From: Methanolinea sp.
Lineage (GTDB): Archaea; Halobacteriota; Methanomicrobia; Methanomicrobiales; Methanospirillaceae
Length of the DNA: 64,000 bases
Direction of reading: 5' to 3'
NCBI GenBank assembly: GCA_030055515.1
Contig: JASFYI010000002.1
Span: 127,290 to 191,289 of the forward strand
The notes under the pieces are model-generated. The model worked only from the letters and a program-made list of their open reading frames with translations. It was not told the DNA's origin and searched no databases. The first letter of the stretch is position 1; the number at the start of each line of letters is the position of its first letter. A program made the position numbers and the translations under genes. This document shows, one piece after another, positions 1 through 64,000 of this stretch.

Positions 1-196
1 CGCGGACGGTGCCTTCTACGTCTTCGTCCGCGTGGAGGGTGACGACATGGAGGTCGCGCGGCGCTGGCTCGAGGACCTCCACATCGCCGTCACCCCCGGG
101 AGCGCGTTCCACGCGCCGGGCTGGGAGAGGATCTCGTACGCGACCTCGATGGCAAACCTCGAGGAGGCGGTCCGCAGGTTCCGCCGGGCCTCCTGA
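1..196 (+). CDS. Class I/II aminotransferase, C-terminal fragment
   Basis: Only the last 64 codons lie in the window; the first complete codon is at base 2 and the TGA is at 194-196. The visible tail contains a PGSAF motif followed by an RISYA motif, the arginine-containing substrate-carboxylate region typical of PLP-dependent fold-type I aminotransferases of the aspartate/aromatic aminotransferase group. The PLP lysine lies upstream and is not visible, so the exact substrate cannot be given. The next 170 bases (197-367) hold no gene that I can support. Confidence 0.75.
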   Translation, partial: ADGAFYVFVRVEGDDMEVARRWLEDLHIAVTPGSAFHAPGWERISYATSMANLEEAVRRFRRAS

Positions 197-367
197 CCCT
201 CCCGCGACGCCGGGAGTGGGCCACGCGCGGTGCACTGCGGGGGAAAGACCACGGAGTCCCCCCCCCGCGTTCGCGAGGCGCGCGGGTGACGGGAGGGGAG
301 CACGGGGGAGAGTGCCGGCAGGCAGAGAGGGATTGATGGATCGGAAAATGCAGGGGGCTCGGCAGAT

Positions 368-474
368 ATGGTGAGGGAATGGTCGTGCATCCTCCTCTGT
401 GCGGCATGCATCGCGGGAGGCCTTGCTGCGGGGTTTCTCTGGGCGAGTGCGGGGAGTGCGGGGCCGACAGGGAC
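368..474 (+). other. Signal-peptide-coding segment out of frame with the acetolactate decarboxylase
   Basis: An ATG at 368 opens a frame that encodes a short basic start (MVREW), a long hydrophobic stretch rich in Leu, Ala, Cys and Gly, and a small-residue region, which together look like a Sec signal peptide or membrane anchor. This frame runs out of homology at about 474, exactly where the downstream frame (phase of base 379) starts to match acetolactate decarboxylase. Several G runs (about 451-464) sit at the junction, so loss of a single base, either real or a sequencing error, would explain the split. Confidence 0.55.
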
Positions 475-1173
475 ACACTCTTCCAGGTCTCCACGATCGG
501 GGCGCTCATGGAGGGCGACTACCGTGGCCACGTGACGTTTGGGGAGCTGAAAGGACACGGGGACTTCGGGATCGGGACGTTCGAGGCCCTCGACGGGGAG
601 ATGGTCGCGGTCGACGGGAGGTACTGGCAGGTCACTGCGGACGGGTGCGTCCACCCCGTGACGGACGGGATGGAAACACCGTTCGCGGCGGTCACGTTCT
701 TCGAGCCCGACATCGCCTTCACCATCCCGCGGGCGGAGAACTACAGCGACTTTTCGCGGCAGGTGAGAGAGGCCCTCCCCTCGGAGAACATGACGTACGC
801 CGTCAGGGTCAGGGGCGAGTTCCTCCGCGTGCTGGCACGGAGCGTTCCCCGGCAGGGGGAACCGTACCCCCGCCTCGCCGACGCGGTGAAGAACCAGTCG
901 GTCTTCCCGATCAACGGGACGAGGGGGGTCGCGGCAGGGTTCTACGTGCCGGAGTACGCGGGCGCGCTCAACGTCCCGGGATTCCACCTCCACTACATCG
1001 CGGACGACGGGACGAGGGGCGGGCACGTCCTCGACCTCTCGGCGGAAGGCGTGACCGTCGAGCTGGACGAGACACCGCGGTTCTGCCTTATTCTCGGGGG
1101 AGACGGCGGGGATGGGGGGAAGATCCCCCCTCCCGTTCGAGGAGAAGTTGAAAGAATCGAAAAAAGCGGTTGA
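379..1173 (+). CDS. budA: Alpha-acetolactate decarboxylase (5' end probably frameshifted)
   Basis: The enzyme converts (S)-alpha-acetolactate to (R)-acetoin with loss of CO2, using a bound zinc ion. The family signature is clear: FQVSTIGALMEGDY at about residues 35-48, GDFGIGTF at about 61-68, and the zinc-binding region with HLH (His203, His205) and GGH (His216). The first 30 residues read from the ATG at 379 are Cys/Gly-rich and look like an out-of-frame reading of a signal peptide that is present in the phase of 368. The native protein is therefore probably exported or membrane-anchored, with an interrupted N-terminus in this sequence. The homologous part itself has no visible lesion. Confidence 0.85.
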   Translation: MVVHPPLCGMHRGRPCCGVSLGECGECGADRDTLFQVSTIGALMEGDYRGHVTFGELKGHGDFGIGTFEALDGEMVAVDGRYWQVTADGCVHPVTDGMETPFAAVTFFEPDIAFTIPRAENYSDFSRQVREALPSENMTYAVRVRGEFLRVLARSVPRQGEPYPRLADAVKNQSVFPINGTRGVAAGFYVPEYAGALNVPGFHLHYIADDGTRGGHVLDLSAEGVTVELDETPRFCLILGGDGGDGGKIPPPVRGEVERIEKSG

Positions 1174-1359
1174 TTGGCCGAAAAATTCTCTCTCTCCCTC
1201 CCGTTCGGGCAAGGATCGAAAGATATTTTGTGTTTTGGGCGAAAAGACGAGGGAGGGAAGCATTCGGGGGCGACCGCCGCCGAGGAGCCGGATTCGGGGC
1301 CGCGTGCCGGGGGTGGCGGGAGAGGGGAATCCCGTGAGCCGCAACGGACGGTGGTGCGG

Positions 1360-2292
1360 GTGAGGACGATATACCGCGAGACGCAGGGGAGGCTGGAAGA
1401 GATCGGGACGCACGAGGAGGGCACGTGGATCAACCTCGTCAACCCCACGCCCGCCGAGATCGAGGAGACCGTCTCGTGGTTCCAGATCCCCCCAGATTTC
1501 CTGACCGACCCCCTCGACGTCGACGAGCGGGCCCGCGTGGAACGGGAGGAGGGGAGCATCCTCATCGTCCTGCGCACGCCCCACCGCGAACCCCCCGGGG
1601 CCGACATCCCCTACACCACTCTCCCGCTCGGGATCATCCTCACGCACAACGTGACGATCACCGTCTGCCTCACCGAGGTCGATCTCATCGCCGAGTTCCT
1701 CGAGGGGAAGGTGAGGAATTTCTCTCCCGCGAAACAGGGGAGGTTCGTCCTCCTCCTCTTCTACAGGAACACGCTCCTCTACATGCGGTACCTCCGGGAC
1801 ATCAACAGGATGACGGCGCAGGTCGAGCGGGCGCTCTACCGCGCGCTGAAGAACGAGGAGCTCATCCACCTCCTGAACCTCGAAAAAAGCCTCGTGTACT
1901 TCGTCACGTCGCTCCGGTCCAACGCCCTCATGCTCGAGAAGTTCAACGCGATCGCCTGCATCCGGATGAGCGAGGAAGACAGGGACCTCTTCGAGGACAT
2001 GGTCATCGAGAACAAGCAGGCCCTCGAGATGGCCAACATCTACTCGAGCATCCTCTCGGACATGATGGACGCGTTCGCGTCGGTCATCTCGAACAACCTC
2101 AACGTCATCATGAAGCTCCTCACGACCGTCACGATCATCCTCATGATCCCGACACTTGTCGCGAGCGTGTACGGGATGAACGTCGAGCTCCCGTTCCAGC
2201 ACACCCCATACGCGTTCCTCTTCACGATGGTCGTCTCCTTCATCCTCTCCGCGATAGGAATCGTCATCTTCTGGCGCAAGGAACTCATCTGA
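1360..2292 (+). CDS. corA: CorA-family divalent cation transporter
   Basis: This is a membrane channel or transporter for Mg2+ (possibly Co2+ or Ni2+) of the CorA family. The protein has a soluble N-terminal domain, long helices rich in charged residues, then two C-terminal membrane segments with the diagnostic YGMN motif (about residues 271-274) at the end of the first. From the GTG at 1360 it is 310 residues, normal for CorA. An open frame continues upstream to a TTG at 1174, but those 60 residues are low-complexity Gly/Arg/Ser and unlike CorA, so I prefer 1360 (GTG at 1351 and 1354 are alternatives). The AT-richer stretch at 1174-1250 may carry its promoter. Confidence 0.9.
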   Translation: MRTIYRETQGRLEEIGTHEEGTWINLVNPTPAEIEETVSWFQIPPDFLTDPLDVDERARVEREEGSILIVLRTPHREPPGADIPYTTLPLGIILTHNVTITVCLTEVDLIAEFLEGKVRNFSPAKQGRFVLLLFYRNTLLYMRYLRDINRMTAQVERALYRALKNEELIHLLNLEKSLVYFVTSLRSNALMLEKFNAIACIRMSEEDRDLFEDMVIENKQALEMANIYSSILSDMMDAFASVISNNLNVIMKLLTTVTIILMIPTLVASVYGMNVELPFQHTPYAFLFTMVVSFILSAIGIVIFWRKELI

Positions 2293-2314
2293 GCCCGCGG
2301 GATCCGGGAAAGCG

Positions 2315-2322
2315 CATATACG
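2315..2322 (+). promoter_or_regulatory. TATA box for the Yip1/CARDB/ABC cassette
   Basis: CATATACG lies in otherwise GC-rich sequence. Its centre is about 26 bases before the ATG at 2344, so transcription should start at or very near the start codon (leaderless). No Shine-Dalgarno sequence is seen before that ATG, which agrees. Confidence 0.5.
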
Positions 2323-2343
2323 GGTGGAACGCGAGTACGTACC

Positions 2344-3033
2344 ATGAAATCCGTCGCCGACCTCCTGTTCTCGCCGGGGCGCTTCTTTGCCGAGGGAGAG
2401 GGGAGAGAGCCGGGTCTCCTCGTGCCCGGCCTGATCGCGGTGGCCGGGGCATCCGTCTCGGCACTCGCCGCGTACGCGATGTCCCCCCTCTACCGGGAGA
2501 TGTTCGCACCCGCGGGTGCGGGGGAAGAGATGGGCATGGTCATCGGGGTGGCCGGGGCAGTCGGCGCGTTCGCGTTCTTCATCCTCGTCTGGTGGGTCCT
2601 CATGGCCTGCGCGTTCCACGTCGTCTCCATCCCCCTCGGGGGGCAGGGGAAGTTCTCCGGCACCCTCGCGGCGACGGGGTACGGGCTCCTGCCCGTTGTC
2701 GTGGGGAACGCCATCTCCTTCGCCGTGCTCCTCGCCACGCTCCCCTCCATCGCCGTGCCGGCCGTGAGGAACGTCCGAGACCCTTCAATCGTGCAGGAGG
2801 CAATCGCCGGGCTCCAGAGGGACCCCGCGATGCAGCAGTACACGCTCGCTGCCACGGTGATCTCGGTCATATTCCTCGCGTGGAGTGCGAATATCTGGAT
2901 CTTCGGCGTGGGACACGCCCGGAAACTCAAGACGAGGGACGCGGTCGTCACGGTCCTCGTGCCGGCGGGCATCATGGCCGCGTTTTCCATCGGCTCCTAC
3001 GTGACAGGGGCCCTCGCGGCCGGGGGGTCGTAG
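2344..3033 (+). CDS. Yip1-domain membrane protein
   Basis: A 229-residue integral membrane protein with an amphipathic start containing LLFSPGRFF (around residues 7-15), a hallmark of archaeal and bacterial Yip1-domain (PF04893-like) proteins, followed by about five hydrophobic segments. No catalytic residues are apparent. It is the first gene of a probable operon: six bases separate its stop from the exported CARDB-like protein, which in turn overlaps an ABC ATPase and permease. The arrangement suggests an accessory membrane component of that MacB-like system, although the function is unknown. The second, paralogous cassette at 26.4-29.6 kb has no such gene. Confidence 0.7.
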   Translation: MKSVADLLFSPGRFFAEGEGREPGLLVPGLIAVAGASVSALAAYAMSPLYREMFAPAGAGEEMGMVIGVAGAVGAFAFFILVWWVLMACAFHVVSIPLGGQGKFSGTLAATGYGLLPVVVGNAISFAVLLATLPSIAVPAVRNVRDPSIVQEAIAGLQRDPAMQQYTLAATVISVIFLAWSANIWIFGVGHARKLKTRDAVVTVLVPAGIMAAFSIGSYVTGALAAGGS

Positions 3034-3038
3034 GGAGC

Positions 3039-4208
3039 ATGCCGCGCGCCGCCACTGCCGCCGCCATCGCCGTCGCCGTCACCCTCCTCCTCGCCGTCCC
3101 GCTCGCGGCCGCCGCCGAGCAGGTGCAGGCGGGGACCACGGGCGCCGCGCAGGTGATGGTCACGAACGTCACCGTCAGCCCCGAGGTCTTCATGCCGGGC
3201 GATTCCGGCACGATCACGGTGGAGGTCGTGAACAACGGGGCCCAAAGCGTCGCGATACGCCGGGCGACGCTCTACGACGAGAAGATCCGCGTCGCGTCGC
3301 TCCCGTACGAGACCACGATGTACCTCGGCGCGGGGAACAGGATGCGTTTCACCTTCACGGTGAGGGCTTCCGTCCCCGAGGGGATCTACTACCCGGTCTT
3401 CTCGCTCGACTTCCGCGACGCGGGCTACCTCCGGTACCCCGTGAAGCTCCGCGTCCAGGACCAGCCCCTCGCGCTCGCGGTCCTCTCGAAGCCCGACGTC
3501 TTCGAGGGGGAGAAGAGGGAGAAGGTCGAGATCCTCGTGGGGAACCCCCGCGACAACACCCTCTCCGGGATCACGGTCACCCCCACGGGGGAGGGGATCG
3601 ACGCGACCCCCTCGCAGGCGTTCGTCGGGTCGCTCGCCCCCGACCAGTCCCAGAAGGTCACGTTCCTGGTCACGCCCCGGTCCTCGGCGACGCTCGAGTT
3701 CCGCGCCGACTACTACAACGGGATCAACCCCCACACCGAGGCGATCAGGGTCCCGGTCACCGTGGGGAGGAGCAAGCTCCGCGCCGAGCCGGTCATCTCG
3801 AACGTCCGCGTGGAGAGGTCGGGCACGACCTACACGCTCACGGGTGACGTCACGAACGCGGGCCTCGAGCCCGCAAACGCCGTGATCGTCACGGTGGGGG
3901 AGGGGGCGGTCCCCCGGGACCCCTACCGGCAGTACGTCGTGGGGACGCTCCAGCCCGACGATTTCGCCGGTTTCGAGGTGACATTCTCGGCCGCGGGCAA
4001 CGAGACCCGCGTCCCCGTCGTGGTCACCCACAAGGATACCGACGGGAACACCTACACCACGGTCTTCCCCGTCGACCTCCCGGCCGCCGGGTCCCGCGCG
4101 GAGGGGGAGGGCCCGGGGCAGGGATTCCCGTACCTTGTCGCGGGAGTGATCGCGGCGTCCGCGGCGGTCGTCTGCGGGGCGGTGTGGTATTCCTGGAGAA
4201 GGCGATGA
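3039..4208 (+). CDS. Exported CARDB-like membrane-anchored protein (cassette 1)
   Basis: The 389-residue protein starts with an Ala/Leu-rich signal peptide (about 1-26), continues with tandem beta-sandwich, CARDB/NEW3-like repeats (motifs such as GDSGTITVEVVNNG and GDVTNAGLEPA), and ends in a single hydrophobic segment followed by RRR, so it should sit outside the cell anchored at its C-terminus. It is clearly paralogous to the protein at 26425-27675. Its stop codon overlaps the start of the ATPase gene (ATGA). By position it may be the extracytoplasmic partner of the MacB-type transporter, in the role taken by membrane-fusion proteins in bacteria; that role is inferred. Confidence 0.75.
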   Translation: MPRAATAAAIAVAVTLLLAVPLAAAAEQVQAGTTGAAQVMVTNVTVSPEVFMPGDSGTITVEVVNNGAQSVAIRRATLYDEKIRVASLPYETTMYLGAGNRMRFTFTVRASVPEGIYYPVFSLDFRDAGYLRYPVKLRVQDQPLALAVLSKPDVFEGEKREKVEILVGNPRDNTLSGITVTPTGEGIDATPSQAFVGSLAPDQSQKVTFLVTPRSSATLEFRADYYNGINPHTEAIRVPVTVGRSKLRAEPVISNVRVERSGTTYTLTGDVTNAGLEPANAVIVTVGEGAVPRDPYRQYVVGTLQPDDFAGFEVTFSAAGNETRVPVVVTHKDTDGNTYTTVFPVDLPAAGSRAEGEGPGQGFPYLVAGVIAASAAVVCGAVWYSWRRR

Positions 4209-4894
4209 GCGGGGGAGGGGCACGTGACCCGGTCATCAGGTTCCGGGACGTGACCAAGGTCTACCCGCTCCCGGCCGGCGACGTGGTCGCGCTCGACCAC
4301 GTGACCCTCGACGTCGAGCCCGGGGACTTCATCGCGGTCATGGGACCTTCCGGGTCGGGCAAGTCGACCCTCCTCAACCTCATGGGCTGCATGGACACCC
4401 CCACCTCCGGGTACCTCGGGATCAAGGGCAGGGACGTGGGGAGCATGTCCGACGACGAGCTCACGGTCCTCCGCAGGGACCACATCGGGTTCATCTTCCA
4501 GCAGTTCAACCTCATCCCCCTCCTCACGGCGCTCGAGAACGTGGCGTACCCCTACGTCCTGAAGACCGGGATCCGCGACTGCACCGCGCACTGCGCGGAA
4601 GTCCTCAGGGCAATGGACCTCGACCCGTCCCTCTACTCGCACAGGCCGGCGGAGCTCTCGGGGGGGCAGCAGCAGCGCGTCGCGATCGCCCGCGCCCTCG
4701 TGAACGATCCCGAGATCCTCCTCGCCGACGAGCCGACGGGGAACCTCGACACGCGGACGGGCTCGGCCATCATGGAACTCCTCAAGGAGCTGAACGAGGA
4801 CCGCGGGAAGACCATCGTCATGGTCACCCACGACCCGAACGTCGCCCGGTTCGCCCACCGGACGATACGGCTCGTGGACGGGAGGATCGCGTGA
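4205..4894 (+). CDS. MacB/LolD-type ABC transporter ATPase (cassette 1)
   Basis: A 229-residue cytoplasmic nucleotide-binding subunit with Walker A GPSGSGKST (47-55), signature LSGGQQQR (151-158), Walker B ILLADE (171-176) and the switch histidine His209. The sequence FNLIPLLTALENV is typical of the MacB/LolD/FtsE subgroup, which drives mechanotransmission rather than classical substrate import. The ATG at 4205 overlaps the previous stop and has a GGAG eight bases upstream; an upstream ATG at 4184 is less likely. The partner permease follows 22 bases downstream. Confidence 0.93.
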   Translation: MSGGGARDPVIRFRDVTKVYPLPAGDVVALDHVTLDVEPGDFIAVMGPSGSGKSTLLNLMGCMDTPTSGYLGIKGRDVGSMSDDELTVLRRDHIGFIFQQFNLIPLLTALENVAYPYVLKTGIRDCTAHCAEVLRAMDLDPSLYSHRPAELSGGQQQRVAIARALVNDPEILLADEPTGNLDTRTGSAIMELLKELNEDRGKTIVMVTHDPNVARFAHRTIRLVDGRIA

Positions 4895-4916
4895 GCGGGA
4901 GGTGACGGGGTTTCCC

Positions 4917-6083
4917 ATGCAGGTCTCGCTCTTCTTCGACTTCGCGAGGAGGAACCTCCGGCGCCACTGGCTCCGGTCCCTCCTTGCCATCGTCGGGATC
5001 GTCATCGGCGTGACCGCGATCGTCTCGATGGGCATCCTCGGCAACAGTCTCGTGCTCGCGATCTCCGACAGCCTCTCTGCCGTGGGGGACAGCATCATCG
5101 TGGTGCCCCACGCGGGAGGGGGCCCCATGATGACCTACGCGGCGAGCGAGGGGATCACGGAGCGCCAGCTCGAACAGATCCGGAGGGCGGTCTCCCCCAA
5201 CCCCACGATCCCCGTGTACTCGGGGAGCGCGCGGATGAGGATAGGCGCGGAGGACACCGTCGGGGTGGTGTACGGCCTGCGCCCCGACGACATCCCCACC
5301 CTCCTCGAGGTGGAGGAGGGCACGTACCTCAGGGGGAGCTCGGGGGCGATGGCGGGTGCCCGGTTCGCGAGGGAGCACGACCTGCGGGTCGGCTCGCGCA
5401 TCACCGTGAAGGACAAGGGCACCCTGCGCGTCGTCGGGATCATCAGGGAGAGGGGGATGGGCTTTGACATCAACCCTGACTACGGCATCGTCGTGGACAG
5501 CGGGTGGTACAAGCAGGCATTCGACAAGGAGGACTACGACCTCGTCATCGTGAAGGTGCGGGACCTCCCGCGGATAGGGGCGGTCAAGGAGGCGATCGAG
5601 AAGCAGCTCAACCGCCGGGAGACGGTCGTGGATGCCATCGATACGAGGGCGATCCTCGAGACGATACTGGACACATTCGGGAGGATATCGATGTTCACCA
5701 CCGCGATCGGCGGGATCTCGCTCATCGTCGCGGGCGTGAGCATCCTCAACATCATGATGATGTCGGTGACGGAGAGGACGAAGGAGATTGGTATCCTCCG
5801 GAGCATCGGGACGCGCAGGAACGAGATCCTCGCCATGTTCCTCTTCGAGGCCCTCATCCTCGGGATCGTCGGGAGCACCATCGGGGGGGTGGCGAGCATC
5901 TTCGGCGGGTACGCCGTGAGCGTCCTCATGATCCGGACGGCCGAATACCTCTTCGTCCCCTCGAGCATGGTCCACGTCCTCTACGGCGTCGGGTTCGGGG
6001 TGGGAACGAGCCTCCTCTCCGGCCTCTACCCCGCGTGGAAGGCCGCGAACCTGAACCCGATAGAGGCGCTGCGGCACGAGTGA
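4917..6083 (+). CDS. MacB-like ABC transporter permease (cassette 1)
   Basis: A 388-residue permease with the MacB_PCD plus FtsX topology: one N-terminal membrane helix (about 15-40, with the GIVIGVTAIVSM core), a large extracytoplasmic domain (about 41-265), then three C-terminal helices including MMMSVTERTKEIGILRSIG, the coupling region shared by the family. It ends with the family's YPAWKAANLNPIEALR box. I chose ATG 4917, preceded by GGAGGTGA at 4897-4904, over the in-frame GTG at 4902. It forms a transporter with the ATPase just upstream; the substrate is unknown. Confidence 0.9.
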   Translation: MQVSLFFDFARRNLRRHWLRSLLAIVGIVIGVTAIVSMGILGNSLVLAISDSLSAVGDSIIVVPHAGGGPMMTYAASEGITERQLEQIRRAVSPNPTIPVYSGSARMRIGAEDTVGVVYGLRPDDIPTLLEVEEGTYLRGSSGAMAGARFAREHDLRVGSRITVKDKGTLRVVGIIRERGMGFDINPDYGIVVDSGWYKQAFDKEDYDLVIVKVRDLPRIGAVKEAIEKQLNRRETVVDAIDTRAILETILDTFGRISMFTTAIGGISLIVAGVSILNIMMMSVTERTKEIGILRSIGTRRNEILAMFLFEALILGIVGSTIGGVASIFGGYAVSVLMIRTAEYLFVPSSMVHVLYGVGFGVGTSLLSGLYPAWKAANLNPIEALRHE

Positions 6084-6117
6084 GGTATCTCCCCGTGGCC
6101 GGCCCGCGAAACCGCCC

Positions 6118-7548
6118 TCACCGGCCCACGAGGAGGGCCCTCGTCCTCGTGTAGGAGAGGAGCGCCTCCGACCCGTTCTCGCGCCCGAGCCCCGACGACT
6201 TCACCCCGCCGAAGGGGATCTCGGGCGGGAGGCTCAAGTGGCGGTTGACCCAGACGACCCCTGCCCTTACCCGGGCGAAGACCTCGCGGGCGACATTGAG
6301 GTCACGGGTCCAGACGGAGGCGCCGAGGCCAAAGCGCGTCTCGTTCGCGTGCCGGATGGCGGTATCGAGGTCGTGGACCGGCATGACGGGCAGGACGGGG
6401 CCGAAGACCTCCTCGCGGAGGAGCGCGGACTCCGGGTGCAGGTCGGTGACGACCGTGGGGGCGAAGAACGAGCCCCTGTCGTACGCGGGGCCGCGGAGGG
6501 GTCCCCCTCCCGTCACGACGATTCCCTCCCCCTTCCGCCTGAACTCCTCCACGAGGGCCGCGATCGCGGCACGCTGTTCCTGCCCGCAGAGCGGGCCCAT
6601 CTCGACACCCTCGTCGAGGCCGTTTCCCACGCGGAGGGCCGCGACCCGCGCCGCGAGCCTCCTGAGGAACTCCGGGAATATCGCCTCGTGGACGAAGAGG
6701 CGCTTGACCGCGGTGCAGGTCTGGCCGGCGTTGTAGAACCGCCCGCGCACCGCCCCCGCGACCGCGCTCCCGATATCGGCGTCCTTCCAGACGATCATCG
6801 GGTCCGAACCCCCGAGCTCGAGCGTGAGCTCCTTGAGGGTGCCGGCGGCGAGCTCCCGGACCCGCAGGCCGGTCGCGACGTTGCCCGTGAAGGAGACCTT
6901 CGCGATCTCCGGGTGGCGGACGATCGCTTCCCCGACGACTTCCCCCCTCCCGGTGACGACGTTGAGGACTCCGGGGGGGAGGCCCGCCTCCTCGAGCGTC
7001 CGCGCGAGCGTGATGGCAGAGAGGGGCGTCCGTGCCGCCGGCTTGAGGACGAGCGTGTTGCCGGCGAGGAGGGCCGGGGCAACCTTCCACGCCATGAGGA
7101 GGGCCGGCATGTTCCACGGGATGATGGCCCCGCAGACGCCGAGGGGCTCCCGCGCGACGACCGCGTCGCCGGTCTCCCCGAGCGGGACGTACTCGCCGGT
7201 CAGCGTGCCCGAGATCGCGGCGTAGTACTCGAGGACGTGGGCAAACCCCCTGACCTCGTCCGTGGACTCCCGCAGGGGCTTTCCCTGCTCCGCGGTGAGG
7301 AGGCGGGCTATCTCCCCGTGTCTCTCCCGCACGAGGGACGCGCCCCGGAGGAGGATCTGGCCGCGCTCGCGTGCCATGCGGGAGGCCCACCCCGGAAAGG
7401 CATCGGCGGCCGCCTCGACCGCGTCGTCGACGTCGTCCCCCGTCCCCTCCGGCACCCTCTCGATCTCCTCGCCCGTGGCCGGGTTCGTGACCTCCATCCA
7501 CCGGTCGTCGGCACCGGCCACGTCCCTGCCGCCGATTCTCATCTGCAT
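6118..7548 (-). CDS. NAD(P)-dependent aldehyde dehydrogenase
   Basis: A full-length 476-residue aldehyde dehydrogenase superfamily enzyme. Key residues are present: PWN with Asn146, the general base Glu244 in LELGG, and the nucleophile Cys278 in NAGQTC; the C-terminus has the PFGGVKSSGLGRE motif. It resembles the lactaldehyde/succinate-semialdehyde group; in methanogens one member (CofA) oxidises lactaldehyde for coenzyme F420 synthesis, but the substrate here cannot be fixed from sequence. The gene is transcribed convergently with the permease. ATG at 7548 or 7542 could start it. Confidence 0.88.
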   Translation of the reverse strand: MQMRIGGRDVAGADDRWMEVTNPATGEEIERVPEGTGDDVDDAVEAAADAFPGWASRMARERGQILLRGASLVRERHGEIARLLTAEQGKPLRESTDEVRGFAHVLEYYAAISGTLTGEYVPLGETGDAVVAREPLGVCGAIIPWNMPALLMAWKVAPALLAGNTLVLKPAARTPLSAITLARTLEEAGLPPGVLNVVTGRGEVVGEAIVRHPEIAKVSFTGNVATGLRVRELAAGTLKELTLELGGSDPMIVWKDADIGSAVAGAVRGRFYNAGQTCTAVKRLFVHEAIFPEFLRRLAARVAALRVGNGLDEGVEMGPLCGQEQRAAIAALVEEFRRKGEGIVVTGGGPLRGPAYDRGSFFAPTVVTDLHPESALLREEVFGPVLPVMPVHDLDTAIRHANETRFGLGASVWTRDLNVAREVFARVRAGVVWVNRHLSLPPEIPFGGVKSSGLGRENGSEALLSYTRTRALLVGR

Positions 7549-7636
7549 GATGCAGGGGTGGCGACCTTCACCATATTATACCTTGAGCAATGCCTCGAGC
7601 AATATCGGGCGCGGCGGCGCGGGAGGGAGGCCGACC

Positions 7637-8014
7637 TCACTTCCCCGCGAGCAGTCCCGCGAGCAGTCCCGCGAGCCTCCGCACCACCGGGGAGGGATCG
7701 GAGAGGAGAGGGGGGAGGACCGATCCCGCGCCGGCCTCGCGGACCTCGCGCGCGTAGCCGGCCCCGGCGAGCCACGCGAGGGAGCGGAGCGCGGCGATCC
7801 TCGTTGCATCGTCGGCGTCCCGGCAGGCGGAGAGGAGGAGGGGGATCCCCCCCGCGGAGATGAATGCCGGCGCCGCGTTGTCCGTCGACGAGAGGAAGGC
7901 GGGGAGCCGGGAGAGGAGCCTCCGCTTCGAGACGCGGTCGTTCCCCTCGATCGCCCTCTCGAGGCCGCAGGCGACCTGTTCCCCCTCCCCGCCGGGAAAG
8001 CCGTCCCCGGTCAT
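7637..8014 (-). CDS. Small HEAT/armadillo-repeat-like protein
   Basis: A 125-residue, Ala/Leu-rich all-helical protein with a repeat-like pattern (FISAGGIPLLLSACRDAD, then ATRIAALRSLAWLAG, then LLSDPSPVVRRLAGLL) resembling armadillo or HEAT repeats. It probably mediates a protein contact; no catalytic residue is visible. The ATG at 8014 is preceded directly by a strong Shine-Dalgarno sequence (GGGAGGGAG), supporting a real gene. It is divergent from the phosphodiesterase gene, with which it shares an 80-base promoter region. Confidence 0.6.
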   Translation of the reverse strand: MTGDGFPGGEGEQVACGLERAIEGNDRVSKRRLLSRLPAFLSSTDNAAPAFISAGGIPLLLSACRDADDATRIAALRSLAWLAGAGYAREVREAGAGSVLPPLLSDPSPVVRRLAGLLAGLLAGK

Positions 8015-8052
8015 CTCCCTCCCGGTTCCCTGCCGCGGGAGATAAGGCTTCC

Positions 8053-8060
8053 CTTTATGT
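8053..8060. promoter_or_regulatory. TATA-like element between two divergent genes
   Basis: CTTTATGT lies in the 80-base divergent spacer, about 38 bases before the ATG at 8095 and, on the other strand (ACATAAAG), about 43 bases before the ATG at 8014. It could serve either or both genes, each of which also has a Shine-Dalgarno sequence. Confidence 0.4.
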
Positions 8061-8094
8061 GCGGGGAACGCGAGTCTGGGAGGGAGGTTACGGC

Positions 8095-8592
8095 ATGAGA
8101 ATCGGGATCATGGCAGACTCACACGACCACGTCCCGCGCATCCGGGAGGCGGTGGGGGTATTCGCCCGGGAGGGGGTGGACCTCGTCCTCCACGCGGGCG
8201 ATTTCATCGCGCCGTTCGTCATCCCGGAGATCGCGAGGGTCGGCGTCCCCGTCGTGGGGGTCTTCGGGAACAACGACGGCGACTGCCCCCTCCTCCTCTC
8301 CCGCAGCAGGGAACAGGGGAACGTCGAGATCAGGGGGTACTTCGCGGAACTGGAGTACGGCGGCAGGAGGATCGCGCTGCTCCACGGGCACGACAGGGAG
8401 AGGCTCGCGGAGTGCATGGAGTCGGGCCACTACGACGTGGTGGTCCACGGGCACACGCACCAGTACGGGATCGGGTCCGCGGGCAAAACTCTCTCCGTCA
8501 ACCCCGGGGAATTGTGCGGCTACCTCACGGGGAACCCGACCGTCGCGATCTACGAGACCGGGAGCGGGACCGCGCGGATTGTCCCCCTCTAG
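8095..8592 (+). CDS. YfcE/MJ0936-type metallophosphodiesterase
   Basis: A 165-residue calcineurin-like phosphoesterase. The metal-ligand motifs are all present: DSH (Asp8, His10), GD (Asp36), GNND (58-61), HGH (97-99) and HGHTH (118-122), followed by NPGE. The archaeal homologue MJ0936 hydrolyses phosphodiesters with Ni2+ or Mn2+; the physiological substrate is not known. GGGAGG about nine bases upstream supports ATG 8095, although the frame is open further upstream. Confidence 0.9.
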   Translation: MRIGIMADSHDHVPRIREAVGVFAREGVDLVLHAGDFIAPFVIPEIARVGVPVVGVFGNNDGDCPLLLSRSREQGNVEIRGYFAELEYGGRRIALLHGHDRERLAECMESGHYDVVVHGHTHQYGIGSAGKTLSVNPGELCGYLTGNPTVAIYETGSGTARIVPL

Positions 8593-9902
8593 GGGGGAGG
8601 GGAGACGAGGTCCCGCAGGCATTCCCCCATCCCCGAGAGGATCCTCCCGACCATCGCCGGTCGAACACCGTCTCCGCAGAAACCCGAGGCGAGGGTGAGC
8701 GTGTCCCGGTAGGTGCTCGCCGCGACGGAGAAACCGGGCGGGTATTCCACGGGCGGGAGGAGGTACGCGTACCGGGCCGAGAGTTCCCCGAAGTCGGCGC
8801 ACTCGCCGGGGATCACCCCCGCGTTCGAGAAGAACGGGTTCCTCGGGTAGTTCCCCGAGAGCGAGGCCCTCTTCCGCTCCTCGAGGATCTCGCGCACCCT
8901 GGAGAACCCCTCCGAGAACATCTCGCCGAGCCGGATCGCGGCACCGAGGGGTGCGCGGAGCCCCTTCTTCTCGGCCATCGCGCGGTGCGCGAGGTCGGCG
9001 TGGGCAGCCGGGGGGAGGGTCCCGTCCGCGGGGAGCCTCACCTCGAAGGCGACCGAGAGATTTGCGACTGGGAGGAGGCGGACGGTCGGTGCGAGCCTGC
9101 GCAGGTCGGCAGAGACGAGGACCGGGTATTCCTTCCCCTCCCCGTGCGGGATCTCGCGCGCGACGCTCCGGAAGAACGCGGAGAGGAGGAGGTCGTTGAC
9201 GGTCATCCCGCGGGAGCGGGCGTACTTCCGGATCTCCAGGAAGAGGCCGGGTCCGATGCGCGCCGTCGCGTGGCGGGGGGACCGGGCATTCTCCGGGGTG
9301 CAGGGGATCCCCCATTCCGCCGTCCCCTCGCCGCAGGCCCTCCGCGCCGCCTCGCGCTCCGCGGGTGTGAACGCGGAGAGGACGGGTGCAAAGGACCTGT
9401 CAGGCAGGTCCAAACCTCGTGCCCTCGCCGCGCCGCCTCCCTCCCTGTAAAACTGCGCGAGGAGGGCCGCGGTCTCCTTCACGCCGCAGGCGTCGGACGC
9501 CGCGTGGTTCACGGAGAGGACGAGCACGTCCTCTCCCCCGCGGACGAGCGTGAGCCGGGCCTGCGGACCGGTGCGGGGGTCGATGCGCGTGCGGGAGGGC
9601 ACGGTGCCGGCGGCACTTCCCGCGTCGCGTGCCCGGACGAGGGAGAAATAGGCACGGGGGGAGAGCCGGGGGATCTCCTCCCAGAATGGTTCCTCCGCGT
9701 CGACGAACCGGGAACGGAGGACGGGCTCCGCCTCGAGCACGTCCCCCATTGCCCGGGAGAGCCTCGCCTCGTCCAGCCTCCCCGGCAACTCCGCGACGAG
9801 GTGGATCATCTGGTCCCAGATGGTGGAGAGCAGGAAGTCCCACTGGTCGTTGACAGGCGCGGGGAACCTCCGACCCCCGGCGCGCCCCATCTCCGCGTGC
9901 AT
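8589..9902 (-). CDS. Stand-alone condensation-domain-like acyltransferase
   Basis: A 437-residue protein with the two-lobed fold of NRPS condensation domains, alcohol acetyltransferases and PapA-type enzymes. The active-site motif HxxxD occurs as HAASD (His133-Asp137) after VN, and the N-terminus (NDQWDFLLSTIWDQMIH) matches the substrate-tunnel region. No carrier protein, adenylation domain or thioesterase is nearby, so it probably acylates an alcohol or amine acceptor as a free-standing enzyme; acceptor unknown. A perfect Shine-Dalgarno (GGAGGAGGGAG) precedes ATG 9902. Its 3' end overlaps the convergent phosphodiesterase gene by four bases. Confidence 0.72.
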   Translation of the reverse strand: MHAEMGRAGGRRFPAPVNDQWDFLLSTIWDQMIHLVAELPGRLDEARLSRAMGDVLEAEPVLRSRFVDAEEPFWEEIPRLSPRAYFSLVRARDAGSAAGTVPSRTRIDPRTGPQARLTLVRGGEDVLVLSVNHAASDACGVKETAALLAQFYREGGGAARARGLDLPDRSFAPVLSAFTPAEREAARRACGEGTAEWGIPCTPENARSPRHATARIGPGLFLEIRKYARSRGMTVNDLLLSAFFRSVAREIPHGEGKEYPVLVSADLRRLAPTVRLLPVANLSVAFEVRLPADGTLPPAAHADLAHRAMAEKKGLRAPLGAAIRLGEMFSEGFSRVREILEERKRASLSGNYPRNPFFSNAGVIPGECADFGELSARYAYLLPPVEYPPGFSVAASTYRDTLTLASGFCGDGVRPAMVGRILSGMGECLRDLVSPPP

Positions 9903-10058
9903 CTCCCTCCTCCCCCGTGCAGGCAGGAATTATGGGCAGGGGAAGGGAAAAATGTTCTTTTCCCCGGGGAACCGGGGATCCCGGGCGGGACAAACGGGGG
10001 CAGCCCGAGGGGGAGCACTCCAATTGTCTGTGCAACGTGGAATTTTACAATACAACAA

Positions 10059-10074
10059 TGTATATAATTATACA
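10059..10074 (+). promoter_or_regulatory. Palindromic TATA/operator element before trpB2
   Basis: TGTATA-TAAT-TATACA is a perfect six-base inverted repeat embedded in the AT-rich promoter of trpB2, 18-33 bases before the ATG at 10092, so it overlaps the expected TATA box of a leaderless transcript. A closely similar element lies at the same distance in front of the trp leader at 14654. TrpY of Methanothermobacter binds TGTACA-type TRP boxes; the similarity suggests tryptophan-dependent control here (inference). Confidence 0.55.
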
Positions 10075-10091
10075 AAACCCAGTCTTAACCC

Positions 10092-11456
10092 ATGAAGACG
10101 AAGATCCTCCTCGACGAGGACCAGATGCCACGGCAGTGGTACAATATCCTGCCGGACCTCCCGTCGCCCCTCGATCCCCCGCTCCACCCGGCGACGGGAA
10201 AACCTGTCACGCCGGACGACCTTAAACCCATCTTCCCGATGGAACTCATCAGGCAGGAGATGAGCGACAGGAGGCAGGTCGAGATGCCGCAGGAGGTGAG
10301 GGAGATCCTCCTCCTCTGGAGACCGACACCCCTCTTCCGTGCCCACCGCCTCGAGAGGCACCTCAAGACACCGGCGCGCATCTACTACAAGTACGAGGGG
10401 GTGAGCCCTCCCGGGAGCCACAAGCCGAACACCGCTGTTGCTCAGGCGTACTACAACATGAAGGAGGGCATCGAGCGGATCGCGACCGAGACCGGCGCCG
10501 GGCAGTGGGGGTCGGCGCTCGCGTTCGCGACGCAGCTCTTCGGTCTCGCGTGCACGATCTACATGGTCCGCTCGAGTTACGCCCAGAAACCCTACCGGAA
10601 GTCGATGATGCAGGTCTGGGGTGCCGAGTGCATCCCGAGCCCCAGCACGAGGACGAGGGCAGGGCGCGCGGTGCTCGAGAGGGACCCCGAGACGACGGGG
10701 AGCCTCGGGATCGCCATCTCCGAGGCGGTCGAGGACGCGGCGACCCACCCCGACACCAACTACTCGCTCGGCTCGGTCCTGAACCACGTCTGCCTCCACC
10801 AGACCGTGATCGGCCTCGAGTGCAGGGAGCAGCTCGCGACCGTGGACGAGTACCCCGACGTCGTGATCGGGTGCGTGGGCGGCGGCTCGAACTTCGCCGG
10901 GATCTCCTTCCCGTTCGCCGCGGACAAGATCAAGGGGAGGAGGAAGGATCTCGACATCGTCGCCGTGGAACCTGCCTCGTGCCCGACGCTCACGAAGGGG
11001 CTCTACACCTACGACTACGGGGACGTCGCGGGCCTAACCCCGCTCCTCAAGATGTTCACGCTCGGCCACGACTTCGTCCCGCCGTCCATCCACGCGGGGG
11101 GCCTCCGGTACCACGGGGACTCCCCCATCGTCTCCCGCCTCGTGCACGACGGGGTGATGAGGGCGGTCGCGTACCACCAGACCGAGGTCTTCGAGGCCGC
11201 GCAGACCTTCGCCCGCACCGAGGGGATCATCGTCGCGCCGGAGACATCGCACGCGGTGAAGGCGGCGATCGACGTGGCCCTCGCCTGCAGGGAGAAAAGG
11301 GAGGAAAAGACGATCCTCTTCAACTGCTCGGGCCACGGGAACTTCGACATGGCCGCGTACGACGCGTTCTACGCCGGCCAGCTCGTGGACTACGAGTACC
11401 CTGCCGACCTCATCAGGGAGTCCCTCTCCCGCATCCCGAAGGTGCCCGGGAGCTAA
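10092..11456 (+). CDS. trpB2: Tryptophan synthase beta subunit, TrpB2 type
   Basis: This PLP enzyme makes L-tryptophan from indole and serine (TrpB2 forms usually act without TrpA, and may salvage indole). The PLP lysine is Lys111 in GSHKPNT, the catalytic glutamate lies in ETGAGQWG, and the phosphate loop is GGGSNF. At 454 residues, with an N-terminal extension ([17 protein letters not shown]), it is a typical TrpB2 rather than TrpB1; a second, TrpB1-type gene sits in the operon at 19143. The ATG is about 25 bases downstream of a TATA-like palindrome, so the mRNA is probably leaderless. Confidence 0.95.
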
Positions 11457-11523
11457 AAGGCGATATCGCCCCGGTGAACGGGGCACGAGATACCTTTTTT
11501 CCCGAAGGAGGGGAGGTAGCGCG

Positions 11524-12660
11524 ATGCTCCGCGTCATCGGTTTCCTCGTGAACCCCGTCGCGGGGATGGGAGGATCGGTAGGCCTCAAAGGGACGGACGG
11601 GCTCGTCGAGGAGGCAATCGCCCGCGGGGCCGAACCGCGGGCACCGCGGCGCGCCGAGGAGGCAGTCCGCCACCTCGCGGGACTCCCCCTCCACTTCCTC
11701 ACGTGCGCGGGGCAGATGGGCGAGGAGCCCCTCTCCCGCGCGGGAATCGCAAGCTACGAGGTCGTGCACGTGCCCGCGGGCCCAAGGACGGACGCGGGGG
11801 ACACGGTCGCAGCATGCCGCGCATTCGCGGGGAGGGGGGTCGACCTCGTCCTCTTCTGCGGGGGGGACGGGACCGCCCGCGACATCTACTCGGTCGTCGG
11901 CGACCGCACCCCGATCCTCGGCATCCCCGCGGGCGTGAAGATGTACTCCTCTGTCTTCGCGATCACGCCGGAGGCGGCCGCGACGATCGTCCGCGAGGGA
12001 GTGTCGGGCGAAAGGGAGTTCCACGTCCGCGACGCCGAGGTGATCGACGTCGACGAGGAGGCGTACCGGAGGGGAGAGTTTGCGACACGGCTCTTTGGGG
12101 TCGCGAGGACGCCGTACCGGCCCGGGCTCTCGCAGATGGCAAAGCAGGTCTTCGAGGACCCGGACGAGGAGAGGGCGAAGGGGGAGATCGCCCGGTTCCT
12201 CCGCGAGGTCATCGAGGGGACGCCCGACATCCTCTACATCCTCGGCCCCGGCGGGACGACGGCGGCAATCGCAGCGGAGCTCGGGCTCGAAAAGACCCTG
12301 CTAGGGTTCGACGCCGTGAAGGCAGGGAGGCTCGTCGGGACCGACCTCGACGAGAGGGGTATCTGCTCCCTCCTCACGCGGTACCCCCAGGCGAGGCTCG
12401 TCGTGAGCGTGCTCGGGTCGCAGGGGGCGGTACTCGGGCGCGGGACCCAGCAGGTGTCGCCCCGCGTTCTCCGGGCGATAGGGAAGGAGAACGTCATCGT
12501 CGTCGCGACGCCGCGCAAGCTCGCCGAGACACCCCGCGTCTTCGTCGACACGGGGGACCCCGAACTCGACCGCGAGTTCGGGCCTACCATCAGGGTCGTC
12601 ACGGGGTACAGGGTCGCCCGCCGCGTGGGGGTGGCGGCGGTCCCCGCGGGCATGGGGTGA
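11524..12660 (+). CDS. ATP-NAD kinase-like protein
   Basis: A 378-residue member of the ATP-NAD/AcoX kinase family. It opens with a beta strand and a Gly-rich turn (GFLVNPVAGMGGSVG), has the GGDGT nucleotide-binding motif at 113-117, and a second glycine loop ILGPGGTTAAIA. This longer archaeal subgroup is distinct from the housekeeping NAD kinase (about 280 residues), and its substrate is not established. The gene stands alone between trpB2 and the MEDS-PAS sensor, with a GGGGAGG Shine-Dalgarno before ATG 11524. Confidence 0.82.
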   Translation: MLRVIGFLVNPVAGMGGSVGLKGTDGLVEEAIARGAEPRAPRRAEEAVRHLAGLPLHFLTCAGQMGEEPLSRAGIASYEVVHVPAGPRTDAGDTVAACRAFAGRGVDLVLFCGGDGTARDIYSVVGDRTPILGIPAGVKMYSSVFAITPEAAATIVREGVSGEREFHVRDAEVIDVDEEAYRRGEFATRLFGVARTPYRPGLSQMAKQVFEDPDEERAKGEIARFLREVIEGTPDILYILGPGGTTAAIAAELGLEKTLLGFDAVKAGRLVGTDLDERGICSLLTRYPQARLVVSVLGSQGAVLGRGTQQVSPRVLRAIGKENVIVVATPRKLAETPRVFVDTGDPELDREFGPTIRVVTGYRVARRVGVAAVPAGMG

Positions 12661-12718
12661 ATCCCGGGCCCCGTTCCCCGTCCCGAGGCCGCGGTCTTTC
12701 GGCGGTAGACCTCCCGGG

Positions 12719-12733
12719 AAAATATTTTTTTAA
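12719..12733 (+). promoter_or_regulatory. TATA-box promoter of the MEDS-PAS gene
   Basis: AAAATATTTTTTTAA stands out in GC-rich sequence about 50 bases before ATG 12777, which would give a 5' leader of roughly 20-25 bases containing the GGAGGG Shine-Dalgarno. Confidence 0.5.
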
Positions 12734-12776
12734 CACCCGTGACGTTCCTTCCAGAAAGGAGAGGGGAACGGAGGGC

Positions 12777-13835
12777 ATGGAGCGGAAGGGATCGGGGGGA
12801 GCAGGGGAAGGGCTCCCCGAGGCCCGCGAGAGGAACCTCGAGCCCGGCGACCACGTGGCAGTCCTCCTCGGCGATCCCTCCGGGATCGCACCCGTCACGG
12901 AGAGCATCCTCGGGAGGTGCGGGGAGAAGGGGTGGTACCCCATCTACATCTCCCGCTTCCCCGAGAGGAACCCCGCGATCTTCGCGGGGGATTCTGTGCG
13001 CGCGGAGATCGCGGGCCGTGCCTGCGTCCTCTCGCACGGCGATCCCCTCTTCCACAGCCAGCTTGCAACCGTCGAGGCCGCGCGGGCGTTCTTCGGGCAG
13101 AAGGCGCGGGAGGCCGCGGCGGCCGGGTACTCCGCGGTCTGCATCGTCCGGGAGGTCCCGCCCCTCGCGACCCACAAGTCAGAACGGAGTCTCGTGAGCG
13201 ACCTCGCGGACCTAAAACCGCTCTTTGACGAGGGATCCCTCGTCCTCGTCTGCATCTACAGGATGGGGGAGACCCCCGCGGCAACGCTTCTCAACGTCCT
13301 GCGGACGCACCCCCTCGTCGTGCTCGACGGGAGGATCATCAGGAACTTCTTCTACATCCCCGCGTCGGACGCGCAGCGCTACAACCTCCCGTCCCTCGAG
13401 CTCCAGCACTGGCTCGACACCCTCCGGGAGATCTCCCGCCAGACCGAGATCCTCCGCGAGAGCGAGGCACGGTACCGGGACCTGCTCGAGAACGCGAGCG
13501 ACCTCGTCCAGAGCGTGGATGCGAACGGCCGTTTCCTCTTCGTGAACAGGACGTGGAGGGAGAGGCTCGGGTACACGCGGGAGGACCTCGAACGCATCAC
13601 GCTCTTTGACGTCGTCGCCCCCGAGTCCCTTTCGCACTGCAGGGAACTCTTCGCCCGGGTTACCTCGGGGGAGGACGTCGGCACTTTCGAGGCGGTCTTC
13701 CGGGCGAAGTCCGGGGAGAGGGTGTACGTCGAGGGGAGGGCAAACTGCCTGATGGTCGGGGGCAAGCCCCGGTACACGCGCGGGATATTCAGGGACATCA
13801 CCGCGAGGAAGAAGGGCAGAGACGCCGGCCCGTGA
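12777..13835 (+). CDS. MEDS-PAS sensory protein
   Basis: A 352-residue cytoplasmic protein. Residues about 19-185 form a MEDS domain (methanogen/methylotroph DcmR-type sensory domain: EPGDHVAVLLGD at the start, then a RecA-like core), and residues about 220-345 form a PAS domain (ARYRDLLENASDLVQSVD through RDITARKKG). No kinase, HATPase or DNA-binding domain follows, so the output must be through a partner. The expected ligand is unknown; MEDS domains were named after the dichloromethane regulator DcmR. ATG 12777 follows a GGAGGG. Confidence 0.82.
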   Translation: MERKGSGGAGEGLPEARERNLEPGDHVAVLLGDPSGIAPVTESILGRCGEKGWYPIYISRFPERNPAIFAGDSVRAEIAGRACVLSHGDPLFHSQLATVEAARAFFGQKAREAAAAGYSAVCIVREVPPLATHKSERSLVSDLADLKPLFDEGSLVLVCIYRMGETPAATLLNVLRTHPLVVLDGRIIRNFFYIPASDAQRYNLPSLELQHWLDTLREISRQTEILRESEARYRDLLENASDLVQSVDANGRFLFVNRTWRERLGYTREDLERITLFDVVAPESLSHCRELFARVTSGEDVGTFEAVFRAKSGERVYVEGRANCLMVGGKPRYTRGIFRDITARKKGRDAGP

Positions 13836-13901
13836 CCCCGCACATGCCCTGCGGGACATCCCGCGGGGTCTTATGAGGGAGGACCGACAACTTCTCCCGG
13901 G

Positions 13902-14582
13902 ATGGAGCACGTGCGGAAGGCTTTCGACGACGCGGCGGCGCGGTACGACAGCACGCGGAAGTACATCATCCCCGACATGGACGGGTTCTACGGCGCGGCG
14001 GTCTGGGCCGCGGACTGGCCGGCGGAAGACCCGGCCGTCCTCGACATCGGCGCGGGAACGGGCCTCCTCTCCGCGATGATCGTCGAGAAATTCCCGGTGG
14101 CGAGGGTGACCCTCCTCGACATCTCGGACCGGATGCTCGAGGTCGCGAGGGCCCGGTTCTCCGGCAACCCCCGCGTCCGGTTCGTGGTCGCGGACTACAG
14201 CAGGGAGGAGCTCCCCGGGGTGTTCGACATCGTATGCTCTGCCCTCTCCATCCACCACCTCGACCACGCCCAGAAGAGGGATCTCTTCGCGAGGATCCAC
14301 GCGGCCCTCGTCCCCGGCGGGATATTCGTGAACGCGGACCAGGTGGAACCCCCATGCGACTGGCTCTCCCGGAAGTACCGGGAGTACTGGGACTCCCACC
14401 TCGCGGGGGCACCCATCGACCCGGCAGAGGTGGAGGCGGCGAGGGCCCGGAGGGAGGCCCTCGACCAAAACGCGCCGCTCCTCGACCAGGTCCGTTGGCT
14501 CGGGGAAGCCGGGTTCTCCTGCGTCGACGTCGTGTACAAGAACAGGACTTTCTGCGTCTTCGTGGCGAGGAAGGGGGAGTGA
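13902..14582 (+). CDS. Class I SAM-dependent methyltransferase
   Basis: A 226-residue Rossmann-fold methyltransferase. Motif I is LDIGAGTG (residues 47-54), motif II ends in LLDISDRML, and VVADYSREELPG precedes the post-I acidic region; an IHHLD motif follows. It resembles the UbiE/trans-aconitate group of small-molecule methyltransferases, but the acceptor cannot be predicted. The gene lies between the MEDS-PAS sensor and the trp leader, with no sign that it belongs to the trp operon. Confidence 0.82.
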   Translation: MEHVRKAFDDAAARYDSTRKYIIPDMDGFYGAAVWAADWPAEDPAVLDIGAGTGLLSAMIVEKFPVARVTLLDISDRMLEVARARFSGNPRVRFVVADYSREELPGVFDIVCSALSIHHLDHAQKRDLFARIHAALVPGGIFVNADQVEPPCDWLSRKYREYWDSHLAGAPIDPAEVEAARARREALDQNAPLLDQVRWLGEAGFSCVDVVYKNRTFCVFVARKGE

Positions 14583-14653
14583 GGGAGCGGGTGGCCGGGA
14601 GCCCTGCATCCCAGCTGCCCCGCAACACGCGCCCACGCACTTTCGTGCAGCAA

Positions 14654-14669
14654 TGTATAAATAGTTACA
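14654..14669 (+). promoter_or_regulatory. TATA/operator element before the trp leader
   Basis: TGTATAAATAGTTACA has TGTA...TACA ends and matches the trpB2 promoter element at 10059 in 11 of 16 positions; both are preceded by CAA. It lies 20-35 bases before the ATG of the leader ORF (14689), the same geometry as at trpB2. I infer a shared tryptophan-responsive operator overlapping the TATA box. Confidence 0.55.
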
Positions 14670-14688
14670 TCGAGGAACATAATAATAC

Positions 14689-14787
14689 ATGAAGGACGAG
14701 ACGAGCAGCCACCGGGTGATGCCGGTGGACTGGGGATCGCCGCCGGCACGGCGGCACGCAAAGAGCGCCACGAGAGGCGCGTTCTAG
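14689..14787 (+). CDS. Putative trp operon leader peptide (32 codons, one Trp)
   Basis: An ATG at 14689, positioned for a leaderless transcript from the TATA-like element at 14654, opens a 32-codon frame ending in TAG at 14785. It contains a single tryptophan codon (codon 15, PVDWGS) and many Arg, Ser and Ala codons. Three hairpins are nested within it and the trpE-coding frame begins about two dozen bases after it in the -1 phase. It could be a regulatory upstream ORF, or the true N-terminus of trpE joined by a frameshift. No homologue is known to me. Confidence 0.45.
   Translation: MKDETSSHRVMPVDWGSPPARRHAKSATRGAF
14709..14780 (+). promoter_or_regulatory. Three tandem hairpins in the trp leader
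   Basis: Three perfect inverted repeats follow one another: CCACCGG/CCGGTGG (14709-14728, 6-base loop), GCCGCC/GGCGGC (14739-14755, 5-base loop) and GCGCC/GGCGC (14765-14780, 6-base loop). The Trp codon of the leader ORF (14731-14733) lies directly between the first and second stems. The arrangement recalls translation-coupled leaders, although no U-rich attenuator follows. Confidence 0.45.
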
Positions 14788-14810
14788 GAAATTCCTCTCC
14801 TGCGGGGTGC

Positions 14811-16238
14811 GAGTTCCACCTCGAGACGGCCGAGATCCCGCTGCCGGCAGCCGACCCGTTCACGCTCTATTCTGCCATCGGGAAGGGGGGCGGCTGCATC
14901 CTCGAATCCGTGGAGGGGATCCCGCGGAGGGCCGTCCGGTCGTTCGTCTGCCCCGCGCCTCCGGTCGCGATCGCGCAGGGGGATACCGTCACGTACACGG
15001 GCGACCGGGCCATCATCGAGCGGCTCGAGATCCCGCAGGCCCGGGACCCGGTCGCGCTCCTGCGGGACCTCTGCGGGCAGATCCGGTGCACGGCCGTGCC
15101 GGGGTGCGGTTTTGCGGGGGGATTCATCGGGTACATCGCGTACGATGCCGTCACCGCTCTCTCCGGGGGCAGGGTGGACGCGGGGAGGGACAGGTACCTC
15201 GCGCGGTTCATGCTCTGCACCCGGGGGGTCGTGTACGACCACGTGGCCGGTTCCTGCACCCTCTTCGAGAATGTGCTTGTCCCGCCGGGGGGCGTAAGAG
15301 GGGATGCGGTGGGGGAGGCAAGGGAGAACCTCCTCTCCCTCCGGGAGGAGGTGGAAGCGGTCACCCCGCGGCAGGAGGGGGGGATCCCTCCCCCGGGAGA
15401 CCTGCCCCCCCTCGCGTCGCACCCGGACCGCGAGGGGTACACCGGGGCCGTCGAGAGGGCGCTCCGGTACATCAGGGAAGGCGACATCTTCCAGGTCGTC
15501 CTCTCCCGGAAGGTCACGTGCCCCTCGCGTGCCGACCCCCTCTCCCTCTACGGGGCGATGAGGGCGATCAACCCCTCCCCCTACCTCTACTGCTTCCGGT
15601 TCGACGACGAGGCGGTCATCGGGTCGAGCCCTGAGATGCTGGTCCGCGTGGAGGGCCGGGAGGTCAGGACGGTCCCCATCGCGGGGACGAGGCCGAGGGG
15701 CAGGGACACCGCGGAGGACGACGCCCTCGCCATGGACCTCCTCTCCGACCAGAAGGAGAGGGCCGAGCACCTGATGCTCGTCGACCTCGCGAGGAACGAC
15801 GTCGGGAAGGTCGCGGCGTTCGGGTCGGTCGAGGTCCCGGTCTTCATGGAGGTGGAACGGTTCTCCCACGTCCAGCACATCATCTCGGCCGTCCGCGGGA
15901 CGCTCCGGGAGGGGTGCGACCGGTTCGACGCCCTCGCCGCGTGTTTCCCCGCGGGCACGGTGAGCGGGGCGCCCAAGGAGAGGGCCATGCAGATCATCGC
16001 GGAGCTCGAGGGGCACCCGAGGGGCCTGTACGCGGGCGCGGTCGGGTACGCGGCGTTCTGCGGCCCGCTCGAGTTCGCGATCGCGATCAGGACGCTCGTC
16101 GCGAGGGAGGGGAGGATCGAGTTCTCGGCCGGCGCGGGGATCGTCGCCGACTCTTTGCCCGAGAGGGAGTTCGAGGAGACGGAAGCAAAGGCACGCGCCA
16201 TGGTCGAGGCGATCCGCCGCGCGGGGGTGGCGGGATGA
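14811..16238 (+). CDS. trpE: Anthranilate synthase component I (5' end unresolved)
   Basis: TrpE converts chorismate to anthranilate using ammonia supplied by TrpG. The C-terminal chorismate-binding domain is complete: IREGDIFQVVLSR, IAGTRPRG, RAEHLMLVDLARND and GTVSGAPKERA. The feedback-inhibition motif LES (in CILESVEG) is present but lies just before the first in-frame GTG (14910), so that GTG cannot be the start; TrpE-like sequence reaches back to about 14811. No ATG, GTG or TTG exists in this frame as far back as the stop at 14658. The coordinate 14811 marks the beginning of recognisable homology, not a start codon. It overlaps trpG by four bases. Confidence 0.88.
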   Translation, partial: EFHLETAEIPLPAADPFTLYSAIGKGGGCILESVEGIPRRAVRSFVCPAPPVAIAQGDTVTYTGDRAIIERLEIPQARDPVALLRDLCGQIRCTAVPGCGFAGGFIGYIAYDAVTALSGGRVDAGRDRYLARFMLCTRGVVYDHVAGSCTLFENVLVPPGGVRGDAVGEARENLLSLREEVEAVTPRQEGGIPPPGDLPPLASHPDREGYTGAVERALRYIREGDIFQVVLSRKVTCPSRADPLSLYGAMRAINPSPYLYCFRFDDEAVIGSSPEMLVRVEGREVRTVPIAGTRPRGRDTAEDDALAMDLLSDQKERAEHLMLVDLARNDVGKVAAFGSVEVPVFMEVERFSHVQHIISAVRGTLREGCDRFDALAACFPAGTVSGAPKERAMQIIAELEGHPRGLYAGAVGYAAFCGPLEFAIAIRTLVAREGRIEFSAGAGIVADSLPEREFEETEAKARAMVEAIRRAGVAG

Positions 16239-16813
16239 GGGTCGTCATCGTGGACTGCTTCGACAGCTTCACCTACAACCTCCACCAGATGGTGGGGGCG
16301 CTCGGCGCAACGCCGGTCACCCTCACGTCGGACTGTTCCCTCGCGGAGATTGCCCGCGCGGCGCCCGACAGGATCATCCTCTCGCCGGGGCCCGGGAGGC
16401 CCGAGGACGCGGGCGTCGTCCTCGAGGTCATCGGGGAATTCGCGGGGGAGGTCCCGATCCTCGGCGTGTGCCTCGGCCACCAGGCGATCGTCCACGCGTT
16501 CGGGGGTACGATCGAGAGGCTGGAGACCCCCGTCCACGGCAAGACGAGCAGGATCCGCCATTCCGGCAGGGGGATCCTCGCGGGGATCGAAAGCCCCCTC
16601 GTCGCCACGCGGTACCACTCTCTCGCCGCGCCCGCGAGTGGCCTCCCGCCCGCGCTCGAGGTCACCGCCGTCTCCGAGGACGACGGGTGCGTGATGGGGG
16701 TGATGCACAGGGACATGCCGATCTTTGGGCTCCAGTTCCACCCCGAGAGCATCATGACGAGGGACGGGCACAAGATCGTCGCCAACTTCCTTGGGGGAGG
16801 GGGTGCCCGGTGA
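16235..16813 (+). CDS. trpG: Anthranilate synthase component II (glutamine amidotransferase)
   Basis: A 192-residue class I glutaminase that delivers ammonia to TrpE. The triad is visible: Cys79 in GVCLGHQ, His169 and Glu171 in HPES. The N-terminus VDCFDSFTYNL is the standard TrpG/PabA start. ATG 16235 overlaps the trpE stop (ATGA) and its own stop overlaps the GTG start of trpD, so translation is coupled along the operon. No separate pabA is seen, so a shared role in folate-type synthesis cannot be excluded. Confidence 0.96.
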   Translation: MRVVIVDCFDSFTYNLHQMVGALGATPVTLTSDCSLAEIARAAPDRIILSPGPGRPEDAGVVLEVIGEFAGEVPILGVCLGHQAIVHAFGGTIERLETPVHGKTSRIRHSGRGILAGIESPLVATRYHSLAAPASGLPPALEVTAVSEDDGCVMGVMHRDMPIFGLQFHPESIMTRDGHKIVANFLGGGGAR

Positions 16814-17826
16814 GGGAGGCACTCAGACTCATCGCCGCGGGGAGAACCCTCCCGCCCGAGGTTGCCCGCAGCGCGATGGAGCAGATCGTCACGGGCGGGG
16901 CCTCGCCGGCGTTGGCGGCCGCATTCCTCGCGGCGCTCCGGACGCGAGGGGAGACGCCCGGGGAGATCGCCGCGTTCTGCAGCGTCCTCTCGGAGCACGC
17001 GGTCAGGATCTCCCCGCAGGTGAGCGGCACGCTCACCGACACGTGCGGGACGGGGGGCGACGGCGCATCCACGTTCAACGTCAGCACGGCGGCCGCGATC
17101 GTCGCCGCGGCGGCGGGCGTCCCGGTCGTGAAGCACGGGAACCGGGCGGTGAGCAGCAGGTGCGGGTCCGCCGACGTCCTCGAGGCCCTCGGGGTCACCG
17201 TCGACCTCCCCCCGTCGGCCGTCTGCCGGCTCGTGGAGGAGATCGGGATCGGTTTCCTCTTCGCGCCCGCGTTCCACCCCGCGTTCCGGAACGTCGCGGC
17301 AGTCCGGCGGGAACTCGGCATCGAGACGGTCTTCAACATCCTCGGCCCCCTCCTCAACCCGGCGGGGGCGCCCGCGCGGCTGCTCGGCGTCTCCTCCCCC
17401 TCCCTCGTAGGACCCGTCGCAGAAGCCCTCCGCCTCATGGGCGTCCGGCGGGCACTCGTCGTGCACGGGTCGGGCATCGACGAGATCACCGTTACCGGCG
17501 AGACCCTCGTTGCCGAACTCGATGGCGGGCGGATCGAGCACTACGCGGTCTCGCCCCCGGACCTCGGCATCCCGGTGTACTCGCCCGGGGAGATCCGCGG
17601 GGGAGGGAGGGAAGAGAACGCGCGGATCGTCACCGACGTGCTCGGGGGGCGCGGGAAGGCCGCTGCCCGCGCCATCGTCGCGGTGAACGCGGGTGCCGCG
17701 CTGTACGTCGCGGGGGAGGCAACGGACATCGGCGACGGGACCGAGCGCGCCGTGGACGCGATCGCGTCCGGCATGGCCCGGGAAAAGCTCGGCGCGCTCG
17801 TCGATCTCTCCGGGAGGGCAGCATGA
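16810..17826 (+). CDS. trpD: Anthranilate phosphoribosyltransferase
   Basis: Transfers the phosphoribosyl group of PRPP to anthranilate. The 338-residue protein has the helical N-terminal dimer domain, the PRPP loop CGTGGDGASTFNVST (GTGGDG at 80-85), the KHGNRAVSS motif (about 108-116) and the conserved NILGPLLNPA. The GTG at 16810 overlaps the trpG stop. It is not fused to trpG or trpC. Confidence 0.96.
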   Translation: MREALRLIAAGRTLPPEVARSAMEQIVTGGASPALAAAFLAALRTRGETPGEIAAFCSVLSEHAVRISPQVSGTLTDTCGTGGDGASTFNVSTAAAIVAAAAGVPVVKHGNRAVSSRCGSADVLEALGVTVDLPPSAVCRLVEEIGIGFLFAPAFHPAFRNVAAVRRELGIETVFNILGPLLNPAGAPARLLGVSSPSLVGPVAEALRLMGVRRALVVHGSGIDEITVTGETLVAELDGGRIEHYAVSPPDLGIPVYSPGEIRGGGREENARIVTDVLGGRGKAAARAIVAVNAGAALYVAGEATDIGDGTERAVDAIASGMAREKLGALVDLSGRAA

Positions 17827-18584
17827 TCCTCGACGCGATCGTCGCGGCCACCGCCGAGCGGGTCGCGCAGCTCCCGCGGGTGGAAACGGACACCGCGCAC
17901 GCGCCGCGCGCGGCGCGGGGATTTTACGACGTGGTCCGGCGCGAGCCCGGGAAAAACGCGGTCATCGCCGAGGTGAAGTCCGCATCTCCATCCCGGGGGG
18001 TGCTCCGCGGGGACCTCGATCCCCGCGGCTTTGCCCTCGCCATGGTCTCGTCGGGATGCGCCGCCCTCTCGGTCATCACGGAACCCCGGTTCTTTCGCGG
18101 GAGCACGTCGCACCTCGCCGCGGTCCGGGCTGCGGTTCCCGTGCCGATCCTCCGGAAGGACTTCGTCATCGACCCGCGGCAGGTCGCGGAGAGCCGGGCG
18201 CTCGGTGCGGATGCGGTCCTCCTGATCGCGTCCCTCCTCGGGGAGAGGCTCCCCGACTATGTCGAGCTTTCGCGGGCGCACGGGCTCGAGCCGCTCGTCG
18301 AGGTCCACACCGCGGGGGAGCTCGAGCGCGCGCTCTCCACGGGGACGCGGATGGTCGGCATCAACAACAGGAACCTCTCGGACATGCGCGTGGACCTCTC
18401 CGTTACCGCGCGGCTCGCGCCCCGCGCGCGCGAGGCGGGGTGCCGCGTCGTCTCCGAGAGCGGGTACACGTGGCCCTGCGACGTCCGGAGGTTCCGGGAC
18501 AGTGTGGACGGGTTCCTGATCGGCTCCTCGATAGTCCGCGCCCGGGACCCGCGGAAGAAGCTGGAGGGATTCCTATTCGCGTGA
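17823..18584 (+). CDS. trpC: Indole-3-glycerol-phosphate synthase
   Basis: Closes the indole ring from carboxyphenylamino-deoxyribulose phosphate. The TIM-barrel enzyme (253 residues) shows the catalytic set: Glu50 and Lys52 in AEVKSASPSRG, Lys112 in LRKDF, Glu in PLVEVH, Asn in GINNRNL, and SESGY near the end. ATG 17823 overlaps the trpD stop, and the stop overlaps the trpF start. The fourth gene of the operon. Confidence 0.96.
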   Translation: MILDAIVAATAERVAQLPRVETDTAHAPRAARGFYDVVRREPGKNAVIAEVKSASPSRGVLRGDLDPRGFALAMVSSGCAALSVITEPRFFRGSTSHLAAVRAAVPVPILRKDFVIDPRQVAESRALGADAVLLIASLLGERLPDYVELSRAHGLEPLVEVHTAGELERALSTGTRMVGINNRNLSDMRVDLSVTARLAPRAREAGCRVVSESGYTWPCDVRRFRDSVDGFLIGSSIVRARDPRKKLEGFLFA

Positions 18585-19150
18585 AGATCTGCGGGATCAC
18601 GACGCCGGGGGACGCCCGGCTCGCGGAGGAGGCGGGGGCAGACGCGGTCGGCGTCGTGCTCTTCTCCGACTCGCCGCGCTGCGTGAGCCCCGCCGTTGCC
18701 CGGGAGATCTTCTCCGCCCTCGGCCCGTTCGTGACGCGGGTCTGCGTCTCGACGACGCGCTCCCGCCGGGACCTCGGGGAGATCCTCGACCTGAATCCCG
18801 ATGCCGTCCAGATCTCCCTCCCCCTCGCGGAGGAGCTCCCGGTCCGGACGATCGGCATCCACGACGGGACCGGCCCGCTGCCCGCCCACGTCGATGCCAT
18901 CGTGCTGGACGCGAGCAGGGGCACGGGCAGGCTGTTTGATCCCGCGCTCGCCGCGAGGATCGCGGGGGAGAGCCCGGTTCCGGTTATCCTCGCCGGCGGA
19001 CTCACGCCGGGGAACGTCGCGGAGGCGGTCAGGCGCGTCCGACCCTACGGCGTGGACGTCTCGAGCGGCGTCGAGTCATCGGTGGGGAGGAAAGACCCCG
19101 GGCTCGTCAGCGCGTTCGTCCGCAGGGCGAAGGAGGCACTCCATGCCTGA
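18581..19150 (+). CDS. trpF: Phosphoribosylanthranilate isomerase
   Basis: Catalyses the Amadori rearrangement before indole-ring closure. The short protein (189 residues) has the catalytic Cys in MKICGIT, the [14 protein letters not shown] region, a VLDASRGTG segment holding the conserved aspartate, and the phosphate-binding LAGGL and DVSSGVES loops. GTG 18581 overlaps the trpC stop; its 3' end overlaps trpB by eight bases. Confidence 0.95.
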
Positions 19151-20315
19151 CCCCTCGCGGTTCGGGGTGTACGGGGGCCGGTTCGTGCCCGAGACCCTCA
19201 TGGCCGCGCTCGACGAGCTCGAGGGGGCGTTCCGGACGATAGTCCCCGGCAGGGAGTTCCGCGAGGAACTCGGGTTCTACCTCCACGAGTACGCGGGGAG
19301 GCCAACCCCCCTCACCTTCTGCAGGAACCTCTCCCGGGACTTCGGCTGCAGGGTGTACCTCAAGAGGGAGGACCTCCTCCACTCCGGGGCCCACAAGCTG
19401 AACAATGCCCTCGGGCAGGGACTCCTCGCGAAGTTCATGGGGAAGAGGCGGCTCGTCGCGGAGACGGGGGCCGGCCAGCACGGCGTCGCGACGGCGATTG
19501 CGGGGGCGGTGCTCGGGATGGAGGTCGAGGTCTACATGGGGACCGAGGACATCCGGCGGCAGGCCCTCAACGTGGCGAGGATGGAGATGCTCGGCGCCCG
19601 CGTCATCCCGGTCGCGACGGGCTCCCGCACGCTCAAGGACGCGATCAACGAGGCCCTGCGCGACTGGGTCGCGAACGTCCAGACGACCCACTACCTTATA
19701 GGATCCGTGGTCGGTCCCCACCCGTTCCCCACGATGGTCAGGGACTTCCAGACGGTGATAGGGACCGAGACGAGGGAGCAGATCCTCGGGAAGGAGGGGA
19801 GGCTCCCCGACGCGATCGTCGCGTGCGTCGGCGGGGGATCGAACGCGATCGGCATCTTCACCCCTTTCCTCGGGGAGGCAACGAAACTCTACGGTGCCGA
19901 GGCGGGGGGCGAAGGACCGGGGGGGAAGCACGGGGCGACACTCTGCCGGGGACGGCCCGGCGTGCTCCACGGGACGTACACGTACCTCATCCAGGACGCT
20001 TTCGGCCAAATCCTCGAGTCGCACTCCATCTCGGCCGGCCTCGATTACCCGGGTGTCGGGCCCGAGCACAGCTTCCTGCGCGACTGCGGGAGGGTGGAGT
20101 ACCGCCCCGTGACGGACAGGGAGGCCATCGACGCGTTCCTCCACCTCTCGCGGGCGGAGGGGATCATCCCTGCCCTCGAGTCGGCCCACGCGGTCGCGCT
20201 CGCGGAGAAGGTCGCGGGGGACCTCGCCGCGGACGACATCCTCGTCGTCAACCTCTCGGGCCGCGGTGACAAGGACGTCGCGCAGGTCGCGGAGATCACG
20301 GGGGGTGCCCGGTGA
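19143..20315 (+). CDS. trpB: Tryptophan synthase beta subunit, TrpB1 type
   Basis: The operon-encoded beta subunit (390 residues), which condenses indole from TrpA with serine. The PLP lysine is Lys85 in [11 protein letters not shown], the catalytic Glu107 lies in AETGAGQHG, and the phosphate loop is GGGSNAIG. The pattern [13 protein letters not shown] at the start is typical of TrpB1, which forms the channelled complex with TrpA. ATG 19143 overlaps the end of trpF; the stop overlaps the GTG start of trpA. Confidence 0.97.
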
Positions 20316-21121
20316 CCACGCGCCTTGGGGAGGCATTCTCCTCCGCGGGGAGGCCCCTCCTCGTCGCGTGCCTCGTCGCGGGTGACCCCTCCCCCGAAGC
20401 AACGCCCGCGCTCATGCGCGCGGCAGCGGCAGCGGGTGCCGACGCCATCGAGCTCGTGATGCCCCATTCCGACCCCGTCGCGGACGGCCCGGTGATGCAG
20501 AGGGCGATGCAGCGCGCCCTCTCGGCCGGAACGACCCCGGACACCCTCTTTGCCATCGTCCAGGAGTTCCGGGCAGGGTCGGAGGTGCCGGTCGTGATCC
20601 TCACGTACGCGAACATCCCCGTCCAGAGGGGGATCGGGACGTTCTACAGGGACGCGGCACGCGCGGGCGCCGACGCGGTCGCCGTCGCGGACGTCCCGCT
20701 CGAGGAGGCGGGTCCTTTCTGCAGGGCGGCACGCGAGGCAGGGGTCGACCCCGTCCTCTTCGCGAGCGTGACGACGTCGGGAGATCGCCTGCGGCGGATC
20801 GCGGCATGCGCCGGCGGTTTCCTGTATCTCGTCTCGGTCCTCGGGGTCACGGGCGTCAGGGAAGGTGTCGACCCGCGCATCCCTCGACTCGTCGGGGAGG
20901 CAAAGGCCGTCTCGGGCATCCCCGTGGTCGCGGGTTTCGGGATAGGGGCTCCCGCCCACGTCCGGGCGTTCGCGGAAGCCGGCGTGGACGGGGTCATCGT
21001 CGGGTCGGCCATCGTCGCCGAGGTCGAGAGGACCCTCGGGGACCCGGACCTTGTGGCAGGTGCCGTGGGGGCAAAGGTGAGTGAACTTGCGCGGGCCCTG
21101 GGGGACCAGCCCCCCGGGTGA
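20312..21121 (+). CDS. trpA: Tryptophan synthase alpha subunit
   Basis: Cleaves indole-3-glycerol phosphate to indole and glyceraldehyde-3-phosphate. A 269-residue TIM barrel with the catalytic glutamate in [16 protein letters not shown] (normally ELGIPFSDP), the second acid in DPVADG, a tyrosine in FLYLVS, and the [10 protein letters not shown] phosphate loop. GTG 20312 overlaps the trpB stop. It is the last gene of trpEGDCFBA; a GGGGG/CCCCC pairing at about 21100-21115 lies inside its 3' end, and no T-rich terminator follows. Confidence 0.96.
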
Positions 21122-21410
21122 GGCGCGGGAGCGGACCGTCAGCCACCCCCGTCCCGGCGCCCACACCCCCTCTCGGCGGGCAGGGGGAGGGCGGGCGCGG
21201 GCGGGGTGTGCCCGCGGAAGAACGACCTGTCCGTGAATATCTTCCCGTGCGGGGCCACGGATCGCCCGCGGAGACGGCCGGCAAGGACGAGGATGTCGGG
21301 GGAACAGATGGTATCCCGGAAGGAACCGGCAGACCAGTCCCTGTACACGCGGGTGTTCTCGTACCCGCACCGGAAAGATTGATGCTCCCGGCCGCGTCAC
21401 CATTGCACCG
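21122..21410. other. Intergenic stretch after the trp operon, no feature recognised
   Basis: These 289 bases are GC-rich and contain no supported gene. Short frames exist on both strands but show neither domain resemblance nor a convincing ribosome-binding site. The composition becomes less GC-rich after about 21280, towards the small gene at 21411. Confidence 0.5.
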
Positions 21411-21710
21411 GTGCCACAGGAAGCCTGCTTCAACCGGTTCTGGAGTGATATCGTGCTCAAGAACAGCACGCCGGAAGAGTGCGATGCGGAGGTGAAAAAA
21501 AAGTGCCGTGAGTATTACCTCGTATCCCCGGGATACCTCTTCCGCGGCGTTCCCCTGAAGCTGCCCTGTCCCATGCTCCTTGGGATCAAGGTGAAGAAGA
21601 AGAGACTCCTCGTCCCGTACAGGAAACCCTGCTACGGGCTCTCCCTGTACGCAATCGAGACCGACGAGGAGGAGATAGGGGAGATCCGGAGGACTCTCGC
21701 GGGCTCGTAG
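21411..21710 (+). CDS. Small cysteine-containing protein of unknown function
   Basis: A 99-residue soluble protein that I do not recognise. It contains five cysteines (CFNRFW, EECDAE, KKCREYY, LPCPM, KPCYGLS), a Lys-rich centre (KVKKKRLL) and an acidic C-terminal helix. Codon use is less GC-rich than neighbouring shadow frames, and the amino-acid composition is normal for a folded protein, so it is probably real. GTG 21411 is the only start found. It precedes the sensor kinase by 69 bases in the same direction. Confidence 0.5.
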   Translation: MPQEACFNRFWSDIVLKNSTPEECDAEVKKKCREYYLVSPGYLFRGVPLKLPCPMLLGIKVKKKRLLVPYRKPCYGLSLYAIETDEEEIGEIRRTLAGS

Positions 21711-21779
21711 GGTGCCGTGGCCGGCAGCCGGGGAAAGGCTCATGGCAACCCTCGGACCAGAACGATCCCATAACGACAG

Positions 21780-24035
21780 ATGGAGCGAACCCTCTTCAGC
21801 AAGTACCCGCTCTCTACCTACCTCGTGGTCTCGATCTTCTGCATCCTGATCGTCGCGGTCGCCGGACTCGTCTTCATAAGCTACGTCTCGATGGAACGGA
21901 CACTCTCCGAGAACGCGCGGTTCGTCCAGCTCCAGACCGAGAATAGCATCGATGCCGTTTTCAAGGCGAGGGAGGAGGCGTACCTCGTCCTCGAGAGGAG
22001 CCTCGACGAGAGGATGGAGGCTGCATTCGTCCCGTTCCTCGCCGAGTACGAGAGGGCGGGGGGAGATCCCGCCCGCATGGACCTCGCCCGCGTGAAGAGG
22101 GATATCGGGGGCGACATGGAGCTCTACGTCATCGACCAGAACGCCACGATCGTCGCGACGACGTATCCCCCCGAGCTCGGGCTCCGTTTCGGGGACTACG
22201 CCCCCTACTTCGTCGAGTATCTCACCCGTATCCGCCTCTCGGAGGGTTACTTCCCCGACAAGATCGTGAGCGAGAAATCGACGGGCGCGATGAGGAAGTT
22301 CGCCTACATGCCTGCGCCCGACCACGCCCACGTCCTCGAGATGGGCCTGCCCGTAAGGCTCCCCGAAGACCCCGCATTCAGGTACCTCGACAGGGACATC
22401 GTGATGGAGGTCGAGAAGTCGAACCCCTACCTCGTGGGAGTGAGGATCTTCGACACCACTCTCCGGGAGAAGGTCGGCGGGAACACCGTCGAGGTGACCG
22501 ATCCCGAGCTCAGGGAGAGGCTCGAGAGCGTGCGCAGCACCCGCCGCACGCTGGAGGTCTCCGATCCGCGTTCCGGGAACACGACGAGGTACCTCTTCGT
22601 CGACCTACGGGACGAGAGGACCGGGTCCGACGTGAGCCGTATCATCGAGCTTTCCTACACGATGCTCCCCGTCAAAAAGACGCTCGAGGGCGCCCTCCTC
22701 TCCCACGTCATCGTCGGCTTCGCATTCCTCCTCGGCTGCGCCTCCCTTGCCTTCTTCACGATAAGGAAGTTCACAGGCCCGATCAGGAGGATGGAGAGGG
22801 ATCTTGACATCATCGCAGGCGGCAATCTCGATCACCCCGTCACACGCCCCCTGGGCAGGGATCTCCTCCACCTCGAGGAGAGCATCACGAGGATGGGCTC
22901 CCGGCTGAAGGAGACCCTCGTCGAGGTGAGGAAGAGCGAGGAGAACTACAGGGAACTCGTCGAGGGTTCAAACAGCATCATCATGCGGTGCGCCCCGGAC
23001 GGGACCATCCTGTTCATGAACCGCTTCGGGCTCGAATTCTTCGGGTACGGCGAGGACGAGATCGCGGGCAAATCGATCACGGAGGCGATCTCCGGCCCGG
23101 CAGCGCGAGCGGGGGAGGGGGGCATGCTCCCCTTCTTCCGACTGTCCGAGTGCCCGATGCGGACGCGGGACGGGAGGGAGGTGTGGGTGGCGTGGACCCA
23201 CAGGATTGTCGGGCGCGAGGGGGGGAGGCCCGCCGAGATCCTCTCCATCGGGACCGACATCTCCCGCCAGAAGGAGGCAGAGAGGGAGATACAGGAGCTC
23301 AACGCCCGGCTCGAGCAGAAGGTCGAGGAGAGGACGTCGCAGCTCATCGAGACGATCCGGAACCTCGAGTCATTCACGTACTCCGTCTCGCACGATCTCC
23401 GCGCCCCGCTCCGGGCCATCTCCGGGTACTCCTCGATCCTCCTCTCGGGCCTCCAGGACATTCCCCCCCGCGAGAGGCAGTACCTCGAGCGTATCCAGAG
23501 GAGCGCAAACGAGATGGGGGACCTGATCGACGACCTCCTCACCTACTCGCGGATCGGGGGAACAGCGCTCCACAGGAAGGTCGTCGACCCGGGCGGGATC
23601 GTGAACGAGGTCCTCTCGGGGTTCCATGGCGAGATCCAGAGGTACCGTGCCGAGGTGAGGGTCGGGGAGATGCCGCCCTGCAGTGCCGACCCGGGGCTCC
23701 TCAAGCAGGTCTACCACAACCTGATAGGAAACGCGCTCAAGTTCTCGCGGACGCGGGAGAGGCCCCTCGTCGAGGTGGGGGCATTCGTCCGCGACGGTGT
23801 CCCGGTGTACTACGTGAGGGACAACGGGATAGGGTTCGACATGCGGTACGCGGAGAAGATCTTCGGGGTCTTCGAGAGGCTCTGCGACACCGGGCAGTAC
23901 GAGGGCACGGGGGTCGGCCTCGCCATCGCGAGGAGGATCGTCGAGCTGCACGGCGGGGAGATCTGGGCAGAGTCGGAGCCCGGCCGCGGGGCGACATTCT
24001 CCTTCACCCTCGGGCCCGCGGGCGGGGGAGGCTGA
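21780..24035 (+). CDS. Membrane sensor histidine kinase (cache-HAMP-PAS-HisKA-HATPase)
   Basis: A 751-residue sensor. A membrane helix (about 14-36) is followed by an extracellular cache-like domain (37-305), a second helix (about 305-328), HAMP (about 328-380), PAS (about 385-505), a coiled coil (EIQELNARLEQKVEERT), HisKA with His538 in SVSHDLRAPLR, and HATPase with N box NLIGNALKF, DNGIGFD and GTGVGLA. All kinase motifs are intact. No response regulator is adjacent, so its partner is elsewhere; the stimulus is unknown. Confidence 0.92.
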   Translation: MERTLFSKYPLSTYLVVSIFCILIVAVAGLVFISYVSMERTLSENARFVQLQTENSIDAVFKAREEAYLVLERSLDERMEAAFVPFLAEYERAGGDPARMDLARVKRDIGGDMELYVIDQNATIVATTYPPELGLRFGDYAPYFVEYLTRIRLSEGYFPDKIVSEKSTGAMRKFAYMPAPDHAHVLEMGLPVRLPEDPAFRYLDRDIVMEVEKSNPYLVGVRIFDTTLREKVGGNTVEVTDPELRERLESVRSTRRTLEVSDPRSGNTTRYLFVDLRDERTGSDVSRIIELSYTMLPVKKTLEGALLSHVIVGFAFLLGCASLAFFTIRKFTGPIRRMERDLDIIAGGNLDHPVTRPLGRDLLHLEESITRMGSRLKETLVEVRKSEENYRELVEGSNSIIMRCAPDGTILFMNRFGLEFFGYGEDEIAGKSITEAISGPAARAGEGGMLPFFRLSECPMRTRDGREVWVAWTHRIVGREGGRPAEILSIGTDISRQKEAEREIQELNARLEQKVEERTSQLIETIRNLESFTYSVSHDLRAPLRAISGYSSILLSGLQDIPPRERQYLERIQRSANEMGDLIDDLLTYSRIGGTALHRKVVDPGGIVNEVLSGFHGEIQRYRAEVRVGEMPPCSADPGLLKQVYHNLIGNALKFSRTRERPLVEVGAFVRDGVPVYYVRDNGIGFDMRYAEKIFGVFERLCDTGQYEGTGVGLAIARRIVELHGGEIWAESEPGRGATFSFTLGPAGGGG

Positions 24036-24056
24036 ATTCCCGCCGCGGTCCCTTTT

Positions 24057-24815
24057 TTAGTAACCGCTCGCGTAGTAGTACCCGTTCTCCTCGCGCACGC
24101 GCACGGGCACCCCGAAGAGGTCCTGCAGGTTCCCTTCCGTCAGCACGTCCTCCTTCCTCCCGTCCATCGCGATCCTCCCCTCCCTCATCAGGATGACGCG
24201 CGAGATCTCGGGGATGATGTCGTGGAGGGCGTGGGTGACCATGATGATCCCGACGCCCTCGCGCGCGACCCTCCGGATCGTGTCCCGGAACGTGTGGAGC
24301 GCGGAGAGGTCGAGGCTCGTCGTGGGCTCGTCGAGGATGAGCGTGCGGGGACCGTGGACGAGGGCCCTCCCGATGAGGAACCGGCGCGCCTCCCCGGGGG
24401 AGAGGCTGTCCATCGTGCGGTCGGCGAGGTGGGAGATCCCGAGGAACTCCATTGTCCTCTCCGCCCTCTCCCGCATCTCGGGCGTGACCTCGTGGCGGAA
24501 GAGCCCGATGCTCGAGAAGAACCCCGAGAGGACGACGTCGCGCCCCCGGATCCCCCGCGAGAACCGGAGCTGCAGGTCGGGGGAGACGATGCCGAGCGAC
24601 GACCGGAGCGAGAAGACGTCCCACGTCTCGCGGCCGCGGAACCGGAAGACGACGTCGTCCGTCCCGCCCGCGGCAGGGTAGAGCTCCCGGGCAAACGTCC
24701 TCACGAGGGTCGACTTCCCCGAGCCGTTCGGCCCGAGGATGGCGACGTGCTCGCCCTCGCGGATCGTGAGGGTGATCCTGTGGAGGACTACCCTGTCCCC
24801 CCGCACCACGCTCAC
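24057..24815 (-). CDS. ABC transporter ATPase, N-terminus uncertain
   Basis: A soluble ATP-binding protein with Walker A GPNGSGKST (28-36), signature-like LSPGEARRF, Walker B LILDEP and a switch histidine in MVTHAL. It resembles the YlmA/ModF-like stand-alone ATPases; no permease is adjacent. Starting at GTG 24815 gives 252 residues but removes the usual first strand: the frame continues upstream with PLIECANVSVVRG, a normal ABC start, yet without ATG, GTG or TTG before a stop at 24873-24875. ATC at 24828-24830 is the only candidate that would restore it. Signature glycine pair is altered to PG. Confidence 0.82.
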   Translation of the reverse strand: MSVVRGDRVVLHRITLTIREGEHVAILGPNGSGKSTLVRTFARELYPAAGGTDDVVFRFRGRETWDVFSLRSSLGIVSPDLQLRFSRGIRGRDVVLSGFFSSIGLFRHEVTPEMRERAERTMEFLGISHLADRTMDSLSPGEARRFLIGRALVHGPRTLILDEPTTSLDLSALHTFRDTIRRVAREGVGIIMVTHALHDIIPEISRVILMREGRIAMDGRKEDVLTEGNLQDLFGVPVRVREENGYYYASGY

Positions 24816-24838
24816 GTTGGCGCACTCGATGAGGGGCG

Positions 24839-24872
24839 GCTGCGTGCGAGAGTCTCTCTCCTGCGTGCGCGA
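24839..24872. repeat. Imperfect 12-base direct repeat
   Basis: CTGCGTGCGAGA (24840-24851) and CTGCGTGCGCGA (24861-24872) are separated by nine bases of CT-rich sequence, just upstream of the ABC ATPase. Eleven of twelve positions agree. A small duplication or a regulator site are both possible. Confidence 0.35.
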
Positions 24873-24998
24873 TCACCCGCCTGCAACGGAAATCTCCTCC
24901 CCCCGCGGTCTTCCCGCGGGGGAGCGTGCCACGTGCGGGGGGTTCCCGGGCCAGCGTCCACGCCGTCCACGCCCCCGCGGCGGCACACGGATGCACCT

Positions 24999-25007
24999 GA
25001 ATATATC
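24999..25007 (+). promoter_or_regulatory. TATA box for the M24 peptidase
   Basis: GAATATATC is isolated in GC-rich sequence about 50 bases before GTG 25055. A start of transcription near 25030 would leave a short leader with GGGAG before the start codon. Confidence 0.5.
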
Positions 25008-25054
25008 TGCCCCGCCGCACATCAGGGTATGGGAGGAATCTCCCGGGAGCGATC

Positions 25055-26257
25055 GTGGCACCGGAGGGGGAGAGGGTCGCGGCGGCGGAACTCGCGGGGA
25101 GGATGCGCAGGTTCCGGGAACGGATGGACCTCGTGCACCCCGGGTGGGAGCTCTCCGTGTTCTTCGGGAGGGTCAACCTCTACTACTTCACGGGGACGAT
25201 CCAGGACGGGATGCTCCTCGTGCCGCGGGACGGCCGGGAGGAGTTCTGGGTGCGGAGGAGCTACCGGCGGGCGCTCGCCGAGTCGGAGTTCCCCGTCATC
25301 CTCCCGATGGAGTCGTTCCGGGATGCGGCCGTGAGTCTCCCCCGCATCCCCAAGACCGCCCACATCGAGGCAAACGTCGTCCCTGTCGGCCTCCTCGAGA
25401 GATTCAGGAAGTACTTCCCCGTCCGGAAAACCCTCGGCCTTGATCCGGAGGTGGCGTGGGTCAGGGCGAGGAAGACCCCGTACGAGATCTCGCTCCTCCG
25501 GAGGGCAGGGGAGATCCACAGGCTCGTCCTCGAGGAGGACGTCCCCGCCCTCCTGCGCGAGGGGATGAGCGAGGCCGCCCTCGCGACCGGGGTCTACGGG
25601 CGGATGGTCTCCCGCGGGCACGAGGGGATCGTCCGTTTCGGGAGCTTCAACACGGAGATCGAGGTGGGGCAGGTCGCGTTCGGGGAGAACTCGCTCTACC
25701 CCACGTGCTTCAACGGGCCCGGCGGGTGCAGGGGGATGGGGCCCGCCGCCCCCGTCCTCGGCGACCCGGCCCGGAAGCTCGCGCGCGGCGACCTCGTCTT
25801 CATCGACAACGCGTGCATGGTGGGCGGTTACCAGACGGACAAGACGATGACCTACGTCTTCTGCGGCTCGCTCCCGCGGGACGCCCGGGAGGTCCACGAG
25901 CGGTGCGTGGAGATCGCGGGGGAGATGGCCTCGATGCTCGTCCCGGGGGCGGTCCCCTCCCGGATCTACTCCGAGGTCACCGGGGGACTCGAGCCGGAGT
26001 TCCTCGAGCACTTCATGGGCGACCACAGGCCGCGGGTCCGCTTCCTCGGCCACGGCGTGGGGCTCGTGGTGGACGAGCCCCCTGTCATCGCCCCCGGGTT
26101 CGACGAGCCACTCGAGGAGGGCATGGCGATCGCCCTCGAGCCGAAGTATGCCTTCCCGGGGGTGGGCCTGCTCGGCGTCGAGGACACGTACCTCGTGACG
26201 CCGCGCGGCGGGGTGAGCATCACCGGGGAGAATCCCGGCCCCGTGGAAGTGGGATGA
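25055..26257 (+). CDS. M24-family metallopeptidase (Xaa-Pro dipeptidase-like)
   Basis: A 400-residue pita-bread-fold protein with an N-terminal creatinase-like domain (about 1-150) and a C-terminal M24 domain. The five dinuclear metal ligands are present: Asp in VFIDNA, Asp in YQTDKTMT, His in GHGVGL, Glu in ALEPK and Glu in GVEDTYLV. Such enzymes release N-terminal residues before proline; some members have other substrates. The GTG start is preceded by GGGAG. It is divergent from the ABC ATPase. Confidence 0.88.
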   Translation: MAPEGERVAAAELAGRMRRFRERMDLVHPGWELSVFFGRVNLYYFTGTIQDGMLLVPRDGREEFWVRRSYRRALAESEFPVILPMESFRDAAVSLPRIPKTAHIEANVVPVGLLERFRKYFPVRKTLGLDPEVAWVRARKTPYEISLLRRAGEIHRLVLEEDVPALLREGMSEAALATGVYGRMVSRGHEGIVRFGSFNTEIEVGQVAFGENSLYPTCFNGPGGCRGMGPAAPVLGDPARKLARGDLVFIDNACMVGGYQTDKTMTYVFCGSLPRDAREVHERCVEIAGEMASMLVPGAVPSRIYSEVTGGLEPEFLEHFMGDHRPRVRFLGHGVGLVVDEPPVIAPGFDEPLEEGMAIALEPKYAFPGVGLLGVEDTYLVTPRGGVSITGENPGPVEVG

Positions 26258-26291
26258 ACACCGGCGGGGCGCAGGCCCACCGGTTTGCGAT

Positions 26292-26309
26292 GGACTCCGC
26301 GGGGAGTCC
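26292..26309. repeat. Inverted repeat after the M24 gene
   Basis: GGACTCC and GGAGTCC form a perfect seven-base stem with a four-base loop, 34 bases after the M24 stop and 20 bases before a TATA box. It may end the upstream transcript or bind a regulator; no T run follows. Confidence 0.35.
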
Positions 26310-26329
26310 CCGTCGCGCCACCCAGTAAA

Positions 26330-26337
26330 TTTTATAC
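26330..26337 (+). promoter_or_regulatory. TATA box for CARDB-ABC cassette 2
   Basis: TTTTATAC lies in a markedly AT-rich segment (26326-26358), about 28 bases before an ATG at 26362 and about 90 before the preferred start at 26425. Confidence 0.55.
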
Positions 26338-26424
26338 GACAATATGTAAAAACTACTTGACATGCGCGTGCAGGGAAACGGCCATGGACGGGGGAACGGT
26401 GCGGGAGGAAAGGGAAGGGGGGAA

Positions 26425-27675
26425 ATGCTCCGGCTCTCCATCCTCCCGCTCGCAATCGTCCTCGTGTGCGCGGCGTGGGTCTCCGCGGGAACCGCGGGGG
26501 AGAGGGCGGCATCCTTCGTCGGGGTGACCTCGGTATCGCTCGAGCCCACGGTCTTCTCAGGCGGGGATTCGGGGACGATAACCGTGCAGGTGAAGAACAG
26601 CGGCCAGGATCCCGTCCCGATCGCCCGGGCCGAGATCCTCTCCGGCGATGTCTCGGTCCTGAATTACCAGACGTACGACTCGGTCGGGGTGCTCGGGCCC
26701 GGGAACACGATGACGTTCACGTTCCACGTGAGGGCGGGCGAGAGGGACGGCATCTTCTTCCCGATGTTCTACCTCGACTTCACGGAGGCAGGGAGCCTCC
26801 GGTACCCCGTCGCGCTCGAGGTCGATTCGACGCCCGTTTCCCTGAGCGTCGTGGACGCACCGGGGTCCCTCTCGCCCGGCACGAAGAACAGGATCACGCT
26901 CTCCGTGAACAATCCACGGAGGAATGCCGTGAACAGCGTGGCGGTCACCCTGCGGGGCGAGGGGATCCGGACGACGCAGGAGAGTATCTTCATCGGGACG
27001 CTCCGCCCCGACGAGTCGAGGAACGTGACCTTCGAGGTCTGGGCGGAGCGCGACACGGAACTCGTCTTTTCCGCCTCCTACCGGAACGGTCCGAACCTCC
27101 ACCGCGCCGACCTCTCGTTCCCGGTGACCGTGGGCGGGAGGGAGACGGCGGCCGACCTCGTCGTGAACAACGTGCGCGTGACGGTGAACGGTCCCCTCGT
27201 CACGGTCACCGGCGACGTGACCAACGCGGGACTGGAGGTCGCGAAGGCCGTCAAGGTGACCGCGGGGAGCCCCGCGGTCCCCGCGGAACCGAACCCGGTC
27301 TACGTGGTCGGTGCACTCGAGCCGGACGATTTCTCGAGCTTCGAGGTCACCTGCACCGCCCGGCGGGGGGATTCCATCCCGCTCCTCATCCAGTACCGTG
27401 ACACCGAGGGGAACTCGTTCGAGAAGGTGACCACGGTCTCCCTCGAGCGGGGCGTCACGGGAGCTCCCGGGACGGGGAACGTGCAGGGGAATTCCGCCTC
27501 GACTTCCGGCCAGCGCAGGATGGGGGAATTCTTCGGCTTCGGGAGCGGCATAGGGAAGGTGCCTGTCGCCGAGATCGCGGCCGTTGTCGTCGCCGCCGTC
27601 CTCGTCCTCGTCGCGTGGAGGAAAGGGTACATCGCGAGGCTTGCCGGGTTCTTCCGGGACCGAAGACAGGGATGA
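26425..27675 (+). CDS. Exported CARDB-like membrane-anchored protein (cassette 2)
   Basis: A 416-residue protein: signal peptide MLRLSILPLAIVLVCAAW, tandem beta-sandwich repeats (GGDSGTITVQVKNSG; GDVTNAGLEVAKAV), a Ser/Gly-rich linker and a C-terminal membrane helix followed by RKGY. Repeat for repeat it matches the cassette 1 protein at 3039, including the PDDF motif and the YRDTEGN/HKDTDGN box. An in-frame ATG at 26362 would add 21 Gly/Arg-rich residues before the signal peptide; I prefer 26425, where the signal peptide has a normal short n-region. ATPase and permease genes follow immediately. Confidence 0.75.
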   Translation: MLRLSILPLAIVLVCAAWVSAGTAGERAASFVGVTSVSLEPTVFSGGDSGTITVQVKNSGQDPVPIARAEILSGDVSVLNYQTYDSVGVLGPGNTMTFTFHVRAGERDGIFFPMFYLDFTEAGSLRYPVALEVDSTPVSLSVVDAPGSLSPGTKNRITLSVNNPRRNAVNSVAVTLRGEGIRTTQESIFIGTLRPDESRNVTFEVWAERDTELVFSASYRNGPNLHRADLSFPVTVGGRETAADLVVNNVRVTVNGPLVTVTGDVTNAGLEVAKAVKVTAGSPAVPAEPNPVYVVGALEPDDFSSFEVTCTARRGDSIPLLIQYRDTEGNSFEKVTTVSLERGVTGAPGTGNVQGNSASTSGQRRMGEFFGFGSGIGKVPVAEIAAVVVAAVLVLVAWRKGYIARLAGFFRDRRQG

Positions 27676-27681
27676 GGACGC

Positions 27682-28356
27682 GTGGCGGGGGACCCGATCA
27701 TCCGGCTCGTGGACGTGACGAAGGTCTATTCCCTCCCCGCGGGCGACGTCGTTGCCCTTGACCGGGTCTCGATGGAGATCGGGCAGGGGGAGTTCGTCGC
27801 CATCATGGGCCCCTCGGGGTCGGGCAAGACGACCCTCCTCAACCAGCTGGGCTGCCTCGACCGGCCGACGTCGGGGGACCTCTTCATCTGCGGCCGGAAC
27901 GCGCGGGAGATGACCGACAGGGAACTCACGGACCTGAGGCTGCGTGCAATCGGGTACGTCTTCCAGCGGTTCAACCTCATCCCGCTCCTCTCGGCGTACG
28001 AGAACGTCGAGTTCCCGCACCTCCTGAAGCACAGGCGGCCGGACACCTCGGGCCGCATATGGGATCTCCTCGCCGCGGTGGGGATAGACAGGGAGACGGC
28101 GAGGCGCAGGCCCGAGGAACTCTCCGGCGGGCAGCAGCAGCGCGTCGCGATTGCCCGGGCGCTCGTCAACGACCCGCAGATCCTCCTCTGCGACGAGCCG
28201 ACGGGGAACCTCGACTCCGTGACCGGCCAGCAGATCATGGGAGTGCTCTCGGAGCTCCACCGGGCCGGGAGGACGGTCGTGGTCGTCACGCACGACCCGG
28301 GCGTCGCGAAGTACGCGGGGAGGATCGTGAGGGTGAGGGACGGGAGGGTGACATGA
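27682..28356 (+). CDS. MacB/LolD-type ABC transporter ATPase (cassette 2)
   Basis: A 224-residue ATPase, closely related to that of cassette 1: Walker A GPSGSGKTT, signature LSGGQQQR, Walker B ILLCDEPTG, switch histidine in VVTHDP, and FNLIPLLSAYENV. GTG 27682 lies six bases after the CARDB gene stop. Its own stop overlaps the permease start (ATGA). It should energise the permease encoded next. Confidence 0.93.
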   Translation: MAGDPIIRLVDVTKVYSLPAGDVVALDRVSMEIGQGEFVAIMGPSGSGKTTLLNQLGCLDRPTSGDLFICGRNAREMTDRELTDLRLRAIGYVFQRFNLIPLLSAYENVEFPHLLKHRRPDTSGRIWDLLAAVGIDRETARRRPEELSGGQQQRVAIARALVNDPQILLCDEPTGNLDSVTGQQIMGVLSELHRAGRTVVVVTHDPGVAKYAGRIVRVRDGRVT

Positions 28357-29552
28357 GGGACGTCGTCTTTTCGCTCGCCATCCGGAGCATCCGGATCCAC
28401 CTCCTCCGATCGGTCCTCGCAGCGCTCGGGATCGTGATCGGGGTCGTCGCCATCTCCTCCATGGGGATGATGGGCGCGAACATGACGCTCTCCGTGAAGG
28501 ACGAGCTCTCGAGGATGGCAAACGTCGTGGTCATCACGGCGGCATCGGGCCCCGAGGGCGGAGGGTTCAGGGGGCCCGGCGGGGGCGCGGCCGGAGAGAA
28601 GCTCACCGAGGCGGAGTTCCGGGAGATCCAGAGGGTCGCGGAGAAGTACGGCCTCGTGTACGCCGTTTACAGGGAGTCCGACGCGATCCGCGTGGGGGAG
28701 AAGGAGGGGAGGGCGACCGTCTACGGCCTCGACGAGGAGGTCATGCGCCGGGTTTTTTCCCTCTCGGAGGGTGACTTCCCCAAGACCACGGGCTCCGTTG
28801 TCGTCGGTCCCGTCCTCGCGGAACGCTACGACCTCGCGGTCGGGAAGAGGATAAAGATCGGGGACGAGGAGAACGGGCACGTCGCGACCGTGCGCGTCGC
28901 CGGTATCCTCGAGGAGAGGGGGATGTCGCCCGACGTCAACTCCGACACGGCGATCGTGATGGGCGAGAAGCTCTTCACGGGGATCTACGGGAACGAGGGG
29001 GAGTACTCGCAGGTGAACCTCGTCCTTTCCGATGTCAACGAGTCGGCGAGGGCAAGGGAGGAGATCCTCGGGAAGATGAACAGGAAGAAGACGACCGTGA
29101 ACGTGCAGGACAGCAGCCGCATGCGCGAGAGCATCGTCTCCACGCTCGGGACGATGACCACGTTCGTGATGGCGATCGCGGGGATCTCCCTGCTCGTCGC
29201 CGCGACCTCGATCTTCAATGTGATGATGATGTCCGTCACCGAGAGGGTGAGGGAGATAGGGATCATGAGGAGCATCGGTGCCCAGAAGTCCGAGATACGC
29301 AGGATGTTCCTGTACGAGAGCCTCGTCCTCGGCGTGGTCGGGTCCGGGATAGGGGCAGTCCTCTCCCTCCTGATCGGGTGGGTGGTCGTCCTCGCGATGG
29401 TGGGGAAGACCGATTACTTCTTCCTCCCCGAGAGCCTCTCGTACATCCCGTTCGCGGTCCTCGTCGGCACGGGGGTGTGCGTCCTCTCCGGCCTCTACCC
29501 GGCGTGGCGCGCGGCAGACCTCGACCCCGTCGAGGCACTGCGGGCGGAGTGA
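28353..29552 (+). CDS. MacB-like ABC transporter permease (cassette 2)
   Basis: A 399-residue FtsX/MacB permease: N-terminal helix with GIVIGVVAISSMGMM, a large extracytoplasmic domain that has a Gly-rich insertion (GPEGGGFRGPGGG, about residues 65-77), and three C-terminal helices with MMMSVTERVREIGIMRSIG. It ends in YPAWRAADLDPVEALR, as in cassette 1. Substrate unknown; the pairing with an extracellular CARDB-like protein is conserved between both cassettes. Confidence 0.9.
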   Translation: MRDVVFSLAIRSIRIHLLRSVLAALGIVIGVVAISSMGMMGANMTLSVKDELSRMANVVVITAASGPEGGGFRGPGGGAAGEKLTEAEFREIQRVAEKYGLVYAVYRESDAIRVGEKEGRATVYGLDEEVMRRVFSLSEGDFPKTTGSVVVGPVLAERYDLAVGKRIKIGDEENGHVATVRVAGILEERGMSPDVNSDTAIVMGEKLFTGIYGNEGEYSQVNLVLSDVNESARAREEILGKMNRKKTTVNVQDSSRMRESIVSTLGTMTTFVMAIAGISLLVAATSIFNVMMMSVTERVREIGIMRSIGAQKSEIRRMFLYESLVLGVVGSGIGAVLSLLIGWVVVLAMVGKTDYFFLPESLSYIPFAVLVGTGVCVLSGLYPAWRAADLDPVEALRAE

Positions 29553-29645
29553 GAGGGGCTGCCGGAGGGACGGGACGGACCCGCGATACCATAAAGCCGT
29601 CCTCGGGCGATCCTCCCGCAGGACCAGTGCCCGCGGAGGATTCCC

Positions 29646-31613
29646 TTGGAGTTCATCCCCTCTGTCACCCTCCTCATCCTCGTCTCCCTCGCGTTCCTCT
29701 ACGCCGGGTGGAAGTTCCGCGTGCCGAGCGTCGTGTGTTTCCTCGCGGTGGGGGTCCTCGTCGGCCCGTTTGGCCTCGGGGCCATCCGGGACAGTGCCCT
29801 CGTCGGGACGTTCGGGGAGATCGGGGTCATCCTCCTCCTCTTCACGATCGGCCTCGAACTCTCCGTCGAGGACATCGCGCGGTACTGGCGGGTCATCCTC
29901 CTCGGCGGCACCATGCAGGTCTGCACGACCATCGTCGTCATCGCCTCGATCACGTCCGTCCTCGGCTTCCCCTTCAACGAGGCCGTCTTCTTCGGGTTCC
30001 TCGTCTCCCTCTCGAGCACCGCGATCGTGATGAGGGTCCTGCAGGAGCGCGGCGAGGTCGAGAGCCTCGAGGGCACGACCCTCCTCGGCATCCTCGTCTT
30101 CCAGGACCTCGCGATCATCCCGATGATCCTCATCACCCCCCTCCTGATGGGGAGGGAAGGGCCGTCCTACGAGCACCTCCCCCTCGGTGTCGCGAAGGTC
30201 GTCCTCATCCTCGCGGCCATCGTGATCGCCGCGGTGTGGCTGATCCCCGCGCTCCTCGACAGGGTGGCGAGGGAGAGGAACAGGGAACTCTTCCTCCTTT
30301 CCATCGCGGCGATATGCTTTGCGGTCGCGACCCTCACGAGCGCGGCGGGGCTCTCCCTCTCCCTCGGCGCGTTCATCGCCGGGCTCGTGGTGGGGGAATC
30401 CGAGTACTCCCTCGCCGCTCTCTCCGACATCCTCCCCTTCAGGGACCTCTTCGCGGGCATCTTCTTCCTCTCCGTGGGGATGCTCCTTGACGTGCGCGTC
30501 CTGCTCGCGCACTTCCCCGTCGTCGCCTCGGTCATCCTCACCATCTTCTCGGTCAAGTTCCTGACGGGCTGGCTCTCGGTCGCGTCGATAGGGCTGCCGC
30601 CACGCGTCGCGGTCCTCGCGGGCCTCTCCCTCTGCCAGATCGGGGAGTTCTCCTTCGTCCTCGCGAATGCGGGCCTCGGATCCGGCCTCATCACGCTCTC
30701 CACGTACCAGGTCTTCCTCTCGGGCGCGGTTGTCACGATGGCCGCGACCCCGTTCCTGATGGGGGCCGCGGGACCGGTCACGCGCCTCCTCTCCCGGGGG
30801 CGGCCGGCGGGCTTGGGAATGGGGGAGGACGAGGGGGGGATGGGTCCCCCCGCCGGGCAGGCGAACCACGCGGTGATCGCCGGTCTCGGGATGGCGGGCG
30901 AGGCCGTCGCGAGGGCCGCCGAGATCGCGGGGGTGCCCTGCCACGCGATCGCCCTCGACCCGGGGGCGGCCGGGGTGGGAGGCGAGGGGCTCTCCTTCAC
31001 GTACGGGGACGCGACGAGGGAAGAGGTTCTCCTCCACGCCGGGATAGACCGTGCCGCGTTCCTCTTCGTCGCGCTCCCGGAGGAGAGGCAGGCCGAGATC
31101 GTCATCAGGAAGGCCCGGAGGCTCTCGCCCGCGATCCGCATCGTCGCCCTCGCGGACTCCCCGGGAGAGGCGGCAGCGCTGCGGGAGGCAGGTGCACACG
31201 AGGCGATCTCGTCGGGATTCGAGGGGGCGCTCCGCCTCTTCTCGCGTGCCCTTTCGCTCTTCGGCCTCGAAGAGGGGGTGATAGGACCCCTCGTCTCCCG
31301 CATCCGGGCTCACCTGCACCGCGCGTTCTCTGCCCCGGCGGGGGAAGGCCCCCTCCCCGGGGAGAGGAGACTTTTGGACCCCCGCATCTTCCGCGCCGCG
31401 GTGGGGGAGGGGTCAGCCGCGTGCGGGAGGCCGTTGCGGGAGGTGGAGGCAGCGCTCCCTCCGGGGGTTGCGGTCGTCGGGATCGAACGGGGGGGAAAGA
31501 TCCTCGGCGACATCCCCGGCGACCTCCCCCTCGCCCCGGGGGACACGCTCGTTTTCTTCGGCCCGCCGGGGCGCGCGGCGGAGGTCAGGACCCTCGTCAC
31601 GGGCCCGGGGTGA
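29646..31613 (+). CDS. CPA2 cation:proton antiporter with RCK domains
   Basis: A 655-residue KefB/KefC-like transporter. Residues 1-385 form the Na+/H+ exchanger domain with about twelve helices (GVLVGPFGLG, FTIGLELS, SLSSTAIVMRVL). A TrkA-N (RCK) nucleotide-binding domain follows (NHAVIAGLGMAGE, about 407-535) and a TrkA-C domain closes the protein (about 575-650). Most likely K+ or Na+ efflux gated by a nucleotide ligand. I accept TTG 29646 because GGAGGA sits at 29635-29640. The 3' end overlaps the convergent DUF169 gene by 17 bases. Confidence 0.9.
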   Translation: MEFIPSVTLLILVSLAFLYAGWKFRVPSVVCFLAVGVLVGPFGLGAIRDSALVGTFGEIGVILLLFTIGLELSVEDIARYWRVILLGGTMQVCTTIVVIASITSVLGFPFNEAVFFGFLVSLSSTAIVMRVLQERGEVESLEGTTLLGILVFQDLAIIPMILITPLLMGREGPSYEHLPLGVAKVVLILAAIVIAAVWLIPALLDRVARERNRELFLLSIAAICFAVATLTSAAGLSLSLGAFIAGLVVGESEYSLAALSDILPFRDLFAGIFFLSVGMLLDVRVLLAHFPVVASVILTIFSVKFLTGWLSVASIGLPPRVAVLAGLSLCQIGEFSFVLANAGLGSGLITLSTYQVFLSGAVVTMAATPFLMGAAGPVTRLLSRGRPAGLGMGEDEGGMGPPAGQANHAVIAGLGMAGEAVARAAEIAGVPCHAIALDPGAAGVGGEGLSFTYGDATREEVLLHAGIDRAAFLFVALPEERQAEIVIRKARRLSPAIRIVALADSPGEAAALREAGAHEAISSGFEGALRLFSRALSLFGLEEGVIGPLVSRIRAHLHRAFSAPAGEGPLPGERRLLDPRIFRAAVGEGSAACGRPLREVEAALPPGVAVVGIERGGKILGDIPGDLPLAPGDTLVFFGPPGRAAEVRTLVTGPG

Positions 31614-32385
31614 GGGACTCCCCCGCCTGCAGGTTCCTCCCGGCAATCCTCTCCCTCACCCTCGCCCACGTCTCGGTAGCGAGGAAGCTCTCCTCCATCG
31701 CGTCCACGAGGCGCCGGAAGAGTGCCATGGGGAAGGCCATGGAGAGGGAGCCGGGAGGGACGCAGGGCCGCGCCGAGGGGTCGAACATCCCGAGCACCGC
31801 CCGCGGGTCCTCCCTCCCCGCCTCGAGGAGGGGGTAGGAGACGACCGTGCTGCACCCCGAGCCAAAAGGGCAGGTGACACCGTGGAGGTCGGCACGGTCG
31901 AAGTTCGCGAGGGTGAAGAGGCCGGAGAGCGCGTCGCCCCCCGCGAAGAATACCACGACGTCGGGGGAGTCATCCTCGCCGAGGCGGTCCCACCTCCGGA
32001 AGAGGTACTTCCGGTTCCCGGCCGGGAGGAATCGACTCTGGGACGCGAACGCGTCGACGAGTTCCGGGGACCTCTTGTACCTCTCCCCCCTCACGGAGCC
32101 CGGCTTCCCCGTCGAGAGGAAGGAGCGGAAGTCCGGGTCCCTCTCGCGCGCGTACCCGAGGGAGTACCGCGCGCCGCCGCAGGAGAGGGAGCCTTCGCCG
32201 ACGAGGAGGTCCCGGCCACGCCTCACGCGGGCAAGGTCGCAGATGACGCACCGCCACCTCCCCGGAGGAGGCGACTCCGCGAGGCCCGTCTCCCGCGAGG
32301 TGAGTTCGAAGGTGACCGGGAGCTCGCAGGAGGGGAAGAACCTCCCCCACAGCTCCGCGAAGCGATCGCGGAATTCCGTGTCCAC
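31597..32385 (-). CDS. DUF169-family protein
   Basis: A 262-residue soluble protein matching the DUF169 pattern: an N-terminal VTFELTSRE region, a cysteine-containing CVICDLARVRRG, SCGGARYSLG, and C-terminal GVTCPFGSGCSTVVSYP. The function is unknown; conserved Cys pairs suggest metal or cluster binding. GTG 32385, preceded by GGGGGGA, avoids a large overlap with the upstream flavoprotein gene; the frame is open to 32451. It is probably co-transcribed with that flavoprotein. Confidence 0.78.
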   Translation of the reverse strand: MDTEFRDRFAELWGRFFPSCELPVTFELTSRETGLAESPPPGRWRCVICDLARVRRGRDLLVGEGSLSCGGARYSLGYARERDPDFRSFLSTGKPGSVRGERYKRSPELVDAFASQSRFLPAGNRKYLFRRWDRLGEDDSPDVVVFFAGGDALSGLFTLANFDRADLHGVTCPFGSGCSTVVSYPLLEAGREDPRAVLGMFDPSARPCVPPGSLSMAFPMALFRRLVDAMEESFLATETWARVRERIAGRNLQAGESLTPGP

Positions 32386-32419
32386 GTCTGTCCCCCCGCG
32401 CGTGCCGGTGCGGGACCGG

Positions 32420-33112
32420 TCACTCCTCCCCCATCCACCCCATCCGCACATACCAGTCGTACTCGTGGGGCCACCTCTCCCTGTTGTGGAGGACGAGCGC
32501 GCGGAAGTACTCGCGCCTCTCGCGCAGCATCCTCTCCTGCTCGGGGAACGAGATCTCTCCCCGGATCGCCGTGACGAGCCTCTCCCCTAGCTTTCTCGCC
32601 TCTCCCTCCGCCCTCCCGAGCGCGGAGGGGTCCCGCCCGACCGCGACGCCGACCCCGCCGACCGCGACGGCGCCGAGGGCGTTGAGGACGTGGTTGAGGT
32701 ACTCGACCACCCTGTCGTGGTTGCTCCCGCCCGCGGTGCAGACCGAGCACCCGAACTTCCCGGTAAACATCCTGCAGTGGACGGCATCGGCCATCCTGTC
32801 AAAGACCGCCTTCAACGGCGCGGGGACCGAGTCGATGTAGTTCGGTGCCCCGAGCACGAGCCCGTCTGCGCCCATCATCCTCTCGAAGAGCTCGGGGAAG
32901 TCGTCGTCGATGACGCACTCTCCCGTCGCGTAGCACGTCCCGCACGCCCTGCAGTACCCGATGCGGAGGGAATAGACGTCCACGAGCCCGGTCGCCGCGC
33001 CGCGTTCTTCCGCGCCCCGGAGCACTGCCCTGACGAGCCGGAGAGTGCTGCTCTCCTCGCCCCGGGGGCTCGCGATCAACCCGAGGACCTTTTCTGCCAT
33101 GGCACCAGTCAC
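32420..33112 (-). CDS. Iron-sulfur flavoprotein / NADPH-dependent FMN reductase family
   Basis: A 230-residue flavodoxin-fold protein with FMN-binding ASPRGEESSTL near the N-terminus and the compact cluster motif C-x2-C-x2-C-x5-C (Cys54, 57, 60, 66), as in the methanogen iron-sulfur flavoprotein Isf. Isf-type proteins transfer electrons from ferredoxin and can reduce O2 or peroxide. The last 60 residues are unlike the others in this window (REYFRALVLHNRERWPHEYDWY). Start may be ATG 33112 or 33100. Upstream of the DUF169 gene in one transcription unit. Confidence 0.85.
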   Translation of the reverse strand: MTGAMAEKVLGLIASPRGEESSTLRLVRAVLRGAEERGAATGLVDVYSLRIGYCRACGTCYATGECVIDDDFPELFERMMGADGLVLGAPNYIDSVPAPLKAVFDRMADAVHCRMFTGKFGCSVCTAGGSNHDRVVEYLNHVLNALGAVAVGGVGVAVGRDPSALGRAEGEARKLGERLVTAIRGEISFPEQERMLRERREYFRALVLHNRERWPHEYDWYVRMGWMGEE

Positions 33113-33181
33113 TCCACCCGTGACGTGGGGACCGGCCGGGATAAACCTGCCGGTCTCCCGCGGGGCAGGCGACCTAGCGGG

Positions 33182-33976
33182 CTACCTGAAGAAGAGGACC
33201 TTCTTCACGTCCTCTACCGTCAGGCCGTTGTCCATCCCGAGCCCGTACATCACCTGGACTGCCTTCTCGTCGATGAAAGAGAGCGTGGTCACGTTGTTCC
33301 CGGCGTGGAAGAAGATGCTGTCAGGGTACCGGTAGGAGTCACCCTTGAAGCCGAGTGCGTAGAGGAGGGCCCGGAGGAGGTAGTGCGTCCTCTGGTCGCC
33401 CTCCATTTGGTCGTTGAGGTAGATGTCGTACCCCTTCACCTTCGCGCAGGTCGAATCCCCGCACGGGAACTCCCTGTTCAGCCACCCCGGTTCCGACGTG
33501 GTGTCGATTGCCCGCAGCCCCTCGGGCGGGAGGAACTTGATCCGGATATCCCCGGACGTGCCGGTCTTCGTGTTCTCGAAGAGCCGGTTTGACTGCGAGA
33601 GCGCGTTGAACTTCCTGATGAACGCCTCGACCGCCTCCCTGTCGGAGGGACGACCCGCATTCAGCGAGACGGTCGTTCTCTTCGCGGAGAGGGGGAGGCG
33701 CTCGAGGAAGAGGTTCCCGCCGCCGAACGCGACGTCGATGAAGTGGAGGTTAATCTCCTCTGTCGACGTCACCGGGGAGAAGGTCGCCTGCGGGGTTTCC
33801 GCGGGGGTCACGGGCGTTCCCGTCGCCGGTGGCATTGCGGGCGTGGTCCCGGCGGGTGGCGGGGTCGCCTCCGGGACGGGAGCCCGGTGCGCGGCCGGTT
33901 CCGTAACGCAGCCCGCGGCCGCGAGGAGCAGGATGGAGAGGGTAGCGAGGACGGGAAAAATGGCCTGCGTTCGCAT
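33182..33976 (-). CDS. Lipoprotein with DUF2927-like domain
   Basis: A 264-residue exported protein. The signal peptide ends in a lipobox-like LLAAAGC (Cys23), followed by a Pro/Thr/Ala-rich linker (about 24-75) and a folded domain. The C-terminal HYLLRALLYALGFKGDS and the following LSFIDEKAVQVMYG resemble the layout of DUF2927, a catalytically inactive relative of zinc proteases (resemblance by eye, moderate). Two cysteines in FPCGDSTC may pair. ATG 33976 has GGGAAG seven bases upstream; ATG 33982 and 34015 are alternatives. Confidence 0.65.
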   Translation of the reverse strand: MRTQAIFPVLATLSILLLAAAGCVTEPAAHRAPVPEATPPPAGTTPAMPPATGTPVTPAETPQATFSPVTSTEEINLHFIDVAFGGGNLFLERLPLSAKRTTVSLNAGRPSDREAVEAFIRKFNALSQSNRLFENTKTGTSGDIRIKFLPPEGLRAIDTTSEPGWLNREFPCGDSTCAKVKGYDIYLNDQMEGDQRTHYLLRALLYALGFKGDSYRYPDSIFFHAGNNVTTLSFIDEKAVQVMYGLGMDNGLTVEDVKKVLFFR

Positions 33977-34063
33977 GTACATTCTTCCCGGGAGGGAGAC
34001 AATAAGGGTTGCCACGGGCCTTCCCGGCCGGCGGTCCGGGCAACCGGTCGTCTCCCATGATCA

Positions 34064-34090
34064 CCCGTATATGCGATGAGAGCATACGGG
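34064..34090. promoter_or_regulatory. Large inverted repeat between the lipoprotein and aIF-1A genes
   Basis: CCCGTATATGC and GCATACGGG pair over nine bases with a two-base bulge and a seven-base loop. The left arm contains a TATA-like GTATATG about 75 bases before the inferred aIF-1A start. It may be an operator or the start of a structured 5' leader. Confidence 0.4.
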
Positions 34091-34138
34091 TAGTGCACGC
34101 GGGCGACCGGGTCGTTCCCGCAGAGGAGTTGCAGGCCT

Positions 34139-34477
34139 ATTAACCAGAGGAAGGCAGACAGGGAAGAGGAGACCGTCGTCGACACGGCGGCGCCCGGGGG
34201 AGAGCAGGTCATCAGGGTGCGCCTCCCGCAGAAGCGGAACAGGGAGCAGTTCGCGGTCGCCGAGCTGATGCTCGGGTCAAACCACATCAGGGTCCGGTGC
34301 ATCGACGGGGTGACCCGGATGGGACGAATCAAGGGGAAGATGAAGAAGAGGGCGTGGATAAGGGAGGGAGACACCCTCATCGTCACGCCGTGGAGTTTCC
34401 AGGACGACAAGTGCGATATCTCCTACCGGTACACGAAGCCGCAGGTCGACTGGCTCCGGAGGAACCACTACCTCTGA
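34139..34477 (+). CDS. eif1A: Translation initiation factor aIF-1A, apparent ATT start
   Basis: The archaeal eIF1A, which binds the ribosomal A site and promotes scanning and start-codon selection. The OB fold is complete (FAVAELMLGSNHIRVRC, GRIKGKMKKRAWIREGD, VTPWSFQDDKCDISYRYT, then VDWLRRN). The first canonical codon, GTG 34217, lies inside the conserved IRVRLP segment and would delete the N-terminal tail. The frame stays open to 34094 with no ATG, GTG or TTG; an ATT at 34139 gives INQRKADREEE, a plausible tail, and a GAGGAG occurs about 11 bases upstream. With this start it is 112 residues, normal for the family. Confidence 0.88.
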   Translation: MNQRKADREEETVVDTAAPGGEQVIRVRLPQKRNREQFAVAELMLGSNHIRVRCIDGVTRMGRIKGKMKKRAWIREGDTLIVTPWSFQDDKCDISYRYTKPQVDWLRRNHYL

Positions 34478-34592
34478 CATCCCTTTTTCCAGGCGTTCCC
34501 CGGACTTTTCACCCGGGGGATTTCGCGGTTCCCCGCGCACCGCCGCGCACGTGCAGGCGCGCGGGAAAAAGAGTTTTTCGAGGGTTTTTCCC

Positions 34593-35855
34593 TCACGAAC
34601 TGCACGCCGCGCGGGGACGCGGCGGTTTCATCAGGACGAGTGCGAGGGCAAAGCCGAGGAGCGCGAGGATGAAGACGTAGGGGAACACCCCCATGTAGGA
34701 CCCGGTCGTGGTCTTGATGTACCCCGCGAGCTGCGGCCCCGCGATGGCCCCCGCCCCGTAGGCGAGGAAGACGACCCCGTAGCAGCGGGGGTAGTCGGAC
34801 GTCCCGAAGAACGAGGCGGTCGCGGTCGGCGCGATGGCGAGCCACCCGCCGAGGCATCCCCAGAGGACCGCGAACGCGGCGATGTACACGGGGACCGACG
34901 GCGCCTGCCAGAGGGCGACCGCCGCCGCCGCGACGAGGACGAAGGAGAGGAGCGCTGTCTTCCGCGGCGTGATCCGGTCGGTGAGGGCACCGAAGAGGGG
35001 CCTCCCGCCCCCGTTGAAGATCGCGAAGAACCCCACGAGGACGGTCGCGAGGCCCGCCTCGACCCCGATCTCGGTCCCGACCGGTTTCGCGATCGAGATC
35101 GCCATCAGCCCGGCGAGGCACCCGATGAAGTAGCAGGACCAGAGCCCGTAGAAGGAGGGGCTCTTGAGCATCGCGGACCTGTCGCACTCGCACGCAGCCT
35201 GCCCCGCCCCCGGCGCGGGCGGTGTCCACCCCGCAGGACTCCAGCCGGGGTCCGGGAACCGGAGCGGGAGGGCGAGGAGGGTGATGAGGACGACGAACGC
35301 GATCCCGAAGGCGCGGAACGTGTTCATCACGCCGACGGCATCGATGAGGTAGCCGGCGATGTTCGCGGTGAGGAACGCCGAGAAACCGAAACCGAGCAGG
35401 GTCAGGCCCACGGCGGTCCCCCTCCTGTCGGGGAACCACCTCGCCGCGACCGCGACCGGGACACCGTACGCGATCCCCACGCCGATCCCGCCGACGACCC
35501 CGTACACGACGTACAGCATCCAGACCGAGGTGACCGTGGATGCGAGCAGCCAGCCGAGTCCCGTGAGGGCACCCCCGACGAGGGTGACCTTCCGCGGGCC
35601 GAGCGTCTCGATGAACCTGCCCGCGAGCGGCATCGCGAGCGCGAAGAAAGCGAGGAAAACCGAGAACGGCATCAGCACGTCGTTCGCCGTGACCGGCAGG
35701 CCGAGCTCTCGGGTGAAGTACGCGGTGAGGGGCGCAACGAAGACGCTCCAGGAGTAGATGGTCCCGAGGCAGAGGTTGATGACGAGCCCGCAGGCGACGA
35801 GGACCCAGCGTCCCCGCTCCGCGGGCATCCCGAGGAGAGTGGTGGCATCCGGCAT
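34593..35855 (-). CDS. MFS transporter, oxalate/formate antiporter (OFA) family
   Basis: A 420-residue transporter with twelve predicted helices. Features of the OFA subgroup are visible: NLCLGTIYSWSVF in helix 1, GRFIETLGPRK in loop 2-3, and GGIGVGIAYG, GNGGGRPLFG-like FNGGGRPLFGALTDR in the second half. A Cys-containing loop (AACECDRS) precedes helix 7. It may move a monocarboxylate such as formate, acetate or lactate. It is followed on the same strand by nothing; upstream on the same strand lies acetyl-CoA synthetase, 31 bases away, hinting at acetate uptake (inference). Confidence 0.85.
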   Translation of the reverse strand: MPDATTLLGMPAERGRWVLVACGLVINLCLGTIYSWSVFVAPLTAYFTRELGLPVTANDVLMPFSVFLAFFALAMPLAGRFIETLGPRKVTLVGGALTGLGWLLASTVTSVWMLYVVYGVVGGIGVGIAYGVPVAVAARWFPDRRGTAVGLTLLGFGFSAFLTANIAGYLIDAVGVMNTFRAFGIAFVVLITLLALPLRFPDPGWSPAGWTPPAPGAGQAACECDRSAMLKSPSFYGLWSCYFIGCLAGLMAISIAKPVGTEIGVEAGLATVLVGFFAIFNGGGRPLFGALTDRITPRKTALLSFVLVAAAAVALWQAPSVPVYIAAFAVLWGCLGGWLAIAPTATASFFGTSDYPRCYGVVFLAYGAGAIAGPQLAGYIKTTTGSYMGVFPYVFILALLGFALALVLMKPPRPRAACSS

Positions 35856-35886
35856 GGGGGGGCCTTCCGCGAGGAAAAAAGGGGGT

Positions 35887-37788
35887 TTACTCCTCCAGAG
35901 TGGAGATGTCCCCCGGGTCGATGCCGAGTTCCTTTGCCTTCAGCACGCGGCGCATGATCTTCCCCGACCGGGTCTTGGGGAGCCTGTCGACGAACTCGAT
36001 CTCGGAGGGCATCGCGATCGGCCCGAGGGTCATGCGCACGTGGTAGGTGAGGTCGCTCTTGAGCTTCTCGCTCGGCGTGTGGCCGACGCGGAGGATGACG
36101 AACGCCTTGATGACGTTGCCCTTCACGGGGTCGGGCTTCCCGATGACGGCAGCCTCCGCGACAGCCTGGTGCGAGACGAGCGCGCTCTCCACCTCGGCGG
36201 TCCCGATGTTGTGCCCCGCGACGATGATGATGTCGTCGGCCCTCCCGATGATCATGATGTACTCGTCCGTCTTGCTCTTGACGGCGAGGTCGCCGGCCGT
36301 GTAGCAGTCAGGGATCGTGTACCAGTACGTGCGGTACCTCTCGTCGTTCTTGTAGACCGTGCGGAACATTGCGGGCCACGGCCTCCTGATGACGAGGAAT
36401 CCACCGTTCCCGGGCGGGACCGGTTTCCCGGTCTTGTCCACGACGTCCGCGACGACACCGGGGATCGCCTTCCCCGCGAACCCCGGGCGCATGGGTTCGC
36501 CCACCATCGTGGTGATCATGTGCATCCCGGTCTCGGTCTGCCACCACGTGTCTACGATGGGGCACTTCTGCTTCCCGATCACCCTGTAGAACCACTCGAA
36601 TGCCTCGGGGTTGAGGGGTTCGCCGACCGACCCGAGGACGCGGAGCGACGAGAGGTCGTACCTGTTCGGCCACTCGTCGCCGAACTTCATGAACATCCGG
36701 ATCGCCGTGGGCGCGGTGTAGAAGATGGTGACGCCGAGGTCCTCGACGATCTTCCAGAATGCACCGGGGTCGGGGTAGTCGGGGACCGCCTCGGCGATGA
36801 CGACCGTCGCGCCGACGGCGAGCGGCCCGTAGACCACGTAGCTGTGCCCCGTGATCCAGCCGGTGTCGGCGGTGCACCAGTAGACGTCGGTGTCCTTTAT
36901 GTCAAAGACGTGCTGCGCGGTGTAGCCCGTGCCGACCATGTATCCGCCGCAGGTGTGGACGATCCCCTTCGGGGCCCCCGTCGACCCGCTCGTGTAGAGG
37001 ATGAAGAGCGGGTCTTCGGCGTCCATCACCTCGGGCTCGCAGGCCGAGGAGACCCCCTCCATGATCTCGTAGTAGTCAAGCTCCATCTCCCTGTGGAGTT
37101 CGACGGGCTGGTGCTTCTCGCGCCGGAGGACGATGACCTTCTCCACGCTCGGCGCGTTGATGATGGCCTCCTCGACGATGGTCTTGAGCGGGATAGTCTT
37201 CCCCCGCCGGATCGTGATGTCCGCGGTGATCACGACCTTGGCCTCTGCGTCCCTGATCCGCATGTTCAGGGCGGAGACGCCGAACCCGCCGAACACCACG
37301 CTGTGGATCGCCCCGATGCGGGCGCATGCGAGCATGGCGATGACCTGCTCGGGGACGAGGGGCATGTAGATGCAGACGCGGTCCCCCTTCGAGACACCGA
37401 TCTTCTTGAGGGCGTTTGCGAACCGGCACACCTCCGCGTGGAGTTTCTTGTAGGTGAAGATCCTCTCCTCGCCGTCCTCGCCCCTCCAGATGAGCGCCAC
37501 CTTGTTCCGCCTGTGGTTGGCCACGTGGCGGTCGAGGCAGTTGACAGTGATGTTGAGCTTCGCGTTGACGAACCACTTCGCGTACGGGTAGTTCCACTCG
37601 AGGACCTTGTCCCACTTCTTCATCCACTCGAAGTGGTGGGCCTGCTTCTCCCAGAACCCCTCGGGGTCGGCGAGAAACTCGGCGTATGCCTTCTTGTAGT
37701 CCTTCGTCCAGGCGTTCTGCTTGTACGAGGGATCCGGGACGTAGACCTTCTCGGCGTCGACCAGAGGCACCTCAAACGATTCAGCCAT
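35887..37788 (-). CDS. acs: Acetyl-CoA synthetase (AMP-forming)
   Basis: Activates acetate to acetyl-CoA through an acetyl-adenylate. The 633-residue protein has the adenylate-forming motifs [25 protein letters not shown]-like YTAGDLAVK, and the C-terminal catalytic lysine Lys610 in [12 protein letters not shown], a possible acetylation site. In Methanomicrobiales, which need acetate as a carbon source, this is the usual assimilation route. An AAAGGTG lies just before the ATG at 37788. It may be co-transcribed with the MFS transporter gene downstream. Confidence 0.96.
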
Positions 37789-38163
37789 TTTATCGCACCT
37801 TTCCGTTTCGACTCATTCGATCAGCCGTCGTGAATGACTCCATGGTGCAGGCCGGGACACCCCGTCCTGCCATACTCTCTCCTGTTGCACGTGCTCTCCC
37901 ATAAGGAGGGGTGTCGGCCCGGGCGTCCCGGGAGGACACCCCACGGACCAGAAAACCCGGAAGTTCCTTCTCTTTCCGGCGGATACGCGCCCTCCCCCCT
38001 CTTCCCGTTGTTTGTTAACGATTAATCATTATAATTATTAAAGATTGTGAATCGCGCGGACGGCCCGGGGAAAATGGCCGCGGAGACCCGCCGATACGGT
38101 TGCGGGCACGTGAAAAGCACGGGAAAAAGAAGGATTAACACCTGCGGGGGAGAACGTGTACCC
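37789..38163. promoter_or_regulatory. Divergent intergenic region between acs and argC
   Basis: This 375-base stretch has no gene that I can support. It holds a striking AT-rich island at about 38007-38051, containing TTAACGATTAATC and ATAATTATTAAAG, in an otherwise GC-rich spacer; it is the probable promoter zone for argC, leaving a leader of about 90 bases, or a regulator site serving both divergent genes. The acs side has only its Shine-Dalgarno near 37793. Confidence 0.45.
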
Positions 38164-39150
38164 ATGGATGTCGCGATCATCGGGGCTTCCGGGTACACGG
38201 GGGGCGAGCTCATCCGCCTCCTCCTCGCGCACCCGCACGTGCGGGTGACCTGCGCCACCTCGCGGAAGCTCGCGGGAAAACCGGTCGATTCCGTCCACCC
38301 CCACCTGAAGGGGCTGATAGACCTCGCGTTCACCAACCCCGCGCCGGGGGACATCGACGCGGACTTCGCGTTCCTCGCGGTCCCCCACACCGCCGCGATG
38401 GCGTACGCGCGCCCCCTCCTCTCGAGGGGGATGAAGGTGGTGGACCTCTCCGCCGACTACAGGCTGCCGAAGGACGTGTACGAGAAAGTGTACGGCGTCA
38501 CCCACACGGACTACTTCCCCGCCCCGTACGGCATCCCCGAGATCCACAGGGAGTCCTACAGGAACGCGGACTTCGTGAGCAATCCCGGGTGCTTCCCTAC
38601 CGGCGCGACACTCGCCGTGGCACCGCTCGCACGGTTCGCCCACACGGTGATCTTCGACTCGAAGACGGGGGTCTCGGGGGCAGGGGACAACCCGTCCGCG
38701 ACGACCCACTACCCGAACGTCGCGGACAACGTCAACCCGTACAAGTGGACGACGCACAGGCACCTCGCCGAGATGAGGCAGGAACTCTCGGCCCTCGGGT
38801 CCCGCGCGAAGTGCTACTTCACGCCCCACCTCGTCCCGGTCAACAGGGGCATCCTCACGACGGCCCATGTCCTCCTCGGGGAGCCCATGGGGCAGGAGGA
38901 GGTGGACGCCCTCTACCGCGAGTACTACGCGGGGGAGTTCTTCGTCCGGCTCCAGAACCCCGTGCTCGCAGCCGTCAGGGGGACGAACTTCTGCGATATC
39001 CGCGCGGAGAGCGAGGGGGAGAGGGTCGTCGTCGTCTCTGCCATCGACAACCTCGGGAAGGGCGCGAGCGGCCAGGCCATCCAGAACATGAACATCATGT
39101 GCGGATTTTCGGAGAAAGATGGCCTCGCCGGCGCGGGACTCCTCCCGTGA
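38164..39150 (+). CDS. argC: N-acetyl-gamma-glutamyl-phosphate reductase
   Basis: Reduces N-acetylglutamyl phosphate to the semialdehyde with NADPH in arginine synthesis. A 328-residue Rossmann-type enzyme: [12 protein letters not shown] at 7-18, catalytic Cys143 in [10 protein letters not shown], and HRHLAEM with HLVPVNRGI later. ATG 38164 is preceded by GGGGGAGA; an in-frame ATG at 38047 would add 39 non-homologous residues. First gene of an argC-CBS-argJ-argB cluster. Confidence 0.95.
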
Positions 39151-39163
39151 GGGAGAGAAGGGC

Positions 39164-39652
39164 ATGCGCGTCCGCGACGTGATGACGCGGGACCCGGTGA
39201 CCATACAGGCCGGGGAACCGGTCCGGAAGGCAGCCGCGCTCCTGCGGGAGCACAGGGTCGGCGGCCTCCCGGTGGTGGAGGGGGAGAGGCTCGTCGGCAT
39301 GGTCACGGAGTCCGACATCCTCCGGCTCCTCAAGACGGAGGAGATTTCGGGGGACCTCTGGCTCCCCTCGCCGCTCGAGGTGATCGAGGTCCCCATAAGG
39401 GAGCTCGTGAACTGGGAGAAGACGCGCCACGCGCTCGCCGCGGTCGGGGACCGGGAGGTGCGGGAGATCATGAGCCATCCCGCGGTGACCGTCCGGGAGG
39501 ACGACGACATCGAGGAGGCCGCGTCCCTCATGGTCGAGAGGAGGATCGGGCGGCTCCCGGTGGTGAGGGGGGACCGGCTCGTCGGCATCGTGGCCCGCTC
39601 CGACATCATCCGCGGCATCGCGCGGCCGGGACCCACGGAGGGTGACGCGTGA
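39164..39652 (+). CDS. Protein with two CBS domains
   Basis: A 162-residue protein made almost wholly of a CBS pair (MRVRDVMTRDPVTIQ at 1-15; VREIMSHPAVTVRED near 100), each ending with the LVGIV/GMVTESDI motif that binds adenosine ligands such as AMP, ATP or SAM. It has no other domain. It lies between argC and argJ, 13 bases after the former and overlapping the latter by four bases, so it is translated with arginine enzymes and may sense energy state; that link is inferred. GGGAGAGAAGG precedes the start. Confidence 0.85.
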   Translation: MRVRDVMTRDPVTIQAGEPVRKAAALLREHRVGGLPVVEGERLVGMVTESDILRLLKTEEISGDLWLPSPLEVIEVPIRELVNWEKTRHALAAVGDREVREIMSHPAVTVREDDDIEEAASLMVERRIGRLPVVRGDRLVGIVARSDIIRGIARPGPTEGDA

Positions 39653-40800
39653 GGAGCATCTGCGGAGTCGGCGGAGTCTCGGCGTGGGGCGTGAAGGAGG
39701 GGAAGTTCGGGCTCGCCCTGATACGGGCCGAGGGCGAGGCCGCCGGAGTCTTCACCTCGAACCTGATGAAGGCACCCCCCGTCCGGCTCATGGAGGAGAG
39801 GATACGGCGCGGGAGGCTCGCCGCCGTGGTCGCGAACAGCGGGTGCGCGAACGCGTACACGGGGCGGAGGGGCCTAGAGGACGCGCGGGAGATGGCGGCG
39901 ATCGCCGGCGAGGCACTGGGCGTGGACGCCGATGAGGTGGGGGTCGCGAGCACCGGCGTCATCGGAAGGTACCTCGACCTCCCCCTGATCCGCGACCAGT
40001 GCCGCCGCGTCGCGCCCCTCCTCTCGCGGAGCGAGGAGGCCGAGACCCGCGCGGCCCGGGCCATCATGACGACCGACCTCTCCGAGAAGCACGCGCTCGT
40101 CCGGGGGGAGGGCTTCTCGGTGGGCGGGATCGCGAAGGGGTCGGGGATGATCGCGCCGAACATGGGGACGATGCTCGCGTTCGTCTACACGGACGCCGAG
40201 GTCCCCCGCGAAACGCTGCGCGATGCCCTCCGGAGTGCCGCCCGCCGGACGTTCAACAGGGTCGTCGTGGACGGCGACACGAGCACGAACGACATCGCGC
40301 TCTGCACGGCGACGGGGGAGACAGGACGGGTCCCGGCCGGCGAGTTCTCCCGCGCTCTCGAGGAGTGCTGCCGGTCGCTCGCCATCCAGATCGCGATGGA
40401 CGGCGAGGGCGCAACGAAGCTCATCGAGGTCCGCGTGAGGGGGGCACCGGGCGAGGATGAGGCCGCGGCGGTGGCGCGGACCATCGTCTCCTCGCCGCTC
40501 GTGAAGACCGCGGTCTACGGTGCCGACCCCAACTGGGGGAGGGTGATCGCGGCCGCGGGGCGGGCGGGCGTCGCGTTCGACCCCGACCACGTCGACCTCT
40601 GGATGGGGGACGGGAACGAGTCCGTCCCCCTCGTGAGGGACGGCCAGATCGTGGTCGACCTCGCGAGGGCAAAGGCCCTCATGCAGGGGAAGAAGGTCAC
40701 GTTCGAGCTCGACCTCTCCTGCGGCAGCGGCGAGGCGACGGCGTGGGGCTGCGACCTCACGGAGAAGTACGTGGAGATCAACGGGAGGTACACGACATGA
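39649..40800 (+). CDS. argJ: Glutamate N-acetyltransferase / ornithine acetyltransferase
   Basis: Transfers acetyl from N-acetylornithine to glutamate, recycling the acetyl group. The 383-residue precursor self-cleaves before the nucleophile threonine; here Thr174 in NMGTMLAF. Other motifs: [19 protein letters not shown] and [12 protein letters not shown]. The GTG at 39649 overlaps the CBS gene. No argA is present in the window, so bifunctionality cannot be judged. Confidence 0.95.
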
Positions 40801-41672
40801 GGCGTGAGGACGTCCTGATGGAGGCACTCCCCTACATCCGGGAGTTCCACGGGAAGACGATGGTCATCAAGCTCGGCGGGCACGCGATGGTCGACCCGGC
40901 CATCCTCGAGACGGCGATACGGGACGCGGTCCTCCTCAAGCTCGTCGGGATACGGCTCGTCCTCGTCCACGGCGGGGGACCCGAGATCACCGAGAAGATG
41001 AAGGCTTTGGGCAAGGAACCGCGGTTCGTCGCGGGCCTGCGCGTGACCGACGAGGAGACCCTCGAGATCGCCCAGATGGTCCTCGTCGGCAAGATCAACA
41101 GCAACATCGTCTCGCTCATCGCGAAGTGCGGCGGTCAGGGGGTCGGGATATCGGGCAACGACGGGAGCCTCATCATCGCCCGGAAGATGGACCCCCAGCG
41201 CGTCCGCGTGGGCGGGGAGGAGAGGGAGGTCGACCTCGGCCACGTCGGCGAGATCGAGGAGATCAACCCCGCGATCCTCCACACACTCCTCGACAGCGGC
41301 TACATCCCCGTCGTCGCCCCGATCGCCATCGACCGGAACGGGCAGAACCTCAACATCAACGCGGACACCGCGGCGGGGGAGATCGCGATCGCCCTGCGCG
41401 CCTACAAGCTCATCAACATGACCGACGTGGACGGCATCATGGACGCCTCGCGGACTCAGGTCTACCGCCGCCTCGCCGCCGCGGAGGCAGAGGGCCTCAT
41501 GGAGAAGGGCATCGTCTCGGAGGGGATGATCCCGAAGGTGGCCTCGATCGTGAGGGCTGTCCGCAACGGCGTCCTGTTCGGGCACGTGATCAACGGGAAC
41601 GTTCCCCACAACCTCATCCTCGAGATGTTCACCGACGAGGGCGTGGGGACGATGATCACGCGGGAAGGGTAG
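40797..41672 (+). CDS. argB: Acetylglutamate kinase
   Basis: Phosphorylates N-acetylglutamate. The 291-residue amino-acid kinase has [17 protein letters not shown], the substrate loop GNDGSL and [15 protein letters not shown] 40797 overlaps the argJ stop (ATGA). An N-terminal helix ([14 protein letters not shown]) of the kind found in arginine-sensitive hexameric enzymes is present, so feedback inhibition by arginine is plausible. Last gene of the cluster. Confidence 0.96.
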
Positions 41673-41711
41673 TGGGCGGGGGGGCAGGGAACTCCCCCGA
41701 GGGATCTCCCC

Positions 41712-41996
41712 TCACGGGAGGTTCCCGTCGCCCTGGCACTCCCTCTGCTTCTCCTCGCTCATCGCGATGAGGATGGAGAATACCTTCTGCACGGAGACCG
41801 GGTCGATCCCCTTCTCCACGGCGTAGTTGAACGTTTTCTCGAGCACCTCGTGCGTCCGCTTCTCGTCGTGGACGGGCAGGCCCTCGGCCATCTTCACCTG
41901 GGCCATGCGTGCGGCCAGTTGCTGCCTCCTCGCGATAAGGTCGATGATCTCCTCGTCGATCCTGTTGATCTCGGCCCGGAGTGCGTCGATGGGCAT
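41712..41996 (-). CDS. aroQ: Chorismate mutase, AroQ class
   Basis: A 94-residue all-helical enzyme converting chorismate to prephenate for Phe and Tyr. The AroQ pattern is clear: LRAEINRIDEEIIDLIARR, then a conserved lysine in QVKMAEG, and LEKTFNYAVEKGID with the helix-3 region. It is a stand-alone domain, not fused to prephenate dehydratase or dehydrogenase. Convergent with argB. It competes with trpE for chorismate. Confidence 0.88.
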   Translation of the reverse strand: MPIDALRAEINRIDEEIIDLIARRQQLAARMAQVKMAEGLPVHDEKRTHEVLEKTFNYAVEKGIDPVSVQKVFSILIAMSEEKQRECQGDGNLP

Positions 41997-42093
41997 ACAT
42001 TCTACCTACGGGGAGCCCGGAGATTTAAAGGTGGTGGCACGGCACCCCCAAAGGGCATAAGTCACGGCGTTCCTATATATGAGCGGGAATTGC

Positions 42094-42705
42094 ATGCTCG
42101 AGAGAATCACCCGCCGGGAGAGGTCGGACCTCCTCGTCGCGTGGATCGCGATATCCATCGCGTTCTCACTCATCTTCGTCAGGGGGGGAGCAACGATCGA
42201 GGCGTTCCTCGTCTTCCTCCTCGTCTCCATGCTCACCGTGGGGATAGGGTTCATCCTCCACGAGATGGCCCACAAGTTCACGGCGATGCGGTACGGGTTC
42301 TGGGCCGAGTTCCGGAAGGACAACATCATGCTCCTCGTCGCGGTCGCCATGGCGGCGCTCGTCGGCGTCGTCTTCGCCGCGCCGGGCGCGACCGTCATCT
42401 ACGGGACCTCCATCACGAGGGAACAGAACGGGAAGATCTCCGCTGCGGGACCGGCGGTGAACCTCCTCCTCTGCGGGGTCTTCGCGCTCCTCGCGCTCTC
42501 CGGGGGGACCCTCGCGTCGCCCCTCGTCGCGCTCGTCGGGGCGGTCGGTCTCCAGGTGAACGCGATGATCGCAGCATTCAACATGCTCCCCGTGAGCGTG
42601 CTCGACGGGCGGAAGATCCTCGCGTGGAACCCGGCGGTCTTCGCGGTCATGATCGTCGCGGCGTTCGGGATACTGGCCGGAACCTACCTCCTCCCCCTCA
42701 TCTGA
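42094..42705 (+). CDS. M50-family membrane metalloprotease (site-2-protease-like)
   Basis: A 203-residue polytopic protein. The zinc site HEMAH lies at 56-60 in the membrane, and the third ligand is the Asp in NMLPVSVLDGRK near residue 170. Such proteases cut transmembrane anchors of regulators, although this short, PDZ-less archaeal type has no assigned target. ATG 42079 (five residues longer) is an alternative. TTTAAAGG at about 42025-42032 may be its TATA region. Confidence 0.82.
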   Translation: MLERITRRERSDLLVAWIAISIAFSLIFVRGGATIEAFLVFLLVSMLTVGIGFILHEMAHKFTAMRYGFWAEFRKDNIMLLVAVAMAALVGVVFAAPGATVIYGTSITREQNGKISAAGPAVNLLLCGVFALLALSGGTLASPLVALVGAVGLQVNAMIAAFNMLPVSVLDGRKILAWNPAVFAVMIVAAFGILAGTYLLPLI

Positions 42706-42732
42706 TTTTTCTCAGCGTCGCGGGCAAAATAC

Positions 42733-42786
42733 GGAACCGTTAAATAATAAATTAAATAAAATTGCTAAAAATAAAATAAATTTGAA
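42733..42786 (+). promoter_or_regulatory. AT-rich promoter region of cbiMNQO
   Basis: An unusually AT-rich segment precedes cbiM, with several TAAATAA and AAAATAAA tracts that can act as TATA boxes; the nearest lies about 20-30 bases before GTG 42799. I see no NikR-type palindrome and no cobalamin riboswitch. Confidence 0.5.
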
Positions 42787-42798
42787 TGGTGGTACTGC

Positions 42799-43491
42799 GT
42801 GCACATCATGGAAGGATTCCTCCCGCTCCACTGGGCGGCGTTCTGGTGGGCAATCGCCGTCCCGTGCGTGGGACTCGGCGTGTACCGTCTGAGGCAGGCG
42901 CTCTCGGCAGATCGTGAGGCCCTCCCCCTCCTCGGCGTGACGGGCGGGTTCATCTTCATCCTCTCGTCCCTCAAGCTCCCGTCCGTCACGGGGAGCTGCT
43001 CCCACCCCACCGGGACGGGGCTCTCGGCGGTCTGCTTCGGCCCCTTCGTGACGTCGGTCATCTGCACGATCGTCCTCCTCTTCCAGAGCCTCTTCCTCGC
43101 CCACGGGGGGCTCTCCACTCTGGGTGCGAACATCGTCTCGATGGGTGTCGCGGGCCCGCTCGCGGGCTGGGCGATCTACCGGGCGCTGAAGGACACGCCC
43201 GTTGGCATGTACCTCACCGTCTTCCTCGCATCCTCGCTGGCCGACATCGTGACCTACGTCGTGACATCCCTCGAGCTTGCCCTCGCCTACCCCGCGGAGG
43301 TCGGCGGGATCGCGTCGTCCTTCACGGTCTTCCTCGCGATATTCGCGGTCACGCAGGTCCCCCTCGCGATCGTGGAGGGGGTCGTCCTCGCGCTCGTCTT
43401 CAAGTACATCGTGGCCCTGAAACCCGGGATCCTCCTCAGGCTGCGTGTTTTCCCCGAGGAGAAGATCCGGGCGGCGGGTGGTGCAGCATGA
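42799..43491 (+). CDS. cbiM: Cobalt/nickel ECF transporter S component CbiM
   Basis: The substrate-binding membrane subunit of a group I ECF transporter. It starts with MHIMEGFLP: the free N-terminus and His2 belong to the metal site, which fixes GTG 42799 as the start. About seven helices follow, with GSCSHPTGTGL and the SLADIVTYV segment conserved in CbiM/NikM. Substrate is Co2+ or Ni2+; the CbiN partner and corrinoid needs of methanogens favour cobalt. First gene of cbiMNQO, overlapping cbiN by four bases. Confidence 0.93.
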   Translation: MHIMEGFLPLHWAAFWWAIAVPCVGLGVYRLRQALSADREALPLLGVTGGFIFILSSLKLPSVTGSCSHPTGTGLSAVCFGPFVTSVICTIVLLFQSLFLAHGGLSTLGANIVSMGVAGPLAGWAIYRALKDTPVGMYLTVFLASSLADIVTYVVTSLELALAYPAEVGGIASSFTVFLAIFAVTQVPLAIVEGVVLALVFKYIVALKPGILLRLRVFPEEKIRAAGGAA

Positions 43492-43793
43492 AGGGGGGAT
43501 ACACGCTCGAGATCCTCGCGGTCGTCGCGGTGGTCTCGTTCTGCGTCCTCTTCCTCGTCACCGGCCCGGCGCCCGGGGAGGCAGAGTTCTCCGGGACGGA
43601 CACGGTAGGGTCCGCGAAGGTATCGGAGCTCTCCGGAATCCCCCTCGAGGAGTTCCACCCGCTCGTTCCCCAGTGGGAACCGCCGAGCGGGGAGGTCGAG
43701 TCGGGCCTCTTCGCGCTCCAGGCAGCGGCCGGCGGGATCGTCGTCGGCTGGGTCTTCGGCTACTGGAAGGGCCAGAAGAGAGCGGATAACTGA
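43488..43793 (+). CDS. cbiN: Cobalt transport protein CbiN
   Basis: A 101-residue auxiliary subunit with two membrane helices (about 7-27 and 75-95) and an extracellular loop. FSGTD, WEPPSGEVESGLFALQAA and the second helix GGIVVGWVFGYWKG match CbiN. It is required for CbiM activity in bacterial systems. ATG 43488 overlaps cbiM; cbiQ follows after 23 bases. Confidence 0.88.
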   Translation: MKGGYTLEILAVVAVVSFCVLFLVTGPAPGEAEFSGTDTVGSAKVSELSGIPLEEFHPLVPQWEPPSGEVESGLFALQAAAGGIVVGWVFGYWKGQKRADN

Positions 43794-43816
43794 AAGGAGA
43801 CACGGCACCGACCCAC

Positions 43817-44605
43817 ATGCACGAGGAACTCCTCGAGGACGTCGCCCACAGGAGCGCGCTGCGCGAGACGCACACGGTACTCAAGCTCGCGACGGGAGCG
43901 GGGGCGATCCTCCTCTGCCTCCTCTCCCCCGGCTTCCTCGCGCCCCTCTTCGTCGCCGCGGTCCTGCTCCTCGCACTCGTCCTCCTCGCGCGGGTGGACC
44001 CCCACGCGCTCGGGCACGCGTTCGCGGCACCGGCCCTCTTTGCCCTCTTCTCAATCCCCGTCATCGTCCTCGTCTCCGGGGGCACAGAGGTCTTCTGGGA
44101 GTGGCGGCCGCTCCCGTGGCTCTCCCTCTCCCTCTCCCGGGACGGGATCAACCACGGTGTCCTCGTCCTCTCCCGTTTCGCGGGGGGGATGTCCGGACTC
44201 GCATTCATCGCGCTCACCACCCCTGCAACCGACCTCTTCTCCGTGATGCGGCGGGCACGCGTGCCTGCGGAGGTCGTCGACCTCGCGATGATCATCTACA
44301 GGGCGATCTTCGTGATCATGGCGCAGGCAGTCCAGGTCTACCGCGCGCAGGTCATGCGCCTCGGGTACGGGTCTTTCCGGGAATCGGTCAGGTCGTTTGC
44401 GACGCTCTGCGGCGCGGTATTCATCGCCTCCTACGAGGCGGGCGAGGACCTCGTCAGGGCGATGGAGGCGCGGTGCTACGACGGCAAGTTCGCGGTCTCC
44501 GGGGGGGACAGGCCCCCCCGCGGGAGAGAGATCGCCGCGGTGGCCCTCTTCTTTGCCGCTGCCGGGGCCCTCGCGGTCTCCACGGCGCACGTTTCGGTCC
44601 TCTAG
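43817..44605 (+). CDS. cbiQ: ECF transporter T component CbiQ
   Basis: The 262-residue transmembrane coupling subunit. It has about five helices and two Ala-Arg-Gly type coupling motifs in the second half (VYRAQVMRLGYG and AMEARCYDG), which contact CbiO. ATG 43817 follows cbiN closely and the gene is followed by cbiO after 14 bases. Confidence 0.9.
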   Translation: MHEELLEDVAHRSALRETHTVLKLATGAGAILLCLLSPGFLAPLFVAAVLLLALVLLARVDPHALGHAFAAPALFALFSIPVIVLVSGGTEVFWEWRPLPWLSLSLSRDGINHGVLVLSRFAGGMSGLAFIALTTPATDLFSVMRRARVPAEVVDLAMIIYRAIFVIMAQAVQVYRAQVMRLGYGSFRESVRSFATLCGAVFIASYEAGEDLVRAMEARCYDGKFAVSGGDRPPRGREIAAVALFFAAAGALAVSTAHVSVL

Positions 44606-44619
44606 GGGGGGGTCAGGCA

Positions 44620-45789
44620 GTGGGACGCGTCATCCTCGAGGCAAGGGACGTCCGGTACAAGTACCCAGGCGGGGTGGAGGCGATCAGGGGGATCAGCTTC
44701 CACGTCTGGAGGGGCGAGAAGGTCGCGGTCGTTGGGCCGAACGGGGCCGGGAAATCCACGCTCCTCCTGATGCTCAACGGGATGGTGAGGCCGGACGAGG
44801 GCCTCATCCTCTTTGATAACAGTCCCATCAGCTACGAGAGGACAGCCCTCCGCGAGCTCCGCAGGAAGGTCGGTTTCGTGATGCAGAACCCCGACCGCCA
44901 GATCATCTCCCCGACCGTGTACCAGGACGTGGCGTTCGGGCCCGTGAACCTCGGCTACAGCGAGGAGCAGGTGAGGGAGGCCGTGGAGAGGGCTCTCGCG
45001 CAGGTCGGGCTCACGGGGTTTGAGCGGCGCCCGCCCCACCAGCTCTCCGGGGGGGAGAAGAAGAGGGTCGCGATCGCCGGCGTCCTCGCGATGGACCCCG
45101 ACGTCCTCGTCCTCGACGAGCCCACCACCGGGCTCGATCCCTCGGGCTCCGAGGACATCATGGAACTCCTCGACGAACTCCACCACCAGGGCAAGACCGT
45201 GATCATCTCGACGCACGACATCGAGCTCGCGTATCCATGGGCGGAGAGGGCAATCCTGCTCACGAAGGGGAGGATACTCCAGGAGGACGTCCCAGAGGTC
45301 GCGTTCGGGGATCCCGAGCTCGTGCGGAAGGCAAAGCTCTCGGTGCCGGTCCTCCTCGAGCTCTACCTCGAGATGGAGAAGAGGGGCTACTGCCTCCCCC
45401 GCCGGAAACCAAAGACAGTCCTCGACATGCTCCACGCGATCGACGTCGCCTACGCGAACAGGTTCTGCGCGGAAAAACCCGGGACCATCACCCTCTACGA
45501 CGTTGACTCCCCCTGCCCTGTCAGCATCTCGGAGTGGAAGGCGCGCAACCCGCGGGTCATGGTCGGCGCGATGGGTACAAGGGCAAAGGCGCGCGTCTCG
45601 GAGGAGAAGGTCCCGCTCGACTTCTCGCACGGGGTCATCGACAAGTGCATCCTGCGCGCGCTCCTCGGCGAGGATACCCTCATCGTCACGACCGGGAGCA
45701 TGGTCGGGCGTGTCCGGGAGAGGGTCCAGGAGTTCTCGCGGGAGTACGGGATCGAGATAGACCTCAGGACGGCGCGGGACACCGGGTGA
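44620..45789 (+). CDS. cbiO: ECF transporter ATPase CbiO with C-terminal extension
   Basis: The ATP-hydrolysing subunit. Walker A is GPNGAGKST (39-47), the Q loop FVMQNPDRQI, signature LSGGEKKR, Walker B VLVLDEPTTGLD and switch STHDIELA are intact. Typical CbiO proteins end near residue 280; here about 100 more residues follow, with an alpha/beta pattern (VMVGAMGTRAKA, LDFSHGVIDKCILRALLG, DTLIVTTGSMVGRV). The extension may sense metal or nucleotides; I do not recognise its fold. GTG 44620 is the only good start, preceded by GGGGGGG. Confidence 0.92.
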   Translation: MGRVILEARDVRYKYPGGVEAIRGISFHVWRGEKVAVVGPNGAGKSTLLLMLNGMVRPDEGLILFDNSPISYERTALRELRRKVGFVMQNPDRQIISPTVYQDVAFGPVNLGYSEEQVREAVERALAQVGLTGFERRPPHQLSGGEKKRVAIAGVLAMDPDVLVLDEPTTGLDPSGSEDIMELLDELHHQGKTVIISTHDIELAYPWAERAILLTKGRILQEDVPEVAFGDPELVRKAKLSVPVLLELYLEMEKRGYCLPRRKPKTVLDMLHAIDVAYANRFCAEKPGTITLYDVDSPCPVSISEWKARNPRVMVGAMGTRAKARVSEEKVPLDFSHGVIDKCILRALLGEDTLIVTTGSMVGRVRERVQEFSREYGIEIDLRTARDTG

Positions 45790-45820
45790 TTCACCCACCG
45801 GCCCGCAGGGAGGCCTCGTC

Positions 45821-46450
45821 TCACTGCGCGTCTCCCCGGCCCGCCTCTTCCCCGCGGAGGCGCCGGATCACCCCGACGACCTTCCTCCCCTTCTCCCTCG
45901 CTTCCGAGAGAGCCGTCGGGTGTCCCCTGATGCCCCCGTACCTGTCCATCTCGTTCGCGATGATGTTGTCGTAGTACTCGAACCCGAGCGTGTTGAAGAA
46001 CGCGGTGATGGCGGGGAATGCCGCGTCAAAGACGTTGTCCCACGAGAGTCCCGCGGTCGAGATGAAGATCCCCTTGTGCCTGCGTATGTGGTCGTCCGGG
46101 AAGTACATGGTCTTGAGGACGAACTTCCTCGCCCACAGGTACTGGGCGCGGTCGATCAGCCCCTTCAGCTCGGCGGTGATCCCCATGCTGTAGATGGGGG
46201 ACGCGACGGCGAGGCAGTCCGAGGCGAGGATCCGCTCAAAGAGCGGGATCGCGTCGTCCGCGAGGATGCAGTTCCCGCTCCTGTGGCACGCGTTGCACCC
46301 CCTGCAGGGTGAGTATGAGAGCTCCCGAAGGATGACCTTCTCGACCCCGGCCCCCGCCTCCCGCGTGCCGTCGAGGAACGCGTCGAGGAGGGTCTCCGTG
46401 TTCCCGTGCCTGCGGGGACTCCCCGAGAGCCCGATCACCTTCACCGGCAC
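45821..46450 (-). CDS. Iron-sulfur flavoprotein (paralogue 1)
   Basis: A 209-residue flavodoxin-fold protein with FMN-binding SGSPRRHGNTET (9-20) and cluster motif C-x2-C-x2-C-x5-C (Cys49, 52, 55, 61), as in methanogen Isf. The expected role is electron transfer from ferredoxin to small acceptors such as O2 or peroxide, or NAD(P)H:quinone-type reduction. It directly follows its paralogue (one base apart), in a redox gene island. Confidence 0.87.
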   Translation of the reverse strand: MPVKVIGLSGSPRRHGNTETLLDAFLDGTREAGAGVEKVILRELSYSPCRGCNACHRSGNCILADDAIPLFERILASDCLAVASPIYSMGITAELKGLIDRAQYLWARKFVLKTMYFPDDHIRRHKGIFISTAGLSWDNVFDAAFPAITAFFNTLGFEYYDNIIANEMDRYGGIRGHPTALSEAREKGRKVVGVIRRLRGEEAGRGDAQ

Positions 46451-46451
46451 G

Positions 46452-47066
46452 TCACGTCCCCCGCCTCTGCGCGAGGTCTGCGATTACTTCCCTGCCCAGC
46501 CGCTCGGCATCCTCCCGGGCGGTGGGGTGGGAGAGGATCGCACCCTTCTCGTCCACGCCGTTCACCATGAGGTACCGGATATCCTTGTCGGGGATCTCGA
46601 CCACGTGGAAGAAGCACTTCACCGTGGGGATGGCACCGTCAAAGACGTGGTCCCACTTCTGCCCCGCCGTGGAGAGGAAGACCCCTATCCTCTTGCCCTT
46701 CCGCTCGGGGGGGACGACGGGGAGGCGCAGCACGTACTTCCTCGAGCGGAAGACCTGGAACCTGTCGATCAGCGCTTTTGCCTGCGCGCAGATCCCCATG
46801 CAGAAGATGGGTGCAGCGAGGACGATGCAGTCGGCGGCGACGATCCTATCGTGGAGATAATCCATCCCGTCGCGCTGGACGCACATGTTCAGCCTCTCGC
46901 ACGCGTTGCAGCCCCTGCAGGGGTTGACGTTTGCGTCCGCGAGGACGACCTTCTCAACCGCGACCCCCCCCTCCCGTGCCATCGCACCGAGGACCCAGTC
47001 AAGGAGCGTCTCGGAGTTACCTCCGCGTCGCGGGCTCCCGGCAAAAGCGAGGACTTTCAGATCCAT
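46452..47066 (-). CDS. Iron-sulfur flavoprotein (paralogue 2)
   Basis: A 204-residue paralogue of the next gene, about 40 percent similar by eye: AGSPRRGGNSET (9-20), Cys50, 53, 56 and 62 in PCRGCNACERLNMC, PIFCMGICAQAK and WDHVFDGAIPTVKCFF. Located upstream of paralogue 1 in the same transcription unit, which suggests a tandem duplication. Probable ferredoxin-linked oxidoreductase. Confidence 0.87.
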   Translation of the reverse strand: MDLKVLAFAGSPRRGGNSETLLDWVLGAMAREGGVAVEKVVLADANVNPCRGCNACERLNMCVQRDGMDYLHDRIVAADCIVLAAPIFCMGICAQAKALIDRFQVFRSRKYVLRLPVVPPERKGKRIGVFLSTAGQKWDHVFDGAIPTVKCFFHVVEIPDKDIRYLMVNGVDEKGAILSHPTAREDAERLGREVIADLAQRRGT

Positions 47067-47146
47067 GGATGTGCCCTAGGTCTTCCCGGGCAAAAAACGT
47101 GTCCAATGGGAGCGGCCGGGTGCGTTCGAAAAAGGAGGAGGGGGGC

Positions 47147-47788
47147 CTACAGCTTCTTGAAGCAGAGGTACCAGTCCTTGCACTCGTACCCCTCGGAGAG
47201 GCGCCTGTCCATCTCCTCCTTGTTCCTCGGCGCGGGCACGACGACCTTGTCCCCTGGCTGCCAGTTCGCGGGCGTCGCGACGCCGTACTTGTCGGTCGTC
47301 TGAAGCGACTTTATGAGCCTGACGATCTCGGGCATGTACCGCCCCGCGGTGAGCGGGTAGTAGATCATCGCCCTGAGAATCCCCCTGTCGTCGATGAAGA
47401 AGACGGCCCTGACGGCGGCGGTGCTGCTCTGGCCGGGGTGGATCATCCCGTACATCTTCGCGACCTTCATGTCGAGGTCCGCGATGATCGGGAAGGTGAT
47501 GTCGACCCCCATCTTCTCCTTGATGTTGCGGATCCACGCGAGGTGGGAGTGGACCGAGTCGACGGAGAGACCTATCAACTGGACGTTGAGGGACTCGAGT
47601 TCCCCTGCGATCTGGGAGAACGCGATGAACTCTGTCGTGCACACCGGCGTGAAGTCCGCCGGGTGCGAGAAGAGGACGACCCACTTGCCCCGGAAATCGG
47701 AGAGCCTCAAGGTCCCCGCGGTCGTGAGTGCCTCGAAATCGGGCGCGGGTTCACCGAGGATCGGCATCGGCCCTTGCTCGCAGGACAC
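47147..47788 (-). CDS. Peroxiredoxin, archaeal Prx6-like with C-terminal cysteines
   Basis: Reduces peroxides. The 213-residue protein has the peroxidatic Cys50 in DFTPVCTTEF, a catalytic arginine in AAVRAVF, and two further cysteines, Cys203 and Cys209, in YECKDWYLC. The same triple arrangement (Cys50, 207, 213) is known in the Aeropyrum thiol peroxidase, so it should form intramolecular or inter-subunit disulfides. It overlaps the redox island; the CMD-family gene lies six bases upstream in the same unit. Probable reductants are the Grx-TrxR fusion or thioredoxin. Confidence 0.93.
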   Translation of the reverse strand: MSCEQGPMPILGEPAPDFEALTTAGTLRLSDFRGKWVVLFSHPADFTPVCTTEFIAFSQIAGELESLNVQLIGLSVDSVHSHLAWIRNIKEKMGVDITFPIIADLDMKVAKMYGMIHPGQSSTAAVRAVFFIDDRGILRAMIYYPLTAGRYMPEIVRLIKSLQTTDKYGVATPANWQPGDKVVVPAPRNKEEMDRRLSEGYECKDWYLCFKKL

Positions 47789-47794
47789 CGCCCC

Positions 47795-48139
47795 TCACTC
47801 CCCCATGACCTCGTCGAGCTGTGCCTTGCCGTACACGTAGGCGGGCATCCCGGCGAGGAGGAATGCGACGCGCAGGGCTTCTTCGACCTCCTTCTTCGTG
47901 ATCCCGAGGTTCTTTGCACCCGCAAGCTGCGCCCGCACCGCGTGCTGGTCGCGCAGCGACGCCGCGATCGCGATCGCGATCAGCTTCTTCGTCTTGCGGG
48001 TGAGAGCCCCGTCGTCCCAGATGTGCCCCTCGAGTTTCAGCACCATCTCGTACATCTGGGGGTCCTTCTCGGCGAGCTCCCTGAAGAACTTCGGGACCTT
48101 GCCGATCATCCGCTCGAGGTCCTTTGTATCCTTGGCCAT
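47795..48139 (-). CDS. Carboxymuconolactone decarboxylase-family protein without cysteines
   Basis: A 114-residue helical protein of the CMD/AhpD family (KLIAIAIAASLRDQHAVRAQLAGAKN core split over two helices, then a leucine-rich end). The usual CxxCxxxH redox motif is replaced by a sequence in which RDQHAVR occupies its place, and the whole protein contains no cysteine. Peroxiredoxin-type disulfide chemistry is thus impossible; a structural or other lyase-like role is likely. It precedes peroxiredoxin by six bases, and the desulforedoxin-like gene lies upstream, seven bases away. Confidence 0.82.
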   Translation of the reverse strand: MAKDTKDLERMIGKVPKFFRELAEKDPQMYEMVLKLEGHIWDDGALTRKTKKLIAIAIAASLRDQHAVRAQLAGAKNLGITKKEVEEALRVAFLLAGMPAYVYGKAQLDEVMGE

Positions 48140-48146
48140 ACCGCGA

Positions 48147-48272
48147 TCACTTCACGAGCTTCATGGGCTGCCCGCAGCAGACGAGTTCCCCGCCGCCGAC
48201 CTCCTTCACGACGACGACGTTGCCGCAGATCTCGCACTCGAAGACTTCTCCCACCTTCGATACGTTCACCAT
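48147..48272 (-). CDS. Desulforedoxin-like 41-residue protein
   Basis: A tiny redox protein whose whole length is the N-terminal domain of desulfoferrodoxin: CEICGN, a hairpin, and ELVCCGQPM, giving a four-cysteine (Fe or Zn) site. ATG 48272 has GGAGATGA at the correct distance; ATG 48281 is possible (44 residues). No superoxide reductase domain follows. It heads the CMD/peroxiredoxin unit and may shuttle electrons for it. Confidence 0.8.
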
Positions 48273-48413
48273 CTCTCTCATCTCCTCTCTTTCACGTGGT
48301 CTTTCCCGCCAGCCTGTCCCCGGGCGCGGGGTGTACCGTGACACCCCCCGTGCCCCAAAGCGCGCTCCCGTTCCGCGTGCTCCCCGCTGCGTGCAGGAGC
48401 GGAAAAACAAAGT

Positions 48414-48650
48414 TTAGATGTTGCTCTTCCCGCGCTTCGGCGGATTCATCGCGTCTTCCGGCGTCTTTATGTCCGGACGGATGTGGGTCATGGGGAAGCA
48501 CTGGTACTGCTCGCACGCGCACTGGGGGCATTTCCTTAGGTCCTGTTCCGCCTTGTCGAGAACGAGTTCACGCCCGCAGTCCAGGCAGACGTACTTTCCG
48601 GGCCCGACTTTCTGCCCTGCTCTTACCGTGTCGGTCAGAGATATCACCAT
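48414..48650 (-). CDS. Zinc-ribbon protein
   Basis: A 78-residue protein with two knuckles, CLDCGREL and CPQCACEQYQC, that form a rubredoxin-like zinc ribbon, and a Pro/Lys tail (MNPPKRGKSNI). It resembles small zinc-ribbon proteins found with redox genes in anaerobes, though the function is unknown. A TATA-like ATTAATAAT lies about 28 bases upstream on the coding strand (48671-48681), and no Shine-Dalgarno is seen, so a leaderless mRNA is likely. Confidence 0.75.
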   Translation of the reverse strand: MVISLTDTVRAGQKVGPGKYVCLDCGRELVLDKAEQDLRKCPQCACEQYQCFPMTHIRPDIKTPEDAMNPPKRGKSNI

Positions 48651-48670
48651 CTGCTAAATGGGAGGAGAGA

Positions 48671-48681
48671 TTATTAATGGT
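48671..48681 (-). promoter_or_regulatory. TATA box for the zinc-ribbon gene
   Basis: The only AT-rich block in this region reads CATTAATAATC on the minus strand, about 25-28 bases before the start codon at 48650. Confidence 0.5.
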
Positions 48682-48806
48682 TTTGTTCCCGCCCTCCCGG
48701 GTGGATAACGGGTTTTCTGCCGTTCACGTCCGCGTGCGCCCCGCTGCAACCCGCGTCTCCGGCCTGACCACCGCCGTTTATCAGGGGCGGCGCGAATCTC
48801 ATTTCC

Positions 48807-49409
48807 ATGCGACCGCGTGTCGTCGGCCTCCTCGGGAGTCCCCTCCCCGGAGGGAACACGGCGAAGCTCCTCGACCGTGCCCTCTCGGGCGCACGGGACG
48901 CGGGCTGCGACGTTCAGCGCATCGACGTCCCGAACCTCGCCTTCCGCCCGTGCAGGGAGATATTCTACTGCCGCGAGCACGAGACGTGCGCCATGAAGGA
49001 CGACATGGGCCCCATGTACAGGACGTTCGCGGAGCTGGACGGCCTGGTCGTGGCGTCGCCGGTGATGACGATGGGGATTCCGGGCGCGCTCAAGTCGTTC
49101 ATGGACCGGTTCCAGGTCTTCTTCATGGCGAAGTACGTGAGGGGAAGGCCGCTCGTCCCGGAGGAGAAGAGGGCCCTCCGCCGCGGCCTCTACATCGGGA
49201 TCGCGGGGATGAACGTCCCGTACGTCTTCGACGGCGCGAAGCTCTCGGTCAAGGCCTTCTTCGCGATCGTGGACGTGAAGTACGGGGACGAACTCCTCGT
49301 CCCCGACATGGACACCATACGGGACATCGGGACGCGCCCCGAGATCCTCGACGCCGCGTACCGCAAGGGGTTCCACCTCGGCAAGCTCCTCGCAGGGGAG
49401 GTGCCCTGA
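48807..49409 (+). CDS. Flavodoxin-family protein with incomplete cluster motif
   Basis: A 200-residue relative of the iron-sulfur flavoproteins, with FMN-binding LGSPLPGGNTAK (9-20) and PVMTMGIPGALKSFMDR. In the cluster motif the second cysteine is missing: Cys49, Ile52, Cys55 and Cys61 occupy the positions that are four cysteines in its paralogues at 45.8 and 46.5 kb. It probably keeps FMN but holds either no cluster or a three-cysteine one. Transcribed away from the zinc-ribbon gene. Confidence 0.8.
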   Translation: MRPRVVGLLGSPLPGGNTAKLLDRALSGARDAGCDVQRIDVPNLAFRPCREIFYCREHETCAMKDDMGPMYRTFAELDGLVVASPVMTMGIPGALKSFMDRFQVFFMAKYVRGRPLVPEEKRALRRGLYIGIAGMNVPYVFDGAKLSVKAFFAIVDVKYGDELLVPDMDTIRDIGTRPEILDAAYRKGFHLGKLLAGEVP

Positions 49410-49427
49410 CCACCTCCCGGCCTCCCT

Positions 49428-50096
49428 TCAGAGGTCCCCCCTCTCACGGAGGCTCGTGTAGCCCGAACGGGCGACGATGAGGTGGTCAAGGAGCCTGATC
49501 CCGAGGATCTCCCCCGCCTCCCGCAGCTGCCGCGTGATCGCGAGGTCCTGCGGGCTCGGCTCGAGGGATCCCGAGGGGTGGTTGTGGACGCAGACGATCG
49601 CCGCGGCCCGGTCCGTGATCGCGTCGGCGAAGACCTCGCGGGGGTGGACGAGGCTCTGGGTGAGGAGACCGACCGTGATCGTCCTCTTCTCGATCACCTC
49701 GTGGGCGCCGTTGAGGGTGATGCAGACGAAGTGCTCCTGGTTCTTCCTCGCGAGGTCCGAGACGAGCGGGAAGACGTCGGCGGGGGACTGGATGCGGATC
49801 CGGGCCTCCTCCTCCCTCCGGGCGTACCGGCGGGCGAGCTCGAGGGCCGCGAGGATCTGGGCGGCCTTGCCCGGTCCCATCCCCTTCAGGCGCACGAGGT
49901 CGTCGTAGGAGATCTCCCCGTTCTTCCTCGAGAAGAGGGCGGCGATGTCCTTTGCGAGCGAGAAGACGTCCCGCTCGGGCGTGCCGTGCCCGATGATCGC
50001 GGCGATCAGCTCGTGGTCCGAGAGGGCCCGGGCGCCCTTCTCCGCGATCTTCTCCCTCGGGCGGTCGCACGCGGCAAGATCCCTCATCCGCTTCAT
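49428..50096 (-). CDS. radC: RadC-family JAB/MPN protein
   Basis: A 222-residue RadC protein with an N-terminal helix-hairpin-helix region (LVRLKGMGPGKAAQILAALEL) and a C-terminal MPN+ domain with the metalloprotease-like HNHPSGSLEPSPQD motif and a conserved glutamate in VHPREVF. RadC is common in bacteria and in Methanomicrobiales; its proposed role in DNA repair is not established, and nuclease or deubiquitinase-like activity has been considered. Confidence 0.92.
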   Translation of the reverse strand: MKRMRDLAACDRPREKIAEKGARALSDHELIAAIIGHGTPERDVFSLAKDIAALFSRKNGEISYDDLVRLKGMGPGKAAQILAALELARRYARREEEARIRIQSPADVFPLVSDLARKNQEHFVCITLNGAHEVIEKRTITVGLLTQSLVHPREVFADAITDRAAAIVCVHNHPSGSLEPSPQDLAITRQLREAGEILGIRLLDHLIVARSGYTSLRERGDL

Positions 50097-50217
50097 GGGA
50101 CAGCAGGGAGATTACTGGGACCCGGGGGAGAAAAATCCGGCAGATCCGATCCCTGCCCGCCGCGGGGCCGGCGTCGCGAAGGATACGTTTTTCCCCGGCC
50201 TCCCCCGATATATCACC

Positions 50218-50718
50218 ATGGCGACAATGGAGAATGCCATGGAGGCCTTCGCGGGCGAATCGCAGGCGAACAGGAAGTACGCCGCGTTCGCCGAGCAGGC
50301 CGAGGCGGAAGGGTACAAGAATATCGCCCGGCTCTTCCGGGCGGCATCCGAGGCAGAAGCGATCCACGCGAAGAAACTCCTCAAGGCGATAGGGAAGATT
50401 GGCACCACGAAGGAGAACCTCGCCGCCGCGGTCTCGGGGGAGACGCACGAGTACACCGAGATGTACCCCTCGTTCCTGAAGGAGGCCGAGGCGGAGAAGA
50501 AGAGCGACGTCGCCCTCGTCTTCACGTACGCGATGAAGGCGGAGGAAGTCCACGCGGCGCTCTACAAGGAGGCCCTCAATAACCTCGCCCACGGGCAGGA
50601 CATGTCGAACCGGACCGTGTACATCTGCCCGGTCTGCGGGAACGTCTTCCTCGGCAACCCCCCCGAGAAGTGCCCCATCTGCATGGCCGTGAGGAAGGTC
50701 TTCAAGGTCGTGGAGTGA
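50218..50718 (+). CDS. rbr: Rubrerythrin
   Basis: A 166-residue peroxide-scavenging diiron protein. The N-terminal four-helix bundle has the ligand set (ENAMEAFAGESQANRKY, EAEAIHAKK, ETHEYTEMYPSF, MKAEEVHAALY) and the C-terminal rubredoxin domain has Cys137, 140, 152 and 155 (CPVCG and CPIC). Classic anaerobic defence against H2O2. The ATG at 50218 is supported by homology; ATG 50227 is possible. Divergent from radC; promoter sequence is near 50180. Confidence 0.95.
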   Translation: MATMENAMEAFAGESQANRKYAAFAEQAEAEGYKNIARLFRAASEAEAIHAKKLLKAIGKIGTTKENLAAAVSGETHEYTEMYPSFLKEAEAEKKSDVALVFTYAMKAEEVHAALYKEALNNLAHGQDMSNRTVYICPVCGNVFLGNPPEKCPICMAVRKVFKVVE

Positions 50719-50814
50719 GGGGTCATCCTTTTTTCCTTTTCCGCGTGTTCCCCGCCGCCGCTGCGGCGTGCCTGAAAGAGACTTTTATGAGGGATTCGTC
50801 CCTAAACCCCGGGT

Positions 50815-51969
50815 ATGCCGAGGAGGGTCACTGTCTACTACACCGAGAACTGCCCCTACTGCCGCATGGTGAAGGCGTACCTCGACCGGCACGGCGTCGA
50901 CTACATGGCAATCGACGTCGGTGCAGACAGGGAACAGGCAAAGAAGATGGTCGAGATCTCGGGCCAGTACGGGGTCCCCGTCGTCACGGTCGACGGCGAG
51001 GTCATCGTCGGGTTCGACGCGCAGCGGCTTGACGCGCTCTTCGGTGCGGGGAGGGGCGGGGATGCGTACGACGTCCTCATCGTCGGCGCGGGACCGGCCG
51101 GACTGACCGCCGCCGTGTACTGCTCCCGCAAGATGCTCCGCACCGCCATCGTCTCGGAGAACATCGGGGGGCAGGCGCTCGAGAGCTGGGCGATCGAGAA
51201 CTACATGGGGTACAGGATGGTCTCGGGCGCGGAGCTGATGCAGAAGTTCGAGGAGCAGGTGAGGAGCCACCAGAACATCCACATGGACCTTGACCGCGTC
51301 GTCTCCCTCGGCCGCGAGGGGGATGGATTCGTGGCCCGCACGGCGACGGGGAGGACGTACACGGCGAGGGCAGTCATCCTCGCGCAGGGGAAGAGACCGA
51401 GGAAGCTCGGCGTCGAGGGGGAGGAGAGGTACCTCGGGAGGGGGCTCTCGGTCTGCTCCACGTGCGACGGACCCCTCTTCCGGGGGAAGGTTGTCGCGGT
51501 CGTCGGCGGGGGGAACTCCGCGCTCCAGACGGCGATCGAGATGAGCAGGATCGCACGGGAAGTCCACCTGATCGTCAGGAGCACGATAAAGGCCGACCCC
51601 GTCTACGTGGCCCAGTACAGGGAGAGGGAGAACATCGTCACCCACCTCAACCACACGGTCGCGGCCCTCCACGGGAACGGGATGCTGACCGGGATCACGA
51701 TCAGGGACGCAAAGAGCGGGGAGGAGACGACCCTCCCCCTCGACGGCGTCTTCGCGGAGATCGGCTGGGTCCCGAACACGGAGTTCCTCGGGGACCTCGT
51801 CCCGCTCAACGAGCAGGGGGAGGTGATCGTGGACATCAACTGCGCGACGGCGACGCCCGGGGTATTCGCGGCGGGGGACGTGACGAACATCAGGACGAAG
51901 CAGATCATCACGGCGGCCGGGGAGGGTGCGAAGGCTGCCCTCGAGGCCTACGCCTACCTCACCCGGTGA
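50815..51969 (+). CDS. Glutaredoxin-thioredoxin reductase fusion protein
   Basis: A 384-residue fusion: an N-terminal glutaredoxin-like domain with CPYC (Cys13, Cys16; about 1-78) and a thioredoxin-reductase domain (about 82-384) with FAD loop GAGPAG, redox CSTC (Cys214, Cys217), GGGNSA in place of GGGDSA, and C-terminal GVFAAGDV. The usual NADPH motif HRRxxxRA after that loop is replaced by HLIVRSTIKADP, so the electron donor may not be NADPH. In Methanocaldococcus a related enzyme uses reduced F420. The fused domain would act as the electron acceptor, reducing peroxiredoxin or proteins. Confidence 0.88.
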   Translation: MPRRVTVYYTENCPYCRMVKAYLDRHGVDYMAIDVGADREQAKKMVEISGQYGVPVVTVDGEVIVGFDAQRLDALFGAGRGGDAYDVLIVGAGPAGLTAAVYCSRKMLRTAIVSENIGGQALESWAIENYMGYRMVSGAELMQKFEEQVRSHQNIHMDLDRVVSLGREGDGFVARTATGRTYTARAVILAQGKRPRKLGVEGEERYLGRGLSVCSTCDGPLFRGKVVAVVGGGNSALQTAIEMSRIAREVHLIVRSTIKADPVYVAQYRERENIVTHLNHTVAALHGNGMLTGITIRDAKSGEETTLPLDGVFAEIGWVPNTEFLGDLVPLNEQGEVIVDINCATATPGVFAAGDVTNIRTKQIITAAGEGAKAALEAYAYLTR

Positions 51970-51978
51970 ACCCCGCCC

Positions 51979-53196
51979 TCACCCTTTCCCAAAGAGGACG
52001 ATCCTGTTCGTGTTCGTGCCCCGGGCGTTGTTGTCCACGCCCCAGATGTGCGAGGTCTTCGTGAAGCGCTGGGTGTTGACGAGGATCCCCTCGCACGAGA
52101 AACCCGCCCGGACACCGAGCGGGACGACGACCTCGTCGAGGGGGAGTGTTCCCCGGCGGATCTCCCCCACCTCGAACGCGACGTAACCCCCGTCGCGCGT
52201 GACCCTGAAGAGCTCGAGGAACGTCTGCTGCATCACCCGCCTCCACTCGGAAAGCGACCTCGTGACGGTCATCCGCCTCTCGGTCTCCTCCGTGTCGATC
52301 CCGCAGAACCAGCAGCGCAGCCAGTTGTCCTTCGAGTACTGGACCACGTCGAGGAAGGGCGGCGACGTGACGGTGAGCTGGACGGAGCAGTCCGGGATGC
52401 AGGGTGTCTCCCGCGCGTCGCACGAGAGGAAGAGACCGCACTCCCCCGCGCGCCGGAGCCGCGCACTCTCCTCGGCCGTCACGTTCCGGACGAGGGACCG
52501 CGTCTTTTTCACGATGATCTCCCGCGTGTCCCTGTACTCCGGGACGAGGCCGTACTTCCTGTTGATTGCCGCCTGCCTCTCGGGCGAGACCGCCTGGTTG
52601 GGGGGGAGCGTGTAGACCGAGAAGAATCCCGGAGAGTGGCCGGTGAGCCTGTTCGTCGCGACCATCCTTATCCACTCGTCGAGGGGGTCCATCGTGCCCT
52701 CCCTCTCCCGCGAGAGGAGGTAGGCCCGGAGCGCGCGGATCTCCCTCTCGGTGTCGGGGTGGTAGAACACGGAGAGGTCCGGCGTGCCCCCGTCCTCCAC
52801 GCTGCACTCCGGTATCTCCGCGAGCCGCGCGGAGACAGATCCGGGGTCGGGGACGAAGAACCGCGGGCGCGTGAGGATCCGGGAGAGGGGGTTGATGTCG
52901 TTTGCGGCGACCCTGCGCCCCCGGAGGCCCGCCTCGATCACCGTCGTCCCGCGCCCCGAGAACGGGTCGTACACGAGGTCTCCCTCCCGCGAGAACCTCT
53001 CGATGAAGAAGGCAGGGAGCTGGGGCTTGAAACACCCCCTGTACGAGATCTCGTGGATCGAGGACGCCTGCCTCTGCCCCGCAGTCCAGAACTCCCCGTG
53101 GATCCTCGCGACGCGGATCCCATAGACCTCGAGCTGCTCGGTCGCGGTCGCGCCCTCGCCGAGGATTGAAGCGACCGTGGAGCCACCCGCACTCAT
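51979..53196 (-). CDS. DNA N4/N6 methyltransferase, solitary
   Basis: A 405-residue SAM-dependent DNA methyltransferase. The SAM motif DPFSGRGTT (77-85) is followed by an AANDINP loop, and the catalytic motif TSPPF lies near 276-280, so it belongs to the order with motif I first. Between them sits a ~130-residue region that could hold target recognition. No restriction endonuclease or specificity gene is adjacent, so it is an orphan regulator-type or maintenance enzyme. The ATG at 53196 is preceded on the coding strand by little Shine-Dalgarno signal. Confidence 0.85.
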   Translation of the reverse strand: MSAGGSTVASILGEGATATEQLEVYGIRVARIHGEFWTAGQRQASSIHEISYRGCFKPQLPAFFIERFSREGDLVYDPFSGRGTTVIEAGLRGRRVAANDINPLSRILTRPRFFVPDPGSVSARLAEIPECSVEDGGTPDLSVFYHPDTEREIRALRAYLLSREREGTMDPLDEWIRMVATNRLTGHSPGFFSVYTLPPNQAVSPERQAAINRKYGLVPEYRDTREIIVKKTRSLVRNVTAEESARLRRAGECGLFLSCDARETPCIPDCSVQLTVTSPPFLDVVQYSKDNWLRCWFCGIDTEETERRMTVTRSLSEWRRVMQQTFLELFRVTRDGGYVAFEVGEIRRGTLPLDEVVVPLGVRAGFSCEGILVNTQRFTKTSHIWGVDNNARGTNTNRIVLFGKG

Positions 53197-53292
53197 CTAA
53201 GGTGGATTGGGAACGCGCGGTCTTGAACTTTCCATGGGGGGCAGTCCGTCCCGGAGGCATGATATACCGCGGGGCCACAGGATCTCAAGTCC

Positions 53293-53844
53293 ATGAATGA
53301 GCAGGCGAGGAAGATCGTCCACCTCTCCTTCGGTGTAGCGATCTCGGCGGCAATACTCCTCCTGCCGGCGGGGCAGGCCGAAATGATCCTCGCCGCCGGC
53401 CTCGTCGCGGGCCTCGCCCTCGCGGAGCTCGTGAGGGCCGGGTACCGCGTCCCGCTCGTCTCCTCCCTCGTCGACCGCCTCGAGCGGGAAGGCGAGTTCC
53501 CGGGGAAGGGGGCGGCGTACTTCGTCGCGAGCGCACTCGCGTGCACGGTATTCTTCCCGCCGGCCGTCGCGGCCGCGGGGGTCCTCTCCCTCTCCGTCCT
53601 CGACGCGGTCTCCGCACTCGCGGGGAGGGCGTTTGGGAGGGTGAGGATTTGGGGGGCAAAGACACTGGAGGGATCGCTCGCGGGAATCGCGGCGAACACC
53701 GCGGTCCTCTCCCTCATCATCGGACCCGGGACGGCGTTCCTCGTCTCGGTGGTCGCGGGGACCGTGGAGCTCCTCGCTCCGGTCGACGACAACCTCCTCG
53801 TCCCCCCCGCGGCGTGCACCTGCCTCTCCCTCCTCCCGCCCTGA
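53293..53844 (+). CDS. Dolichol kinase-like CTP-dependent lipid kinase
   Basis: A 183-residue membrane protein with about six helices. Family motifs of the SEC59/DGK1/VTE5 group are visible: an N-terminal ARKIVHLSFG, GKGAAYFVAS, DAVSALAGRAFGR and KTLEGSLAGI. These proteins phosphorylate isoprenoid alcohols or lipids with CTP. In archaea a role in dolichol or geranylgeraniol salvage is likely. It is followed by nreA in the same direction. Confidence 0.8.
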   Translation: MNEQARKIVHLSFGVAISAAILLLPAGQAEMILAAGLVAGLALAELVRAGYRVPLVSSLVDRLEREGEFPGKGAAYFVASALACTVFFPPAVAAAGVLSLSVLDAVSALAGRAFGRVRIWGAKTLEGSLAGIAANTAVLSLIIGPGTAFLVSVVAGTVELLAPVDDNLLVPPAACTCLSLLPP

Positions 53845-53907
53845 AAGGCCGCACTTTCCCCCCGCGATCCCATTGTTTATCCGCGGCGCGGGCGAAGGAA
53901 TCCATGG

Positions 53908-55071
53908 ATGGGACTGGGGAAGGCGGCGTACCTCAGGGCGATCACGAGGCCGGTCGTGGCGCGGTCCTGCCCCGCGGGCAGGACGATGGAGGGGGCGACA
54001 CCGCCCGCGATCTTCGTCGGGAGCTGGAATTACCCGAAGGTCTTCGCGGGGCCCCTCGTCGCGCCCGTGCGGGGAGAATGCGGGATCATGGACACCCCGG
54101 AAGCGTGGATCCCGGCGGGGTGGACGCAGGAGGACATCCTCGCCTGCAGGCTCTCGCTCGTCAGGGGAAAGAGGTTCCACGATGTGACGCGCGTCGAGGA
54201 CCCCTTCGCGGTCAGGCTGCAGGAGATCGCCCTCTCCTCGACCTCCCCGGGGGGCGAGGTCTCTTTCTCGAGGCCCCCCTCCGGGGTATCCCTCTCCGAG
54301 GAGCACGCCCCGCACGGGCCGAGCGCGCCGCTCGAGGACTTCAGGGTGGAGTGCGGCCGGTTCGATCCCCTCCTCGAGCGCTGCTTCCACGACGGCGACC
54401 TCCCTGCCGCGGAGGCGATCGTCTCCCTCCACGAGAGGGGGGTCCCGTTCTCCCGGATAGAAAAGGCCCTCTCGGCCGGGGCTCTCGGGGAAAGGCGCAA
54501 GAGGCGGCTCGTTCCCACGCGCTGGGCGATAACTGCATGCGACTCTGTCCTCGCGGACCACTTCCTCCGGCAGGTGCGGCGCAACAGGGTCATCGACGCG
54601 GTGAGGGTCCACGAGTTCTCGAGCCTCCACAACCACTACGCGGTCATCCTCCTTCCCACGCCGTGGGAGTACGAGTGGATAGAGGCATTCGTGAGGATCA
54701 GGGGGCAGGAGGAGGTCGTCTTCTCAGACCACGAGGGACCGCGGGGAAAACAGGAATATTCCTGCGTCGGCGGCTGCTACTACTCGTGCAAGATGGCCGT
54801 CCTCGAGGCCCTCGCCGCGTCGGGCCTCCAGGCGGGGGCGATCGTCCTGCGGGAGGCGCGGACAGGCTACGTGCCGCTCGGCGTCTTCAACGTCCGGGAG
54901 AATGTCCGGCAGGCGATGCAGCAGCCGTACAGGGAATTCGAGGACCTGCAGGGTGCCCTTCGGGACGTCTCCTCGCGGATGGTCCTCCCCGCGAACCGGT
55001 ACATCGCGGAGAGCAGGCTGCTTTCAGACCGGCTGAGGGACCGCCAGGCAACCCTCGACAGGTTCACGTGA
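53908..55071 (+). CDS. nreA: DNA repair protein NreA with PCNA-binding tail
   Basis: A 387-residue archaeal Nre family protein implicated in repair of DNA damage with the UvrABC system in haloarchaea. Conserved blocks are FVGSWNYPKVFAGPLV, ACRLSLVRGKRF, RRLVPTRWAITACDS and YSCVGGCYYSCKMAVLEAL. The last residues, QATLDRFT (380-387), match the PIP box QxxLxxF, which binds the PCNA clamp. The N-terminal zinc finger found in many NreA proteins is missing: it starts directly at the first helix with a single cysteine. Confidence 0.9.
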   Translation: MGLGKAAYLRAITRPVVARSCPAGRTMEGATPPAIFVGSWNYPKVFAGPLVAPVRGECGIMDTPEAWIPAGWTQEDILACRLSLVRGKRFHDVTRVEDPFAVRLQEIALSSTSPGGEVSFSRPPSGVSLSEEHAPHGPSAPLEDFRVECGRFDPLLERCFHDGDLPAAEAIVSLHERGVPFSRIEKALSAGALGERRKRRLVPTRWAITACDSVLADHFLRQVRRNRVIDAVRVHEFSSLHNHYAVILLPTPWEYEWIEAFVRIRGQEEVVFSDHEGPRGKQEYSCVGGCYYSCKMAVLEALAASGLQAGAIVLREARTGYVPLGVFNVRENVRQAMQQPYREFEDLQGALRDVSSRMVLPANRYIAESRLLSDRLRDRQATLDRFT

Positions 55072-55195
55072 GGGGGGTCTCCCGGCGGCCCGCACGTGGG
55101 GGGACGCGCCTCTCCGCGGCCACCCCCACCCGCATCCTCCCGGGCCCGGGTCCCATGGGGAGGAGGAGGGCGCGGGTGGTGTGCCTGAGGGGGAT

Positions 55196-55212
55196 TTGCC
55201 GCCGGGCGGCAA
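55196..55212. terminator. Palindrome between nreA and the two-component operon
   Basis: TTGCCGCC and GGCGGCAA flank one central base and make a perfect stem between two convergent genes, 124 bases after the nreA stop and 33 bases before the other gene's stop. It may end both transcripts; no T run is seen, so this is tentative. Confidence 0.35.
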
Positions 55213-55245
55213 GTGAAATGGCAACGAAGATTCCTGAGTCGTCAC

Positions 55246-56835
55246 TCACGTCTTTTCCGCGATGTCGACCCGGGCGGGCAGGTGTCCCTCGGGGAACCTG
55301 TACATCCCCACCGGAACGACGATATCGAACCGTGCCCCCCTGCCGTATTCGCCCGTTTCGCGGATGGAGATCTCCGTGATGGAGAGGATCTCGCGGACGA
55401 GGAAGAGGGAGCGGTTCTTCTTCCCCAGCGCGTCCTTCTCGAAGATGAGGCTCTTTTTCTCCTCGGGGATTCCCGCGCCGTCGTCCTCGAAGAAGATCGT
55501 CAGCCCCTGTTCGGATTCCCGGCACGACAGCGAGATCTCCGTCGCACCCGCGCCGTGCGCGATCACGTTCTCGATGAGGAAGTAAAAGACCTTCTCGAGG
55601 AGGGGATCGGCGTATATTTCGAGGCCCCTCACGTCGATCCGGTGCGAAATCCCCCGCATGTCGATGTGCGAGGCGGCGAGGAGGAACGTGAATGTGACGT
55701 CCTGCCACGCGGGGGGGTTCTGGCCGAGGCTCTGGAAGATCCTTGCGAATTCGAGTGTCTTCTCGAGGGACTGGAGCAGGGTCCCCATCTTTTCGAGGTA
55801 CCTGTCCCTGTGCGGTTCGTGGTGGTCCTTTGCGGCGAGGTCGACGTACCCGGAGAGCGAGTAGAGGATATTCTGGATATCCTCGAAGGTTATCGCGTTC
55901 AGGATATTCAGCTTCTTCGTTGCGCGGTGGAGGGCTTCCTCCGCGAGGACCTGGTCGGTTATGTCCTCGGATATGCCGAGGAGGTAGCGCGGTTCTCCCT
56001 TGGTGTCGGGGACGGCGATCTTCTTTGTGTGGAGGATCCTCGTCCCCCTGTGTTTCGTGTGGATGCTCTCCCGCGGGATGTCGAGGATCTTGTTCCCGTC
56101 GAGGACCTCCCGGTCTTTCTCCCTGAAGAATGCCGCCTCGTGCGGGGGGAAAAAGTCGAAATCGGTCTTCCCGTACATCTCCTCCCTCGAATACCCGAGC
56201 AGCTGCTCGGCCGCCCTGTTGAAGCGGACGAAGGAGAGGTCCCTTGCGTCCTTCACGAATACCATGTCCGGGATATTCTCGATGATGGCATTCAGGAAGG
56301 TTTCGCTCTCGGAGAGGCGCTTCTCTACCCGGCACTTCTCGGCGATCTCGTTCTCGAGATCACGCATCTTCTTCTCGAGTTTCCGGAAGAGGACCTCGTT
56401 GTACTGGCGCAGTATCTCCATCTCCTCGCCGAGCGGCCTTGCAGGGGGCGGAGCGCGTTTCTCGCGGTACCTCTGGAGCACGTCGAGGATCAGCCGGGCG
56501 AGAACCTCTGTCTTCTGCGGTTTCACGATGAAGAGGTCGGCCCCGAGGCTCATCGCGAACTTCTCGTCGCGGGGATCGGTGTACGTCGCGGTGTAGAAGA
56601 CGAACGGGATGTCCCTGAGCGTTTCGTCCGCCTTCCACCTCCTGCAGAGTTCAAAGCCGTCCATGACGGGCATCAGGATATCCGAAATGACCATGTCGGG
56701 AGGGTTTTTCCGCGCCATCTCGAGTGCGGTGGCCCCGTTCCTCGCGGAGGTGACGGTGTAGCCTTCGCCCCGGAGTACCGTCTCGAGGAGGTATAGGTTC
56801 CGCGCGTTGTCGTCGACGATCAGGATGGTGGTCAT
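55246..56835 (-). CDS. Response regulator-PAS-HATPase hybrid protein without phospho-His
   Basis: A 529-residue cytoplasmic protein. Receiver domain 1-120 with Asp52 in ISDILMP and Lys105, coiled coil (about 140-175), PAS (about 175-300), then a helical region and HATPase (about 400-515; EDDGAGIP). Methanomicrobial kinases of this architecture usually have a LNSITRHDI-type H box; here the aligned segment is LNAITFEDIQN with Glu318 at the histidine position. Autokinase activity at that site is thus unlikely. ATG 56835 overlaps the upstream regulator gene's stop. Confidence 0.85.
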   Translation of the reverse strand: MTTILIVDDNARNLYLLETVLRGEGYTVTSARNGATALEMARKNPPDMVISDILMPVMDGFELCRRWKADETLRDIPFVFYTATYTDPRDEKFAMSLGADLFIVKPQKTEVLARLILDVLQRYREKRAPPPARPLGEEMEILRQYNEVLFRKLEKKMRDLENEIAEKCRVEKRLSESETFLNAIIENIPDMVFVKDARDLSFVRFNRAAEQLLGYSREEMYGKTDFDFFPPHEAAFFREKDREVLDGNKILDIPRESIHTKHRGTRILHTKKIAVPDTKGEPRYLLGISEDITDQVLAEEALHRATKKLNILNAITFEDIQNILYSLSGYVDLAAKDHHEPHRDRYLEKMGTLLQSLEKTLEFARIFQSLGQNPPAWQDVTFTFLLAASHIDMRGISHRIDVRGLEIYADPLLEKVFYFLIENVIAHGAGATEISLSCRESEQGLTIFFEDDGAGIPEEKKSLIFEKDALGKKNRSLFLVREILSITEISIRETGEYGRGARFDIVVPVGMYRFPEGHLPARVDIAEKT

Positions 56836-57218
56836 CCGGGTTCACCACGGGCTCCCTTCATGTGCAGGTATCCGTCAATCTGGTCCGCGAAGGTCATGGG
56901 ATTGATCGGTTTCTCGATGTACCCGTTGCAGCCGGCAGCGAGGGCCTTCTCGCGGTCGCCCACCATCGCGTACGAGGTGAGGGCGACGATGGGGATATCC
57001 CCGAGGTCCGGGCGCGAGCGCATCTCCCTCGCAGTGTCGTACCCGCTCATGCCCGGTAACTGGATGTCGAGGAGGACGAGGTCGGGCCTGTGCGAGGCCG
57101 CGAGCTCCACGCCCTCCCTCCCGTCGCGCGCCCGCATCACCTCGTGGCCGCGTGCACGCAGGATGAAGCTCACGAGGTAGAAGTTCTGGTCGTTGTCCTC
57201 GATGTAGAGGATCTTCAC
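56832..57218 (-). CDS. Single-domain response regulator
   Basis: A 128-residue receiver domain with the acidic pair in IEDND (residues 6-10), the phosphoacceptor Asp51 in VLLDIQLPG, a Thr in ALTSY and a Lys in YIEKPINP. No output domain follows, so it works through protein contact or as a relay between the adjacent kinases. GTG 57218 overlaps the kinase stop by four bases; the regulator-PAS gene overlaps at the other end. A long upstream extension of the frame has no homology. Confidence 0.9.
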
Positions 57219-59134
57219 GGCGACACCCCCTTCCCCGTGGGTATCGTGAAGGAGAAGGTGCTCCCCTTCCCCGGTTCGCTCTCGACCCGGATTGTCCCTC
57301 CCATCATCTCCACGAGTCTCTTTGATATCGAGAGGCCAAGCCCCGTGCCCCCGTACTGCCGCGTGAGTCCCGTGTCGACCTGGCTGAAAGGCTTGAATAT
57401 CTCCTCCAAGTCCTCGGGCCTTATCCCGATTCCCGTGTCGCTCACGGCGACGTGGACGAACGGCCCCTCCCGCGTGCACCGGACGCGGACGTGTCCCGAC
57501 TCGGTGAACTTCACCGCGTTCGAGAGGAGGTTGAGGAGAACCTGTTCCACGCGGCGCCTGTCGCCCACGACCTCACCCACGTCCGGCGCCACCTCGGCCT
57601 CGAGGGAGAGGCCCTTTGCCTCTGCCTGCGGCCTCATGGATTTCACGACTTTCCCTATGGCATCCTCCATGGCAAAGGGTTCGCGGGCGAGGGTCAGCTG
57701 GCCCGCCTCGATCTTCGAGATATCGAGGACGTCGTTGATGAGGGCGAGGAGGTGCTCGGCACTCTGGGAGATGATCTCGAGTTGTTTCCTCTGCTCCTCG
57801 TTCAGCGGCCCCGCGAGACCCTGCAGGAGGACGCCGGAGAATCCGATGATGGAGTTGAGCGGCGTGCGCAGTTCGTGGGACATCGTCGCGAGGAATACCG
57901 ACTTCAGCCTGTCGGCAGACTCCGCGGCCTCCTTCGCGCGCTCGAGTTCGCGGGTTCTCTCGGCGACGAGGTCCTCGAGGTGGTCGCGGTACTCCGAGAG
58001 CTCCCTCAAGGCCTGCTGCCGCGCCCGGTCCACATCCCTTATCTTCTCGACCATGGCCTTGAAGGAACGGCTGAGTATCCCGATCTCGCCCGACTCTGCC
58101 GGCTCGATCTCCTGTTCGAGGTCACCCGTCTCGGCGATCTTCCTGCTCACGGCGGTCAGGTCGGTCAGGGGCCCGATGACAGTGTGGTTGAGCACGACGA
58201 TCGTGATCGCGCTGAGCAGCAGGAGGGCGAGGAGGACGAAGGTGAGGATATTCCAGACCGAATCGTTGATCTTTTGCTCGACGAATCCCGGCGGGATGAC
58301 CATCGCGATCTTCCACCCGAGTTCCGGGGACGTGAGGTGGACGAGGTACCTCCCATTGGAGACGAGGATTCCCCTGTCCTGTGCGAGGAATGCACCCGCC
58401 TGGTCCCCGAGGATGTCGCTCACGTGCGTGAAGAGGCGTTCCCTGTCCCGCGACGCGAGGACCGTCCCGTTCCCGTCGGTGAGGATCATCTCCCTGCCGT
58501 CGCCGAGGTCGAAGCCCGATATGTAGTCCGTCAGGTTCGCGAGGGTTATGTCGGCCCCGACGACGCCGTAAACGTGACCCTCCGCGTCGAGGAGCGCCGT
58601 CACTATCCCGATGTTCACGTCGGGCGTCGTCACCGCCCTGTAGGGTTCCGTCACCACCACCTCGCCGGGGTGCTCCTTCGCGAGGATGTACCAGGGCCGG
58701 ACGCGCGGGTCGTACGCGGTCGGCCTCGCACGGGGGTAGGAACGGACGAATGTCCCGGTCTCACGCCCCATGTAGACAGAGCTGACATACGGGTGGGTCT
58801 GCTGGTACGCACGCATGATATCGATGATCTTCTGCTCCCTCTCCCCGATGGAGTACTGGAAGGTCTCCTCGGATGCGTTCAGGAACGAGGTGAACCCCGT
58901 GTCATCGGGGGTGCGGACATCCTCGTTGACAGAGAGCTCGTGGACATCGTACTTGACGCTCCTCACGAAGCCCGAGAGGGCAAAGTCGATGTGCTGGAGC
59001 TGGCTGATCGATTCGTTCGTGATCCTGTCGAGGTTCTGGCTGTGGAGGGTCGCGGGGAGGACTCCGCCGATGAGTACCAGCACGAGGAACGCGATTGCGA
59101 GGTAGAGGAGGACGACCCTTGACTGGAGTTTCAC
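57215..59134 (-). CDS. Membrane sensor histidine kinase (dCache-HAMP-HisKA-HATPase)
   Basis: A 639-residue sensor kinase: helix 1 (about 7-29), a dCache extracellular domain (30-300) with the YDPRVRPWY-type motif (RPWYILAKE), helix 2 (about 300-325), HAMP (about 325-378), coiled coil, HisKA with His420 in [10 protein letters not shown], HATPase with [15 protein letters not shown] and GTGLGLS. All kinase motifs are present. It begins a three-gene unit with the two regulators that overlap it. dCache domains often bind amino acids or carboxylates; the ligand here is not known. Confidence 0.93.
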
Positions 59135-59177
59135 GTTGAGCGAGCGGTATCCGTCCGGGGTGATATAGCTTGTTTTT

Positions 59178-59195
59178 CCCCGCGTTCCCGCGGGG
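59178..59195. repeat. Perfect inverted repeat
   Basis: CCCCGCG and CGCGGGG flank TTCC, forming a seven-base GC stem in the spacer before the sensor kinase gene (minus strand). It is preceded by TTTTT on the plus strand. On the minus strand it is followed by AAAAA, so it is not a conventional terminator for tfrB; it may be a regulator site. Confidence 0.3.
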
Positions 59196-59227
59196 AGCGG
59201 GCAGCCGGGCAGCGGGAAAGACTCCCC

Positions 59228-59320
59228 TCACGCGGGCTTCTCCCCCGCGAGCGGCAGGGAGAGGGAGACGGTCGTCCCCTCCCCCGGCCCCCCGGGGAGA
59301 ACCCCCCCCCATGCGTCTCT
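59228..59320 (-). pseudogene. Relic of a histidine kinase HATPase C-terminus
   Basis: Right after the tfrB stop, in the same frame, the minus strand reads on as a short open segment ending GPGEGTTVSLSLPLAGEK then PA and stop. The GPGEGTT...LPL pattern is the last strand pair of HATPase_c domains. It lacks the rest of the kinase, so it is probably a decayed fragment of a gene removed between tfrB and the kinase. It is about 30 codons only and the match is by eye. Confidence 0.4.
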
Positions 59321-60772
59321 CTATCCCTTCTTCCTGTCCTTCTCCCTGTACCCCTCGAGGAGGAGGGAGGTCACGTTCCGCACCGGCCTGCCCGTGTGCT
59401 CCGAGAGGTGGAACTCGCAGAACGGGCAGGAGCTCACCACGATGTCGGCGCCCGTCTTCTCGATCTCCCTGCGCCTGTTCTCCGCGAGGGCGGCCGCGAC
59501 CTGCGGCATCCCGGACCGGACCCCGCCGCCCGACCCGCAGCACACGGCCGGCATCTCGACGAGGTCCGCGACCTGCGTGATGAGCGCGCGGGGCTGGTCC
59601 CGTATCCCCTGCCCGCGGAGGAGGTGGCAGGGATCGTGGTAGGTGACCCTCACCGGGAGCCGCGCCGGCGGCTCGATCCCGAACTTCGTGAGGACCTCGT
59701 TGATGTCCATGACGCGGAACGGCGTCCTGTAGTCGTTCTTCAGGGTTGACCCGCACCCCGCGCACATCGTGAGGACCGTGTCGATGCCCCGGAAGACGAA
59801 CGCATCGACGTTCCTCTTTTGGAGGGTGTCGAGGAAGTCGATCTGCCCGGTGCGGATGAGGGGTGACCCGCAGCAGACCTGTTCCCTCGGGATGACGACC
59901 CGGATCCCGTTCCTCTTCAGGACCTCCATCGCGTCGCGGGCGGTCTGTGGGAGGCGGCCGTTGTACATGCAGCCCACGAAGAACCCGACCGTCGCTTTCG
60001 CCGGGCCCTCGGGCTCGATGACCTCGGGTGCATCCTCGAGGAACGTCGGGCCCGTCCGGACGATGCTCCTCCCCGTCTCGCGGACCAGCCGGGCGACCTC
60101 CTGGTGGCGGGGGAGGGTGAGCCCCCTCCTGTTCGCGAGCGCCCGCAGTTTCTCGATCGCCTTGCCGGGGATCTCGATCTCCTTCGGGCAGACCTTCCAG
60201 CAGGCCTGGCACGACGTGCAGGCGAAGAGACCGCGCGAGACCGCCTCGGTGACGCGGTCGCCCGTGTCCCTCGGGTCTAGCGCGAGCCGCATCTCCTGCC
60301 GCATCGCCGTCGGGCCGTCGAAAGCCGCGACGTCCATCGCGGGGCAGACCGAGACGCAGCAGAGGCACTCGATGCAGCTGCGCAGCGGTTTTAGGAGCGC
60401 GACCCTCTCCCCCTCGGGGACGATCCCCTCGCCGCTCGGCCGGATCCGGGGGAGTTTCTCGAGGAACGGCTCGAGGTCGACGACGAGGTCCTTCTTCACC
60501 GGGAGGTCGAGCGGCTCGATGGTCATCCCGTCGGCCGCCTCCACCATGCACGCGAGGCCGGGCTCGCCGTTGATGCGGACGGCGCAGCTCCCGCACTGCC
60601 CCGCGCCGCAGCAGGAGCGGAAGGAGAGCGTCGGGTCGACCTCGTCGTGGATCGCCTGCAGGACGTGGAGGACGCGAGCCCCCTCGTTCACCTCCACCGC
60701 GTAGTTCTGGAAGTGCGGTTTCTCGTCGGTCTCCGGGTCGAACCGGAAGACCCTCACGTGGATCTTCCTCAT
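59321..60772 (-). CDS. tfrB: Thiol:fumarate reductase subunit B
   Basis: The iron-sulfur/CCG subunit of the enzyme that reduces fumarate with coenzymes M and B, forming the heterodisulfide. The 483-residue protein has an N-terminal [2Fe-2S] domain (SCCGAGQCGSC, Cys54/55, 60, 63, 75), two [4Fe-4S] motifs (CIECLCCVSVCP and CTSCQACWKVCP) and two CCG domains (VCCGSP and CCGSGGG), as in succinate dehydrogenase-like TfrB and HdrB. ATG 60772 overlaps the tfrA stop (ATGA). Present in Methanothermobacter and Methanomicrobiales. Confidence 0.94.
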   Translation of the reverse strand: MRKIHVRVFRFDPETDEKPHFQNYAVEVNEGARVLHVLQAIHDEVDPTLSFRSCCGAGQCGSCAVRINGEPGLACMVEAADGMTIEPLDLPVKKDLVVDLEPFLEKLPRIRPSGEGIVPEGERVALLKPLRSCIECLCCVSVCPAMDVAAFDGPTAMRQEMRLALDPRDTGDRVTEAVSRGLFACTSCQACWKVCPKEIEIPGKAIEKLRALANRRGLTLPRHQEVARLVRETGRSIVRTGPTFLEDAPEVIEPEGPAKATVGFFVGCMYNGRLPQTARDAMEVLKRNGIRVVIPREQVCCGSPLIRTGQIDFLDTLQKRNVDAFVFRGIDTVLTMCAGCGSTLKNDYRTPFRVMDINEVLTKFGIEPPARLPVRVTYHDPCHLLRGQGIRDQPRALITQVADLVEMPAVCCGSGGGVRSGMPQVAAALAENRRREIEKTGADIVVSSCPFCEFHLSEHTGRPVRNVTSLLLEGYREKDRKKG

Positions 60773-62394
60773 GCCCTCACCACCGACTCGATCCCGGAGC
60801 GCGCGAGTGACTGGTACGTGTGGCCGTAGGGGGACGTCCGCGCGTCCCACGTCTGGACGATGTCCCTGCGGACGTGCGCCCCCCTGCTCTCCTTCCGGAG
60901 GAGCGCACCCCGGACGATGAGTGTCGCGGAGAGGAGCATGTTCCGGGCCGTCCAGCACTCGGCGAGGTTCCCCGGTGACTTCGCGAGGAGCCGGAGCGAC
61001 GAGAGGTGCTCGATGACGCCAAGCGCCTGCTGCAGTCCCTTCTCGGTCCTGAATATCCCCGCGCCCTCCCACATCGCGGCCTTCAGCGACCGCACGACGG
61101 TGGCGGGGAGGACCTCGCCCTCGTAGAACGCGTGGAGTTTCTCCTCCACTGCCGCGATGGCCTCCGTCGGGACGCGGATGTCCCGCCGCGGGGACTTCCC
61201 CGCCGATTCGCCGGCCCGCTTCCCGAAGACCTGCGTGTCGGCGAGGGCGTTCCCCCCGAGCCGGTTTGCCCCGTGGACGCCCCCCGTCACCTCGCCGCAG
61301 GCGTAGAGGCCCGGGAGCGTGGTTCCCGCGTCCGGCGCGATGCGCAGGCCCCCCATGACGTGGTGGGCGGTCGGCGCGACCTCCATCGGTTCCTCCCTGA
61401 TGTCGACGCCGAACTTGAGGAACTGCTCGAGCATCACGGGGAGCTTCTCCTCGATCTGCCTCCTCGGGAGGTGGGTCACGTCGAGGTACACCCCGCCCCG
61501 CGGCGTGCCCCTCCCCTCGAGGATCTCGGTCGCGATCGCCCTCGCGACGACGTCCCGCGTGGAGAGCTCCATCTTCTCCGGGTCGTACCGCGCCATGAAT
61601 CGCTCGCCGAGGGCGTTCTTCAGGATCCCCCCTTCACCCCTCACCGCCTCGGTGATGAGCCGGCCCCGCGCGTCGTACGGGTAGACGGCGCCCGTCGGGT
61701 GGAACTGGACCATCTCCATGTCGATGAGCTCGGCGCCCGCCCGGTACCCCATCGCGAACCCGTCGCCCGTGCCGCTCGCGGAGTTCGTGGAGATGTCGTA
61801 CACCTGCGTCCCGCCGCCCGTCGCGAGGACCGTCGCGTCCGCCCGGATCGCGACGAGTTCGCCGTGCTCGTCGAGGCAGACAGCCCCGGCGACGCGGTCA
61901 CCGTCCCGCACGAGGTCAAGCGCCGCCACCTCGTTCTCGACCGCCACGTCAGTCGAGGCCAGCCGCTCGAGGAGCGTCATCATCATCTCGTGGCCGGTCC
62001 TGTCCCCCGCGTAGCACGTCCGGGGGAAACTCTGGCCCCCAAACGGCCTCTGGGCCACCTCGCAGCAGTCGGTCACGTCAAAGACCGCACCCCACGCGAG
62101 GAGGTCCCTGATCCTCGCGGGGGCTTCCTCGACGAGGATCCTGACGAGTTCCGGGTCGTTGAGGTACGCCCCTCCCCTCATCGTGTCCTCGTAGTGCGTC
62201 TCGCAGGAGTCCACTTCCCTCAGGACCGCGTTGTACCCGCCCTCCGCCATGGGGGTGCACCCCCCCTTCCCGGCGATGGTCTTCGAGACGAGGATGGTCT
62301 CCCCGTACCCCGAGGCCTCTATCGCGGCCCTGACCCCCGCCCCGCCGCTCCCGATGACGAGGACGTGGCAGTCCAGAATCTCGGCTGACCGCAT
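60769..62394 (-). CDS. tfrA: Thiol:fumarate reductase subunit A
   Basis: The FAD-containing catalytic subunit (541 residues), homologous to SdhA/FrdA. Visible are the dinucleotide loop VIGSGGAG (13-20), GGCTPMAEGGYN, the substrate region HPTGAV and the flavin-site GGLRIAPDAGT...GLYACGEVTGGVHGANRLG box. It makes succinate from fumarate for biosynthesis (the incomplete reductive citrate pathway) with CoM-SH and CoB-SH as donors. Transcribed divergently from aspartate kinase; the promoter is shared (62421). Start ATG 62394 is probably leaderless. Confidence 0.94.
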   Translation of the reverse strand: MRSAEILDCHVLVIGSGGAGVRAAIEASGYGETILVSKTIAGKGGCTPMAEGGYNAVLREVDSCETHYEDTMRGGAYLNDPELVRILVEEAPARIRDLLAWGAVFDVTDCCEVAQRPFGGQSFPRTCYAGDRTGHEMMMTLLERLASTDVAVENEVAALDLVRDGDRVAGAVCLDEHGELVAIRADATVLATGGGTQVYDISTNSASGTGDGFAMGYRAGAELIDMEMVQFHPTGAVYPYDARGRLITEAVRGEGGILKNALGERFMARYDPEKMELSTRDVVARAIATEILEGRGTPRGGVYLDVTHLPRRQIEEKLPVMLEQFLKFGVDIREEPMEVAPTAHHVMGGLRIAPDAGTTLPGLYACGEVTGGVHGANRLGGNALADTQVFGKRAGESAGKSPRRDIRVPTEAIAAVEEKLHAFYEGEVLPATVVRSLKAAMWEGAGIFRTEKGLQQALGVIEHLSSLRLLAKSPGNLAECWTARNMLLSATLIVRGALLRKESRGAHVRRDIVQTWDARTSPYGHTYQSLARSGIESVVRA

Positions 62395-62420
62395 CTTCTT
62401 ATAATGTGGGCTTCATACGT

Positions 62421-62428
62421 ACATAAAA
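62421..62428. promoter_or_regulatory. Shared TATA element of tfrAB and aspartate kinase
   Basis: ACATAAAA lies 31 bases from the tfrA start and 33 bases from the aspartate kinase start on the opposite strands. Archaeal TATA boxes are near-symmetric, so one element could serve both directions, making both mRNAs leaderless. Flanking TACGT and GATTGTAAAG may be the BRE and a second element. Confidence 0.45.
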
Positions 62429-62457
62429 GAGATTGTAAAGGACAGCGTGAGCCTAAA

Positions 62458-63858
62458 ATGAGGTTTTTGATGAAGTTTGGGGGCACTTCCGTCGCCGACG
62501 GCGGGAGTGTCTCCCGGGTGGTGGACATCGTCGAGTCCTGCTACCGTGCAGGAAACGAGGTCGCGGTCGTCGTTTCTGCGCAGAGGGGGGTGACCGACCA
62601 GCTCATCGCGATCGCGGAGGAGCTCGCAAATGCCCCCGGCCCCGACGAGATCGAGCAGTTCATCAACTCCCTGCGTGTCCGGCACGGGAGGGTCCTCCTC
62701 GAGGCAGCCCCGGACTACGCCGACGAGGTGGGGATCGCCCTCGAGGAGCAGCTTGACAACCTCGAGAACATCCTCTCCGCGGTGCACAACCTGCGGGAGC
62801 TCACCCCGCGTTCACGGGACTACATCCTCACCTTCGGCGAGCGGCTCAACAGCCTCGTCGTCTCGGCAGCGCTCCGGCAGCGGGGGATCCCCACGGCGGT
62901 CCTCGACGGGTGCGAGGCGGGCATCGTGACCACGCCCACGCACGGCGAGGCAGTGGCGATCCCCGCGTCCGAGCAGAAGATAAAGAGCCGCGTCCTCCCC
63001 CTCCTCGCGAGCACCGTCCCCGTCATCATGGGGTTCATGGGATGCACCGAGAAGGGGATCGTGACGACCCTCGGGAGGTCGGGGTCGGACTACACGGCCG
63101 CGCTCGTGGGCGCGGCGATCGACGCCGACGAGATCGTGATATGGACCGACGTGGACGGCATCATGACCTCTGACCCCCGCATCATCCCGGACGCGCGCGT
63201 GATTCCCGTGATCTCGTACCACGAGGTGATGGAGCTCTCCTACTTCGGGGCAAAGGTGATGCACCCGCGGTCCATCGAGCCCGCGATGAGGAAGAACATC
63301 CTCGTCCGGGTGAAGAACACGTTCAACCCCGACCACCCCGGGACCCTCATCGTGCGCGACCAGAAGAAGGACAACCGGGTCGTGAAGGCCCTCACCTACA
63401 TCGAGAAGGTCGCGCTCGTGAACATCTGCGGCGCCCAGATGATCGGGAGGCCGGGCGTCGCGAAGGCGATCTTCTCTGCCCTCGCGGACAGGGACATCAA
63501 CGTGATGATGATCTCGCAGGGGTCATCCGAAGCCAACATCTCGCTCGTCATCGACGAGACGCAGGAGGACGCGGCGAAGGAAGCACTCCTCCCCCTCGTC
63601 TCCGAGGGGCGGGTCCGGGAGGTGACCACGAACAGCGACGTCTGCGCCGTCGCGGTGGTGGGTGCCGGCATGGCGGGCGCGAGGGGCACCGGGGGGAGGA
63701 TTTTCACCGCCCTCGGCAACGGCGGCGTCAACGTGATGATGATCTCGCAGGGCTCGTCCGAGCTGAACATCTCCTTCGTGGTGAAGAAGGAGGACGGCCG
63801 AAAGGCGGTCCGCATCCTCCACGACGAGTTCCGGCTCTCCGAGGAGGACAATGGGTAA
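62458..63858 (+). CDS. Aspartate kinase
   Basis: Phosphorylates aspartate as the first step to Lys, Thr and Met. The 466-residue enzyme starts MRFLMKFGGTSVADG (catalytic lysine in KFGG), has GFMGCTEKGIVTTLGRSGSDYTAA and DVDGIMTSDPRI in the kinase domain, and two C-terminal ACT domains (CGAQMIGRPG and VGAGMAGARG, each followed by VMMISQGSSE), which usually sense lysine or threonine. A frame extends upstream to 62404 but ATG 62458 is at the leaderless position. Overlaps the purM start by eight bases. Confidence 0.94.
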   Translation: MRFLMKFGGTSVADGGSVSRVVDIVESCYRAGNEVAVVVSAQRGVTDQLIAIAEELANAPGPDEIEQFINSLRVRHGRVLLEAAPDYADEVGIALEEQLDNLENILSAVHNLRELTPRSRDYILTFGERLNSLVVSAALRQRGIPTAVLDGCEAGIVTTPTHGEAVAIPASEQKIKSRVLPLLASTVPVIMGFMGCTEKGIVTTLGRSGSDYTAALVGAAIDADEIVIWTDVDGIMTSDPRIIPDARVIPVISYHEVMELSYFGAKVMHPRSIEPAMRKNILVRVKNTFNPDHPGTLIVRDQKKDNRVVKALTYIEKVALVNICGAQMIGRPGVAKAIFSALADRDINVMMISQGSSEANISLVIDETQEDAAKEALLPLVSEGRVREVTTNSDVCAVAVVGAGMAGARGTGGRIFTALGNGGVNVMMISQGSSELNISFVVKKEDGRKAVRILHDEFRLSEEDNG

Positions 63859-64000
63859 GGAGGTGCCGAGGACCTACAGGGACGCGGGCGTCGACATCGA
63901 CCTCGAGGCCCGGGCCGTCGCCGCCCTCGTCGCGAAACTCACGTTCCGGCGAGAGGGACGGTTCCGGAAGGTCTCCCCGCCGGGGCACTTCGCCGGCTAC
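63851..64000 (+). CDS. purM: Phosphoribosylformylglycinamidine cyclo-ligase, N-terminal part
   Basis: The first 50 codons of a gene cut by the window end: MGKEVPRTYRDAGVDIDLEA, then VAALVAKLTFRREG and a KVSPPGHFAGY stretch. TYRDAGVDID is the standard N-terminus of PurM (AIR synthetase), which makes aminoimidazole ribotide in purine synthesis. It starts within the aspartate kinase stop region, preceded by GAGGAGGA, so it may be co-transcribed with it. Confidence 0.88.
   Translation, partial: MGKEVPRTYRDAGVDIDLEARAVAALVAKLTFRREGRFRKVSPPGHFAGY

Follow-up and report, generated by a model that had tools for sequence, protein, structure and literature searches.

How do ribosomes enter trpE at a locus where the gene has no start codon of the usual kind, and where the earliest start-like codon in its frame overlaps a Trp codon in another? 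The question arises in a 64,000 nt stretch of Methanolinea sp. DNA (GenBank assembly GCA_030055515.1, contig JASFYI010000002.1, forward-strand positions 127,290-191,289), referred to here as the window; all coordinates below are window positions. A first-pass annotation had described an ATG at leaderless distance from a promoter-like element, opening a 32-codon ORF with a single Trp codon between two hairpins. This description holds: the ATG at 14689 is 33 nt past the first base of the TATA-like element, and the TGG at 14731-14733 falls between stems 1 and 2. The features of the locus are as follows, with the basis for each in parentheses.

10092-11456, + strand: trpB2, encoding a TrpB-like enzyme (Pfam and NCBIfam searches)
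14656-14663, + strand: TATA-like element TATAAATA of the trp promoter (sequence)
14689-14787, + strand: leader ORF of 32 codons, MKDETSSHRVMPVDWGSPPARRHAKSATRGAF (ATG at 14689, TAG at 14785-14787)
14709-14715 with 14722-14728, + strand: stem 1, CCACCGG/CCGGTGG, spanning the SD-like element (folding)
14715-14720, + strand: SD-like GGTGAT within the leader ORF (aligned spacing in relatives)
14719-14733, + strand: conserved leader core ATG CCG GTG GAC TGG, M-P-V-D-W (relatives)
14727-14733, + strand: proposed shift site G_GAC_TGG (base constraints in intact cassettes; the slip itself is inferred)
14730-16238, + strand: trpE in the -1 frame, with CTG 14730 taken as its entry codon, 502 codons plus stop (ORF, Pfam, NCBIfam)
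14731-14733, + strand: TGG, the leader's sole Trp codon (found in each of the 143 intact cassettes)
14739-14744 with 14750-14755, + strand: stem 2, hairpin GCCGCC-GGCAC-GGCGGC (folding, relatives)
14765-14769 with 14776-14780, + strand: stem 3, GCGCC/GGCGC (folding)

The first-pass annotation treated trpE as an independent gene beginning at a start of its own further downstream. The trpE frame is instead -1 relative to the leader ORF, and ribosomes appear to enter it at the Trp codon. Within the window, this frame is open from 14661, and the earliest ATG, GTG or TTG in it is the GTG at 14910. Counted from CTG 14730, the Pfam domain Anth_synt_I_N begins at residue 41 (near 14850) and Chorismate_bind at residue 234. 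A start at GTG 14910 would remove 20 residues of the N-terminal domain, and entry must therefore be upstream of any canonical start; the earliest start-like codon in the frame is CTG 14730-14732, which shares two bases with the Trp codon of the leader. The best NCBIfam match of the window's TrpE is TrpE-arch, at 472 bits, under its 512-bit cut-off. The lack of a canonical start is not peculiar to the window: in 29 relatives with CTG at the same point, none is found between the upstream stop and the core. At the other end of the gene, the trpG ATG overlaps the trpE stop (ATGA, 16235-16238), so that trpG is probably translationally coupled to trpE. ARAGORN calls a tRNA-Ala at 16379-16472, within the trpG coding region, which is probably a false positive.

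The same arrangement recurs widely. An SD-like GGTGAT followed by ATG-CCN-NNG-GA[A/C]-TGG (MPxxW), hereafter the cassette, is found intact at trpE in 143 Methanomicrobiales genomes (135 tabulated, plus loci L170, L270, L271 and L272-L276), including members of all six families sampled; in each, the trpE frame is -1 relative to the leader, and the earliest codon available to trpE, [A/C]TG, overlaps the one for Trp. TrpE was located in the window's family and the DNA upstream was read in about 100 genomes, most of which have the cassette; a self-made consensus-like TrpE query served solely for locating trpE. A class-wide search for the cassette pattern, with the reversed pattern as a control that gave few matches, was also made, and 72 further loci were read. 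Six matches to the pattern in other classes were set aside as unrelated reading frames away from trpE, and a second match in one genome (G152, locus L189) as chance; the window's own genome has a single exact match, the one at trpE. Judged from these comparisons, the recurrence of the ORF core and Trp codon at trpE is more than chance, and the conserved cassette as such is almost beyond doubt. Its existence, frames, spacing and conservation, like the missing canonical start of trpE, can be read directly from the genomes. No published description of it was found in the open-access literature, subscription papers being outside the scope of the search.

Beyond the core, the leader varies. In some genera it terminates immediately past the Trp codon (MPVEW-stop, MPLDW-stop, MPSDW-stop); in the window's genus it mostly extends about 20 codons further. 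In one genus (f3g24, loci L272-L276) the core is MPSDW and the trpE entry codon CTG, with the immediate stop in L272 and L273, where the second trpE codon is GTG. One genome (G209) has a second MPVEW cassette, L229, between the end of trpB2 and an ATP-NAD kinase-like gene; its trpE has its own copy elsewhere (L247), and L229 is probably a remnant left after the trp operon moved.

If the cassette works at the level of translation, the leader must be read by ribosomes, and several features suggest that it is. The 33 nt between TATA-like element and ATG in the window is also the commonest spacing among relatives (29 of the in-frame ATGs counted). Where relatives have a nearby TATA, 59 of the ATGs lying 26-41 nt past it are in the MPxxW frame, vs 10 in the other frames, and 52 of the 57 relatives with any ATG at this distance have one that is open and in the MPxxW frame. 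This frame is kept although the distance from the ATG to the core ranges from 0 to 26 codons. The leader ORF is therefore probably translated, from leaderless or nearly leaderless mRNA. In other genomes ribosomes could be delivered differently: among inspected relatives from families f4 and f5 and from part of f6, trpB2 is directly upstream and its TGA stop overlaps the MPxxW ATG (TGATG). The convergence of two delivery routes, a leaderless ATG and the end of trpB2, on one core strongly hints at its translation. Elsewhere in the leader the residues are not conserved, and codon periodicity outside MPxxW, tested in both frames, gave no clear signal; thus the frame and the core seem to matter and the rest of the peptide does not. 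The earlier suggestion of a translated leader ORF with a regulatory Trp codon, coupled to an archaeal trpE, is in this respect borne out by conservation.

Within the core, individual bases are constrained. In intact cassettes codon 3 may encode V, L, M, Q, P, R or S, and its third base is G without exception. Of 135 genomes, 67 have C and 68 have A immediately before TGG and none has G or T, the family f1 data being unbiased at this base and families f2-f6 having been collected with patterns that preset some positions; among the matches listed, there was no G or T form at trpE. On the TrpE tree this base has switched between its two states at least 17 times. Asp is encoded only by GAC and Glu only by GAA, for which the probability by chance is ~10^-12, calculated from genus codon usage with one case per genus and codon. 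The letters of the SD-like element vary among relatives (GAGGTGAT, GGAGCGGAT, GGAGGGGAT); its distance to the GA[A/C] codon hardly does, 131 of 135 genomes having 11 nt in alignment. This is within the 9-14 nt reported for SD stimulators of -1 frameshifting (PMC5009743).

From these signals we infer that the leader is translated, that trpE is entered by a -1 slip, and that entry responds to Trp. In the proposed sequence of events, the mRNA would begin at or near ATG 14689 and the leader would be translated; on arrival of the ribosome at GAC-UGG, the SD-like element would pair with 16S rRNA. With ample Trp-tRNA, UGG would be decoded and the leader frame continued to termination at 14785, yielding no TrpE. 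With Trp-tRNA scarce, the ribosome would pause with GAC in the P site and UGG in the A site; the SD pairing would pull on it and, in the window's genus, a hairpin 5 nt ahead would help to hold it, and the P-site tRNA on GAC could then re-pair one base back, at GGA. The next codon read by the slipped ribosome would be CUG (Leu), or in half of the relatives AUG (Met), and translation would proceed in the trpE frame, so that TrpE would be a trans-frame protein, in the window MKDETSSHRVMPVD-LGIAAG.... The sign of control fits, in that Trp shortage would increase TrpE. The invariant G of codon 3 is also accounted for, since a tRNA bound to GA[A/C] would need it to re-pair at GGA. Two features fit less comfortably: the site, NNG_GA[A/C]_TGG, contains no slippery heptamer of the form X_XXY_YYZ, and re-pairing of tRNA-Asp on GGA would be poor, with one Watson-Crick pair, one G-U pair and one mismatch. 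On balance we incline towards a -1 slip into trpE at UGG when Trp-tRNA is scarce. Whether the cassette is a complete hungry-codon switch, with Trp shortage causing the slip at the single UGG and slipped ribosomes alone making TrpE, seems to us an evenly balanced proposition.

The main rival of the slip is a variant with the same sensor and logic, in which a ribosome stalled on UGG is split, and its small subunit, held by the SD-like element, restarts at [A/C]UG with initiator tRNA; TrpE would then begin with Met. The anatomy called for is identical, there is an SD near the entry codon, and that codon is AUG in half of the cassettes. Removal of the stalled ribosome is an essential part of such a scheme: a ribosome standing on UGG covers [A/C]UG, and as long as it stays, control through independent initiation at that codon would have the wrong sign. 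Against restarting, the SD-like element is 13 nt from [A/C]TG, long for initiation; the corresponding spacing for trpG is mostly 6-7 nt (29 relatives, used as the reference because the window's ORFs gave too few clear cases). Were initiation at [A/C]TG of the ordinary kind, one would moreover expect GTG and TTG ahead of CTG, and the reverse is observed: neither occurs, and CTG is common. Restarting also leaves the third-base G of codon 3 unexplained. We regard it as doubtful.

Plain initiation at CUG or AUG by means of the SD-like element, with the leader serving for coupling or to lower expression and no sensing of Trp, would be simpler. The element does exist, plain initiation is conceivable in the half of cassettes with AUG at the entry codon, and the overlap of the trpB2 stop with the core ATG resembles that in coupled genes. 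The known starts nevertheless provide no precedent for CTG: the 31 ordinary trpE genes of the same family begin with ATG (28), GTG (2) or TTG (1), and the trpG genes of 29 relatives with ATG (24) or GTG (5). Nor would it explain why the Trp codon is invariant or why the base before it is only A or C.

Genomes that have lost the Trp codon bear on the same point. In one locus (L268, genome G204) a 1 nt insertion fuses the ATGCC frame with trpE and the Trp codon is missing, making this, to judge by its sequence, a natural constitutive variant. At four other loci (L265, L266, L267 and L269) the leaderless ATG opens the trpE frame itself and a Trp codon of this kind is absent, and in genus g11 there are many genomes without the cassette in which trpE begins at an ordinary ATG; the cassettes present in this genus at L136, L153 and L155 appear decayed. 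Compared across variants, retention of the Trp codon goes with a trpE frame at -1 to the leader, and its loss mostly with an ordinary in-frame start of trpE. Plain initiation offers no reason for the joint loss of Trp codon and fusion in frame, and we consider it distinctly unlikely.

A third possibility is that the nascent peptide M-P-x-[D/E]-W is itself the sensor, responding like TnaC to free Trp within the ribosome and so barring or allowing entry into trpE. The short conserved core with Trp as its last residue, and the leaders that stop directly after it, would suit an arrest peptide; the additional 20 or so codons usual in the window's genus would not. A peptide sensor is also hard to reconcile with seven different amino acids at residue 3 and with D, E or G at residue 4, and it gives no reason why GAT and GAG, which would encode the same peptide, are never seen among the matches listed. 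We think this reading very improbable.

Bacterial-type transcription attenuation through alternative stems is suggested by the window itself, where a leader ORF has its Trp codon between stems, and the first-pass annotation had proposed that a ribosome stalled at this codon would keep the second stem open. The three hairpins it named do all fold in the window, where the leader region has a minimum free energy of -49.5 kcal/mol (z = -2.8; 1 of 200 shuffled sequences was as stable), but only stem 2 is conserved, and that in some genera. Stem 1, perfect here, has all 7 of its pairs in 1 of 135 genomes, and stem 3 falls in a region variable in sequence and length among relatives. The stem 2 hairpin, which starts 5 nt past TGG, is found in three genera (g1, g14 and g17), with all 6 pairs in 26 distinct sequences; compensatory changes on both sides were scored in 11 cells, all at one base pair. 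The remaining genera have another hairpin, a weak one or none after TGG, and since it is absent or weak in several of them, a downstream hairpin is at most accessory. The alignment of relatives that had been put forward as a check thus shows conservation of the ORF core, of its Trp codon and of a single stem. With stem 1 unconserved, stem 2 missing from many genera, and no terminator-like site found in a scan for bacterial-type terminators, the idea of a stalled ribosome holding stem 2 open finds no support. No known Rfam leader, riboswitch or T-box family scored above cut-off in 14400-15100, where there was one sub-threshold chance match. Attenuation is accordingly an extremely improbable explanation. 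Two other candidates, T-box-like pairing with a tRNA 3' end and slippage at homopolymers, were dropped as the letters do not appear to fit them. Finally, the first-pass annotation had allowed that a sequencing or assembly indel might hide an ordinary in-frame trpE start, as the two frames lying open side by side in the window could suggest, but this has next to no chance of being correct, given that 143 genomes share the -1 arrangement at this very codon.

Returning to the slip at UGG, which remains our preferred reading, its elements can be matched individually to known systems. Leader-peptide attenuation is a bacterial mechanism that depends on alternative stems. The cassette resembles attenuation of the TrpL type in placing a Trp codon within a leader ORF ahead of trpE and in its presumed sensing of Trp-tRNA; it differs in having one Trp codon rather than tandem ones, in lacking both terminator and antiterminator, and in overlapping trpE. 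A different layer of control may exist at the promoter: many relatives (L118, L124 and L125 among them) have TGTACA, which we take to be the TRP-box sequence of TrpY, just past the TATA box, and this suggests transcriptional control besides the cassette; there is no exact copy in the window's own promoter. TrpY of Methanothermobacter, like the cassette, controls a methanogen trp operon but acts on its transcription (PMC6737238), whereas the cassette would be translational and could act additionally. Little is known of archaeal amino acid control besides TrpY (PMC6737238), and the cassette would add a translational layer to it. Entry into trpE gated by a Trp codon is probably a kind of control not previously described in archaea and, if real, the first known archaeal amino acid sensor in a leader ORF. 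It would also put trpE starts in Methanomicrobiales beyond the ordinary rules for start codons, and annotations of them may be wrong.

Frameshifting as such has precedents. Programmed -1 frameshifting has been demonstrated in archaea for an alpha-L-fucosidase gene (PMC8037382), although at another kind of site and with no link to amino acid supply; a review of archaeal recoding does not mention trpE (PMC8211752). The -1 cassettes of E. coli dnaX and of insertion sequences likewise have an SD 9-14 nt upstream and, as in the window's genus, a stem-loop 5 nt past the site (PMC5009743), but dnaX relies on a slippery heptamer and has no sensing codon, whereas the cassette has an invariant Trp codon in the A site instead. 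A 2016 review considered that hungry-codon frameshifting could yield starvation-specific proteins, with no examples known (PMC5009743); the cassette is a concrete, order-wide candidate for one. The closest likeness in overall design is to prfB, in which a short first ORF contains an internal SD-like stimulator, 3 nt from a product-limited UGA at which a +1 shift occurs (PMC5009743). The cassette, too, has a short ORF and an internal SD-like element, and would have a product-limited codon, with the main ORF reached by a change of frame: the codon at the shift site is UGG in all intact cassettes, and the product regulated belongs to Trp synthesis. The differences are that the shift in prfB is +1, at a stop codon, with the SD 3 nt away, in bacteria, while that proposed here is -1, at a sense codon, with the SD 11 nt away, in archaea. 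If the proposal is correct, the cassette would be a sense-codon counterpart of prfB autoregulation.
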